Virus record (IMG/VR): IMGVR_UViG_3300043331_000272
Span: 1-32,492 of that record
Direction: 5' to 3' (one strand)
From: a virus
Length of the DNA stretch: 32,492 bases
The position numbers were made by a program, and so were the translations under genes. How positions within the stretch are numbered: the stretch's first letter is position 1; each line of letters opens with the position of its first letter. Positions 1 through 32,492 of this stretch are shown here, in pieces. Below the pieces are notes generated by a model. That model was given only the letters and a program-made list of their open reading frames with translations. It searched no databases and was not told where the DNA came from.

Positions 1-2
1 AG

Positions 3-59
3 CGTATCGGGGAAGTCGTCGAGTGGGAGTGCGAAAAGGTTTCCCTGCTCAAGCCTTAG
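3..59 (+). CDS. C-terminal end of an unidentified protein (5' truncated)
   Basis: The window opens inside a plus-strand reading frame that stops with TAG at 57-59. The 18 visible residues end in a mixed charged tail (...EWECEKVSLLKP). The other two frames also stay open for a short stretch, so the frame choice rests on its protein-like composition and on its ending just before a non-coding, hairpin-rich region. No family can be assigned. Confidence 0.4.
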   Translation, partial: RIGEVVEWECEKVSLLKP

Positions 60-79
60 CAGTTAGTCAACATAACATG

Positions 80-224
80 TAGCCCGTAACTAGGGCTACA
101 AAGGCTCTCTCGTTGATTAAGAGGCGACAAAGGTTGGAGAGCGCAACCTCTCCCTCATACAAATCGTCTGCTCTGTTGCGAGAGAACGTGCCGTAACCAA
201 TCGGTCCGAGAGAGCCTTTGTAGC
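80..224 (+). ncRNA. Structured untranslated element with competing helices
   Basis: No convincing ORF lies between 60 and 258. The segment contains a perfect 18-bp inverted repeat (95-112 with 207-224) closing a loop of about 94 nt. Inside are alternative hairpins: 136-141 with 148-153 (GGAGAG/CTCTCC), or 131-136 with 144-149 (AGGTTG/CAACCT), and 142-147 with 175-180 (CGCAAC/GTTGCG). A hairpin at 80-85/93-98 (TAGCCC/GGGCTA) competes with the 18-bp left arm, and 106-112 can pair with either 179-185 or 207-213. The pairs are seen directly. A role as regulatory leader of the gene at 259 or as an independent small RNA is inference. Confidence 0.5.
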
Positions 225-258
225 TCTAGTAAAAACCCACAGAAAAGGAGAAACACTG

Positions 259-474
259 ATGCACTTTCTAGAGTACCTTCGTAGGTGTACGGAGGAAAAA
301 AGAGATCATCCAAACTTGAGAATGGGTCAGGTTTACTACAACGTGTATTATAACTATAAGCCAAAGTCGGCTTCGTTCTTGCGAAGTGTAAACTTCGACC
401 CATCCTACGATGACAATTTGATTGGTAAGTTCCTCTACGAGGTATGTGCAACCTGGGACGACCATGATCGCTAG
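259..474 (+). CDS. Hypothetical protein (71 aa)
   Basis: This is a small soluble protein, rich in Tyr and Asp, with no recognisable domain. The start is ATG with an AAAGGAG-type ribosome binding site a few bases upstream. It is the first complete gene after the structured element at 80-224, so it may be controlled by it. The next gene follows after 14 bases. Function unknown. Confidence 0.7.
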   Translation: MHFLEYLRRCTEEKRDHPNLRMGQVYYNVYYNYKPKSASFLRSVNFDPSYDDNLIGKFLYEVCATWDDHDR

Positions 475-488
475 AGAAAGGAGGAAGC

Positions 489-662
489 ATGACCAATACT
501 TACTACTACATCGTAACGGGAATCCTGACCAATGGTCGTCGTTTCAAGGCCATTCATACCAAGAGTTACAAGCACGCAATGGGTATCAATCTTTACAGGG
601 GTTCGGTATGGGAGCGACAGAGTGACGGTTCCCGTAAGTTGCTAAAGCGAGTATGGAACTAG
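489..662 (+). CDS. Hypothetical small protein (57 aa)
   Basis: ATG at 489 is preceded by AAAGGAGG at good spacing, and the frame runs to TAG at 660-662. The product starts MTNTYYYIVTGILTNGRRFK and is basic with several Tyr and Arg; its compact pattern of alternating hydrophobic residues suggests a small beta-rich fold. A longer ORF in another frame over the same bases has no ribosome binding site. The tRNA-like sequence begins 9 bases downstream. No family recognised. Confidence 0.7.
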   Translation: MTNTYYYIVTGILTNGRRFKAIHTKSYKHAMGINLYRGSVWERQSDGSRKLLKRVWN

Positions 663-670
663 GGCTACTC

Positions 671-741
671 GGGAGCGTGACGGAACTGGCGACGGCCGGT
701 GTCCTGGCTGACAGGTGGAGGTTCGAGTCCTCCCGCTCCCA
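671..741 (+). tRNA. tRNA-like sequence, apparently class II without an anticodon arm
   Basis: A perfect 7-bp acceptor stem (671-677 with 734-740) and a perfect T arm (717-721 with 729-733, loop TTCGAGT) are present, with discriminator A741 and no encoded CCA. Between them are only 39 nt. These match a Leu-type D loop (GGAACTGGCGA) followed directly by what looks like a class II variable arm (TGTC at 700-703 with GACA at 710-713). The 17-nt anticodon arm seems to be missing. A second reading has a 5-bp stem 693-697/706-710 with an 8-nt loop containing GTC, but then no D stem remains. It is either a decayed tRNA gene or a tRNA mimic; decoding activity is doubtful. Confidence 0.55.
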
Positions 742-758
742 TTAGAAAGGAGGTTTAA

Positions 759-962
759 ATGTCGCACAGGGTTAGGGTAACCGAAGCTAGGCTAGAAACA
801 AGTGACGAACTAGCTAATCTAACCGTATCCCTTGACAACCATCAGACATACCAACTACGAGTAGTCACTGACTCAGTAGGTAATGTATGGGTATGGATAG
901 ATCACCGTTCTGAAGAGTGGCAAAAACTAGCTGAAATAAAAAACGGAGAAAGAATCAGATGA
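759..962 (+). CDS. Hypothetical protein (67 aa)
   Basis: ATG follows AAAGGAGG at good spacing, directly after the tRNA-like sequence. The product (MSHRVRVTEARLETSDELAN...) has alternating hydrophobic and polar residues and several Trp near the C-terminus (VWVWIDHRSEEWQKL), consistent with a small beta-sheet protein. It overlaps the next small ORF by 4 bases (ATGA). No family recognised. Confidence 0.7.
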   Translation: MSHRVRVTEARLETSDELANLTVSLDNHQTYQLRVVTDSVGNVWVWIDHRSEEWQKLAEIKNGERIR

Positions 963-1066
963 TGCCCACCTACTTCATACATAGAATGTCAGACGAGTTC
1001 TGGTTTCAACTACTCGAAATCTGGTCGTTGCCAGAAACCGTCAACTGCCCACCTTGGGAGTGGTAA
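959..1066 (+). CDS. Possible 35-aa peptide, Trp-rich
   Basis: An ATGATG start overlaps the TGA of the upstream gene, which is the usual junction in this genome. The frame stops with TAA at 1064-1066, two bases before the next start. The peptide is aromatic-rich (five Trp) and ends TVNCPPWEW. It fills what would otherwise be an uncoded gap in a tightly packed operon, which is the main argument for it; GGAGAA lies upstream. Translation is not proven and no function can be assigned. Confidence 0.45.
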   Translation: MMPTYFIHRMSDEFWFQLLEIWSLPETVNCPPWEW

Positions 1067-1068
1067 AC

Positions 1069-1347
1069 ATGAAAGTCGTAATAAACACATGCTTCGGCGG
1101 CTTCGGTCTAAGTGAGGCTGCATACGAGCACCTTGGACTAAGATGGGATGGTTACGGGTACGACTTCAAGGAACATGACAAGCGTGACGATCCCAGACTT
1201 GTCGAAGTTGTTGAGAAACTCGGCAGCAAAGCTAATGGGCGATTTGCTGAACTCAAAGTCGTTGAAGTACCTGACGACGTTGAGTGGTCGATCGACGAAT
1301 ACGATGGTGTCGAGTGGGTTGCTGAAAAGCATCAAACATGGAGCTAA
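1069..1347 (+). CDS. Conserved phage protein, MKVVINTCFGGFGLS type (92 aa)
   Basis: I chose ATG 1069 over an in-frame GTG at 1054 because MKVVINTCFGGFGLS is the usual N-terminus of a small protein found in many phages and some bacteria, to the best of my recall. The N-terminal strand and Gly-rich turn are followed by a polar helix-rich segment (DDPRLVEVVEKLG) and a C-terminal strand pair (ELKVVEVPDDVEW). GGGAG lies upstream. Its biochemical role is unknown. It sits in a run of small accessory genes. Confidence 0.75.
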   Translation: MKVVINTCFGGFGLSEAAYEHLGLRWDGYGYDFKEHDKRDDPRLVEVVEKLGSKANGRFAELKVVEVPDDVEWSIDEYDGVEWVAEKHQTWS

Positions 1348-1356
1348 GGTGATCTA

Positions 1357-1818
1357 ATGAAATCACAAGAATGGTACGCCAGAGAGGTAAATGGTTTTCG
1401 TGCCAAACAATGCCTCATAGGTTACGTCCACACGCACGAAACCAAAGAGCACAGAATCCTTTACGAGACTGCTAGCTGGTACACGCTTGTTGACGTGCCG
1501 GCGGGTTCTTACGAAGCCGTGATGCACTACGGCCTCGGTATCAATTGGGTCTTTGTTAGGTACAACGGCCTCATTACCAAAGAGCACTTTGTTAACCGCC
1601 TGCTTTCCTCTAGCTCAGTCCACGAGCCTACAAACAACATTGGCAAACCACGCAAGTGTACAGCCCAACTGTATCCGTACATAGCTGCGGCCGAATTTGC
1701 CAATAACCCTGATTGGGAGCTTGCAGAGGATTGGCAGGTTACCGGTTCTAGCGGGGTTAGCAACTGGGACGGCGTGCGAAGTACCTTCTACAAGCTCTCA
1801 CCTGTGGGGGTTTCTTAG
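1357..1818 (+). CDS. Hypothetical protein (153 aa)
   Basis: ATG is preceded by AAGGTGATCTA, close to the start-region repeat found at 3148 and 3317. The protein is mixed alpha/beta with many aromatic residues; no catalytic motif or membrane span is visible. Its last codons (PVGVS) are formed by a copy of the dispersed 12-bp word CCTGTGGGGGTT, so the C-terminus may have been shaped by that DNA element. A tRNA gene follows 14 bases later. Confidence 0.75.
   Translation: MKSQEWYAREVNGFRAKQCLIGYVHTHETKEHRILYETASWYTLVDVPAGSYEAVMHYGLGINWVFVRYNGLITKEHFVNRLLSSSSVHEPTNNIGKPRKCTAQLYPYIAAAEFANNPDWELAEDWQVTGSSGVSNWDGVRSTFYKLSPVGVS
1801..1812 (+). repeat. Dispersed 12-bp word CCTGTGGGGGTT, copy 1
   Basis: Exact copy, read P-V-G-V at the end of the 153-aa gene. 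Other exact copies are listed separately. Copies fall in different reading frames and both orientations, so the conservation is at DNA or RNA level rather than protein level. Confidence 0.8.
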
Positions 1819-1832
1819 GGTGGCGGCGAATC

Positions 1833-1905
1833 GGGCCTGTAGCAAAAGGGTTAATGCAACCGTCTCATAAACGGTAGATTCTAGGTTCGAGTCCTAGCAG
1901 GCCCA
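1833..1905 (+). tRNA. tRNA with anticodon CAT (Met elongator or Ile2)
   Basis: This is a complete cloverleaf: acceptor GGGCCTG 1833-1839 with CAGGCCC 1898-1904; D stem GCA/TGC; anticodon stem ACCGT/ACGGT (1859-1863/1871-1875) with loop CTCATAA, anticodon CAT; T arm CTAGG-TTCGAGT-CCTAG; discriminator A1905; no encoded CCA. The first base pair is G-C, so it is not a typical bacterial initiator, which has a mismatch there. CAT could be read as elongator Met or, if C34 is lysidinylated, as Ile for AUA. Sequence alone does not decide. Confidence 0.9.
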
Positions 1906-1935
1906 TTAACCCACAACACTGAAAGGGGGTGAATC

Positions 1936-2199
1936 ATGCATTGGGACGATGATTACTATGAGGAGGATTACCTCATCGATGGGGTAGGTTTCGCTGATCC
2001 TGGTGGGGAGTCGGCGCTTAGGGCTGCTACAAAGAATAACCCGAGGAATCTGTCATGCCCTACGTGCGGTTGGCCTAATAGACTTACTCCGATTGATGTG
2101 CAACGTGGTTATCAGTGTGATAGCTGCGCTAATGCACAAGAACGTGGTCTTGACATCAATTACTATGAAGGAGGTGAATACGATGACAGCGACGACTAA
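1936..2199 (+). CDS. Small zinc-ribbon protein (87 aa)
   Basis: ATG is preceded by AAAGGGGGTGAATC. An acidic N-terminus (DDDYYEEDY) is followed by a zinc-ribbon: CPTCGWPN and CDSC, four Cys about 20 residues apart, as in small phage Zn-binding proteins that often contact nucleic acid or RNA polymerase. The C-terminus (EYDDSDD) is encoded by the next gene's ribosome-binding and start region, which it overlaps by 17 bases. The specific target is unknown. Confidence 0.8.
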   Translation: MHWDDDYYEEDYLIDGVGFADPGGESALRAATKNNPRNLSCPTCGWPNRLTPIDVQRGYQCDSCANAQERGLDINYYEGGEYDDSDD

Positions 2200-2536
2200 G
2201 CCTAAGTCGGTGCTTTCGCTAGACAGGCTCAATAGTGTGATTGCACAGAGTCGTGAGAAGTGTGAGGCACTCGAGCCTGAGAAGCTTACTGAGATTGATA
2301 AGACACTCGATTTGCAGTTCGACGAGTGGTTTGAGTTTCAGCAGTTGCAGGCTCAGGCCCATGCGATGGGTCGCCTCGAAACCGACGCTGCTCAGCTTAT
2401 CTACCGTTCTCTGAATGGTGAGCACATGAGTCAAGTTAACGGTGGTTGGGCAAAGGGTGTTGACACAGCTACCAAGTTCATCATCACTCAGTTGATGGGA
2501 GAGCTGCTCTCACTCAAGATCAAGGGAAGGTTTTAG
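2183..2536 (+). CDS. Hypothetical helical protein (117 aa)
   Basis: The start ATG 2183 (MTATTKPKSVLSLDRL) follows GGAGGTGAATACG. An upstream in-frame start exists but would overlap the Zn-ribbon gene extensively and lacks a ribosome binding site. The sequence is strongly helical with a middle amphipathic segment (IDKTLDLQFDEWFEFQQLQ) and no Cys clusters or membrane span. The stop codon TAG shares its G with the GTG start of the next gene. Unknown function. Confidence 0.75.
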   Translation: MTATTKPKSVLSLDRLNSVIAQSREKCEALEPEKLTEIDKTLDLQFDEWFEFQQLQAQAHAMGRLETDAAQLIYRSLNGEHMSQVNGGWAKGVDTATKFIITQLMGELLSLKIKGRF

Positions 2537-2736
2537 TGGCACCGCGTATCCATAACGAGCCAACACTAGACTTCTACAAAACAACCTTTTTAATCGAGGT
2601 TTTCACGACAGCCCAAAACCCACAAGAAGCAGAAAGACTAGCCCTCACAAGCAAAGAAACATGGGACGGTTGGCGTCGGGCCGATACACCAGGAGACGTA
2701 GAAACAGTACTAGTCGGCCTTAACGAACTGTCTTAG
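2536..2736 (+). CDS. Hypothetical protein, GTG start (66 aa)
   Basis: GTG 2536 overlaps the upstream TAG by one base, with AAGGGAAGG just before. The product (MAPRIHNEPTLDFYKTTFLI...) appears helical with a conserved-looking ALTSKETWDGWRRAD segment. It ends 15 bases before tRNA-Leu. No family recognised. Confidence 0.65.
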   Translation: MAPRIHNEPTLDFYKTTFLIEVFTTAQNPQEAERLALTSKETWDGWRRADTPGDVETVLVGLNELS

Positions 2737-2751
2737 TAATAACGAAAGGTT

Positions 2752-2833
2752 GCCCCGATGGTGGAATTGGTAGACACGCGGGACTTAAAATCCTGTGCCG
2801 AAAGGTGTGAGGGTTCGACTCCCTCTCGGGGCA
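2752..2833 (+). tRNA. tRNA-Leu (anticodon TAA)
   Basis: This is a class II cloverleaf of 82 nt: acceptor GCCCCGA (2752-2758) with TCGGGGC (2826-2832); D arm GTG-GAATTGGTAGA-CAC; anticodon stem CGGGA/TCCTG with loop CTTAAAA, anticodon TAA; variable arm stem GCC-GAAA-GGT; T loop TTCGACT; discriminator A2833; no CCA encoded. It decodes UUA and possibly UUG. TTA codons are frequent in this window's genes, so the tRNA should help where the host has little of it. Confidence 0.93.
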
Positions 2834-2855
2834 TTTAGAAGGGAGGTACAAACTA

Positions 2856-3173
2856 ATGGAATACTACGTAGCACGTCAGAAACCTTGGGACGGTTTGCCT
2901 TACGTGGAAATCGCTCACGGTCTTGATGAACTAAGCCCAGGTTGTCTCGTAGCAGAGTACAGCCAAGAAGGTTCTTATGACAACCGAGCTGATGCGGCAC
3001 AAGCGGCCATCGAGCTTTCCGAAGTTTGGGAGCCGAGTGAGGGCCGCATTTGCATCAGCACAGCAGCTAGCATTGGCATGTACCCATCCGAAGGTGACGA
3101 GTGGAACGTTGACGAGTTACTGGAGTGGATAGAACGCGAACCTGGGAGTGATCTAGATGACTCAGATGATTAA
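2856..3173 (+). CDS. Hypothetical acidic protein (105 aa)
   Basis: ATG follows GAAGGGAGGT at about 8 bases. The sequence is acidic, with a central helix (NRADAAQAAIELSEVWEP) and a Trp-containing acidic C-terminus ending DLDDSDD. This tail comes from the repeated start region (3148-3162) of the next gene, which overlaps by 17 bases. No known domain recognised. Confidence 0.7.
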   Translation: MEYYVARQKPWDGLPYVEIAHGLDELSPGCLVAEYSQEGSYDNRADAAQAAIELSEVWEPSEGRICISTAASIGMYPSEGDEWNVDELLEWIEREPGSDLDDSDD

Positions 3174-3331
3174 TATTCACTGCCCGGATTGCGGTGCTAT
3201 CACTCGCGTCGAGAAGGATAACGAGTTTGTTTATCTAATTTGTACAGATGATGATTGCCCGCGCATCATCGTTTCCGCAATCAGCAGACCGAAAAACCCC
3301 TACCACTTACAAAGAGGTGATCTAGATGACT
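3148..3331 (+). repeat. Pair of 15-bp direct repeats flanking the 62-aa zinc-ribbon gene
   Basis: GTGATCTAGATGACT occurs at 3148-3162 and 3317-3331. Each copy spans the end of the ribosome binding site and the ATG of a gene (3157 and 3326), so a whole 169-bp gene unit lies between equivalent points. The same arrangement is seen at 12152/12360 and 23161/23348 with other sequences. Confidence 0.8.
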
Positions 3332-3345
3332 ATGACGACGAGTGA
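3157..3345 (+). CDS. Small zinc-ribbon protein (62 aa)
   Basis: The zinc-ribbon is formed by CPDCG (Cys9, Cys12) and CTDDDC about 17 residues later; the rest is short and ends in an acidic tail (DLDDYDDE). It overlaps the gene before it and the gene after it, and is bounded by 15-bp direct repeats, suggesting that it is an insertable unit. Likely a nucleic-acid or protein adaptor; the target is unknown. Confidence 0.7.
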   Translation: MTQMINIHCPDCGAITRVEKDNEFVYLICTDDDCPRIIVSAISRPKNPYHLQRGDLDDYDDE

Positions 3346-3676
3346 GAAAGAAGAAGTAGCAAGGATTTTTGAAAGAGCAGCCGACTTAATTGACGAAAGA
3401 GGTTGGTTTGCTTTAGATGAGGACGGTTATCCACTACCGTGTAGTGACGGTGGTGACGGTAACATATGTGCGGCTCTGGCGTTAGTTGACGCTAGAGGCG
3501 GAATCAGTCATAGACCTGCGTTACGAGTTTTCGCTGAGTTAGTTGCGGGTGAAAACTACGATCCGTCTTACGGAGACTACGGTTACGTAGTTGAATGGAA
3601 CGATAAACAAACAAGCCGCAAGGCTGTTACAAACTCGCTCAGACTCGCCGCAAAGGAATTGCGAAAGGAGTCATAA
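3326..3676 (+). CDS. DUF6197-like protein (116 aa)
   Basis: The layout matches small actinobacterial and phage proteins of the DUF6197 type as I recall them: an N-terminal helix (ERAADLIDERGWF), a central GDGNICAALALVDA segment, and a C-terminal VVEWNDKQTSRKAVTNSLRL helix region. The biochemical function of that group is not known to me. ATG follows GAGGTGATCTAG. Two bases separate its stop codon from the next start. Confidence 0.6.
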   Translation: MTMTTSEKEEVARIFERAADLIDERGWFALDEDGYPLPCSDGGDGNICAALALVDARGGISHRPALRVFAELVAGENYDPSYGDYGYVVEWNDKQTSRKAVTNSLRLAAKELRKES

Positions 3677-3677
3677 G

Positions 3678-3863
3678 ATGCCGGTTCCGCTAATCATATA
3701 TAAGGGTGCTATTGAAGCTGATCTTCTTAAGGTACTTGACGATGTAGAACTGCTTTATCGCGAACACGAGGCATATGGAGATCCACTTGGGATTGCTAAT
3801 GACCTCAGATCAGCTTATGAAGCCTTGTTTCGAGTGAGGGTAAGGGTAGATGAGACACGATGA
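3678..3863 (+). CDS. Hypothetical protein (61 aa)
   Basis: ATG 3678 follows GAAAGGAG; longer in-frame starts inside the previous gene lack such a site. The product (MPVPLIIYKGAIEADLLKVL...) is mostly helical and ends basic (RVRVRVDETR). It overlaps the next gene by 4 bases (ATGA). No family recognised. Confidence 0.65.
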   Translation: MPVPLIIYKGAIEADLLKVLDDVELLYREHEAYGDPLGIANDLRSAYEALFRVRVRVDETR

Positions 3864-4171
3864 CAAATAAAGCCCCAGTTTTTCATAGAGCACATTTCAA
3901 CATTCTGGCTAGCGAGATTCGCGAGCAGCTAGAGCATGCTACCAACTTTTATGCCCCGAAATGGGAGCATGGTTGGGCAGGAGACAAGAGAAACTACTAT
4001 GCCGTTGAGGCACTAGTGAAACTGGCCCTCTCACTAGCCAAGCGTTTCCAGGATGAGCGCGAAGGTTACGACGGTTTTAAGTTTGACCCACTCAGGTTTC
4101 TGGATGCTTGTAGCCCTGATCCAGAGTTGTATCCGTTAAGTGAACTTTGGGAGGACTACGTAAATGCGTAG
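3860..4171 (+). CDS. Hypothetical protein (103 aa)
   Basis: Translationally coupled to the gene before (ATGA overlap). A helical N-terminus (HFNILASEIREQLEHATNFY) is followed by Trp-rich and Tyr-rich segments; no catalytic motif is visible. The layout of two long helices around a charged turn (AGDKRNYYAVEALVKLALSL) recalls other small phage early proteins, but no name can be given. Confidence 0.65.
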   Translation: MTNKAPVFHRAHFNILASEIREQLEHATNFYAPKWEHGWAGDKRNYYAVEALVKLALSLAKRFQDEREGYDGFKFDPLRFLDACSPDPELYPLSELWEDYVNA

Positions 4172-4409
4172 AGTCTACTTAAGCATCGAAAATGAGACGC
4201 CCCCAGAACCGGGAGAAGGATATTGTCAGTGGGACTTTGGTGAGGAATTTGCTGTACGTTTATTAGGCGACATTAATGAAGTCGCACATGGAGAAGGTGT
4301 GTACCGCATAGATACCCACTGGTATACAGTTTACAGAGTTAATAAGTTCGTGCGTGTCGATATCAGGCAAGACAAACTGGAGATGGTAGATGATGAAATC
4401 ACCAATTGA
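4164..4409 (+). CDS. Hypothetical protein (81 aa)
   Basis: Starts inside the end of the previous gene (8-base overlap), with GGGAGGAC upstream. The protein (MRRVYLSIENETPPEPGEGY...) is predicted by eye to be mostly beta strands with alternating hydrophobics (WYTVYRVNKFVRVDI). No Cys pairs or membrane span. It overlaps the next start by about 20 bases. Function unknown. Confidence 0.6.
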   Translation: MRRVYLSIENETPPEPGEGYCQWDFGEEFAVRLLGDINEVAHGEGVYRIDTHWYTVYRVNKFVRVDIRQDKLEMVDDEITN

Positions 4410-4722
4410 ACGTGCAAGAGCTGGCGCAGCTTTTTTAGATGAGAAGTTGGGCACTAGCTGGCGTGAGAAGATCAAGAGAACACGTTTAGATATGGCGTGT
4501 GGACTGTTCTATCCAGACGATAAGCAAAGCTGTGGTTGCATCTTGGCACAAGTGGACGCTATCGACAGAATTGTTGTCGGTAGTTACAACTATGCTCGAC
4601 AAGATCTCGCCTTGAGCGATCGTAAGGCAACAGAGCTTGGGTTTTACGATGCACGCATGAGGTACCCTGCTTTGACAGAGGCATGGCGTCAGGTGCTACG
4701 GGAAGGTACTAGCCGTGAGTAA
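4390..4722 (+). CDS. Conserved phage-type protein (110 aa)
   Basis: The start is ATGATG at 4390/4393. The order of segments (ARAGAAFLDEKLGTSWREKI, then LDMACGLF... and SCGCILAQVDA) resembles a small family of actinobacterial and phage proteins in which a helix of this kind precedes a Cys-containing CVLGQL-like segment. The Cys residues (CGLF, CGC) could bind metal. Role unknown. It overlaps the following GTG start. Confidence 0.55.
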   Translation: MMKSPIERARAGAAFLDEKLGTSWREKIKRTRLDMACGLFYPDDKQSCGCILAQVDAIDRIVVGSYNYARQDLALSDRKATELGFYDARMRYPALTEAWRQVLREGTSRE

Positions 4723-4993
4723 ACCAGTAGCCAAAGTAGTTAATGTTGATTCGGCCCGTAGCATGTTTAGGGCAGCAGGTTCAGAAGCATTAGCAATCGC
4801 TATCGTAACAGGCATTGACGAGTGTGCCGAGATTAATCGCCCACTGGACCAGCTCCAGCGCATTGAACTGGTTAAGATGGGCATTATGGCTTACGAAACG
4901 GTGCTAGAGGGCTGTGCAAATCTGGAAGTCTCATCGCAACTCGAAGAAGCAGCGAGACGATTTACAGACAAGTACCGCAAGGTTGAACCATGA
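4715..4993 (+). CDS. Hypothetical helical protein, GTG start (92 aa)
   Basis: GTG 4715 lies within the end of the upstream gene with GGGAAGG before it. The sequence is almost entirely helical (SMFRAAGSEALAIAIVTGID, QRIELVKMGIMAYETVLEGC) without a signal peptide or a long enough hydrophobic run for a membrane span. ATGA overlap with the next gene. No family recognised. Confidence 0.6.
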   Translation: MSKPVAKVVNVDSARSMFRAAGSEALAIAIVTGIDECAEINRPLDQLQRIELVKMGIMAYETVLEGCANLEVSSQLEEAARRFTDKYRKVEP

Positions 4994-5271
4994 CAAAGTT
5001 ATCTGATGCAATTGAGGCTTACAAGCAAAACGATCCACCAGTAGAAGTAGATCAAGTCTGGTCTATTTATAACGACGAACGGGAATTGCTACGTCGTATC
5101 AGGATCGTTGCTCCAGACCCCGACGGTTGTGAAGGCAAACGTGCATGGTTTTACAGAGACATGCCAGGTGGCAAGATGAATAGATTGGACTTGTCTAGAA
5201 TTGGTAGCTGTCCCGAGATCAATCTAAGATATGTTTTCAGATGGGAAGCGATGTACGACAGAGGTGACTAA
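4990..5271 (+). CDS. Hypothetical protein (93 aa)
   Basis: Coupled to the previous gene by ATGA. The middle part (VDQVWSIYNDERELLRRIRI, then WFYRDMPGGKMNRLDLSRIG) looks like a small beta-barrel resembling the 'VYxDNDxRxxGRxIxI' type folds common in small actinophage proteins, but this is a weak impression. It ends immediately before the next ATG. Confidence 0.6.
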   Translation: MTKLSDAIEAYKQNDPPVEVDQVWSIYNDERELLRRIRIVAPDPDGCEGKRAWFYRDMPGGKMNRLDLSRIGSCPEINLRYVFRWEAMYDRGD

Positions 5272-5541
5272 ATGAAGTTAAGACAGGAACACGTCAAGAC
5301 TTTCAAAGCCCAAATTCAGCAGCTAAATCAAGAAATCCCTCGTGTGATTGAACTGTGCGATAAATGGCTTCGTGAGCAGGAGTGGCGTACCAAGTACGGT
5401 TACTATGCAAGCGATCAAGACACCGTTCAACACTACAGGATTAGGCTTGAAGGAAGGCTCACAAAGTTCAGACTCTCTTTAGGAGAGATTTATGATTTCA
5501 TGAGTGAGAAAGGGCTAAGGGAGATGGATGATGAGCACTGA
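5272..5541 (+). CDS. Hypothetical coiled-coil-like protein (89 aa)
   Basis: ATG 5272 directly follows the upstream stop, with GAGGTGAC as ribosome binding site. The whole sequence is helical and charged (FKAQIQQLNQEIPRVIELCD), with heptad-like spacing suggesting a coiled coil. It overlaps the next start by 14 bases. No known domain recognised. Confidence 0.6.
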   Translation: MKLRQEHVKTFKAQIQQLNQEIPRVIELCDKWLREQEWRTKYGYYASDQDTVQHYRIRLEGRLTKFRLSLGEIYDFMSEKGLREMDDEH

Positions 5542-5887
5542 AGATGTTTTTAAGAAGGTATTGAAAGCTGACAAGATACGTGAGTTACTACGACGACAGA
5601 ACCAAAAGCCCACTACAGACTATAGGAAGAATGTGTGGGATGCGCCTATCGAGAATCGCAAGCTGTTACTTGACGCTATCAAACGTGGCAACAAGCAGGT
5701 CACGTTAGCCAGTCCAGTAGATGGGCATATTGAGGCTTTCAAGCTCATCTACGACAGCTTGGATAACCAACTCGCTTTTATGCGTCCGGTAGATAGACGC
5801 AAGTTTACGCCTTGTGGTTGGTATCGGGTCGAATGGTTAGAGAAGTCTATTACAAATGACGAAGCCGAAGCCGAGGCTAACACATGA
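5528..5887 (+). CDS. Hypothetical protein (119 aa)
   Basis: The start is ATGATG with GGGAGATGG upstream. A basic N-terminal helix region (KADKIRELLRRQNQ) is followed by a beta-type middle section and an acidic Ala/Glu tail (DEAEAEANT). The N-terminal motif is similar in style to other proteins in this genome (RIAELLAKQ, QVAALLAKP, KIKALMSKP), which may mark a shared short docking helix. ATGA overlap with the next gene. Confidence 0.6.
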   Translation: MMSTEDVFKKVLKADKIRELLRRQNQKPTTDYRKNVWDAPIENRKLLLDAIKRGNKQVTLASPVDGHIEAFKLIYDSLDNQLAFMRPVDRRKFTPCGWYRVEWLEKSITNDEAEAEANT

Positions 5888-6144
5888 GCGTTTATACTAC
5901 ACCACCTAGAAACCCTCGAGAGTTTTTGGAATTCCTTTCGCAATGTGTTGAAGGGTACATGGCACTAGTACATGATGACTGGTTTGATCCTGACATACCA
6001 AATGACGATGAACTGTTGATTGGATCTGATCCCTACTTTGCGTCGGGTGAGTATGGTGTAGGCATGATTGTTGGTCCATTCAAGGATGGAGACAAACTCT
6101 ATTCGTTCGTAGTTAAATTAGACGGGATAACGGTAATCGAATGA
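5884..6144 (+). CDS. Hypothetical acidic protein (86 aa)
   Basis: Coupled by ATGA. The sequence (MSVYTTPPRNPREFLEFLSQ...) has an acidic middle part (DDWFDPDIPNDDELL) and C-terminal beta strands (YSFVVKLDGITVIE). It overlaps the DUF2786-like gene by 4 bases. No family recognised. Confidence 0.6.
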   Translation: MSVYTTPPRNPREFLEFLSQCVEGYMALVHDDWFDPDIPNDDELLIGSDPYFASGEYGVGMIVGPFKDGDKLYSFVVKLDGITVIE

Positions 6145-6869
6145 ACGATCAAGAAAAACTCTTTGACAAGATTCGCAAGTTGTTACGCCAAGCAGAGAAC
6201 ACTCCTCACGAGGAGGAAGCACGCACGTTCTACGCTAAGGCACAAGAACTCATGTTGCGGTTCCGAATCGAAGAATCCCTTTTATGGGTAAACGACCCGT
6301 CTAAGCGCGAGTCTATTGATACCATTGACATCGGTATTAAGGACAAGCAGCCGGGTGCGCGTTATAAGCGCCTTATCTTATTACGAATCGCGCAGTTGTC
6401 GTCGTGCCGCATGTACTATATTCATGCGGGTAACCAGTCTAAGGTTGTGGGGTTCCCACAAGACTTAGTTTGGACTGACATGTTGTACTCAAGCATCATG
6501 AGTCAGGCAAGTTTCGCGATGGCTAAAGCACAAGCTATCGACGGTGATGGAATCAACACTAGGACGTTTCGCAATAACTTCTACAGGGGTTTTGCGAATC
6601 GCATCATTGAACGCCTGGACGAAACCTACAAACAAGCTGTTGAATCGGTCGCTTATAGCGGCTCAACGGCTCTAGTCCTAGCAAGCAGGGCGGCTCAAGT
6701 GGACCAATACGTGGATAAGAACCTTAACTTAGGCAGGGCTTCTAGACCTGGCGCGTTTCAGTATAACGAGAAGGCCATGACTCATGGTAGACTAGCAGCC
6801 GACGTGACAGATATTAACGTAACAAAGACTGTTTCTAAAGCACCTCCGAAAGGTGAGCTAAGTGGCTAA
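6141..6869 (+). CDS. DUF2786-domain protein (242 aa)
   Basis: The first 50 residues (KIRKLLRQAENTPHEEEART, then FYAKAQELMLRFRIEES) match the DUF2786 helix-turn-helix-like domain, which is common in phages and bacteria. The rest forms the usual C-terminal companion region, with RLILLRIAQLSSCRMYYI and a central FRNNFYRGFANRI segment. The domain's biochemistry is not established; such genes often lie among phage DNA-metabolism genes. The start ATG overlaps the upstream stop. Confidence 0.8.
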   Translation: MNDQEKLFDKIRKLLRQAENTPHEEEARTFYAKAQELMLRFRIEESLLWVNDPSKRESIDTIDIGIKDKQPGARYKRLILLRIAQLSSCRMYYIHAGNQSKVVGFPQDLVWTDMLYSSIMSQASFAMAKAQAIDGDGINTRTFRNNFYRGFANRIIERLDETYKQAVESVAYSGSTALVLASRAAQVDQYVDKNLNLGRASRPGAFQYNEKAMTHGRLAADVTDINVTKTVSKAPPKGELSG

Positions 6870-7137
6870 CAAACCAATCTCTGCTGACAAGATCAAGGCT
6901 CTGATGAGTAAGCCGGCTGCAACTCGTGGAGGAACTCGCAAGCCTAAAGACCCCACAGAGCCTAGAGAGTACAACACATGGTGGAAACTGGAACAGCGTT
7001 TCGGGGACTGTGATAACCCCAACTGTCTAGATGACAGACCTCATCGTGTCCAAGAAGGTAACACAATGGTCGCTCTAGTAAAAGAGAAGTCCATATGCAG
7101 GATTTGCTTCTTAGATGGGTGGCTAAGTAATGGTTAA
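6862..7137 (+). CDS. Small Cys-rich, probably zinc-binding protein (91 aa)
   Basis: GTG start with GGTGAGC upstream. N-terminal helix ISADKIKALMSKP, then CDNPNC and later CRICFLDGW form two Cys pairs, typical of a zinc finger. The middle segment EYNTWWKLEQRFGDCDNPNC resembles HNH-like or zinc-ribbon phage proteins, but the His residues needed for an HNH nuclease are not in place. The next ATG overlaps its stop. Probable nucleic-acid binding role is inferred. Confidence 0.65.
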   Translation: MANKPISADKIKALMSKPAATRGGTRKPKDPTEPREYNTWWKLEQRFGDCDNPNCLDDRPHRVQEGNTMVALVKEKSICRICFLDGWLSNG

Positions 7138-7612
7138 GAAGGAGCTGCCAAAGCCGGAACCAGCCTTATTCAGGCATTCATGCACACTCTATGAAGCCTT
7201 GTTAGAGAACTCTGCGAAGGAGGACGTGAGTGGTCATCAGTACGACGTTTTCAGGGGTTACCTGACCGATGCGTTCAACGGGGCGAGAATAAGTCAGCAG
7301 TATTATCCGGCCGTTTTCGCGTTACTCAGCGATTATGAGTGTATCGCCATACTCTCGCGTGGGGCACGTAACACCCCTTCATGTGTAGTTCTACTACAGC
7401 ACCCGAAGGATGCGAACGTTCCAGACGAGGCGAAAATATTTCAGCGAGACGGTCGATCCCCCTTGACACGCGCGGCGGACTTTGATAAGCTCGCGCAGCG
7501 GGTCGATAACCTCGCCAGGTCTGTTGGAGGCGTTAACCTGGTAGAACTGGTAAGTACAGTGGCTAACTTAGAGAAACGCATTCAACAGTTGGAAGTAAAG
7601 GAAGCAAAATAA
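7130..7612 (+). CDS. Hypothetical protein with C-terminal coiled coil (160 aa)
   Basis: The N-terminal part (residues 25-80) could form a winged-helix fold: helix YDVFRGYLTDAFNGARIS, then YYPAVFALLSDYECIAILSR, then a strand (CVVLLQHP). The C-terminus (LVELVSTVANLEKRIQQLEV) is a likely coiled coil for oligomerisation. A small DNA-binding regulator is possible but unproven. It is the last gene of the first small-gene block. Confidence 0.6.
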   Translation: MVKKELPKPEPALFRHSCTLYEALLENSAKEDVSGHQYDVFRGYLTDAFNGARISQQYYPAVFALLSDYECIAILSRGARNTPSCVVLLQHPKDANVPDEAKIFQRDGRSPLTRAADFDKLAQRVDNLARSVGGVNLVELVSTVANLEKRIQQLEVKEAK

Positions 7613-7639
7613 GCAGTAGTCCGATTGGAGAGGACTTAA

Positions 7640-8011
7640 ATGGCTAGGTCTAGGACCGAACCAACTAACACAAGTACACAGACAAAGGAGAGGAAAGTGG
7701 CAACTGCTCTTAATGCTGGTCGTATCGCTGAGCTTCTCGCTAAGCAGAAGTCTCGTGGCGATTACGATGCTGAGCTTCGTGAGTTCCTCGCAGGCGGAGA
7801 GGCTGGTATCGAAGTTCCGCTTACTGAGGGTCGTTTCACTGGCAAGTCTGCGAAGATGGTGCAGACTGGCTTCAATAACGCACGCAAGCGGACTAACGAG
7901 GGTGGACAGCCTGTTCATCCCGGTGGCTCTGCTGTTAAGGTCATCGTTGAGAAGGACGACTCCGATGTGGAGCATGTGTTCTTAATCAACACGGCCGTAG
8001 CGGCTGAGTAA
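7640..8011 (+). CDS. Conserved hypothetical phage protein (123 aa or 104 aa)
   Basis: Two starts have good ribosome binding sites: ATG 7640 (GGAGAGG upstream) and in-frame GTG 7697 (AAAGGAGAGG upstream). The shorter form begins ATALNAGRIAELLAKQKSRG, where the conserved-looking part starts; the longer form adds a Thr-rich basic stretch. The core (EFLAGGEAGIEVPLTEGRFT) is acidic/Gly-rich and the C-terminus is beta-rich. A strong terminator hairpin follows 8 bases after the stop, suggesting a well-expressed gene. Function unknown. Confidence 0.7.
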   Translation: MARSRTEPTNTSTQTKERKVATALNAGRIAELLAKQKSRGDYDAELREFLAGGEAGIEVPLTEGRFTGKSAKMVQTGFNNARKRTNEGGQPVHPGGSAVKVIVEKDDSDVEHVFLINTAVAAE

Positions 8012-8018
8012 CAGTTCC

Positions 8019-8052
8019 ACTATGGAGGGGCCTTAACCGGCCCCTTCATAGT
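8019..8052 (+). terminator. Strong hairpin, probable terminator
   Basis: 14-bp stem 8019-8032/8039-8052 with one G-T pair and a 6-nt loop (TTAACC), core GGGGCC/GGCCCC. It begins 8 bases after the stop of the gene at 7640. There is no long T run, so termination efficiency is uncertain; the near-perfect symmetry could serve both strands. Confidence 0.7.
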
Positions 8053-8096
8053 TGTGCTACCTAGTCCCCATCCCCCCCGATGCACTAGGTAGCACA
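8053..8096 (+). promoter_or_regulatory. Second 13-bp hairpin with C-rich 18-nt loop
   Basis: TGTGCTACCTAGT (8053-8065) pairs perfectly with 8084-8096. The loop holds seven consecutive C residues. It abuts the terminator-like hairpin with no bases between. It may be a tandem terminator, an RNA-stability element or a presented C-rich binding site; the sequence does not tell which. Confidence 0.55.
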
Positions 8097-8136
8097 CCTA
8101 TGAAGTGTTCCAAGACAAGTGGTGCCCTGGGCTTAA

Positions 8137-8245
8137 CGCTAACAAGAACTAAGGGAAGCTAGCTTAACTTAGGGGCGGTTAGTATTAGCGAAACCATATT
8201 AGAAACAAACCCACTAAAAGACTGACGCAGGGCATTAGTGGGTTT
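8137..8245 (+). promoter_or_regulatory. Structured leader upstream of the secreted acidic protein
   Basis: A nested structure (CGCTAA 8137-8142 with TTAGCG 8185-8190; CTAAG 8149-8153 with CTTAG 8168-8172) is followed by a perfect 10-bp hairpin (8207-8216 with 8236-8245, AAACCCACTA) that ends 5 bases before the ribosome binding site of the gene at 8262. A loose promoter match (CTGACG, 17 bases, TATATA at 8245) overlaps the hairpin but is weak. Together with the two upstream hairpins the 250-bp intergenic region is almost fully structured. Confidence 0.45.
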
Positions 8246-8261
8246 ATATATAAGGAGAGGT

Positions 8262-8618
8262 ATGAAAAGGTTATTAGTTCTAATTCTTGCGTTTGCCGCA
8301 GTCGCCTTTGTACCGGGCGTAGCAACAGCAGATGATTACGACGAGTACGGTAACCTGATTTCATTTCCAGGTTTTGTCTGGAATTCAATTGACGATGATA
8401 CAAGCAACGATCCTACACCAGATGAAATTTGGGATGAGTGGTACGGACAACCTACTGATGAGGATGAAACAGACGACCCATTCGGAGGGATTCTTCCGTC
8501 GCCTGGAGAAACTCCTTGGATTATTCCCCATCCCCCTGTAAGTCATGAGTTTTCCCCCTATACAGAGTACATTAACTGTTGGGAACCGGAACATGCAGAT
8601 CAGGAATACTGCTATTAA
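8262..8618 (+). CDS. Secreted acidic protein (118 aa)
   Basis: ATG 8262 follows AAGGAGAGG. Residues 1-23 are a signal peptide: MKR, hydrophobic LLVLILAFAAVAFVPG, then VATA before DDY as cleavage site. The mature part is very acidic and Pro/Trp-rich (DDDTSNDPTPDEIWDEWYG) and ends with a short segment containing two Cys that may form a disulfide. It is exported by the Sec route. Neighbouring structured RNA regions and a secreted muralytic enzyme downstream suggest a role at the infected cell's envelope, but that is inference. Confidence 0.75.
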   Translation: MKRLLVLILAFAAVAFVPGVATADDYDEYGNLISFPGFVWNSIDDDTSNDPTPDEIWDEWYGQPTDEDETDDPFGGILPSPGETPWIIPHPPVSHEFSPYTEYINCWEPEHADQEYCY

Positions 8619-8620
8619 GC

Positions 8621-8791
8621 ATTGGTAGTCACGAGGCGGGAGACACTCTAACGGAACGGATTAGTGGCAACCTATATGAGCCTACTATGACGGCTACACG
8701 GAACGGTAGTCCTAGAGTGATTCGATAGGGGAGGCGTGGTTCAAACTAGTGAAAGCGCGTGAGTAGCTAGGGAGAGGTAGTGACTACCAAT
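8621..8791 (+). ncRNA. Candidate multi-helix structured RNA closed by a 12-bp helix
   Basis: No ORF lies here. ATTGGTAGTCAC (8621-8632) pairs perfectly with 8780-8791 over 147 bases. Inside: CACTCTA 8644-8650 with TAGAGTG 8713-8719; within that, TAGTGGC 8662-8668 with 8680-8687 (one bulge) and GGCTAC 8692-8697 with GTAGTC 8706-8711 (one G-T pair), loop ACGGAACG. The word ACGGAACGG occurs twice, at 8651-8659 and in the last loop (8698-8706). Nested, compatible helices argue for an RNA fold; a replication origin or protein-binding site remains possible. Confidence 0.55.
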
Positions 8792-8827
8792 AAGCGTGCA
8801 GCCTCGCCTACAGGCTTGGCGCACACA

Positions 8828-8872
8828 GGGGGGTTAGGACAGGTTTTGTGGGCTACCTGTCTCTAACCCCCC
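8828..8872 (+). terminator. 17-bp hairpin with one bulge
   Basis: GGGGGGTTAG-GACAGGT (8828-8844) pairs with 8855-8872, with a single bulged T at 8862 and a 10-nt loop. It is one of the strongest hairpins in the window. The following bases (ACAGTTGATTTT) give only a late, weak T run. It separates the two structured RNA candidates and may end the transcript covering 8621-8791. The arm contains AACCCCCCACAG, one base longer than the dispersed 12-bp word. Confidence 0.6.
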
Positions 8873-8917
8873 ACAGTTGATTTTACCACTTGACTTTAGG
8901 AGAAGATTATGCTAGTG

Positions 8918-9088
8918 TGGCTTATGCCCGCAAGGTGGCTAAGAACCTTGATTACAGTTCTACACGATAGAGTTGTAATGAGGGTTCCTTGTAACCCCAT
9001 AGGGAACTCTCCCCGAGCGACGGCCTGCTTAGTTGGGTTTAGGTGCCGCAGACACCTCCAACTAGTAATAGCGGGCCGTTGCTTTTTC
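8918..9088 (+). ncRNA. Candidate small RNA: four hairpins ending in an intrinsic terminator
   Basis: Hairpin A: CTTA/TAAG plus GCC/GGC (8921-8928 with 8937-8943). Hairpin B: 11 bp, 8951-8961 with 8969-8979, two wobble pairs. Hairpin C: 9 to 11 bp, 8980-8988 with 9003-9011. Hairpin D: 13 bp, 9017-9029 with 9070-9082, continuing to 7 bp (9030-9036/9058-9064) and 5 bp (9041-9045/9053-9057), then TTTTT at 9083-9087. The G-U-tolerant pairing and U tract indicate RNA. A 66-codon ORF (8909-9109) overlaps but is less convincing. The 5' end is not defined. Confidence 0.6.
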
Positions 9089-9112
9089 TGTCCCCCAACT
9101 GGAGGTTAACTA

Positions 9113-9466
9113 GTGCGTAAGCTGTTGATACTAAGTGCCTGTTCAGTAACAATTTCATTAACTACAACAGGCATGACAAGCACAGCCCAAGCAAGCAAAT
9201 CACCAGTAAGGAAAGTATTAAGCACACAGCAGATAATCTGCCATGTGTTCCGTGGTTACTGTTATGAAGCGTTAAGAGTCGCATGGTGTGAATCTCGATT
9301 TAGTATCTGGGCAAGTAATGGTCAGTATTTAGGACTATTTCAGATGGGTTCAGGTGAGCGTGCGAGATTCGGTCATGGTAATAATGCGTGGGATCAAGCA
9401 AGAGCAGCCTATAGGTATTTCGTTCTCTCAGGACGAGACTGGTCGCCTTGGGCTTGTAAACCCTAG
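9113..9466 (+). CDS. Secreted lysozyme/transglycosylase-like protein (117 aa)
   Basis: GTG start with GGAGG nine bases upstream. Residues 1-27 form a signal peptide (MRKLLILSACSVTISLTTTG..., cleavage near TAQA-S). The mature domain (residues 45-117) has the hallmarks of the actinobacterial lysozyme-like/SLT fold: ALRVAWCESRF with the catalytic Glu of the E-S-R motif, GQYLGLFQMGS, RFGHG and a C-terminal SGRDWSPWAC. It should cut peptidoglycan outside the membrane. It is far from the lysis cassette, so an early role in wall remodelling is inferred. Confidence 0.85.
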   Translation: MRKLLILSACSVTISLTTTGMTSTAQASKSPVRKVLSTQQIICHVFRGYCYEALRVAWCESRFSIWASNGQYLGLFQMGSGERARFGHGNNAWDQARAAYRYFVLSGRDWSPWACKP

Positions 9467-9476
9467 AGGGGAAACA

Positions 9477-9695
9477 ATGGCACGTAGACGTAGAAGTCCT
9501 ATCAGGATCAAGCCATCTAATCGTGGGAAGTTGCGTAAGACAGCAGGTGTTAAGAAAGGTAAAAAGATCCCTGTCAGTACTTTACGTCGCTTGAAGCGTT
9601 CCAAGAACCCCGTTACTCGTAGACGTGCGACGTTCGCACTTAACGCCCGTAGTTGGAAACGTGGTGGTTCTAAGAAACGTCGTCGGCTAGTTTGA
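9477..9695 (+). CDS. Small highly basic conserved phage protein (72 aa)
   Basis: ATG 9477 follows AGAGGGGAAACA. The product begins MARRRRSPIRIKPSNRGKLR and continues with a KGKKIPVSTLRRL segment and FALNARSWKR. I recall this layout (IKPS-N-RG-L-K ... GKKIP ... A-NA--W) from many tailed phages and prophages; its role is not settled. Extreme Lys/Arg content suggests nucleic-acid binding. It overlaps nothing upstream; the stop is 17 bases before the next start. Confidence 0.75.
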   Translation: MARRRRSPIRIKPSNRGKLRKTAGVKKGKKIPVSTLRRLKRSKNPVTRRRATFALNARSWKRGGSKKRRRLV

Positions 9696-9712
9696 TGGGT
9701 CAAAGGAGAGGC

Positions 9713-10207
9713 ATGCAAGAGTGGTGTGCATCGTGCAGCTCTCAAGTTGATTCACTGAATGAAGTGACGGGTTGGTGTGTACGATGCACACTCACTCATT
9801 GTGCGGAGCAAGGACTCCTACTCTGTTCCTCCTGTGGGGGTTTCTTCAAAAGGAGGGGGCAGTTTACTGTTAACTGTTCTACGTGCGATGCCGTCGATTG
9901 GCAACGTCGTAATGCTGATCGCATAGAACGGTGGATGGGTGCTGGCCTGACTTACGAGCTTGCTCGTGATAAAGTGCGTGAAGAAAACAGACCGACATGC
10001 TTAGGTTGTGGTCGCAAGATAAAGCACGGTTCTAGAACTAGACACGTGTTTTGCCGTGCGACTCCAACGTGTCGTACGCTGGCTAGACGTGTTAAGTGGT
10101 TGCGTGACTATTACGGTCTGTCACGCGACGAAGCCATCGAACGCGCTCTAGCTATACAAAAGGAAAAAGATTCCATTAAGAAGCTAATCAGCAACATAGC
10201 AGCATAA
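9713..10207 (+). CDS. Multi-zinc-finger protein (164 aa)
   Basis: I chose ATG 9713 because AAAGGAGAG lies just upstream; ATG 9695 would add six residues. Five Cys pairs are visible: CASC, CVRC, CSSC, CSTC and CLGC, with more Cys in FCRATPTC, enough for two or three zinc sites. The second half is basic (RRVKWLRDYYGLSRDEAIER), consistent with DNA or RNA binding. A copy of the dispersed 12-bp word lies within the CSSCGGFF codons. No named family is certain. Confidence 0.7.
   Translation: MQEWCASCSSQVDSLNEVTGWCVRCTLTHCAEQGLLLCSSCGGFFKRRGQFTVNCSTCDAVDWQRRNADRIERWMGAGLTYELARDKVREENRPTCLGCGRKIKHGSRTRHVFCRATPTCRTLARRVKWLRDYYGLSRDEAIERALAIQKEKDSIKKLISNIAA
9831..9842 (+). repeat. Dispersed 12-bp word, copy 2 (CCTGTGGGGGTT)
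   Basis: Exact copy inside the zinc-finger gene, read in a different frame (C-G-G-F) from copy 1. The identity with copy 1 extends to CCTGTGGGGGTTTCTT. Confidence 0.8.
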
Positions 10208-10217
10208 GGGAGAGGTT

Positions 10218-10403
10218 ATGCACTTGACACAACAGGAGTGGACAGAGGAGCTTGCCGCTCAACTCGAAGATAGACCTCTTGTAACAGAGCACAGACAAAG
10301 TCCCGTAATCGTTCAAATTGTGTCAGAGACGACGGACACGGTTCTACCTATTACGGACGTATGTTTGGAGGACGGCGTTATTAAGGTGCGGGTGTCAGCA
10401 TGA
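10218..10403 (+). CDS. Hypothetical protein (61 aa)
   Basis: ATG after AAGGGAGAGGTT. An N-terminal helix (LTQQEWTEELAAQLED) is followed by beta strands (SPVIVQIVSET, VCLEDGVIKVRV). ATGA overlap with the next gene. Unassigned; its position just ahead of the helicase suggests membership in the replication operon. Confidence 0.65.
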   Translation: MHLTQQEWTEELAAQLEDRPLVTEHRQSPVIVQIVSETTDTVLPITDVCLEDGVIKVRVSA

Positions 10404-10609
10404 AGTACGATCCCAAAGCACCCAACCTAGTTGCGGACAGCGAAGGTTTCGTTATAGGTGCGGCTGTTAGATGGAATCCAGTTGGCGTTGGGGAATGTAT
10501 AGTTCAGTTCTTCGATGGCTCTGCTAGCTCGATGTTTGCTAGCGAGTTGAACTTTCCCAATGGTAGACTAGAAGCCTATGAATGGCTTAACAAGAGAGAA
10601 CCAGCATGA
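10400..10609 (+). CDS. Hypothetical protein (69 aa)
   Basis: Coupled by ATGA on both sides. It looks like a small beta-barrel (GFVIGAAVRWNPVGVGECIV, then QFFDGSASSMFASEL), similar in style to small SH3-like or YopX-like phage proteins, without firm assignment. It directly precedes the SNF2-type helicase and is probably co-translated with it. Confidence 0.65.
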   Translation: MKYDPKAPNLVADSEGFVIGAAVRWNPVGVGECIVQFFDGSASSMFASELNFPNGRLEAYEWLNKREPA

Positions 10610-12168
10610 CTGAGTTACTACCAGAGGTAAAACAACATGGTAAGTTCGTACCTCAAGACTGGCAGTTGCAGGACCTAGCCCATCTAGCAGAATTAGATGT
10701 TTCAGCGAACTGGTCAGAGATGGGGTGCTTCAAGACCTCAACTGTTCTGTGGCTAGCTGAACACAAAACCGCTTCTCGGCCGTTTCCGTCAATCATGATT
10801 ATCACCACTCCTAGTGGTAAGGGAACTTACTACGAAGCGGTGCCTGCAATCCTTCCTGAGTTCACGTTGATTGACGTGACTACGCAGGGCGCGTTCCTAG
10901 TCAACAGTAAGGGTGAGCGCGTCAAAATCGACGACGTGTTGCCGCCAGTTATCGAAGTCCCACACGTCATCCTGACTCACTATCACGTCTTTACCAAACT
11001 CAACAAGGGTGAGCCTGAACGACACCCCGAGTCCAAGTTACCGTTAAAGAACCCAGTAACCGGCTCAATCATAATGAAGCCCTGGACGCAAGCAGACTAC
11101 CTGCTCGAGCGTAAGTGGCACATCATAGCTCTCGATGAAGCGCACCGTATCAAGAATCGAGAGACGAAATGGACAGGCAACATTAAGAAGCTAGATTGTG
11201 ATTTTAGACATGTAATGACTGGAACAGGTTTCATCAATAGGCCCGATGAGATTTGGTCCCTGCTTAACTTCCTTGACAGCTATACCTACAGTAGCTACTG
11301 GAAGTTTCGTGACACATATTGTGAGGTAGAAACGTTTTCAGGCTACCAGCAAGTCACTGGGATCAAGCCCGAGAAGCGAGAAGAATTCCGTAAGTTGGTA
11401 AGGACAATTGGCGTGCGTAGAACGCTGGATGAGGTTATGCCTCATATCAGGCAGCCTATCTACGTGCGTCGTGATGTTGAATTGAACAAGATTCAGAGAA
11501 CTATGTTCGATCAGATCAAGCGGGAACTAAAACTGCTTGACAAAAAAGGCGAGCCAATCCATTCGCCAAACGTTATCAGCGCGTTGCAGCGTATGAGACA
11601 AATCTGCGTTGCTACTCCTGAACTAATAAAGGATTACTACGATGAGAAGCTCGAAAGGCGTGTCCAGGAGGTACGACTTGTTGAACCTTCTTCCAAGCTC
11701 GACGACCTTATGGAGCTGCTCAGCGAACTACAGTGGGACGATGAAGATAAACAACAGGTCGTCGTGTTTAGTTGCTTCAAAGACCCACTTGAACTCTTGC
11801 AGGCGAGGCTCGAAAAGGCACAAATACCGTTCATCTGGATGAAGCAATCAGACAACGAGAAAGTGCGTTACGAGAAGTGGTTTGAACAGTGGCCTAAGAA
11901 ACAGCACCAGGTCTTTATGTCTACGCTACAACTCGGCAGCGAGTCTATTAACTTGTCGAGTGCTAGACACGTTGTATTCCTTGACAGGTCTTGGTCACCC
12001 AAGGATAACTCTCAAGGGATCGGTCGTATTCGTAGGCCAGGTCAAGAAGGACAACCTGTAGTTATCAATATTGAAGCTGAGAATACCACGGATCAGAAAC
12101 TCGAGCGCACCAATATTAAGAAGCATGGTTGGTTCATGGAAATTTTTGGAGAGGAAGATGATGACTGA
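10606..12168 (+). CDS. SNF2-family DNA helicase/translocase (520 aa)
   Basis: Superfamily 2 motifs appear in order: Q-like region DWQLQDL, motif I EMGCFKT (residues 38-44; Phe where most SNF2 proteins have Gly, a variation I recall in phage members), motif II DEAH (177-180), motif III-like MTGTGF, then the second RecA fold with VVVFSCF, STLQLGSESINLS (motif V) and QGIGRIRRPGQ (motif VI). It is an ATP-driven DNA translocase, likely for replication or recombination. ATG overlaps the upstream stop; the end overlaps the next ATG. Confidence 0.93.
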   Translation: MTELLPEVKQHGKFVPQDWQLQDLAHLAELDVSANWSEMGCFKTSTVLWLAEHKTASRPFPSIMIITTPSGKGTYYEAVPAILPEFTLIDVTTQGAFLVNSKGERVKIDDVLPPVIEVPHVILTHYHVFTKLNKGEPERHPESKLPLKNPVTGSIIMKPWTQADYLLERKWHIIALDEAHRIKNRETKWTGNIKKLDCDFRHVMTGTGFINRPDEIWSLLNFLDSYTYSSYWKFRDTYCEVETFSGYQQVTGIKPEKREEFRKLVRTIGVRRTLDEVMPHIRQPIYVRRDVELNKIQRTMFDQIKRELKLLDKKGEPIHSPNVISALQRMRQICVATPELIKDYYDEKLERRVQEVRLVEPSSKLDDLMELLSELQWDDEDKQQVVVFSCFKDPLELLQARLEKAQIPFIWMKQSDNEKVRYEKWFEQWPKKQHQVFMSTLQLGSESINLSSARHVVFLDRSWSPKDNSQGIGRIRRPGQEGQPVVINIEAENTTDQKLERTNIKKHGWFMEIFGEEDDD

Positions 12169-12374
12169 ACGTGTAAGAGTAGCCCTGTATGCGTTACATA
12201 TCATGGGACCAGATGCAACTCAATTTCCTGACGTGGAATCAAAGGAAAAGGAGATTGAGGATACCATCAGAAACTTGGATTTGAATTTTATCTCGGCTGC
12301 TGTAACTAATGAACTTCCAGGCGGGTACTATGCTAAGATCGAGTTACGATAACTACCTTAGGAAGATGATGACT
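12152..12374 (+). repeat. Pair of 15-bp direct repeats flanking the 64-aa gene
   Basis: AGGAAGATGATGACT occurs at 12152-12166 and 12360-12374, each spanning the ribosome binding site and double ATG of a gene start. The second copy introduces the GC-rich gene at 12369. This is the same architecture as the repeats at 3148/3317 and 23161/23348. Confidence 0.8.
12158..12352 (+). CDS. Hypothetical protein (64 aa)
   Basis: ATGATG start at 12158/12161 with GGAGAGGAAG upstream, overlapping the helicase stop. The short protein (MMTERVRVALYALHIMGPDA...) has an N-terminal strand-helix and a helical middle. It is bounded by 15-bp direct repeats. No family recognised. Confidence 0.65.
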   Translation: MMTERVRVALYALHIMGPDATQFPDVESKEKEIEDTIRNLDLNFISAAVTNELPGGYYAKIELR

Positions 12375-12692
12375 AAACAGACACCAGATTTAGACCTGGA
12401 CGCCATCCGCGCCCCCGCCGAGGACGTGCTCGCGAATCGGCGCGAGGGAACCGTGTGCCATCCGACAGAGTGCTTCTACCCGACGGTGATCCAGCTTGCC
12501 ACCGGGACGATGGCGCTGCTCGCGCTGGTGGAGGCCGTCGAGGCCCGCTGCGCCACGCTCACGGAAGCGGTGGAATGGTTCCACCGCGATCTATCTGCTT
12601 TTCACAACGACCATGGCAGCCTGAATCATTGTGAAGGATGCCGACTCGCCCGCGCCGCGCTCGCCGCCGTGGAAGCGACGAATGATAAATAA
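12369..12692 (+). CDS. GC-rich hypothetical protein, probably recently acquired (107 aa)
   Basis: Start ATG 12369 (or 12366) in the second copy of the 15-bp repeat. From about 12395 the DNA is far richer in G and C than its neighbours, with G or C in most third codon positions (GAC CTG GAC GCC ATC CGC GCC), unlike the flanking genes. The protein is helical (TMALLALVEAVEARCATLTE) and has CHPTEC and HCEGC pairs that may bind zinc. Such small proteins occur in high-GC actinobacteria and their phages; function unknown. Confidence 0.75.
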   Translation: MTKQTPDLDLDAIRAPAEDVLANRREGTVCHPTECFYPTVIQLATGTMALLALVEAVEARCATLTEAVEWFHRDLSAFHNDHGSLNHCEGCRLARAALAAVEATNDK

Positions 12693-12708
12693 CCAATCAG
12701 CTTGATTT

Positions 12709-13245
12709 ATGCCTAAAGGTCGTAGTAACCCAACCAAAGAAGTAAATGGTCAGTTACTTAAGATGTGTTTCGGGCCGTCGCATCCTGAACCTACGTGGGT
12801 TAACATCGAACAATACTACACAGTCCACGGAGTGCCTCAATGGTTCTGTAAGGCTTGTCACAACATGAGGCGTAGGGACTATCACAACGGTGTTACGCAT
12901 CATGTGCCTTTCTCTAAGATCAAGCCATTCTTGGTAGAGTTGGTTAATCGGATAGGTAAAGCTGAAGCGTCTAGACGCATCGGTATCTCCCGTCAACAAA
13001 TGTCTAACTACTACAACAGACAAGTGCAGTATGTTAGGAAGCCGACCGCACGGGGCATCTTGGTTTCATTGTCTCAAGTAAGAGCAAACGACGAGATTCG
13101 CCACAGAAAGTCAATCCATCATGGCTCTTATCTTAGAGGCAGACGTGAGCGAGAGGTTCTCAGCCGTTACGACGACATTTACAGCACTTACACAACTTAT
13201 AGTGATATTGATGCTGATAACAGGCTTCGGAGCAGACGGGTTTAA
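12709..13245 (+). CDS. Helix-turn-helix DNA-binding protein (178 aa)
   Basis: N-terminal half: CFGPSHP and FCKACHNMRRR give a small zinc-like site (Cys20, Cys47, Cys50). The central GKAEASRRIGISRQQMSNYY (about residues 84-103) is a clear helix-turn-helix. The C-terminal part is very basic. A phage regulator or recombination protein is likely. The ribosome binding site is weak. The last 125 bases also contain a second reading frame (13121-13300), so the true C-terminus deserves caution. Confidence 0.75.
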   Translation: MPKGRSNPTKEVNGQLLKMCFGPSHPEPTWVNIEQYYTVHGVPQWFCKACHNMRRRDYHNGVTHHVPFSKIKPFLVELVNRIGKAEASRRIGISRQQMSNYYNRQVQYVRKPTARGILVSLSQVRANDEIRHRKSIHHGSYLRGRREREVLSRYDDIYSTYTTYSDIDADNRLRSRRV

Positions 13246-13300
13246 CCGGCCGGACGTGCTTAACGCGCTTAACGCGCTTGACAGGCTGCTCGTCGCGTGA
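13121..13300 (+). CDS. Overlapping ORF, small membrane-like protein (59 aa)
   Basis: ATG 13121 opens a +1 frame inside the HTH gene and continues 55 bases past its stop. The product starts MALILEADVSERFSAVTTTF and has a hydrophobic stretch (LTQLIVILMLITGFGA, about residues 23-38) that could span a membrane, then a Leu-periodic end (VLNALNALDRLLVA). The ribosome binding site is poor. The coding-like tail beyond 13245 is the best argument. It could be a true overlapping gene, a frameshift product of the HTH gene, or chance. Confidence 0.4.
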   Translation: MALILEADVSERFSAVTTTFTALTQLIVILMLITGFGADGFNRPDVLNALNALDRLLVA

Positions 13301-13345
13301 TAAGGTGCCCCACGCCCACCGACCAGACCGGCGGGCTACTGCTGG

Positions 13346-13393
13346 TAGAGGGGTTAACCACATCAATTGCGGCGTTGTCGGTTAACCCCTCTA
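13346..13393 (+). terminator. 14-bp perfect hairpin, probable terminator
   Basis: TAGAGGGGTTAACC (13346-13359) pairs with 13380-13393 around a 20-nt loop. It lies between the HTH gene and the nuclease gene. No T run follows (AACCCAATT). The bases 13246-13345 before it are GC-rich and contain a tandem CTTAACGCG repeat (two units) within the overlapping ORF. Confidence 0.6.
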
Positions 13394-13413
13394 ACCCAAT
13401 TAGACCCCTACAG

Positions 13414-13426
13414 GGTATTTAATACC
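13414..13426. promoter_or_regulatory. Short dyad GGTATT-T-AATACC, possible operator
   Basis: A perfect 6-bp dyad with a 1-base centre lies just upstream of the GGAGG site of the nuclease gene at 13446. Its size suits a repressor half-site pair rather than an RNA hairpin. No -35/-10 pair is obvious next to it, so the regulatory role is only suggested. Confidence 0.3.
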
Positions 13427-13445
13427 AGCTAGGAGGCTTCGCAGT

Positions 13446-14765
13446 ATGGTTAAGGTAATGAAAGGTGTTGTAGGCTTAAAGCCTCCACCGAATCCAAGCA
13501 AGTGGGACGTGCTCCCGTTGCATACTAGTGATAGGGCCACTTTCAAGGCGTGCAGGCGTCGGTGGTCTTACAGTTCTCCTGCGACACGTAATCTCGTGCC
13601 ACGAACCAACATCTATGGTATTACCGAGGCTTTGTGGTTCGGTACGGGTATTCATCATGCGTTACAAAAGTTCTATAGTCCCGTACTACATGAGGACCCC
13701 GTAGCAGCCTGGACTGAGTGGTATGAGTTACAGTGGTCCGGCGGCTTGATAGACCAATCAATGCTAAGCGAGTTTGCTGACCGCGACCCAACACCCCATG
13801 CAACCATCGAAAACGTGTGGGTCGTAGCTGGCCTGCAAGACGTGCTTCCTGACCCTGATCCAGAGTTGTTCGAGAACTACAAACAACTTGGGATAGGCAT
13901 GATGGAGTTTTACAAGACTTATGCCGCCAAGAACGATAACTTCTCTGTTATCGCAGTTGAGCATGAGTTCAGTGTACCTGTCTTTAATCCAGTCACAGGT
14001 GACACCATGTATGCGATTGACACGAGAGTTATGCCTAAAGACTGGACTCCAAACGAAATCCATACTGCTGCTAACCATTGGGTGACAGATGAGCAGCAGG
14101 CGTGTTGGAAGCCTGTTCATGCTAGAGGTCGTATTGACCTTGTGGTGCAAGACCTTGATTCAGGTCAATTCGGAATCATGGATCACAAAACCGCAGGTCG
14201 TGTCGATGATGACTACTTTAGACACTTGGACTTAGACGACCAAGTGACTACTTATGCGTGGGCTGCTGAACAAGAAGCCTTGCTCCATGACCTGGAATAC
14301 AAGCAAATCGACTTCATTATTTACCAGGCGCTTCGTAAAGCCTACCCAAAACCGCCCACAATGCTACAAAGTGGCAAGCCCTCAGTTGACCGTCAAAAGG
14401 AGTCAACCACCGCTGATCTGTTTGAAGCCTGCATCAAGGAAAACAATCTTGAGCTGGTGTTCAACAACTCAGTGCAATTACAAGCCTACTACACATGGCT
14501 CGTGGAACAGGGCGATAAGCTGTTTATCCAGCGAGACGTGATTCATCGCAATAAGTGGCAGAAAGCTGCGTTAGGCAGTCGCCTCTATTACGAGGCTGAG
14601 GACATGCTAGACATAGTTGACAAGCCCGAGAAGCACTACCCGAACCCACGTAAGGAATACGCCTGTCTCAATTGCCAGTTTCGTGCTCCTTGTGGTGCTC
14701 AAGAGATGGGCTACGACTACGAGGCCATGCTGGCAGATGGGTATATTAGTAACTATGACAGATAA
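13446..14765 (+). CDS. Cas4/RecB-like PD-(D/E)XK nuclease (439 aa)
   Basis: ATG after TAGGAGG. The catalytic core shows GRIDLVVQDL followed by GIMDHKT (Asp246, Lys248), the D-x-K form of the PD-(D/E)XK motif. Cys36 near the N-terminus plus Cys407, Cys410 and Cys416 (CLNCQFRAPC) match the one-plus-three Cys iron-sulfur staple of Cas4 and AddB nucleases. WFGTGIHHALQKFY is the usual His-containing early motif. It likely resects DNA ends for phage recombination together with the Sak4-like protein downstream. Confidence 0.88.
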   Translation: MVKVMKGVVGLKPPPNPSKWDVLPLHTSDRATFKACRRRWSYSSPATRNLVPRTNIYGITEALWFGTGIHHALQKFYSPVLHEDPVAAWTEWYELQWSGGLIDQSMLSEFADRDPTPHATIENVWVVAGLQDVLPDPDPELFENYKQLGIGMMEFYKTYAAKNDNFSVIAVEHEFSVPVFNPVTGDTMYAIDTRVMPKDWTPNEIHTAANHWVTDEQQACWKPVHARGRIDLVVQDLDSGQFGIMDHKTAGRVDDDYFRHLDLDDQVTTYAWAAEQEALLHDLEYKQIDFIIYQALRKAYPKPPTMLQSGKPSVDRQKESTTADLFEACIKENNLELVFNNSVQLQAYYTWLVEQGDKLFIQRDVIHRNKWQKAALGSRLYYEAEDMLDIVDKPEKHYPNPRKEYACLNCQFRAPCGAQEMGYDYEAMLADGYISNYDR

Positions 14766-15024
14766 GATAGAACTCCAAGCAATCTACATGAAAACTGGTG
14801 AGGTAGTAATATGCGATCAAGAAGGTCGCCGCTTTGAGTGTCAAGAAGATTCGCGTTTAAACTATGACCAATCTTGTGTTCTTGTACAAACTGCGCTCGA
14901 AGCACCACGTTGGCCTACAGATTTGCCTCATGCGGAAATAACTTTCAGAGTACCTCTCCAGGTAGAGGAAAGATTACCTGATTGGATGAGACAATTCTTC
15001 GATGAGGTACAAGGCCATGAGTGA
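14755..15024 (+). CDS. Hypothetical protein (89 aa)
   Basis: ATG 14755 overlaps the end of the nuclease gene. A beta-rich start (MTDKIELQAIYMKTGEVVIC) and an acidic C-terminal helix (PDWMRQFFDEVQGHE). No catalytic motif seen. It overlaps the next start by 8 bases. Confidence 0.6.
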   Translation: MTDKIELQAIYMKTGEVVICDQEGRRFECQEDSRLNYDQSCVLVQTALEAPRWPTDLPHAEITFRVPLQVEERLPDWMRQFFDEVQGHE

Positions 15025-15193
15025 ATTAACCCGTTGTAACTACTGCACTCTGTTACAGATGCGCAAACGTGCTAAGGCTCGTGGTGTCACGGTTATTCTC
15101 GACAGGGATGCTGGTTGGATTACTGCTAGGTACTCTGACAAGAAAAAACCGAGCACGATGTTTTTAACGCTGACAAAGTATTGTGTGTGCTAG
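15017..15193 (+). CDS. Small Cys-containing conserved-type phage protein (58 aa)
   Basis: ATG 15017 (MSELTRCNYCTLLQMRKRAK) was preferred to 15002; GAGG lies upstream. Cys7 and Cys10 plus CVC at the C-terminus could bind zinc. Small proteins starting 'SELTRCNYC' followed by a basic helix are familiar from actinophages, as I recall, without known function. Confidence 0.6.
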   Translation: MSELTRCNYCTLLQMRKRAKARGVTVILDRDAGWITARYSDKKKPSTMFLTLTKYCVC

Positions 15194-15198
15194 CGGCC

Positions 15199-15522
15199 AT
15201 GACCCGTGTGCTAACCACTGTGCCTAGTATCGACCGTGACAAAGTAACAGAGCTTCTCCGCAAGGAACGTGAGCGGAACTTTACTGGTTGGTATGCTGTC
15301 ACCCATCCAGATGGTTGCCCATGCGGTAGAGACATGGACTATCTTAGAGTAGGTATGTACCGTCCTCATGCAGGAAGTATACTCGTATGGCCTGCAAGGG
15401 ATGATCCCAACTTACTTAAGGTAATCGAGGGTTATGCGCGTGAGAGACTTAAGTCCACAGTGGTAGACTACGAACACTCGATGGGTCCTTGTGTGTCGTG
15501 GTATTCAATCCCAGAGGATTAA
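15199..15522 (+). CDS. Hypothetical protein (107 aa)
   Basis: The start is uncertain: ATG 15199 or TTG 15181, neither with a good ribosome binding site. After an N-terminal helix (RDKVTELLRKERERNFTG) the protein has GWYAVTHPDGCPCGR and a WPARDDPNLLKVIEGYARER segment. The CPC pair might bind metal with the later Cys. No family recognised. Confidence 0.6.
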   Translation: MTRVLTTVPSIDRDKVTELLRKERERNFTGWYAVTHPDGCPCGRDMDYLRVGMYRPHAGSILVWPARDDPNLLKVIEGYARERLKSTVVDYEHSMGPCVSWYSIPED

Positions 15523-15523
15523 C

Positions 15524-15859
15524 ATGGGCAAACCAATAAGTCTAGAGCAGGTCGCCGCCCTTCTTGCTAAACCCCCACAGGGGGTAAGTAGTACCAAGTT
15601 CGAGCCTAGGGGCGGTTATGAACCACCACCACAGTACGGACCATTAAGGTGGCACGAAAACCAAGTACCGTGCATGAGTCGTGGGTGTCGAGTCCACACA
15701 CCTTGGCGTGTTAACGGAATTGCGCTATGCACTATTCATGCGTTGTATCGTATGAATATTTTAGTTCTCGAGACTAATGGAGAGGACCTCCCTCACAAGG
15801 GGGCCAGCGGTTATCCCAACTTAGAGGGGGTTGAAGAAGTTGTCTACAACACTACGTGA
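15524..15859 (+). CDS. Small Cys/His-containing protein (111 aa)
   Basis: ATG 15524 after CAGAGGATTAAC. Begins MGKPISLEQVAALLAKPPQG, similar in pattern to other short N-terminal helices in this genome. Cys and His residues in VPCMSRGCRVH and ALCTIHALYR suggest a zinc finger. A copy of the dispersed 12-bp word sits at residues 16-19. Overlaps the Sak4-like gene. Likely part of the recombination operon. Confidence 0.65.
   Translation: MGKPISLEQVAALLAKPPQGVSSTKFEPRGGYEPPPQYGPLRWHENQVPCMSRGCRVHTPWRVNGIALCTIHALYRMNILVLETNGEDLPHKGASGYPNLEGVEEVVYNTT
15570..15581 (-). repeat. Dispersed 12-bp word, copy 3 (reverse orientation)
   Basis: AACCCCCACAGG on the plus strand, read K-P-P-Q-G. Followed by GGGT, so ACCCCC-ACA-GGGGGT can form a small hairpin here. 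Confidence 0.8.
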
Positions 15860-16670
15860 GCGTTTAAATGTCAAGACGCCTGAAGAAGCTGTACCGTTCT
15901 TAAACCTGTTAGTGTACGGAGAGCCTGGAGCCGGCAAAACATGGTTAGCTGGAACAGCTCTCGATAGCCCACTAACGTCTCCAGTTCTGCTGTTGGACGT
16001 TGAAGGTGGAACTGTCACGTTGAGACACCGTAAGAATCTTGACGTGATTCAGGTTCGCACAATGAAGGAAGTTGAGCAGGTTCAAAACGAGCTATTCAAG
16101 GCTACTGAGCCTTACTACAGCACGGTCATCATTGACTCGCTTAGCGAGCTACAGAAGTTGGACATGCGTACTGTGCAGGAAATGGAAAAGAACCGTACAC
16201 CTGACAAGGTTGACATTGACATTCCAAGTATGCGCGCCTGGGGTAAGAACGGCGAGCGTATGAGACGCCTTATCAGAGCCTACAAAGATTTGCCAATTCA
16301 CGTCATAGCGACGTGTCTGTTGGCTACTGATTTCGATGAGGCAAACGGGGTGAACAACTACTACCCCATGCTGCCTGGTAAGTTGCGTGGCGAGGTTCCT
16401 GGGTACTTCGATGTTGTAGGTTACTTGAAGGCCGAGGAACAGCGTGTTGATGGTAAGGTAGTTGTGACACGTATGTTGCAGACTACCAAGACTCGTCGCG
16501 TTGTAGCAAAGGACCGCACTTCGGCGTTGCCTGATATAATCAACAACCCAACAATCCCCGAAATGTGGTCTTTGATTCACGACTCAGACAGTAACAATGG
16601 CGAAGTCGTAAGTGAAGTTGCAGTTGAGGACCTTGCCAAAGTAACTAAGAAAGCTGCTGCAAGTAAGTAG
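15831..16670 (+). CDS. Sak4-like RecA-fold ATPase (AAA_24 type, 279 aa)
   Basis: TTG start at 15831 (or 15840) immediately after AGAGGGGG. Walker A is GEPGAGKT (residues 30-37), Walker B STVIIDSLSEL; later HVIATCLLATDF fits the sensor region. Size and order match phage Sak4 single-strand annealing/RecA-like ATPases. It should load on single-stranded DNA made by the nearby Cas4-like nuclease, working with the SSB-like protein encoded next. C-terminal acidic/Lys-rich tail. Confidence 0.88.
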   Translation: MKKLSTTLRERLNVKTPEEAVPFLNLLVYGEPGAGKTWLAGTALDSPLTSPVLLLDVEGGTVTLRHRKNLDVIQVRTMKEVEQVQNELFKATEPYYSTVIIDSLSELQKLDMRTVQEMEKNRTPDKVDIDIPSMRAWGKNGERMRRLIRAYKDLPIHVIATCLLATDFDEANGVNNYYPMLPGKLRGEVPGYFDVVGYLKAEEQRVDGKVVVTRMLQTTKTRRVVAKDRTSALPDIINNPTIPEMWSLIHDSDSNNGEVVSEVAVEDLAKVTKKAAASK

Positions 16671-16711
16671 GAGAGGCAGTTGACACAAACACAAACACTA
16701 GGAGCTAACAC

Positions 16712-17290
16712 ATGAGTCCGTTGCTTAACCTCGCTGATGCTGATACCAGTGGTTTTGGAGCAATCCCTGGTGGAACGTATGACGCTGAAATCTTCGCTGC
16801 GAAGATGGAAGCAACGAAGGGGCCTACGGAGAACAATCCTAATCCCAAGCTCCCCAAGGGTACACCAATGATTAACGTTCAGTTCAAGATCGTTGGTGGC
16901 CCTGTTCCTGAGGACGCTCCTGCGGATAAGCAGGCAGACTATGGCGAGGGGTACATCTACCACAACAGGCGTGTGTTCAGGACTTTCGTGATCCCGCCTG
17001 AGAAGATCAATGGTAAGAAGTACGACAACGCTGCCCGCATGAAGGGCATTCTTGTTAGGTTCTTGCAGGCTGCGGGTTACTCTGACGAGGAACTTGGTAG
17101 CGAGGAATTCGATCTGAACGTAGAGGACCTTGCTAGTAGACCTGTCAGTGTTGTCGTTGCTATGAAGGTGAAGTACGGCTTAAATACTGAGGCCGATGAC
17201 TTCGATTCAAACGACCCTGAGAACTACGACAACGAAGTCACGGGTGTTAAGCCTCCACGTGTAACCGCTGGTGGTTCTGGCTTAACGTAA
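16712..17290 (+). CDS. SSB-like DUF669-type protein (192 aa)
   Basis: ATG after CTAGGAGCTAACAC. The pattern FGAIPGGTYDAEIFAAKMEA, then MINVQFKIVGG and NRRVFRTFVI, followed by a helical GILVRFLQAAGYSDEEL section, matches proteins of the DUF669/phage SSB type that follow Sak4 genes. Probably binds single-stranded DNA; the C-terminus is acidic before a Gly-rich end. The 41 bases before the start hold a possible 11-codon TTG mini-ORF of unclear value. Confidence 0.75.
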   Translation: MSPLLNLADADTSGFGAIPGGTYDAEIFAAKMEATKGPTENNPNPKLPKGTPMINVQFKIVGGPVPEDAPADKQADYGEGYIYHNRRVFRTFVIPPEKINGKKYDNAARMKGILVRFLQAAGYSDEELGSEEFDLNVEDLASRPVSVVVAMKVKYGLNTEADDFDSNDPENYDNEVTGVKPPRVTAGGSGLT

Positions 17291-17371
17291 ACAAGTCAAC
17301 AAGTGTGGCGTCGTGTACTAGTTCTGGCAGACGCGGCTAGTGCATGTTTCTAGAGGAGTCAGGGGACGCTC

Positions 17372-17422
17372 ATGCCACGAAAGTCCCCACTTAACTTTAA
17401 CGCCGCAAACGTTAGGAACTGA
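17372..17422 (+). CDS. Possible 16-codon leader in frame with the primase-helicase
   Basis: ATG 17372 starts MPRKSPLNFNAANVRN and stops at TGA 17420-17422, directly followed in the same frame by the GTG of the primase-helicase. AGGGGAC lies upstream, and GGGGAC/GTCCCC (17362-17367/17383-17388) forms a hairpin around the leader ATG. It may be a coupling leader, an upstream start joined by UGA readthrough, or meaningless. Confidence 0.3.
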   Translation: MPRKSPLNFNAANVRN

Positions 17423-19651
17423 GTGCCCACAGTAGTACCGAAAGTTCAGCAAGCACAGCTAACCTTCTTCAAGTACCTGTTTGGTGACGAGAAGGGTTTT
17501 TTGTGCATCGCAACTGGTGACGCTGACAAGCCTAGAACTGACAAGGAATATTTCAAGCAGTTCTTCTTTAGCTGGCCTAGCGACTCCAGTGACCTTATAG
17601 AGTTTCTAGAGGGTTCCACGTTCCGCAAGAACGTGTGGTTCTGTACGTCGTTGTTAGGGACACCCAAACGAATTAAGGAAAACTGCTTACCTGGCAGACT
17701 AGTTTGGGCTGATCTTGACACAGCTATCCCTACTGAGATAGTCCCTGCTCCTTCGTGTGCTATTCAGTCCAGCGAGTTTCGTTTTCAAGCGATCTGGCGT
17801 GCAGAAGAAACTCTTGAGCCATATCAACAGGAGGAATTCTCTAAGCGCATAGCCTACCGCTATAATGCTAATGGCGTTGATCCGTCAGGCTGGGACCTCA
17901 CGCAGTTACTTAGAGTTCCATTCACGTTTAACTACAAGTACGAGAAACCGGGCAAGTCACTACCTCAAGTTGACGTTCTTCATGCTCTCGACACGCTCGT
18001 TCCTGTGGGGGTTTTCGAGGCAATCGAGGTGCCTGAGAACTTTAAGGCAACTAGTACCAGTGAGGCTGCTGCTACCCTTCCAGACATAGATTTGTTGCCT
18101 GGGGTGGAGCAGGTGCTTTACAAGTATATGACGACTATTGAGGGTACAGGGTTCAGAAGCATCTTTGCAACTGTACCCGACGAAGATGCGAACTGGTCAG
18201 CTATCCTGTGGAAGTTCATTAACATGTGCTTCGAGGCAGGCATGGACGAATACGAAGTTTTCGCGCTTAGTCTGCAAGCGGGATGCAACAAGTATGCGCG
18301 TGATAACAGACCCGTCGTGCATCTTTGGGAGGACGTTCTCAGAGCTTTAAGCATCCAACGTAAGGCTAGTGTTGTCTTTGGAGCGAAAGAACCGTTATCC
18401 ATGCCTGTCCTGGTCAACGACTCCGACGTAGGTGTACGGTGTTTTGTAGATGATTACTCAGAGTGGGCCAAAGAGGCGACTGATGCCATTCCCTACTACC
18501 ATGACTTGTGTGCCTTTATGCTTCTTAGCACAGTAATGGCGGGTGGCTTGGTTCTCGAGACTGACTTCGGACGTATTATTCCTAACATATGGGGTCTTAT
18601 CTTAGGTGACTCTACCCTCACACGCAAGACCACGGCCATGAATATGGCGATGGATATGGCTATTGATGTTGACAAGGAGTTGATCCTCGCAACAGATGGT
18701 ACAGCCGAGGGTATGTTGACAGGCTTGGAGGAACGTCCTGGTCGTACCAGTGTTTTCTTGCGTGACGAGATAACCGGCTTCTTTGATTCTATCAACCAGA
18801 AACAGTACCTCGCCGGCGTTATGCAGACTATGACTCAGCTATATGACGTGCCCAAGGTCTTAACGAGGCGTCTCAGTAAGTCCACGATTACTGTAAACAA
18901 CCCAGTGTTCATATTCTTTGGTGGAGGAATCAGTGACAAGACGTACTCACTGATTGACGAGCATTACGTGATTAGTGGGTTCTTGCCTCGTTTCCTCGTA
19001 GTAGACGGAGAGGCCGACATTTCAAAGTTACGTCGCATTGGTCGAGCCGTCCCTGAACTGCAAGCTAAACGTGCTGCTCTACAGATGAGAGTGGCGGACC
19101 TGTATGAGCGCAATAACCGCACTACGGCAATTAGGCTGGGTGAGGGTATAGAGATGCAAGTACCCGCTCACACACTAGTTGATCTAACGGACGATGCGCT
19201 CGCGCGTTACGGAGAAATAGAGAACAAGATGCTTCTTGCCGCCAAAGCTAGTACCATAGCTATCTTGGCGCTGCCCACGTTTGAGCGTCTGTCTCGTTCT
19301 ATCCTTAAAATGTCAATGCTCGTCGCGGGGTCCATTACTGGTAAACCCCCACAGGCGGGAGAACGGTTAGTAGTAGAAGAAGCTCATATCGCAAAGGCTG
19401 CGAGTTATGTGCAAGAGTGGGGCAACTACACAGTCAACCTTGTGATGAACAGTGGTCGTAGCTCAAACGAGCGCACTCTAGAGAAAGTCTTGAGAACCAT
19501 CACTAGTCATCCTGATATCCTTAGGGGACACTTGATGAGGTTTCACGGCCTCTCATCTAGAGAAGCCAATGAAGTGTTAACCACTCTCGAGGACAGAGGA
19601 CATATAACCATCACGAAGGTAGGCAAAGGCTACAGATTAAAGGCGGTCTAG
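17423..19651 (+). CDS. Primase-helicase, RepB/DUF3987-like (742 aa)
   Basis: GTG 17423. The N-terminal 200 residues look like an archaeo-eukaryotic-type primase: RLVWADLDTA with Asp pair, then FQAIWRAEETLEPYQQEEF and LTQLLRVPFTFNYKY. The second half is a P-loop ATPase with GDSTLTRKTT (residues 395-404) and VFLRDEITGF, as in DUF3987-type proteins. The end (ERTLEKVLRTI ... SSREANEVLTTLEDRGHI) is a winged helix. Together this suits priming and opening of the phage replication fork. Two copies of the 12-bp word lie inside. Confidence 0.8.
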   Translation: MPTVVPKVQQAQLTFFKYLFGDEKGFLCIATGDADKPRTDKEYFKQFFFSWPSDSSDLIEFLEGSTFRKNVWFCTSLLGTPKRIKENCLPGRLVWADLDTAIPTEIVPAPSCAIQSSEFRFQAIWRAEETLEPYQQEEFSKRIAYRYNANGVDPSGWDLTQLLRVPFTFNYKYEKPGKSLPQVDVLHALDTLVPVGVFEAIEVPENFKATSTSEAAATLPDIDLLPGVEQVLYKYMTTIEGTGFRSIFATVPDEDANWSAILWKFINMCFEAGMDEYEVFALSLQAGCNKYARDNRPVVHLWEDVLRALSIQRKASVVFGAKEPLSMPVLVNDSDVGVRCFVDDYSEWAKEATDAIPYYHDLCAFMLLSTVMAGGLVLETDFGRIIPNIWGLILGDSTLTRKTTAMNMAMDMAIDVDKELILATDGTAEGMLTGLEERPGRTSVFLRDEITGFFDSINQKQYLAGVMQTMTQLYDVPKVLTRRLSKSTITVNNPVFIFFGGGISDKTYSLIDEHYVISGFLPRFLVVDGEADISKLRRIGRAVPELQAKRAALQMRVADLYERNNRTTAIRLGEGIEMQVPAHTLVDLTDDALARYGEIENKMLLAAKASTIAILALPTFERLSRSILKMSMLVAGSITGKPPQAGERLVVEEAHIAKAASYVQEWGNYTVNLVMNSGRSSNERTLEKVLRTITSHPDILRGHLMRFHGLSSREANEVLTTLEDRGHITITKVGKGYRLKAV
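18002..18013 (+). repeat. Dispersed 12-bp word, copy 4
   Basis: Exact CCTGTGGGGGTT inside the primase-helicase gene, codons P-V-G-V as in copy 1 but in an unrelated protein. Confidence 0.8.
19344..19355 (-). repeat. Dispersed 12-bp word, copy 5 (reverse orientation)
   Basis: AACCCCCACAGG on the plus strand near the 3' end of the primase-helicase gene, codons K-P-P-Q. Confidence 0.8.
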
Positions 19652-19656
19652 AGGAA

Positions 19657-20166
19657 ATGAGCGGCAAAGCTAAACGAGCGAGGGAGCGTGTTAGGATGCA
19701 TAACGAACAAGAGGTCTTTGATAGGGTCGAGGGTTGGCTTAAAGACATTGATTCAATGCTCCCTGGCCCTTATAACACCTGTAATCTAGAAATCGGTAAG
19801 CACTCCGACGGGTGTGATGGCAACTGTGTTCAGTTAAATAAGTGGGAGCTGGCCGTAGCACACGAAAAAGCACGTTGGCGTAGGCTAGGTGCCAATCCTG
19901 AATCTATCAACGTAAGCGGTTCAATGATGTTTGAAGCACAAAGGCAGTTACATGCTGTCGTTAACGTGTTGATAGCTAAGGGCTTGGTTACTGAGCAAGA
20001 GTTGGCCGATGAGTTCCTGCCGATGATGTATCGTGATCTTGCCGCTATTAGAGAGCAGTTCACAAAGGAACTAGCTAAGAAGGGTATCGCGGCTCGTCGT
20101 TCTGGTATCGAAATTGCTCAAACGCTCCCGAGTAATCTTAAGCCTCCAACGAACGGCAAGCCATGA
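19657..20166 (+). CDS. Hypothetical protein (169 aa)
   Basis: ATG after AGAGGAA, 5 bases beyond the primase-helicase stop. Basic start (MSGKAKRARERVRMHNEQEV), a CNLEIGKHSDGCDGNC segment whose three Cys and one His may bind metal, then long helices (ARWRRLGANPESIN, EQELADEFLPMMYRDLAAIR). Probably a replication accessory protein by position only. Confidence 0.65.
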   Translation: MSGKAKRARERVRMHNEQEVFDRVEGWLKDIDSMLPGPYNTCNLEIGKHSDGCDGNCVQLNKWELAVAHEKARWRRLGANPESINVSGSMMFEAQRQLHAVVNVLIAKGLVTEQELADEFLPMMYRDLAAIREQFTKELAKKGIAARRSGIEIAQTLPSNLKPPTNGKP

Positions 20167-20354
20167 ATCATCCTTGTACATGCGACGACTCAGAACCATT
20201 TAAGATTTGTCCTGAACATGGTATACAAAAGAGCGATAAATCGTCTTTCAATGGTTTAGAGATCAAACTGAACCAACCTGATATGCGCGATATGCGCGAT
20301 CCCGAACAAGTTGGTCTAGAGTATCTAGCGAGGGGTAATGCACGATCCAGTTAA
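20163..20354 (+). CDS. Small Cys/His protein (63 aa)
   Basis: ATGA overlap with the previous gene. MNHPCTCDDSEPFKICPEHG gives a compact C-x-C ... C-x2-H site for zinc. A 9-bp tandem duplication (GATATGCGC twice, about 20280-20297) encodes DMRDMRD, which looks recent. Ends overlapping the DUF3310 gene. Function unknown. Confidence 0.6.
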   Translation: MNHPCTCDDSEPFKICPEHGIQKSDKSSFNGLEIKLNQPDMRDMRDPEQVGLEYLARGNARSS

Positions 20355-20601
20355 TCCTAAGCATTATGCTGAGTTAGGTGAATACAGTGCGTTACACGTC
20401 TCAGAAAAATGGGGCTTAAACTACTTGCTGGGAACTGCTATCAAGTACATACAACGTGCAGGTAAGAAACCTGACACACCGGCGATAGTTGACCTCAAGA
20501 AAGCCCGCTGGTATATACAACGTCAGCTCTACATACTTGATCCAGAAAACGAAGCCGACCCAGCAGCAGATGAAAACAGAAACGGATACACAGTTAGATG
20601 A
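20338..20601 (+). CDS. DUF3310 protein (87 aa)
   Basis: Typical DUF3310 signature: VNPKHYAELGEYSALHVSEK, then LNYLLGTAIKYIQRAGKK and DLKKARWYIQRQL. The family is widespread in phages and includes T7 gene 1.7 protein, described as a nucleotide kinase; whether that activity applies here is open. The start ATG 20338 lies within the end of the previous gene. Located between replication genes. Confidence 0.85.
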   Translation: MHDPVNPKHYAELGEYSALHVSEKWGLNYLLGTAIKYIQRAGKKPDTPAIVDLKKARWYIQRQLYILDPENEADPAADENRNGYTVR

Positions 20602-20789
20602 AGATAGAGCCTCATTACATAGAAGGTAAGTTGATACGAGATAGACTCGGTTGGATGGAATTCGCTAAATTAGATGGTAAGCGTGTGAAAGATTGGATTT
20701 GGAACAGATTAGAGCAATTACCTGAAAATGCTATAGTTAGAATAACTTGTGAGGTTGTAGATAACGGAGCACCAAGTGATTCAGCGTAA
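20598..20789 (+). CDS. Hypothetical protein (63 aa)
   Basis: ATGA overlap. MKIEPHYIEGKLIRDRLGWM continues with KRVKDWIWNRLEQLPENAIV and a C-terminal beta strand (VRITCEVVDNG). Unassigned. Its end overlaps the GTG start of the polymerase gene by 14 bases. Confidence 0.6.
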   Translation: MKIEPHYIEGKLIRDRLGWMEFAKLDGKRVKDWIWNRLEQLPENAIVRITCEVVDNGAPSDSA

Positions 20790-23172
20790 GCACCCACTCG
20801 CGCAATGCGAGAAATGTCCTTTGTATAAACGCGACTACGTGCCCACAAGTGGGCCTGCTAACGCGGAGGTGGCCTTTGTCTCCCGAAGTCCTGGTTATCA
20901 TGATACTATCGCTCGTAAACCTTTTGCTGGTCCTAGTGGTAAGGTACTTGACGCGCTCTTACAAGCAAATGGTTACAAGCGCGATGATGTACTCACAACT
21001 AATGTGGTGCTATGCTACCACGACGGAGAACCCCCACAAGACGCAATCGACGCATGTAGACCAAGACTTGAACATGAATTGATGGGTCGTAAGACTGTCT
21101 TGGCTGGTGGTGTCGAGGCAGTTCATGAGTTAATCAACCCCCGATGGTCTATTACGTCTGCACGACGTAAGGTACATGAGGGGCCGAATGGGCAACGCCG
21201 TGTCGCTACCACTAATCCCGCTGTTGTGTTGCGAGAGAGTGGCAATTATCCTGATATGGTCAGGGACTTTCGTCTTGCTCTAAACCCTGCACCACCAGGT
21301 AAGCTGCCTCAGGTGTGGTATACAGATGACGCCGATGAGGCCATAGAATTCCTTGATAGTGTCCCTGATAGGGTAAGTAGCAACACGCATATCGCTAGTG
21401 ACCTCGAGACGTTTGGTTGGGGTCCAAAGATTGCTTGTGCCGGCTTTGCTTGGGACAAGTCTATTGCTTACGTGATAGGCCATAAGGCTCTTGAGGACGA
21501 GTGGGTGTTGGATTCACTAAAGAAGCTGTACGGGCATCCGTTGCTGTGGACTTGGCATAATGGGAAGTACGACGTAAAGGTGTTAGCCAAAAACGGCATA
21601 CATGCCGCCATTATTGAGGACACCTTCCTAATGAGCTATGCCCTGGATGAGCGTCCTGGGGGTAATTACCAGGGTGACCAGGGTGCAGGCTTACATGCGC
21701 TTACACCTACGCTAATGCAGGAGTACGGTTGGCCTGACTATGAATGGCCTTCGGTTAAACAGTTCAAGAAAACAGGCGTGCTCGAAAAGCCCCTAGAGCT
21801 TTACGACTACAACGGTAAGGACACCGTTGGTACTCTAGTATTGCTTGAGGACTTGCTACCTGCCTGCGAAGCCGACGACGTTTACAACAGGCCATACGGC
21901 TTAGTGTCGATTCCACTCGCCAACGCTCTAGTGCCGGTTGAGTTGCGTGGTTTCTGCTATGACGTAAGTGCGGCTGCCGACCTGAACGAGCGTGAAGTTC
22001 GCCCACGACTTAAACAGCTCACAACTGAAATGCGCTCTATCTTGAAACGTGACCTGTATAACCCTAACTCACACGTTCAAAACAAAGGCATCTTTTACGA
22101 GTATTACGGACTCAAGCACGGTTTGCAGGATACACGCAAACACGTCAAGACAACGAGCACGGACAAGGACGTGCGTAAGGAGATCATTGAAGGCCGTTTC
22201 GAGTGTAAGTCAGGTATGGCTGATGAATTCCAACGGTACGTGCGACTGCTCGATGACTATTGGAAGCTCGAAAAGACTCGTTCGACTTATATCGAGTCCT
22301 TGATCAACCAGGTCGCTGATGATGGCAAGCTGTACACCACGTTTAAGTTCGGTACTGAAACAGCCCGCCTTTCAAGCGAGAAGCCCAACTTCCAGAACAT
22401 TACTAGAGAAGGTCCTCACGGGTTACCGAGCTTACGTACCTTGTTCTTGCCAAGCCCAGGTAACGTGATCGTGTCAGCCGACTACTCCCAGGCAGAACTA
22501 CGCACGATTGCAAAGGTATCCAACTGTGCAGGTCTATTGGAGATTTATCGTGACACGTCACGAAGCCTACATAAAGAACGTGCTGCTCAGTTCTTCGGTG
22601 AGGACTATACCAAGGAACAGTACGTGCGTAGCAAGAACATCAACTTCGGCGTGTCCTATGGTCAGAGCGCGTTTACGTTCGCGCAGATGTACAACATGCC
22701 ACAGGAAGAAGCGCAGGCTTACATAGATGACTGGTTTGAGCAGTTCCCCGAGATTAAAGAGTGGTCCGACTCTGTTAAAGAAACCGTGCGTACTGAGGGT
22801 GTCATAGTTGGGCTGTTTGGTCATAAACGCCGCTTTCACCTGCTGACTGAAGAAAACAAGGAAGAAGTGTTCAGGCAGGCAGTTAACTTTATTCCTCAGA
22901 ACTTCGCCGGCGTGTTGACCGAGTTAGCCCTCATAGAACTAGTGAAATGGGAAAACGTGCCTGTGGTCACAAGCACGCATGACAGCATCGTTGCTGACGT
23001 ACCTGAATCAGAAGCCTTAGAAGTAGCTCTCACCATGAAGCGCGTGATGGAGAAGCAGGCCATAAAGCACGTTGGGTGGGAATGGGACGATATCCCGTTT
23101 GTTGCAGATATCTCCATTGGTCCTAATTGGGGCGCTTGCGAAGAAATCTCTCTAGAAAGGATAGCCGCATGA
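20776..23172 (+). CDS. UDG-like/DNA polymerase I fusion (798 aa)
   Basis: GTG start. Residues 1-170 resemble family 4 uracil-DNA glycosylase: CEKCPL (Cys11, Cys14), PFAGPSGKVLD, and two later Cys (VVLCYHDG ... DACRPRLEHEL) for the 4Fe-4S cluster. Yet the usual GE-x-PG is SRSPG and the catalytic-loop His is Asn (TTNPAVVLR), so glycosylase activity is doubtful. Next, a 3'-5' exonuclease: SDLETFG, HNGKYD, YNGKDT. Then family A polymerase motifs: A SADYSQAELR, B RSKNINFGVSYG, C STHDSIVADV. It is the replicative polymerase, with proofreading. Confidence 0.95.
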   Translation: MIQRKHPLAQCEKCPLYKRDYVPTSGPANAEVAFVSRSPGYHDTIARKPFAGPSGKVLDALLQANGYKRDDVLTTNVVLCYHDGEPPQDAIDACRPRLEHELMGRKTVLAGGVEAVHELINPRWSITSARRKVHEGPNGQRRVATTNPAVVLRESGNYPDMVRDFRLALNPAPPGKLPQVWYTDDADEAIEFLDSVPDRVSSNTHIASDLETFGWGPKIACAGFAWDKSIAYVIGHKALEDEWVLDSLKKLYGHPLLWTWHNGKYDVKVLAKNGIHAAIIEDTFLMSYALDERPGGNYQGDQGAGLHALTPTLMQEYGWPDYEWPSVKQFKKTGVLEKPLELYDYNGKDTVGTLVLLEDLLPACEADDVYNRPYGLVSIPLANALVPVELRGFCYDVSAAADLNEREVRPRLKQLTTEMRSILKRDLYNPNSHVQNKGIFYEYYGLKHGLQDTRKHVKTTSTDKDVRKEIIEGRFECKSGMADEFQRYVRLLDDYWKLEKTRSTYIESLINQVADDGKLYTTFKFGTETARLSSEKPNFQNITREGPHGLPSLRTLFLPSPGNVIVSADYSQAELRTIAKVSNCAGLLEIYRDTSRSLHKERAAQFFGEDYTKEQYVRSKNINFGVSYGQSAFTFAQMYNMPQEEAQAYIDDWFEQFPEIKEWSDSVKETVRTEGVIVGLFGHKRRFHLLTEENKEEVFRQAVNFIPQNFAGVLTELALIELVKWENVPVVTSTHDSIVADVPESEALEVALTMKRVMEKQAIKHVGWEWDDIPFVADISIGPNWGACEEISLERIAA

Positions 23173-23363
23173 ATCGAGATGTAATCCCTTCCATGATTTT
23201 TGTGGCAATGATTGCTACAACTCTGGCTTCATCTGGAATCACGTGGGAATCTTACTCGTTAATCATAGGCTCGTTCGGTCTAGGAATCATCTTTGCTGAT
23301 CTAATACACATCTATGCTGAGTGGAGAGTAAAAACCTTACGAAGGAGATAGCCGCATGAATCG
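23161..23363 (+). repeat. Pair of 16-bp direct repeats flanking the membrane protein gene
   Basis: ATAGCCGCATGAATCG occurs at 23161-23176 and 23348-23363, covering the start codon region of genes 23169 and 23356. The unit length is 187 bp. Third example of a small gene bounded by duplicated start regions. Confidence 0.85.
23169..23351 (+). CDS. Two-span membrane protein (60 aa)
   Basis: ATG 23169 after AAAGG. Two hydrophobic segments: VIPSMIFVAMIATTLAS (about 5-21) and SLIIGSFGLGIIFADLIHIY (about 29-48), with a basic end (RVKTLRRR) that should lie in the cytoplasm. It overlaps the polymerase stop by a few bases. It sits between direct repeats. Role unknown; a membrane anchor or exclusion protein are possibilities only. 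Confidence 0.7.
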   Translation: MNRDVIPSMIFVAMIATTLASSGITWESYSLIIGSFGLGIIFADLIHIYAEWRVKTLRRR

Positions 23364-23535
23364 CGCAATCGAGAGACTAGACATTACTAAAGCAGGCGAC
23401 GCTGAATGGGTAATCATTAACTTAATTCAGCCGAAGATTAATGAAATCATTGATGCTGTAAATAGGCTAAATGGTGAAAAAGGCGTTTGGCCCGTCCGTG
23501 AGTTTGATGAGATGGGAAACAAGGTTTTAGAATGA
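23356..23535 (+). CDS. Hypothetical protein (59 aa)
   Basis: ATG 23356 after GAAGGAGA; TGA at 23533-23535 overlaps the methyltransferase ATG. Sequence MNRAIERLDITKAGDAEWVI, then a helix PKINEIIDAVNRLNG. Small, soluble, helical. No family recognised. Confidence 0.7.
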   Translation: MNRAIERLDITKAGDAEWVIINLIQPKINEIIDAVNRLNGEKGVWPVREFDEMGNKVLE

Positions 23536-24119
23536 CAGCGATGGAAGCAGACTTCTATAGTGCCGCTATTCAAGACCCGGACAATTACTACAACCTGCCT
23601 GTGGAGGAATCTCCGTATTTACCACTGTACCAGCATGTAGTTAATTGGGTGCCACGTGGCATTAGAACAGTTGTAGACCTTGGTTGTGGTAGTGGACGTT
23701 TAGCTAAATTGCTCTGTAGTTCTAGACCCGAGCTTGCGTATCTTGGACTCGATTTCTCCACAGAGATGATTGAACGTGCAGAAGCCTACAACATAGACAC
23801 GCCTGGTACGCCACTGTTTGTGCTTAACGACCTTCGTTATGGTGATGAAGTGCCCGCAGCAGACTTGTATTTAGCCATTGAAGTGCTAGAGCACTTAGAT
23901 GACGACTTAGGGCTGCTAGCTAAGCTGCCGAAGCACTCGCACGTTGTCTTATCAGTTCCTAATTTCGACAGTGAGGCACATGTGAGGTACTTCGACTCAT
24001 GGGCACATTGTTGGACTCGTTACTCAAACGCACTTATATACCTGAGGCAAAGAACTCTAGTTGTGCCAGGTAGCGATGGCGACGTTGACTTCTACATCAT
24101 GCATGGTCTGGCTCGATGA
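23532..24119 (+). CDS. Class I SAM-dependent methyltransferase (195 aa)
   Basis: Clear Rossmann methyltransferase motifs: VVDLGCGSGRLAKLL (motif I, near residue 43), YLGLDFSTEMIERA (acidic loop), ADLYLAIEVLEHLDDD (motif IV-like) and HVVLSVPNF. The type is that of small-molecule or sugar methyltransferases, not of a restriction-modification DNA enzyme, since no DPPY or PCQ motif is visible. Substrate unknown; the sugar-type cassette at 26.2-28.9 kb suggests a related pathway. Confidence 0.85.
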   Translation: MTAMEADFYSAAIQDPDNYYNLPVEESPYLPLYQHVVNWVPRGIRTVVDLGCGSGRLAKLLCSSRPELAYLGLDFSTEMIERAEAYNIDTPGTPLFVLNDLRYGDEVPAADLYLAIEVLEHLDDDLGLLAKLPKHSHVVLSVPNFDSEAHVRYFDSWAHCWTRYSNALIYLRQRTLVVPGSDGDVDFYIMHGLAR

Positions 24120-24352
24120 ATGAGCTTTGCGGAGCAGATACCCCCACAGGGCCGTGTACTTTACCTAAAGGGCATGAGGTACAATGGCATCGACACCGTG
24201 AGTACACTGGTCTGATATGGACTATGAAAGTTGGTAATAAAGTCATTAAGAATGGTAGAGGCAAGGTGGGGTTCCAGTATGCTATTAACGATGCGCTCGA
24301 TACCCATGATGAGGTTGTTGTGACCTTTAGGCGCATTGAGGTCAAATCGTGA
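24116..24352 (+). CDS. Small Cys/His-containing protein (78 aa)
   Basis: ATGA overlap. CGADTPTGPCTLPKGHEVQW followed by HRH is a compact Cys/His cluster seen in small actinophage proteins; likely one zinc ion. The C-terminal half is basic and beta-rich (EVVVTFRRIEVKS). A near-copy (11 of 12) of the 12-bp word lies at 24139-24150. Overlaps the next GTG. Confidence 0.65.
   Translation: MNELCGADTPTGPCTLPKGHEVQWHRHREYTGLIWTMKVGNKVIKNGRGKVGFQYAINDALDTHDEVVVTFRRIEVKS
24139..24150 (-). repeat. Near-copy of the 12-bp word (TACCCCCACAGG)
   Basis: One mismatch at the first base. A second 11-of-12 near-copy is at 21029-21040 (AACCCCCACAAG) in the polymerase gene. Confidence 0.6.
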
Positions 24353-24495
24353 CCGGCAGCCCGCCGACCAGCCCGAGCCGGGACAGGTCGAGGGGTAGAC
24401 TAAGCGTACCTCTGAGGGCCGTCCCGCCCCCGTTCCAGGTGTCCGGCCGTCCAGGCTGGAGGTATCCTTACCGTACCTCTGAGAGCCTCGGTTAA
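24349..24495 (+). CDS. Possible 48-aa Pro/Arg-rich ORF in a GC-rich patch
   Basis: GTG 24349 overlaps the upstream TGA (GTGA), as usual here, and runs to TAA at 24493. The product starts MTGSPPTSPSRDRSRGRLSV and is Pro/Arg/Ser-rich, a composition often produced by non-coding GC-rich DNA. The DNA from about 24353 to 24465 is much richer in G and C than its surroundings. Translation is uncertain. Confidence 0.3.
   Translation: MTGSPPTSPSRDRSRGRLSVPLRAVPPPFQVSGRPGWRYPYRTSESLG
24405..24487 (+). repeat. Imperfect 16-bp direct repeat (CGTACCTCTGAGNGCC)
   Basis: CGTACCTCTGAGGGCC at 24405-24420 and CGTACCTCTGAGAGCC at 24472-24487, 15 of 16 identical and 67 bp apart, at the borders of the GC-rich patch before the RuvC-like gene. 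It may be a footprint of an insertion or a pair of binding sites. Confidence 0.55.
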
Positions 24496-24517
24496 GGTTG
24501 TTAAGGCGGCTAAGCCC

Positions 24518-24982
24518 GTGACCCTGGTTAAGCTCGATGAACCCCGTAGGGCGATTGCTTTCGACCCAGGTATCACAACAGGCGTGGCAAACGGTTTGTT
24601 GTTACCAGAGGGTCATATGGAGGTATCGGGCTTTCAGGACAAACTCAACACGAAAGACCTATTTGAGTACTTGCAGAGCAGCAAACCACATTACATTATC
24701 TATGAGAGGTTTGATTACAGAAACCGTGCGCGTGATAGGTTAGTGTTGTTCTCGAGAGACTTGATTGGCGTTATAGACTTGTATTCAAAGCTCACAGAAA
24801 CGCCCACCTTTAGATATATGCCAGTCGAGGTCATGCGTTACTTCACAGACAATTACCTCAAGACTGAGAAAGTCTTTAAGCCTAACTTACCACACTACAA
24901 TGACGCTATGAGACACTTACTCCACTGGTACACTTTTGGTTATGGTTACCAATTCAACAAGAATGGATACGTGCCAGCATAA
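24518..24982 (+). CDS. RuvC-like Holliday junction resolvase (154 aa)
   Basis: GTG 24518 is the only usable start in frame; the ribosome binding site is weak. RNase H-fold resolvase motifs: AIAFDPGITTG (first catalytic Asp, about residue 16), YIIYERFDY (Glu) and HYNDAMRHLLHW (final Asp). It should cut branched DNA arising in phage replication and recombination before packaging. The size suits phage RuvC-type enzymes. Confidence 0.85.
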   Translation: MTLVKLDEPRRAIAFDPGITTGVANGLLLPEGHMEVSGFQDKLNTKDLFEYLQSSKPHYIIYERFDYRNRARDRLVLFSRDLIGVIDLYSKLTETPTFRYMPVEVMRYFTDNYLKTEKVFKPNLPHYNDAMRHLLHWYTFGYGYQFNKNGYVPA

Positions 24983-25251
24983 TGTTTAGACGCAAACGAA
25001 AACTACTGCCCACGACGTTACCTGACACGCATGGGGCTAACTACTTGAACGTGCCTGCTGATCCTGTAGTGTTGTACCACCCCGTCTTAGGGCAAGTAGT
25101 AGTTCTTGTGCCTGCGCCGGCCCCTGATTTCTTACCGGACGAATCAGTGTTTGTAGAAGGCGTTAAATGTTTTGATCTAAGCGACATAGACTTCATTCCT
25201 AGCTTCTACTACAGAAGGGATGACTCCTTGCTTGGGTACGTTAAAACATGA
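24982..25251 (+). CDS. Hypothetical protein (89 aa)
   Basis: The ATG shares its A with the upstream TAA. After a basic start (MFRRKRKLLPTTLPD) the sequence is beta-rich with Pro (LGQVVVLVPAPAPDFLPDES). No motif recognised. ATGA overlap with the secreted protein gene. Confidence 0.6.
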   Translation: MFRRKRKLLPTTLPDTHGANYLNVPADPVVLYHPVLGQVVVLVPAPAPDFLPDESVFVEGVKCFDLSDIDFIPSFYYRRDDSLLGYVKT

Positions 25252-25757
25252 ACAAGTTAGTCGCAACTGGAGCTGCTATAGGCGTAATGGCAGCAGGTGT
25301 AGGAACAGCGGTCGCATTAGATAACACTGGTTCTCAGGCCGCTGACCCTGTGCCAACAGTTACAGTAACGGTTCCACCTGAGGACCCTGCTTGCGATCTG
25401 GAACCAATCGTCGAACACTTGAACTCTAGCTTGTGTAGCGTAGCAGGCGTCATACAATTTGGCTGGCTTAGTAACGTAGTTAATGCGACTCAGTTTCAGA
25501 ATTGGAAGCGTGACAACCCAGGCGAGTATGACAAGTTAGTAGAATACATGGCAAATCCGCAAGCTACGGGAAATGAAGCACCGAGGCTTGCAACTTTCTT
25601 TGGGTCAGCTTTAACTCAAGTTGTTCAGGCATACAAATATGCAGAAGGGCCGAACGCACTAACGTTCCCATCACCATACATTAAACCGTCAAAGGGCGAT
25701 AGGAAACCACCGACTCCCCCAGACGGTCTAGCTATAGAAGGCCAATCGAAATCATGA
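25248..25757 (+). CDS. Secreted protein of unknown function (169 aa)
   Basis: Signal peptide MNKLVATGAAIGVMAAGVGT, with AVAL-D as a possible cleavage site; no lipobox Cys. The mature part starts Pro/Thr/Val-rich (VPTVTVTVPPEDPAC), has two Cys (DPAC, SLC), then a helical domain and a Lys/Pro-rich tail. Exported after synthesis in the infected cell, or carried in virions. Encoded just before the dCTP deaminase. Confidence 0.7.
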   Translation: MNKLVATGAAIGVMAAGVGTAVALDNTGSQAADPVPTVTVTVPPEDPACDLEPIVEHLNSSLCSVAGVIQFGWLSNVVNATQFQNWKRDNPGEYDKLVEYMANPQATGNEAPRLATFFGSALTQVVQAYKYAEGPNALTFPSPYIKPSKGDRKPPTPPDGLAIEGQSKS

Positions 25758-26206
25758 TTCTTAGCGCACAAAGCATCCGTAAAAGACCTGACCTTATCAC
25801 TCCATTCTGTGAGAGAACTAAAGCATATGGCCTGTCTTATGGGCTTTCAGCAGCGGGTTACGATATACGGCTAGACGAGCAGCTTAACTTAGAGTCTGGT
25901 GATTTCGTGTTGGGTAGTTCGCTTGAGTACTTTCGCATGCCCAATGACCTATTAGCAAAAGTATGCGACAAGTCCACGTGGGCCAGACAGGGTATTTTCG
26001 TACAGAACACCATCATCGAGCCAGGTTGGTATGGTTTCTTAACTCTAGAGATCACTAACCAAAATAGGCACTCAGGCTTTGTATTGCCCGCCGGCGTTCC
26101 AATTGCACAGATCATTTACCAACTACTAGATGAACCTACAGAACAGTTGTACAAGGGTAAATATCAAGATCAACAACGCGGTGCTGTGGAGGCCATCTTT
26201 GAATGA
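25754..26206 (+). CDS. dcd: dCTP deaminase / dUTPase-fold protein (150 aa)
   Basis: Family signatures: LSAAGYDIRL, VCDKSTWARQGI, then EPGWYGFLTLEITNQ with the Glu expected for deamination, and GKYQDQQ near the C-terminus. It should convert dCTP to dUTP (some members go on to dUMP), supplying dTTP synthesis. It is slightly short but complete. ATGA overlap with the upstream gene; the next gene starts within its last codons. Confidence 0.88.
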   Translation: MILSAQSIRKRPDLITPFCERTKAYGLSYGLSAAGYDIRLDEQLNLESGDFVLGSSLEYFRMPNDLLAKVCDKSTWARQGIFVQNTIIEPGWYGFLTLEITNQNRHSGFVLPAGVPIAQIIYQLLDEPTEQLYKGKYQDQQRGAVEAIFE

Positions 26207-27062
26207 GAAACCCTCGGTGTGTTTTATCACACCAGTCTTTGAGCGTTACGAGTTAACTGCTATTTGTTTGAAGCAGAGACGTCATGCTTGTGAGCAACTA
26301 GAGGCTGCTGGTATCTCTGCAACATGCGTTGTCATCGGTGATGACGAGAACTTAACCACGGCTCGTGGCTTAGGGTTCCCTGTGTTTGAACGGGATAACC
26401 AATATTTAGGCCGCAAGTTCAATGACGGCCATGAATGGGCCTACAAACACGGCTTCACCCATGTTGCTCCTGTGGGGTCTGACTCTTGGGTAGACCCGAC
26501 TTTCATGTTTGATAGGTTGCCTACGACAAGAGCCGTACTTGTGAGCAAACACTATGCTATGGTTCACAAGACAGGCATGAAACGTGCCCAAATGCACATT
26601 CCTTACGTGAGTTACGTTATACCTATGAAGCTGCTTGCGCCCAGTAATTATAGACCCATCCTTGAAACACGTCCACGCGGTTGTGACACGAACACGATGG
26701 CGTCGATAGAACTTGATGGTAAAGGACCAGTTCGCAAGTTAGTATCACAGAAAAGCCACCTACTCGACACAGTGGCATTTCAATCCAAGACCCAGATTAC
26801 TGACTACAACCGCATTTACGGGAAATGGGGAATTTGTGAGACTTACGACGCTTTCGGCGGCTTAGACAAGCACTACCCTCAAGAGTTGGTTAACGAGATG
26901 GAGTCGTACTACAATATCAATAACGTAGAGACATCATTTGAGCTGTTAGAACGTGCAATTCCGTATGTCAAAAAAGTAAGGGGCAATAGTAGTCAGGACT
27001 TGTTACTAGCTATAGAAGCCTGCATGGTCAAAAGGGAGAAAGAACTTGCCAGTCCTATCTAA
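26199..27062 (+). CDS. Glycosyltransferase-like protein, GT-A fold (287 aa)
   Basis: TTG 26199 was chosen because GGAGG lies six bases upstream and it overlaps the dCTP deaminase stop. VCFITPVFERYELTAICLKQ, then TCVVIGDDENLTTARG and HVAPVGSDSWVDPTF are the pattern of a family 2-like nucleotide-sugar-binding fold, with SDS in place of the usual DxD. First gene of a four-gene cassette. Acceptor unknown: virion protein, phage DNA or host wall sugar are possible. Confidence 0.7.
   Translation: MNEKPSVCFITPVFERYELTAICLKQRRHACEQLEAAGISATCVVIGDDENLTTARGLGFPVFERDNQYLGRKFNDGHEWAYKHGFTHVAPVGSDSWVDPTFMFDRLPTTRAVLVSKHYAMVHKTGMKRAQMHIPYVSYVIPMKLLAPSNYRPILETRPRGCDTNTMASIELDGKGPVRKLVSQKSHLLDTVAFQSKTQITDYNRIYGKWGICETYDAFGGLDKHYPQELVNEMESYYNINNVETSFELLERAIPYVKKVRGNSSQDLLLAIEACMVKREKELASPI
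26469..26480 (+). repeat. Weaker relative of the 12-bp word (10 of 12)
   Basis: CCTGTGGGGTCT, four rather than five G residues. Listed for completeness; may be chance. Confidence 0.3.
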
Positions 27063-27699
27063 ACTCAAGTCTCCTGTAGTACTGTTGGACCTAAACGGTC
27101 ACTCGAGTACGGATCAGTGTCACGAATATAGAGAAAAGTGGTTTGATCATTTTGATTCGCTCGGTTCGGAAGTAGCCTTGTTGAATACCGAAAGTTACGA
27201 CCGCTACTTCAACACAGTAGGCCCCAAGACACGTAACATGATTCGCAAATCGAACAAGCTGTGTTACTACTATGAGTTCTTTAATTTCAATGATGAGCTT
27301 GATTCGATGTTTGAGGTTAATACGTCTGTTGCAGAGCGACAAGGCCAGCCCATGACGGCAGCTTACTTAACTAAACCTAAACCTATAAGTGGCCTAGAAC
27401 CGTGCGCTTTACACCAGCAAGTCTATATAGGTGGTTTCTATGAAGGCAGACTTGTGGCTTATTGTTGGCTTGCCATGTGTAACGAAGTTGCCGTAATTAA
27501 TCGAATTCTAGGTCATGCAGACCACCAATCAGGAACCGGGCTTATGGACGGTCTAGTTAACGAGCTGGTAAAGGTATGCTCACGTAATGAGCACGTGAAC
27601 TATCTGAGCTACAGAACACTTACATCAACTACCAAGGGACTTGAGAAGTTTAAGAAGAATGTCGGTTTCAGGTCGGTCAATGTTAGGGTATTAACATGA
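27046..27699 (+). CDS. GNAT/FemAB-like acyltransferase (217 aa)
   Basis: TTG start with AAGGGAGAAAG upstream, overlapping the previous gene. The C-terminal half shows an N-acyltransferase fold: HQQVYIGGFYEGRLVAYCWL, AVINRILGHADHQ, GTGLMDGLVNELVKV, and KFKKNVGFRSVNV at the end, as in GNAT and FemAB-type enzymes. In this context it may acylate an amino sugar. The acyl donor and acceptor are not visible from the sequence. Confidence 0.7.
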   Translation: MPVLSKLKSPVVLLDLNGHSSTDQCHEYREKWFDHFDSLGSEVALLNTESYDRYFNTVGPKTRNMIRKSNKLCYYYEFFNFNDELDSMFEVNTSVAERQGQPMTAAYLTKPKPISGLEPCALHQQVYIGGFYEGRLVAYCWLAMCNEVAVINRILGHADHQSGTGLMDGLVNELVKVCSRNEHVNYLSYRTLTSTTKGLEKFKKNVGFRSVNVRVLT

Positions 27700-28376
27700 C
27701 CTTTCTTTATATGAATAACGAAAGTGAATTAGTCGAGTGGCCCTCGCATGCATTTGGCCCAGAAGCCTTAGAACGCTTAGAGAACTTTTTAGCCGATAAG
27801 CGCGTAATTCCGCTCAGAGACGTGTTCGTAGGCTTTGGTGGAGAAGGGACAATCGCCATGCGTCACGACGTTGATCATTCTCTAACACAAGCCTTCAAAT
27901 TCGCTCGTTGGGAGCATGAACACGGTTGGAGGTCAAGCTATTACCTACTGCATTCAGCCTGGTATTGGGAGGATTTTGGAGCCGTCGAGGCGTTCATCAA
28001 ACACACAACGTTTATGGGTCATGAGGTCGGTATACACAACGACGCTGTATGCCAAGCACTACGCACAAATCGCTTCTCGGCGCATGAAATCTTAAATGAG
28101 GCATTAGCGTTGCTGCGAGACTACTATGACGTTAAAGGGGCCGCAGATCACGGTGGCGTAGGTGCCAATAATACAGAGCTTTGGAAGCGTTACGAGCTAA
28201 GCGACTTTGATCTGTGGTACGAGGCTTATCAACTAAAGAACAAAGAACCCTCAACATACATTAGTGATAACGGAGGCGTCTTAGGCGCTCCGCTTGCTGC
28301 CGTTACGGGCAGGCAAACACACATGCTAATCCATCCATGCCACTGGAACATTGATGAATACTATCAAGCCGCCTAA
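27696..28376 (+). CDS. Polysaccharide-deacetylase-like protein (226 aa)
   Basis: ATGA overlap. Motif AMRHDVDHSL (residues 54-63) replaces the TFDDG motif of carbohydrate esterase 4 enzymes in the RHDVD form, and GHEVGIHND (108-116) supplies metal-binding His; LIHPCHW near the end fits the last catalytic motif. The middle AADHGGVGANN may close the site. It would remove an acetyl or similar group from a sugar, or be an inactive relative. Third gene of the cassette. Confidence 0.7.
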   Translation: MTFLYMNNESELVEWPSHAFGPEALERLENFLADKRVIPLRDVFVGFGGEGTIAMRHDVDHSLTQAFKFARWEHEHGWRSSYYLLHSAWYWEDFGAVEAFIKHTTFMGHEVGIHNDAVCQALRTNRFSAHEILNEALALLRDYYDVKGAADHGGVGANNTELWKRYELSDFDLWYEAYQLKNKEPSTYISDNGGVLGAPLAAVTGRQTHMLIHPCHWNIDEYYQAA

Positions 28377-28863
28377 GTCTTTAAAGCAGTTACGCGAAGC
28401 CAACGCGCATTTTCCATTTCCGAGGTATGTGCTGCAAACATGCGATAACGCATTGATGCTGTTTTGTGCAGGCTTCTACGGTAAGAATGATTGCGTATGG
28501 GTAGAAGAAGCCGGCATTACCAACGTGACCGCGGTTGACATTGATCAGGATAAAGTTAACGTAATGAAGTCGCTTTATCCCGATGAGTGGGAGTTTCTCG
28601 TTGAGGACGTTTACTCGTTTACGGCGAAAGCAACCTCTAAAGGTTTGGAATATACACTAGTGGTAGCTGATGTTCCCCTAACTCAGTTCGAGAGTTCTCG
28701 TCCCTGGTACAAGCATTGGTGTTTGTTATCGACTAAGTACGTGCTAATCACGGCCGAAGCTAATGCGTTTGTTAGAGCTGGACACCTTCCTAGAGACTGG
28801 AAAGTAAAAGCCGTCATTAACCGTACAAGCCAGTCTAGTTGGCTTTTTCTTTGCAAACGTTAA
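28354..28863 (+). CDS. Methyltransferase-fold protein (169 aa)
   Basis: ATG 28354 lies within the end of the deacetylase-like gene. VWVEEAGITNVTAVDIDQDK is a SAM-binding-type strand-loop-strand with acidic loop, followed by WEFLVEDVYSF and TLVVADVPL. The Gly-rich loop is weak (EEAGI), so SAM binding is probable rather than certain. The end (QSSWLFLCKR) is at a terminator hairpin. Last gene of the plus-strand operon. Confidence 0.65.
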   Translation: MNTIKPPKSLKQLREANAHFPFPRYVLQTCDNALMLFCAGFYGKNDCVWVEEAGITNVTAVDIDQDKVNVMKSLYPDEWEFLVEDVYSFTAKATSKGLEYTLVVADVPLTQFESSRPWYKHWCLLSTKYVLITAEANAFVRAGHLPRDWKVKAVINRTSQSSWLFLCKR

Positions 28864-28908
28864 GGGACCGCTAACCCGCAAGGAGAGGAGAACGGGCGCG
28901 GTCCCTTA
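28861..28908. terminator. Bidirectional terminator between convergent operons
   Basis: TAAGGGACCG (28861-28870) pairs perfectly with 28899-28908; an inner CCCG/CGGG helix extends it. The left arm contains the stop codon of the last plus-strand gene. It is followed by a copy of the 12-bp word. Minus-strand genes end about 40 bases to the right, so it can serve both transcripts. Confidence 0.75.
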
Positions 28909-28910
28909 AC

Positions 28911-28922
28911 AACCCCCACAGG
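28911..28922 (-). repeat. Dispersed 12-bp word, copy 6 (reverse orientation, intergenic)
   Basis: AACCCCCACAGG, followed by TGGGGG, so CCCCCA-CAGG-TGGGGG can fold. It lies between the bidirectional terminator and the last minus-strand gene. Confidence 0.8.
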
Positions 28923-28947
28923 TGGGGGAGCCACTAAAACTGGAGAA

Positions 28948-29040
28948 TTAGGCGGCTGCGTTTAGATCCCAACCCCAAATTAGTGCAATAACCAGCACGA
29001 TAAGGATTGCGACCAAAATCCAGCCTATGTTAAGTTTCAT
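28948..29040 (-). CDS. Single-span membrane peptide (30 aa)
   Basis: ATG at 29040-29038 runs to TAA at 28950-28948. After MKLN a hydrophobic run of about 18 residues (WILVAILIVLVIALIWGW) forms one membrane span; the end is short (DLNAAA). It overlaps the previous gene by 11 bases. Tiny membrane proteins are often found beside phage holins and could tune lysis; that is inference. Confidence 0.7.
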   Translation of the reverse strand: MKLNIGWILVAILIVLVIALIWGWDLNAAA

Positions 29041-29227
29041 GCCAGGTACGACCCCCACCGGACTCATCGTAATCTTCCTTCTCACGATGAGGAATGCCCG
29101 TTTCTACCCCTGTGGGGGTTTGAAGATTAAGGGTGCCGTTGTCATTAACCTTAAGAACGTGCGCTACGACTGCATCGCTGCCAGTCTCGGGAACATACAT
29201 TACATGGTCGCCACGCTTCTTTGCCAT
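29030..29227 (-). CDS. Hypothetical protein downstream of holin (65 aa)
   Basis: Starts MAKKRGDHVMYVPETGSDAV and continues AHVLKVNDNGTLNLQTPTG, a small beta-barrel pattern (SH3-like), with a charged Gly-rich end. Its ATG overlaps the holin stop by one base. A copy of the 12-bp word lies within it on the opposite strand sense. Role unknown, but part of the lysis operon. Confidence 0.65.
   Translation of the reverse strand: MAKKRGDHVMYVPETGSDAVVAHVLKVNDNGTLNLQTPTGVETGIPHREKEDYDESGGGRTWHET
29109..29120 (+). repeat. Dispersed 12-bp word, copy 7
   Basis: Exact CCTGTGGGGGTT on the plus strand within a minus-strand gene. Preceded by CTACC, so a short ACCC-CTGTG-GGGT fold is possible. Confidence 0.8.
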
Positions 29228-29466
29228 TACTTAACCTCCACGGATTCAGCACCAGGAAGAAGATCGCCTGCACCATTTTCGCCAATGAAGTTCTGTGCGA
29301 TGACGACCTTTGCAGCAGCAATACCACCGGCGATCAGAGAGGCATAAAGGACCTCGCTCCAATCAACCGAGCCTGTCAGGTCGAGAGCGATAAGAGTACC
29401 TAGGAACGTTTGTACAAACGTCCAAGCAACTCGCTCGACGAAGTCAACTAGCTTATTAACAGTCAT
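29227..29466 (-). CDS. Holin, r1t-type (79 aa)
   Basis: N-terminal amphipathic helix (VNKLVDFVERVAWTFVQTF) running into a first hydrophobic segment (LGTLIALDLTG), short turn, then SEVLYASLIAGGIAAAKVVI as second membrane segment, and an acidic Gly-rich tail. This is the pattern of r1t-like holins from phages of Gram-positive bacteria. It makes the membrane lesions that release the endolysin, whose gene lies directly upstream. Confidence 0.8.
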   Translation of the reverse strand: MTVNKLVDFVERVAWTFVQTFLGTLIALDLTGSVDWSEVLYASLIAGGIAAAKVVIAQNFIGENGAGDLLPGAESVEVK

Positions 29467-29469
29467 GTG

Positions 29470-30258
29470 TTATACCTCTCCGATTTCGTAATGGCGAAAG
29501 TGGTTCACGCCTCTGTAGTTGTACGGATAAAGTCCCATAGGGTAGTGACCCATTGAAAGCACGGAGTGAGTACCGTTGACGGTACCTACGTACATAGCTA
29601 TGTGTGTTGGATCACCTCTGCTGAACGCAGGACCCCAACCATCTGAGTTACCGTAAAAGACGGCATCGCCGGGTTCTAGGTCATTAACGCTACCAACGCG
29701 ATGACCGTTGCTTATCAAGGTGCCAGTGTAGCCTTGGCCGTCGTAGTTACGGCCATTAGGGTCTGGGGCACCACCAGCGTAGCAGCACACTGTATAGTAG
29801 GATGAACAGTCAAACCACGTTGGCACCGTAGGTGGCTTGATTTTGGGATACGGCCTAATTTGCCTATACGCGATCCTCATGCGATAATCATACCAATAGA
29901 AACCTGCCGCTACTATGGCCTCACGAACTGATTGTTTCGTGTACTCACCACAAAAGTTATCGGCGAGATTAATCGCTACACTATCGAAGGCCCACAGCTT
30001 AGGCTTGTTCGCAACATGCGACCTTTCCAAAGCTTCGTGCGTGGCAGTTCCGATGATGCCATCTACTTTCAGGCCCTTCTGTCGCTGAAAGGCTTTAACT
30101 GCCTGTTCTAACTCACCTCCGAAGAACGGTGTAAAGTTCTGACCTTTCCATTTATACATTTCGGGAAGAACGTGCGAAACAGCTCGTTTGTGTGCAACAA
30201 CATCGTTTCCTCGTAGACCACGTTTAAGCGGTCTACAGTGTGCTACGTTAGGCGGCAT
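29470..30258 (-). CDS. Endolysin: peptidoglycan-binding plus NlpC/P60-like domain (262 aa)
   Basis: I chose ATG at 30258 because GGTGA lies about 6 bases upstream; an in-frame GTG at 30267 is less well placed. Residues 10-75 form a PG_binding_1 domain (FGGELEQAVKAFQRQKGLKV, then DGIIGTATHEAL). The C-terminal part has WFDCSSYYTV with the likely catalytic Cys, LEPGDAVFYG and THIAMYVG with the His, as in NlpC/P60 or CHAP cell-wall peptidases. No signal peptide, so it depends on the holin. Confidence 0.88.
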   Translation of the reverse strand: MPPNVAHCRPLKRGLRGNDVVAHKRAVSHVLPEMYKWKGQNFTPFFGGELEQAVKAFQRQKGLKVDGIIGTATHEALERSHVANKPKLWAFDSVAINLADNFCGEYTKQSVREAIVAAGFYWYDYRMRIAYRQIRPYPKIKPPTVPTWFDCSSYYTVCCYAGGAPDPNGRNYDGQGYTGTLISNGHRVGSVNDLEPGDAVFYGNSDGWGPAFSRGDPTHIAMYVGTVNGTHSVLSMGHYPMGLYPYNYRGVNHFRHYEIGEV

Positions 30259-30403
30259 TACTTTCACCGTTATCGTTGTCGTCGTCGGGCGGAATTACGG
30301 CTTCGTTCTCGTCAGACTCATCCTCTGCTTCTGGCGTAGAGTGTTCAAGCGCATCCGCATCAGGCTCACCATCATCAACGTCGTCGTATGTTTCGTCGTT
30401 CAC
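30248..30403 (-). CDS. Highly acidic small protein (51 aa)
   Basis: GTG at 30403-30401 follows AAGGAGGGG. Nearly half the residues are Asp or Glu (MNDETYDDVDDGEPDADALE ... DDDNDNGESNAA) and there is almost no basic residue. Overlaps the endolysin start by 11 bases. The charge suggests DNA mimicry, metal binding or a chaperone-like role, none demonstrated. It is too short for many gene finders. Confidence 0.65.
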   Translation of the reverse strand: MNDETYDDVDDGEPDADALEHSTPEAEDESDENEAVIPPDDDNDNGESNAA

Positions 30404-30414
30404 TGTTCCCCTCC

Positions 30415-30681
30415 TTAACATTTGGGATTAGGCGGTATTTGAGCTAATAGGTCATTGTAGAAAACTGTAGCTATACTAGCTTCTCTTGCAGTTTCAGAGT
30501 TCTCTATCACTCTATCTCTAACTGATGTAAGAACAATCTTAAGAATGGTCCTATTCTCACTAGTCGCGACGCAGAGTTCGTGTCGAGTATTTGAGGCTCT
30601 ATTTAGTGCTACGAGAGAGATGATTGAAACGGCGCACCACGACATAGCACCAAGGACCATGAATATGGCTAGATATTTCAC
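30415..30681 (-). CDS. Small membrane protein (88 aa)
   Basis: N-terminal membrane span (LAIFMVLGAMSWCAVSIISLVALN, about residues 4-27), then a helical outer part (ELCVATSENRTILKIVLTSV) and a Cys at the C-terminus. ATGA-type overlap with the gene before it. Located in the lysis operon; it may act with the coiled-coil membrane protein upstream. Family not certain. Confidence 0.7.
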   Translation of the reverse strand: MKYLAIFMVLGAMSWCAVSIISLVALNRASNTRHELCVATSENRTILKIVLTSVRDRVIENSETAREASIATVFYNDLLAQIPPNPKC

Positions 30682-30944
30682 CCGAACACCTGATATATGG
30701 TGAACGCGAATACAATAGAAGCTATAGTGACCGAGATACAGCCGGTCCAGAGAGCTACCTTTAAGGACCTAAACTCAGTTCTTGAATCTTCTAACGCTTC
30801 TCTCAGTTGTTTAAGTCTTTCTTCGACGGCAGGTAAGGTTTCCGAAATTCTCTTATAATCTCTTTCCAAGTCCCTTAAGTCGTTCTCTATTCTTTCCAGC
30901 CGCCAATAAAGACCGTTAGGTGGAGTGGGCGGGACGGATGGCAT
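30678..30944 (-). CDS. Coiled-coil protein with C-terminal membrane span (88 aa)
   Basis: ATG at 30944-30942 overlaps the TGA of the tail gene; longer in-frame starts lie inside that gene. Pro-rich start (MPSVPPTPPNGLY), long charged coiled coil (RLERIENDLRDLERDYKRIS to about residue 60), then one membrane span (VALWTGCISVTIASIVFAFT). A tail-anchored topology, as in several phage lysis-operon proteins of holin or spanin-like function. Confidence 0.7.
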   Translation of the reverse strand: MPSVPPTPPNGLYWRLERIENDLRDLERDYKRISETLPAVEERLKQLREALEDSRTEFRSLKVALWTGCISVTIASIVFAFTIYQVFG

Positions 30945-32275
30945 CAGAACAATTGTATTGACGCTTGATCCTGGGGACACCCTAGTGTCACAAACTCGTC
31001 GTCGGCTGTTAGATGCAATTCTAATGCTACCCATGACAGTCCTATGTAACGACCTGCTGTTCCTCCGCTGATGTTAGAACCCCATCGCATAACAGTGTTG
31101 TTAACTTCTGATTCGGACCAATCGTGTGTGGAGCTGGGTGATAGGATGCGCCTCAACAACTCACTATCAACATTATCGAATGGAATCAACTCTATAACGT
31201 CCCCGGTTGGTCCAGCTTCGTTCTGATCTGAAAAGACTGTACCGCTGTGAGCCAATTGCATCTGGTCGCCAATATTAGCAGCAGGTGAGCTTTGATAATG
31301 TTCGCGCCAGCCATGCACACAACTAATCTCAACGCCGGAATCCAATGTGATGTTCTCAAACGTGAATTCTAGATATTCAGCACCCGTAGCCGGTGTATGG
31401 CATCTCAGACTGTGACCGTCTCCAGCGTCGGCGTGATCGCCACCCTCAGTACCGGGTGGAGCACCGTCACTGATCAACTGCCATGAATTTGCATCAATAG
31501 CATTTCCGGCTTCATCACTAAAATCGGTGGAGGCAGGGGACGCAGGGTTGTGAGTACCATTACCGTTGGGTTTGAGAAGTATACTTCTGCCAGGACCAAT
31601 GGGATACTGACTTGCATCGGTAGTAACTGCCATGTCATCCGTATACATAACGTGTGTGCCGCTGGAGGGACCGGTCATGCCCGAGTAACCTCTACCCGCA
31701 CAAATACCATTCCAGTCTGCGGCAGCTGTAGCACGAGTAACTTGCGTTTGATCTATGCCGTTGATTTTCCAGTCAACCGTCCACGGATTAGCAGAGGCGT
31801 CTAACACGGCGTCTAGCCTATACCAATGTTGGGGGCAGATACGAACGTCACCAATCTCTGCTTCTGTATATGTCCCACCCCACAAGTCAGCACTCTGGAT
31901 GAATCCTGCTTCTATATAACTGCTGCCAATGATCCTAAAACCAAAGCCTCCGTTACTCATTGTATTGTGGGTTCTGATGAAACAAGCTATGAGATTTGGT
32001 ACGGCACCAGGGATTTGTTCAATAGCGAAATAAACCCTAAACGCTAACGTTTGAGTAGCTGCGCCGCCCAGAGCACCGGATTGAAAATTCAGCCCGTAAC
32101 CGTTAGATGAAGCAGAAGTGTTGGTGGCCTTGACTTGGTAACCCGCACGGTTGTATTGGTTTTGAACTGCCACACAACCCAGCATCGCGCTACCAGGAGT
32201 ACCGCCCGTGCCGGACGCACCAGGATAACACAAGCCGTGTTCAAGTCCAATAAAAGCTAAGAGGTCTTTAGCCAC
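30944..32275 (-). CDS. Minor tail protein, lectin/LamG-like (443 aa)
   Basis: Start taken as GTG at 32275 (MAKDLLAFIGLEHG); TTG at 32281 is an alternative. The protein is Gly/Ser/Thr-rich and beta-rich throughout. Residues 80-220 (AFRVYFAIEQIPG, WYRLDAVLDAS, VDWKINGIDQTQV) resemble a concanavalin-like jelly-roll used for sugar binding, and a second beta domain follows (TGAEYLEFTFENITL). Position at the end of the late operon before lysis genes fits a receptor-binding or minor tail protein. Confidence 0.75.
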   Translation of the reverse strand: MAKDLLAFIGLEHGLCYPGASGTGGTPGSAMLGCVAVQNQYNRAGYQVKATNTSASSNGYGLNFQSGALGGAATQTLAFRVYFAIEQIPGAVPNLIACFIRTHNTMSNGGFGFRIIGSSYIEAGFIQSADLWGGTYTEAEIGDVRICPQHWYRLDAVLDASANPWTVDWKINGIDQTQVTRATAAADWNGICAGRGYSGMTGPSSGTHVMYTDDMAVTTDASQYPIGPGRSILLKPNGNGTHNPASPASTDFSDEAGNAIDANSWQLISDGAPPGTEGGDHADAGDGHSLRCHTPATGAEYLEFTFENITLDSGVEISCVHGWREHYQSSPAANIGDQMQLAHSGTVFSDQNEAGPTGDVIELIPFDNVDSELLRRILSPSSTHDWSESEVNNTVMRWGSNISGGTAGRYIGLSWVALELHLTADDEFVTLGCPQDQASIQLF

Positions 32276-32492
32276 TTTCAATCGCCTCTAACATTGCCAT
32301 GTATCCTGATGCATCATTTGCGATAGCCGTCCAAGTAAGCCTGATGAGGTCGCCACTTTCTAGCGTGGTGATGGTGGGCGAAGTGTTCTCATCCTGAAAG
32401 TCACCGCTTGCTAGTGATACGTCCCCTATAGTTGATGCACTAAACGCCGAGTTTCCACCTGCTGACTTCTGAAATCTTGCTGTGGTGGTAGC
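32268..32492 (-). CDS. C-terminal part of a tail-related protein (truncated by the window edge)
   Basis: An open minus-strand frame enters at the right edge and stops with TAA at 32270-32268, overlapping the next start by 8 bases. The 74 visible residues are Thr/Ser/Gly-rich and beta-type (FQKSAGGNSAFSASTIGDVS, then ITTLESGDLIRLTWTAI), typical of phage tail or fibre proteins. The N-terminus lies outside the window. Confidence 0.65.
   Translation of the reverse strand, partial: ATTTARFQKSAGGNSAFSASTIGDVSLASGDFQDENTSPTITTLESGDLIRLTWTAIANDASGYMAMLEAIESG

Follow-up and report, generated by a model that had tools for sequence, protein, structure and literature searches.

The segment from 8925 to 9087 on the plus strand of the window (the whole stretch of 32,492 nucleotides analysed here, which comes from a soil phage) is best read as a gene for a non-coding phage RNA of about 163 nt. 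A promoter and a terminator of its own enclose a structured segment without a credible reading frame, as would be expected of an autonomous phage small RNA. The first-pass annotation had proposed that a small non-coding phage RNA, likely an abundant one, is encoded here. This proposal is supported by a conserved promoter, the terminator, a strand-specific fold and the failure of the overlapping ORF in coding tests; the abundance was not tested. We lean towards the view that the RNA acts in trans on early messages of the phage by means of its hairpin loops, a pairing that is inferred. Throughout this phage family a promoter-driven RNA is kept at one place of the genome, and its loops change together with repeated sense motifs of the genomes. 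This suggests a function that can be put to the test, namely that the phage controls its own messages by RNA, and it makes the targets easy to recognise from nothing but the sequence.

The start of the RNA is inferred from the promoter and its end from a T-run. Hairpin 1 (8931-8950, 6 bp) and hairpin 2 (8951-8979, 12 bp with two G-T pairs) are present in both the MFE and the centroid structure. Hairpin 3 (8980-9011) has 13 bp with three G-T pairs and exposes the loop AACCCC at 8993-8998. Hairpin 4 (9015-9084) is a long composite stem enclosing an inner hairpin, and together with the TTTTT at 9083-9087 it constitutes, by sequence and fold, an intrinsic terminator (9015-9087). Four tandem hairpins almost without spacers, the last followed directly by five T, had been described in the first-pass annotation, and both features were recovered at the same place: the spacers measure 0, 0 and 3 nt, and none of the first three hairpins has a T-run. 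The untrimmed interval folds with -78.8 kcal/mol compared with -52.1 +/- 4.2 kcal/mol for dinucleotide shuffles (z = -6.3), and the predicted transcript alone (8925-9087/9089) reaches z = -7.5, with none of 200 shuffles as strong. The opposite strand of the longer, untrimmed interval reaches only z = -3.9 because the G-T pairs are lost there. The structure is therefore one of a plus-strand RNA, in agreement with the earlier remark that the G-T pairs are meaningful only at the RNA level. In a scan of 540 pieces of 120 nt the region was among the strongest folds without being the top one; the region 7981-8160, located just 3' of the gene at 7640-8011, is stronger (z about -11).

Directly 5' of the hairpin stack lies a promoter, P2 (8890-8918, plus strand), which had not been noticed before. 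It consists of TTGACT, a 17-nt spacer ending in TGC and the -10 element TAGTGT, and thus of the extended -10 type. A motif scan detected three copies of this motif in the window, the other two being P1 (7463-7491) and P3 (13278-13306), both on the plus strand. P3 also precedes a structured leader (13321-13440, z = -4.7; region 13278-13445), located before an exonuclease-like gene.

For comparison we used a family of uncultivated IMG/VR phages retrieved with the helicase and the exonuclease-like gene as baits, with the longest contigs about 55-60 kb in length. The DUF3987 protein as bait retrieved no relatives, and a comparison of the window with 50,697 phage records revealed no DNA similarity. 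A P2-type promoter is present at the syntenic position in about 35 of the related phages, 5' of the helicase and of a gene for a lysozyme-like or zinc-finger protein. Within 682 kb from 35 loci, 129 copies of the strict motif were counted in sense and two in antisense orientation. One locus (L103), with a promoter match that is not followed by the usual structure, was excluded from the final tests. The position of P2 is conserved, the sequence of the RNA is not. This holds even for the nearest relative (L154/L030), in which the promoter is followed by a hairpin RNA that again cannot be aligned. Because none of the fetched loci contains a relative alignable to 8925-9087, a covariation test was impossible for this RNA. 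In the window the RNA is followed by a gene for a secreted protein resembling a lysozyme or transglycosylase (9113-9466, plus strand), which is syntenic in the relatives and the product of which gave no Pfam match. The next copy of the promoter motif after P2 is found at 13278 (motif scan only; promoters of other types are not excluded).

The RNAs behind P2 in the relatives have no sequence similarity to the window RNA but are built alike: the 5' end is occupied by a short hairpin, the loop of which is often C-rich, and behind it stands a strong, long, terminator-like hairpin with a variable loop and sometimes a T-run. A C-rich hairpin loop within the first 110 nt was found in 21 of 35 P2 RNAs, the window RNA included, in contrast to 1-7 in shuffled sets, and in about a dozen of them the loop is exactly CTCCCGT. 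In many relatives the loops of the P2 RNA are complementary to 7-mers that occur in excess, in sense orientation, in the phage's own genome. The complement of CTCCCGT, ACGGGAG, is frequent mainly in genomes which carry this loop (mostly 8-21 sense copies on whole records compared with mostly 0-3 elsewhere) and is located mostly near or before start codons, which applies, for instance, to 10 of the 11 L058 sites and to 8 of the 12 L063 sites. Many of these sites are, judged from their sequence and position, putative ribosome-binding sites. Other loops match other motifs: CCTGTGCT in L033 is complementary to AGCACAG (23 copies), TTCGCGGTT in L002 to ACCGCGA (11), TTTGTCGTCGG in L045 to GACGACA (14), ACTTGCGC in L058 to GCGCAAG (15) and GGTGGGTTT in L063 to AACCCAC (9). 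The locus-wide most over-represented 7-mer is the complement of a segment of the P2 RNA in L002, L033, L045, L058, L063 and L073, and likewise in two of 13 later-fetched genomes, L095 and L116. At least six different loop/site pairs were seen.

When RNAs were swapped between genomes, the own RNA matched its genome far better than foreign ones (z = 7.7, p = 1e-4, which is the floor, with no permutation as high). The test gave z = 6.4 for the genomes without the TCCCGT loop and, for just the 13 genomes added later, z = 1.9 (p = 0.04). The controls, consisting of sense k-mers, leaders of other promoters and shifted segments, gave z = 0.4-3.3. Since control segments reach 3.3, part of the matching signal is due to shared composition; the complementarity of the loops to their own genome exceeds these controls. 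In about half of the relatives seed enrichment is weak or absent, and the number of independent cases is lower than the number of genomes because related genomes share RNAs. A 7-mer match in a single genome could in principle reflect mere codon usage; the swap and segment controls argue against this explanation in general.

On whole records the sites reach their highest density in the early arm and keep to one strand along it; beyond this arm they are found on the other strand. In G013, AGCACAG occurs almost only on the plus strand up to 24.5 kb, and beyond this position it is sparser and on the minus strand. This pattern is as expected if the sites follow the messages. The scattered sites, which are complementary to the loop of the terminator hairpin, lie mostly within coding sequence. 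The CTCCCGT type directed at ribosome-binding sites and the scattered type may represent two activities of one RNA.

No corresponding site set was detected for the window RNA itself. In a search for complementary over-represented sites none was found, and the window's own RNA ranked 11th of 22; the 6- and 7-mers of its loops occur in the window at chance level, and a seed search with 6-, 7- and 8-mers, in start regions or with single loops, was without a significant result. The record covers a fragment of 32 kb. As no loop/site pair was found in it, a role of the window RNA in trans is inferred from the relatives only. A comparison of the RNA region and of 14 relatives with Rfam (to E = 10 and E = 1) revealed no match beyond chance level, the best one being a nematode sRNA model just under its gathering score. 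On the whole window only two tRNAs were identified, at gathering and at permissive thresholds.

In the model that we prefer, RNA polymerase would start at P2 and produce a compact transcript about 160 nt in length. Most transcripts would end at the terminator hairpin (9015-9087), and the remaining ones would continue into the genes for the lysozyme-like protein and for replication, a block that appears to have no other promoter of the P2 motif up to 13278. The released RNA, the accumulation of which is inferred, would most likely pair loop-to-message and in trans with early messages of the same phage. Ribosome-binding sites would be masked by the C-rich loops, whereas the terminator hairpin would pair, by its variable loop, with sites distributed along the early transcripts. 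Such pairing in the cell would probably lower translation or stability of the early messages as infection proceeds; the direction of the effect has not been shown. A more specific version of this model is possible, and we offer it only tentatively: a fast-evolving RNA at a fixed place whose loop serves as a genome-specific key, changing together with dozens of short sense sites of its own genome, and which thus commands a private regulon over the early messages. The window RNA would be a member with a key that has not been recognised. If this is true, the regulon could be a self-recognition or early-shutoff system.

The most serious alternative, although in our opinion an unlikely one, is that the RNA is only a cis-acting leader. 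Transcription from P2 would be held up at the terminator as long as neither a phage factor nor the RNA itself permits passage, and the short RNA would be a by-product. The order of promoter, structured leader, terminator and a gene block without a further promoter of the P2 motif is compatible with this explanation, and so is the finding that the position but not the sequence is kept in the relatives. However, it leaves unexplained why the loops are complementary to over-represented sense motifs genome-wide, also outside the P2 operon. Still less probable is that the hairpins are merely a stack of terminators or insulating elements between two gene blocks, without a function of their own as RNA. 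Other strong hairpins nearby (8019-8096 and 8828-8872) and the presence of a T-run only behind the last of the four would fit such a stack, but the C-rich loops exceed those of shuffled sets, and the conserved promoter lies immediately ahead of the stack, so that the hairpins open a transcript and do not close one.

The 66-codon ORF at 8909-9109 (plus strand), to which the first-pass annotation had ascribed an unusual Cys/Arg-rich product, does exist. Its codon score of -0.18 per codon was the lowest of nine ORFs tested, no relatives of its product were detected in the fetched loci, and neither PHROGs nor Pfam provided a match. The ATG is located inside P2, upstream of the predicted RNA start at about 8925, and the Shine-Dalgarno-like AGGAG ahead of it belongs to the spacer of this conserved promoter; an RNA started at P2 therefore lacks the ATG of the ORF. 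We judge the ORF spurious and not a gene on the P2 RNA. That it nevertheless encodes a 66-residue protein, with the structure being incidental or regulating translation, is very improbable in the light of these data, even though AGGAG precedes the ATG and the stop codon lies just ahead of the next start codon. The case is a trap for annotation, since a promoter and an RNA gene here pass for a plausible small ORF preceded by a Shine-Dalgarno sequence. Equally hard to maintain is the idea that the matches in the relatives are a DNA-level polarity signal, such as a replication or packaging motif, with the inverse copy behind P2 as a DNA feature and not an antisense RNA: the motifs are strand-biased and repeated, and genome architecture could bias them, but in G013 and G017 the bias changes strand from one genome arm to the other (in the window the two arms are transcribed in opposite directions), many ACGGGAG sites appear to be ribosome-binding sites, and the inverse copy is located in the loop of an RNA hairpin that follows a promoter.

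Among known systems, the PR' leader of lambda ('6S' RNA) with its terminator tR' combines a constitutive promoter with a short terminated RNA, and further genes are reached by read-through; in HK022, the tandem hairpins of the put RNA act on the polymerase. The P2 RNAs resemble the PR'/tR' arrangement in having a promoter and a terminator before genes without another promoter of the P2 motif, as far as the motif scan can tell. They differ in that the downstream block comprises lysozyme-like and replication genes, that no antiterminator was identified and that the RNA loops match many genome sites in the relatives.

By analogy, the 6C/B11 sRNA of Mycobacterium seems closest in working principle, and the RNAs of phages L5/D29 and WC1 seem closest in setting. 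The hairpins of 6C/B11 expose C-rich loops, by which the RNA binds several mRNAs at their G-rich ribosome-binding regions (PMC10470900, citing Mai et al. 2019 on 6C). The likeness consists of a short RNA with C-rich hairpin loops; the window RNA has one such loop (AACCCC), and two are not the rule in the related RNAs. Complementarity to putative ribosome-binding sites was seen in the relatives, not in the window. Unlike 6C/B11, the P2 RNAs are phage-encoded, their loop varies between phages together with the sites, and their terminator hairpin provides a second loop, which is variable. The Rfam covariance model of 6C matched neither the window region nor the 14 relatives. The mycobacteriophages L5, D29 and StarStuff produce stable non-coding RNAs (Pleft transcript) from an early phage promoter; the transcribed region measures about 500 bp, lies at the right end of the genome and has no evident canonical terminator, the RNA is of unknown function, and transcript levels of downstream genes fall by over 90% after it (PMC5712189). 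The RNA described here differs in being about 160 nt long, internal, provided with a terminator and located before the lysozyme/replication block. For Rhodococcus phage WC1 highly expressed non-coding RNAs were described in an actinophage; the accessible part of that report contains no matching of loops to the genome (PMC10986025).

The first-pass annotation had also considered a neighbouring element, beginning at 8621, as a possible second non-coding RNA, and this was confirmed. The segment 8621-8791 (module A, plus strand) represents a separate structured RNA family which is apparently undescribed. An outer helix (8621-8632/8780-8791) encloses a core loop, GTGAAAGCGCGTGAGTAG, at 8749-8766. 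Six related genomes also contain module A, usually at a different position (L002:15217-15314, L033 at about 16930-17035, L053 at about 10292-10396, L060 at about 7935-8040, L062, and L067 at about 14230-14380), with a constant core GTGAAAGCGCGTNAGTAG in a small stem plus GGGAAGGGTGGTTCAA. In an alignment of six rows, of which L060 and L062 resemble each other closely and those of the window and L067 were used without their module B insert, the covariation analysis proposed earlier could be performed on this neighbour. The result was strong, with compensatory changes in 12 of 16 pairs of the outer helix and one inner helix, both defined by hand; 94.6% of cells were paired compared with 29-43% when slid. 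In a pattern scan of the public collection all matches to module A came from this phage family, except for a single one that lacks the fold. The core pattern gave five matches without the fold in bacterial genomes, which were taken as chance. Between L067 and the window, 57 nt of module A are 96% identical, whereas the helicases share only about 51% identity, which suggests a recent exchange.

Inserted in module A of the window is a further element, module B (ACGGAACGG ... ACGGCTACACGGAACGGTAGTCC, 8651-8712, plus strand, limits approximate). With the form ACGGAACGG ... CGGCTACACGGAACGGTAGTCC it is inserted in module A in two phages, the window and L067 (about 14255-14305), and it stands alone in L119 (about 3222-3275), closed by a helix of its own. 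Two genomes contain other over-represented motifs. In L065 a site at about 16580 is the only complement there of the top sense 7-mers (TATTAGA and ATTAGAT, 10-11 copies), as if it were the loop of another RNA. In L134, TCGATCG occurs in 13 copies compared with 0.6 expected from relatives; it is nearly palindromic and perhaps a protein or methylation site.

Between the two RNAs of the window lies a strong hairpin (8828-8872, plus strand) with a loop of about TTTTGTGGGC and without a T-run. Two strong hairpins at 8019-8096 (plus strand), 3' of the gene at 7640-8011, probably mark the end of the upstream transcription unit, and hairpins are present at the equivalent place in L002, L006 and L007. 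The hairpin arrays of this intergenic zone reach z about -11 in the window (one 120-nt piece) and z = -12.7 in L002 (376 nt), where they occupy 7560-7935 and 8270-8465; in both genomes their strength is far above the needs of a terminator. At 7690-7770 of L002 the GTGAAGGTGCGACAGTAG core is also located within a long perfect hairpin, and the loop of this hairpin, TGCGACA, could by eye form a pseudoknot with TGTCGCA, which lies just 3' of it and to which it is exactly complementary.
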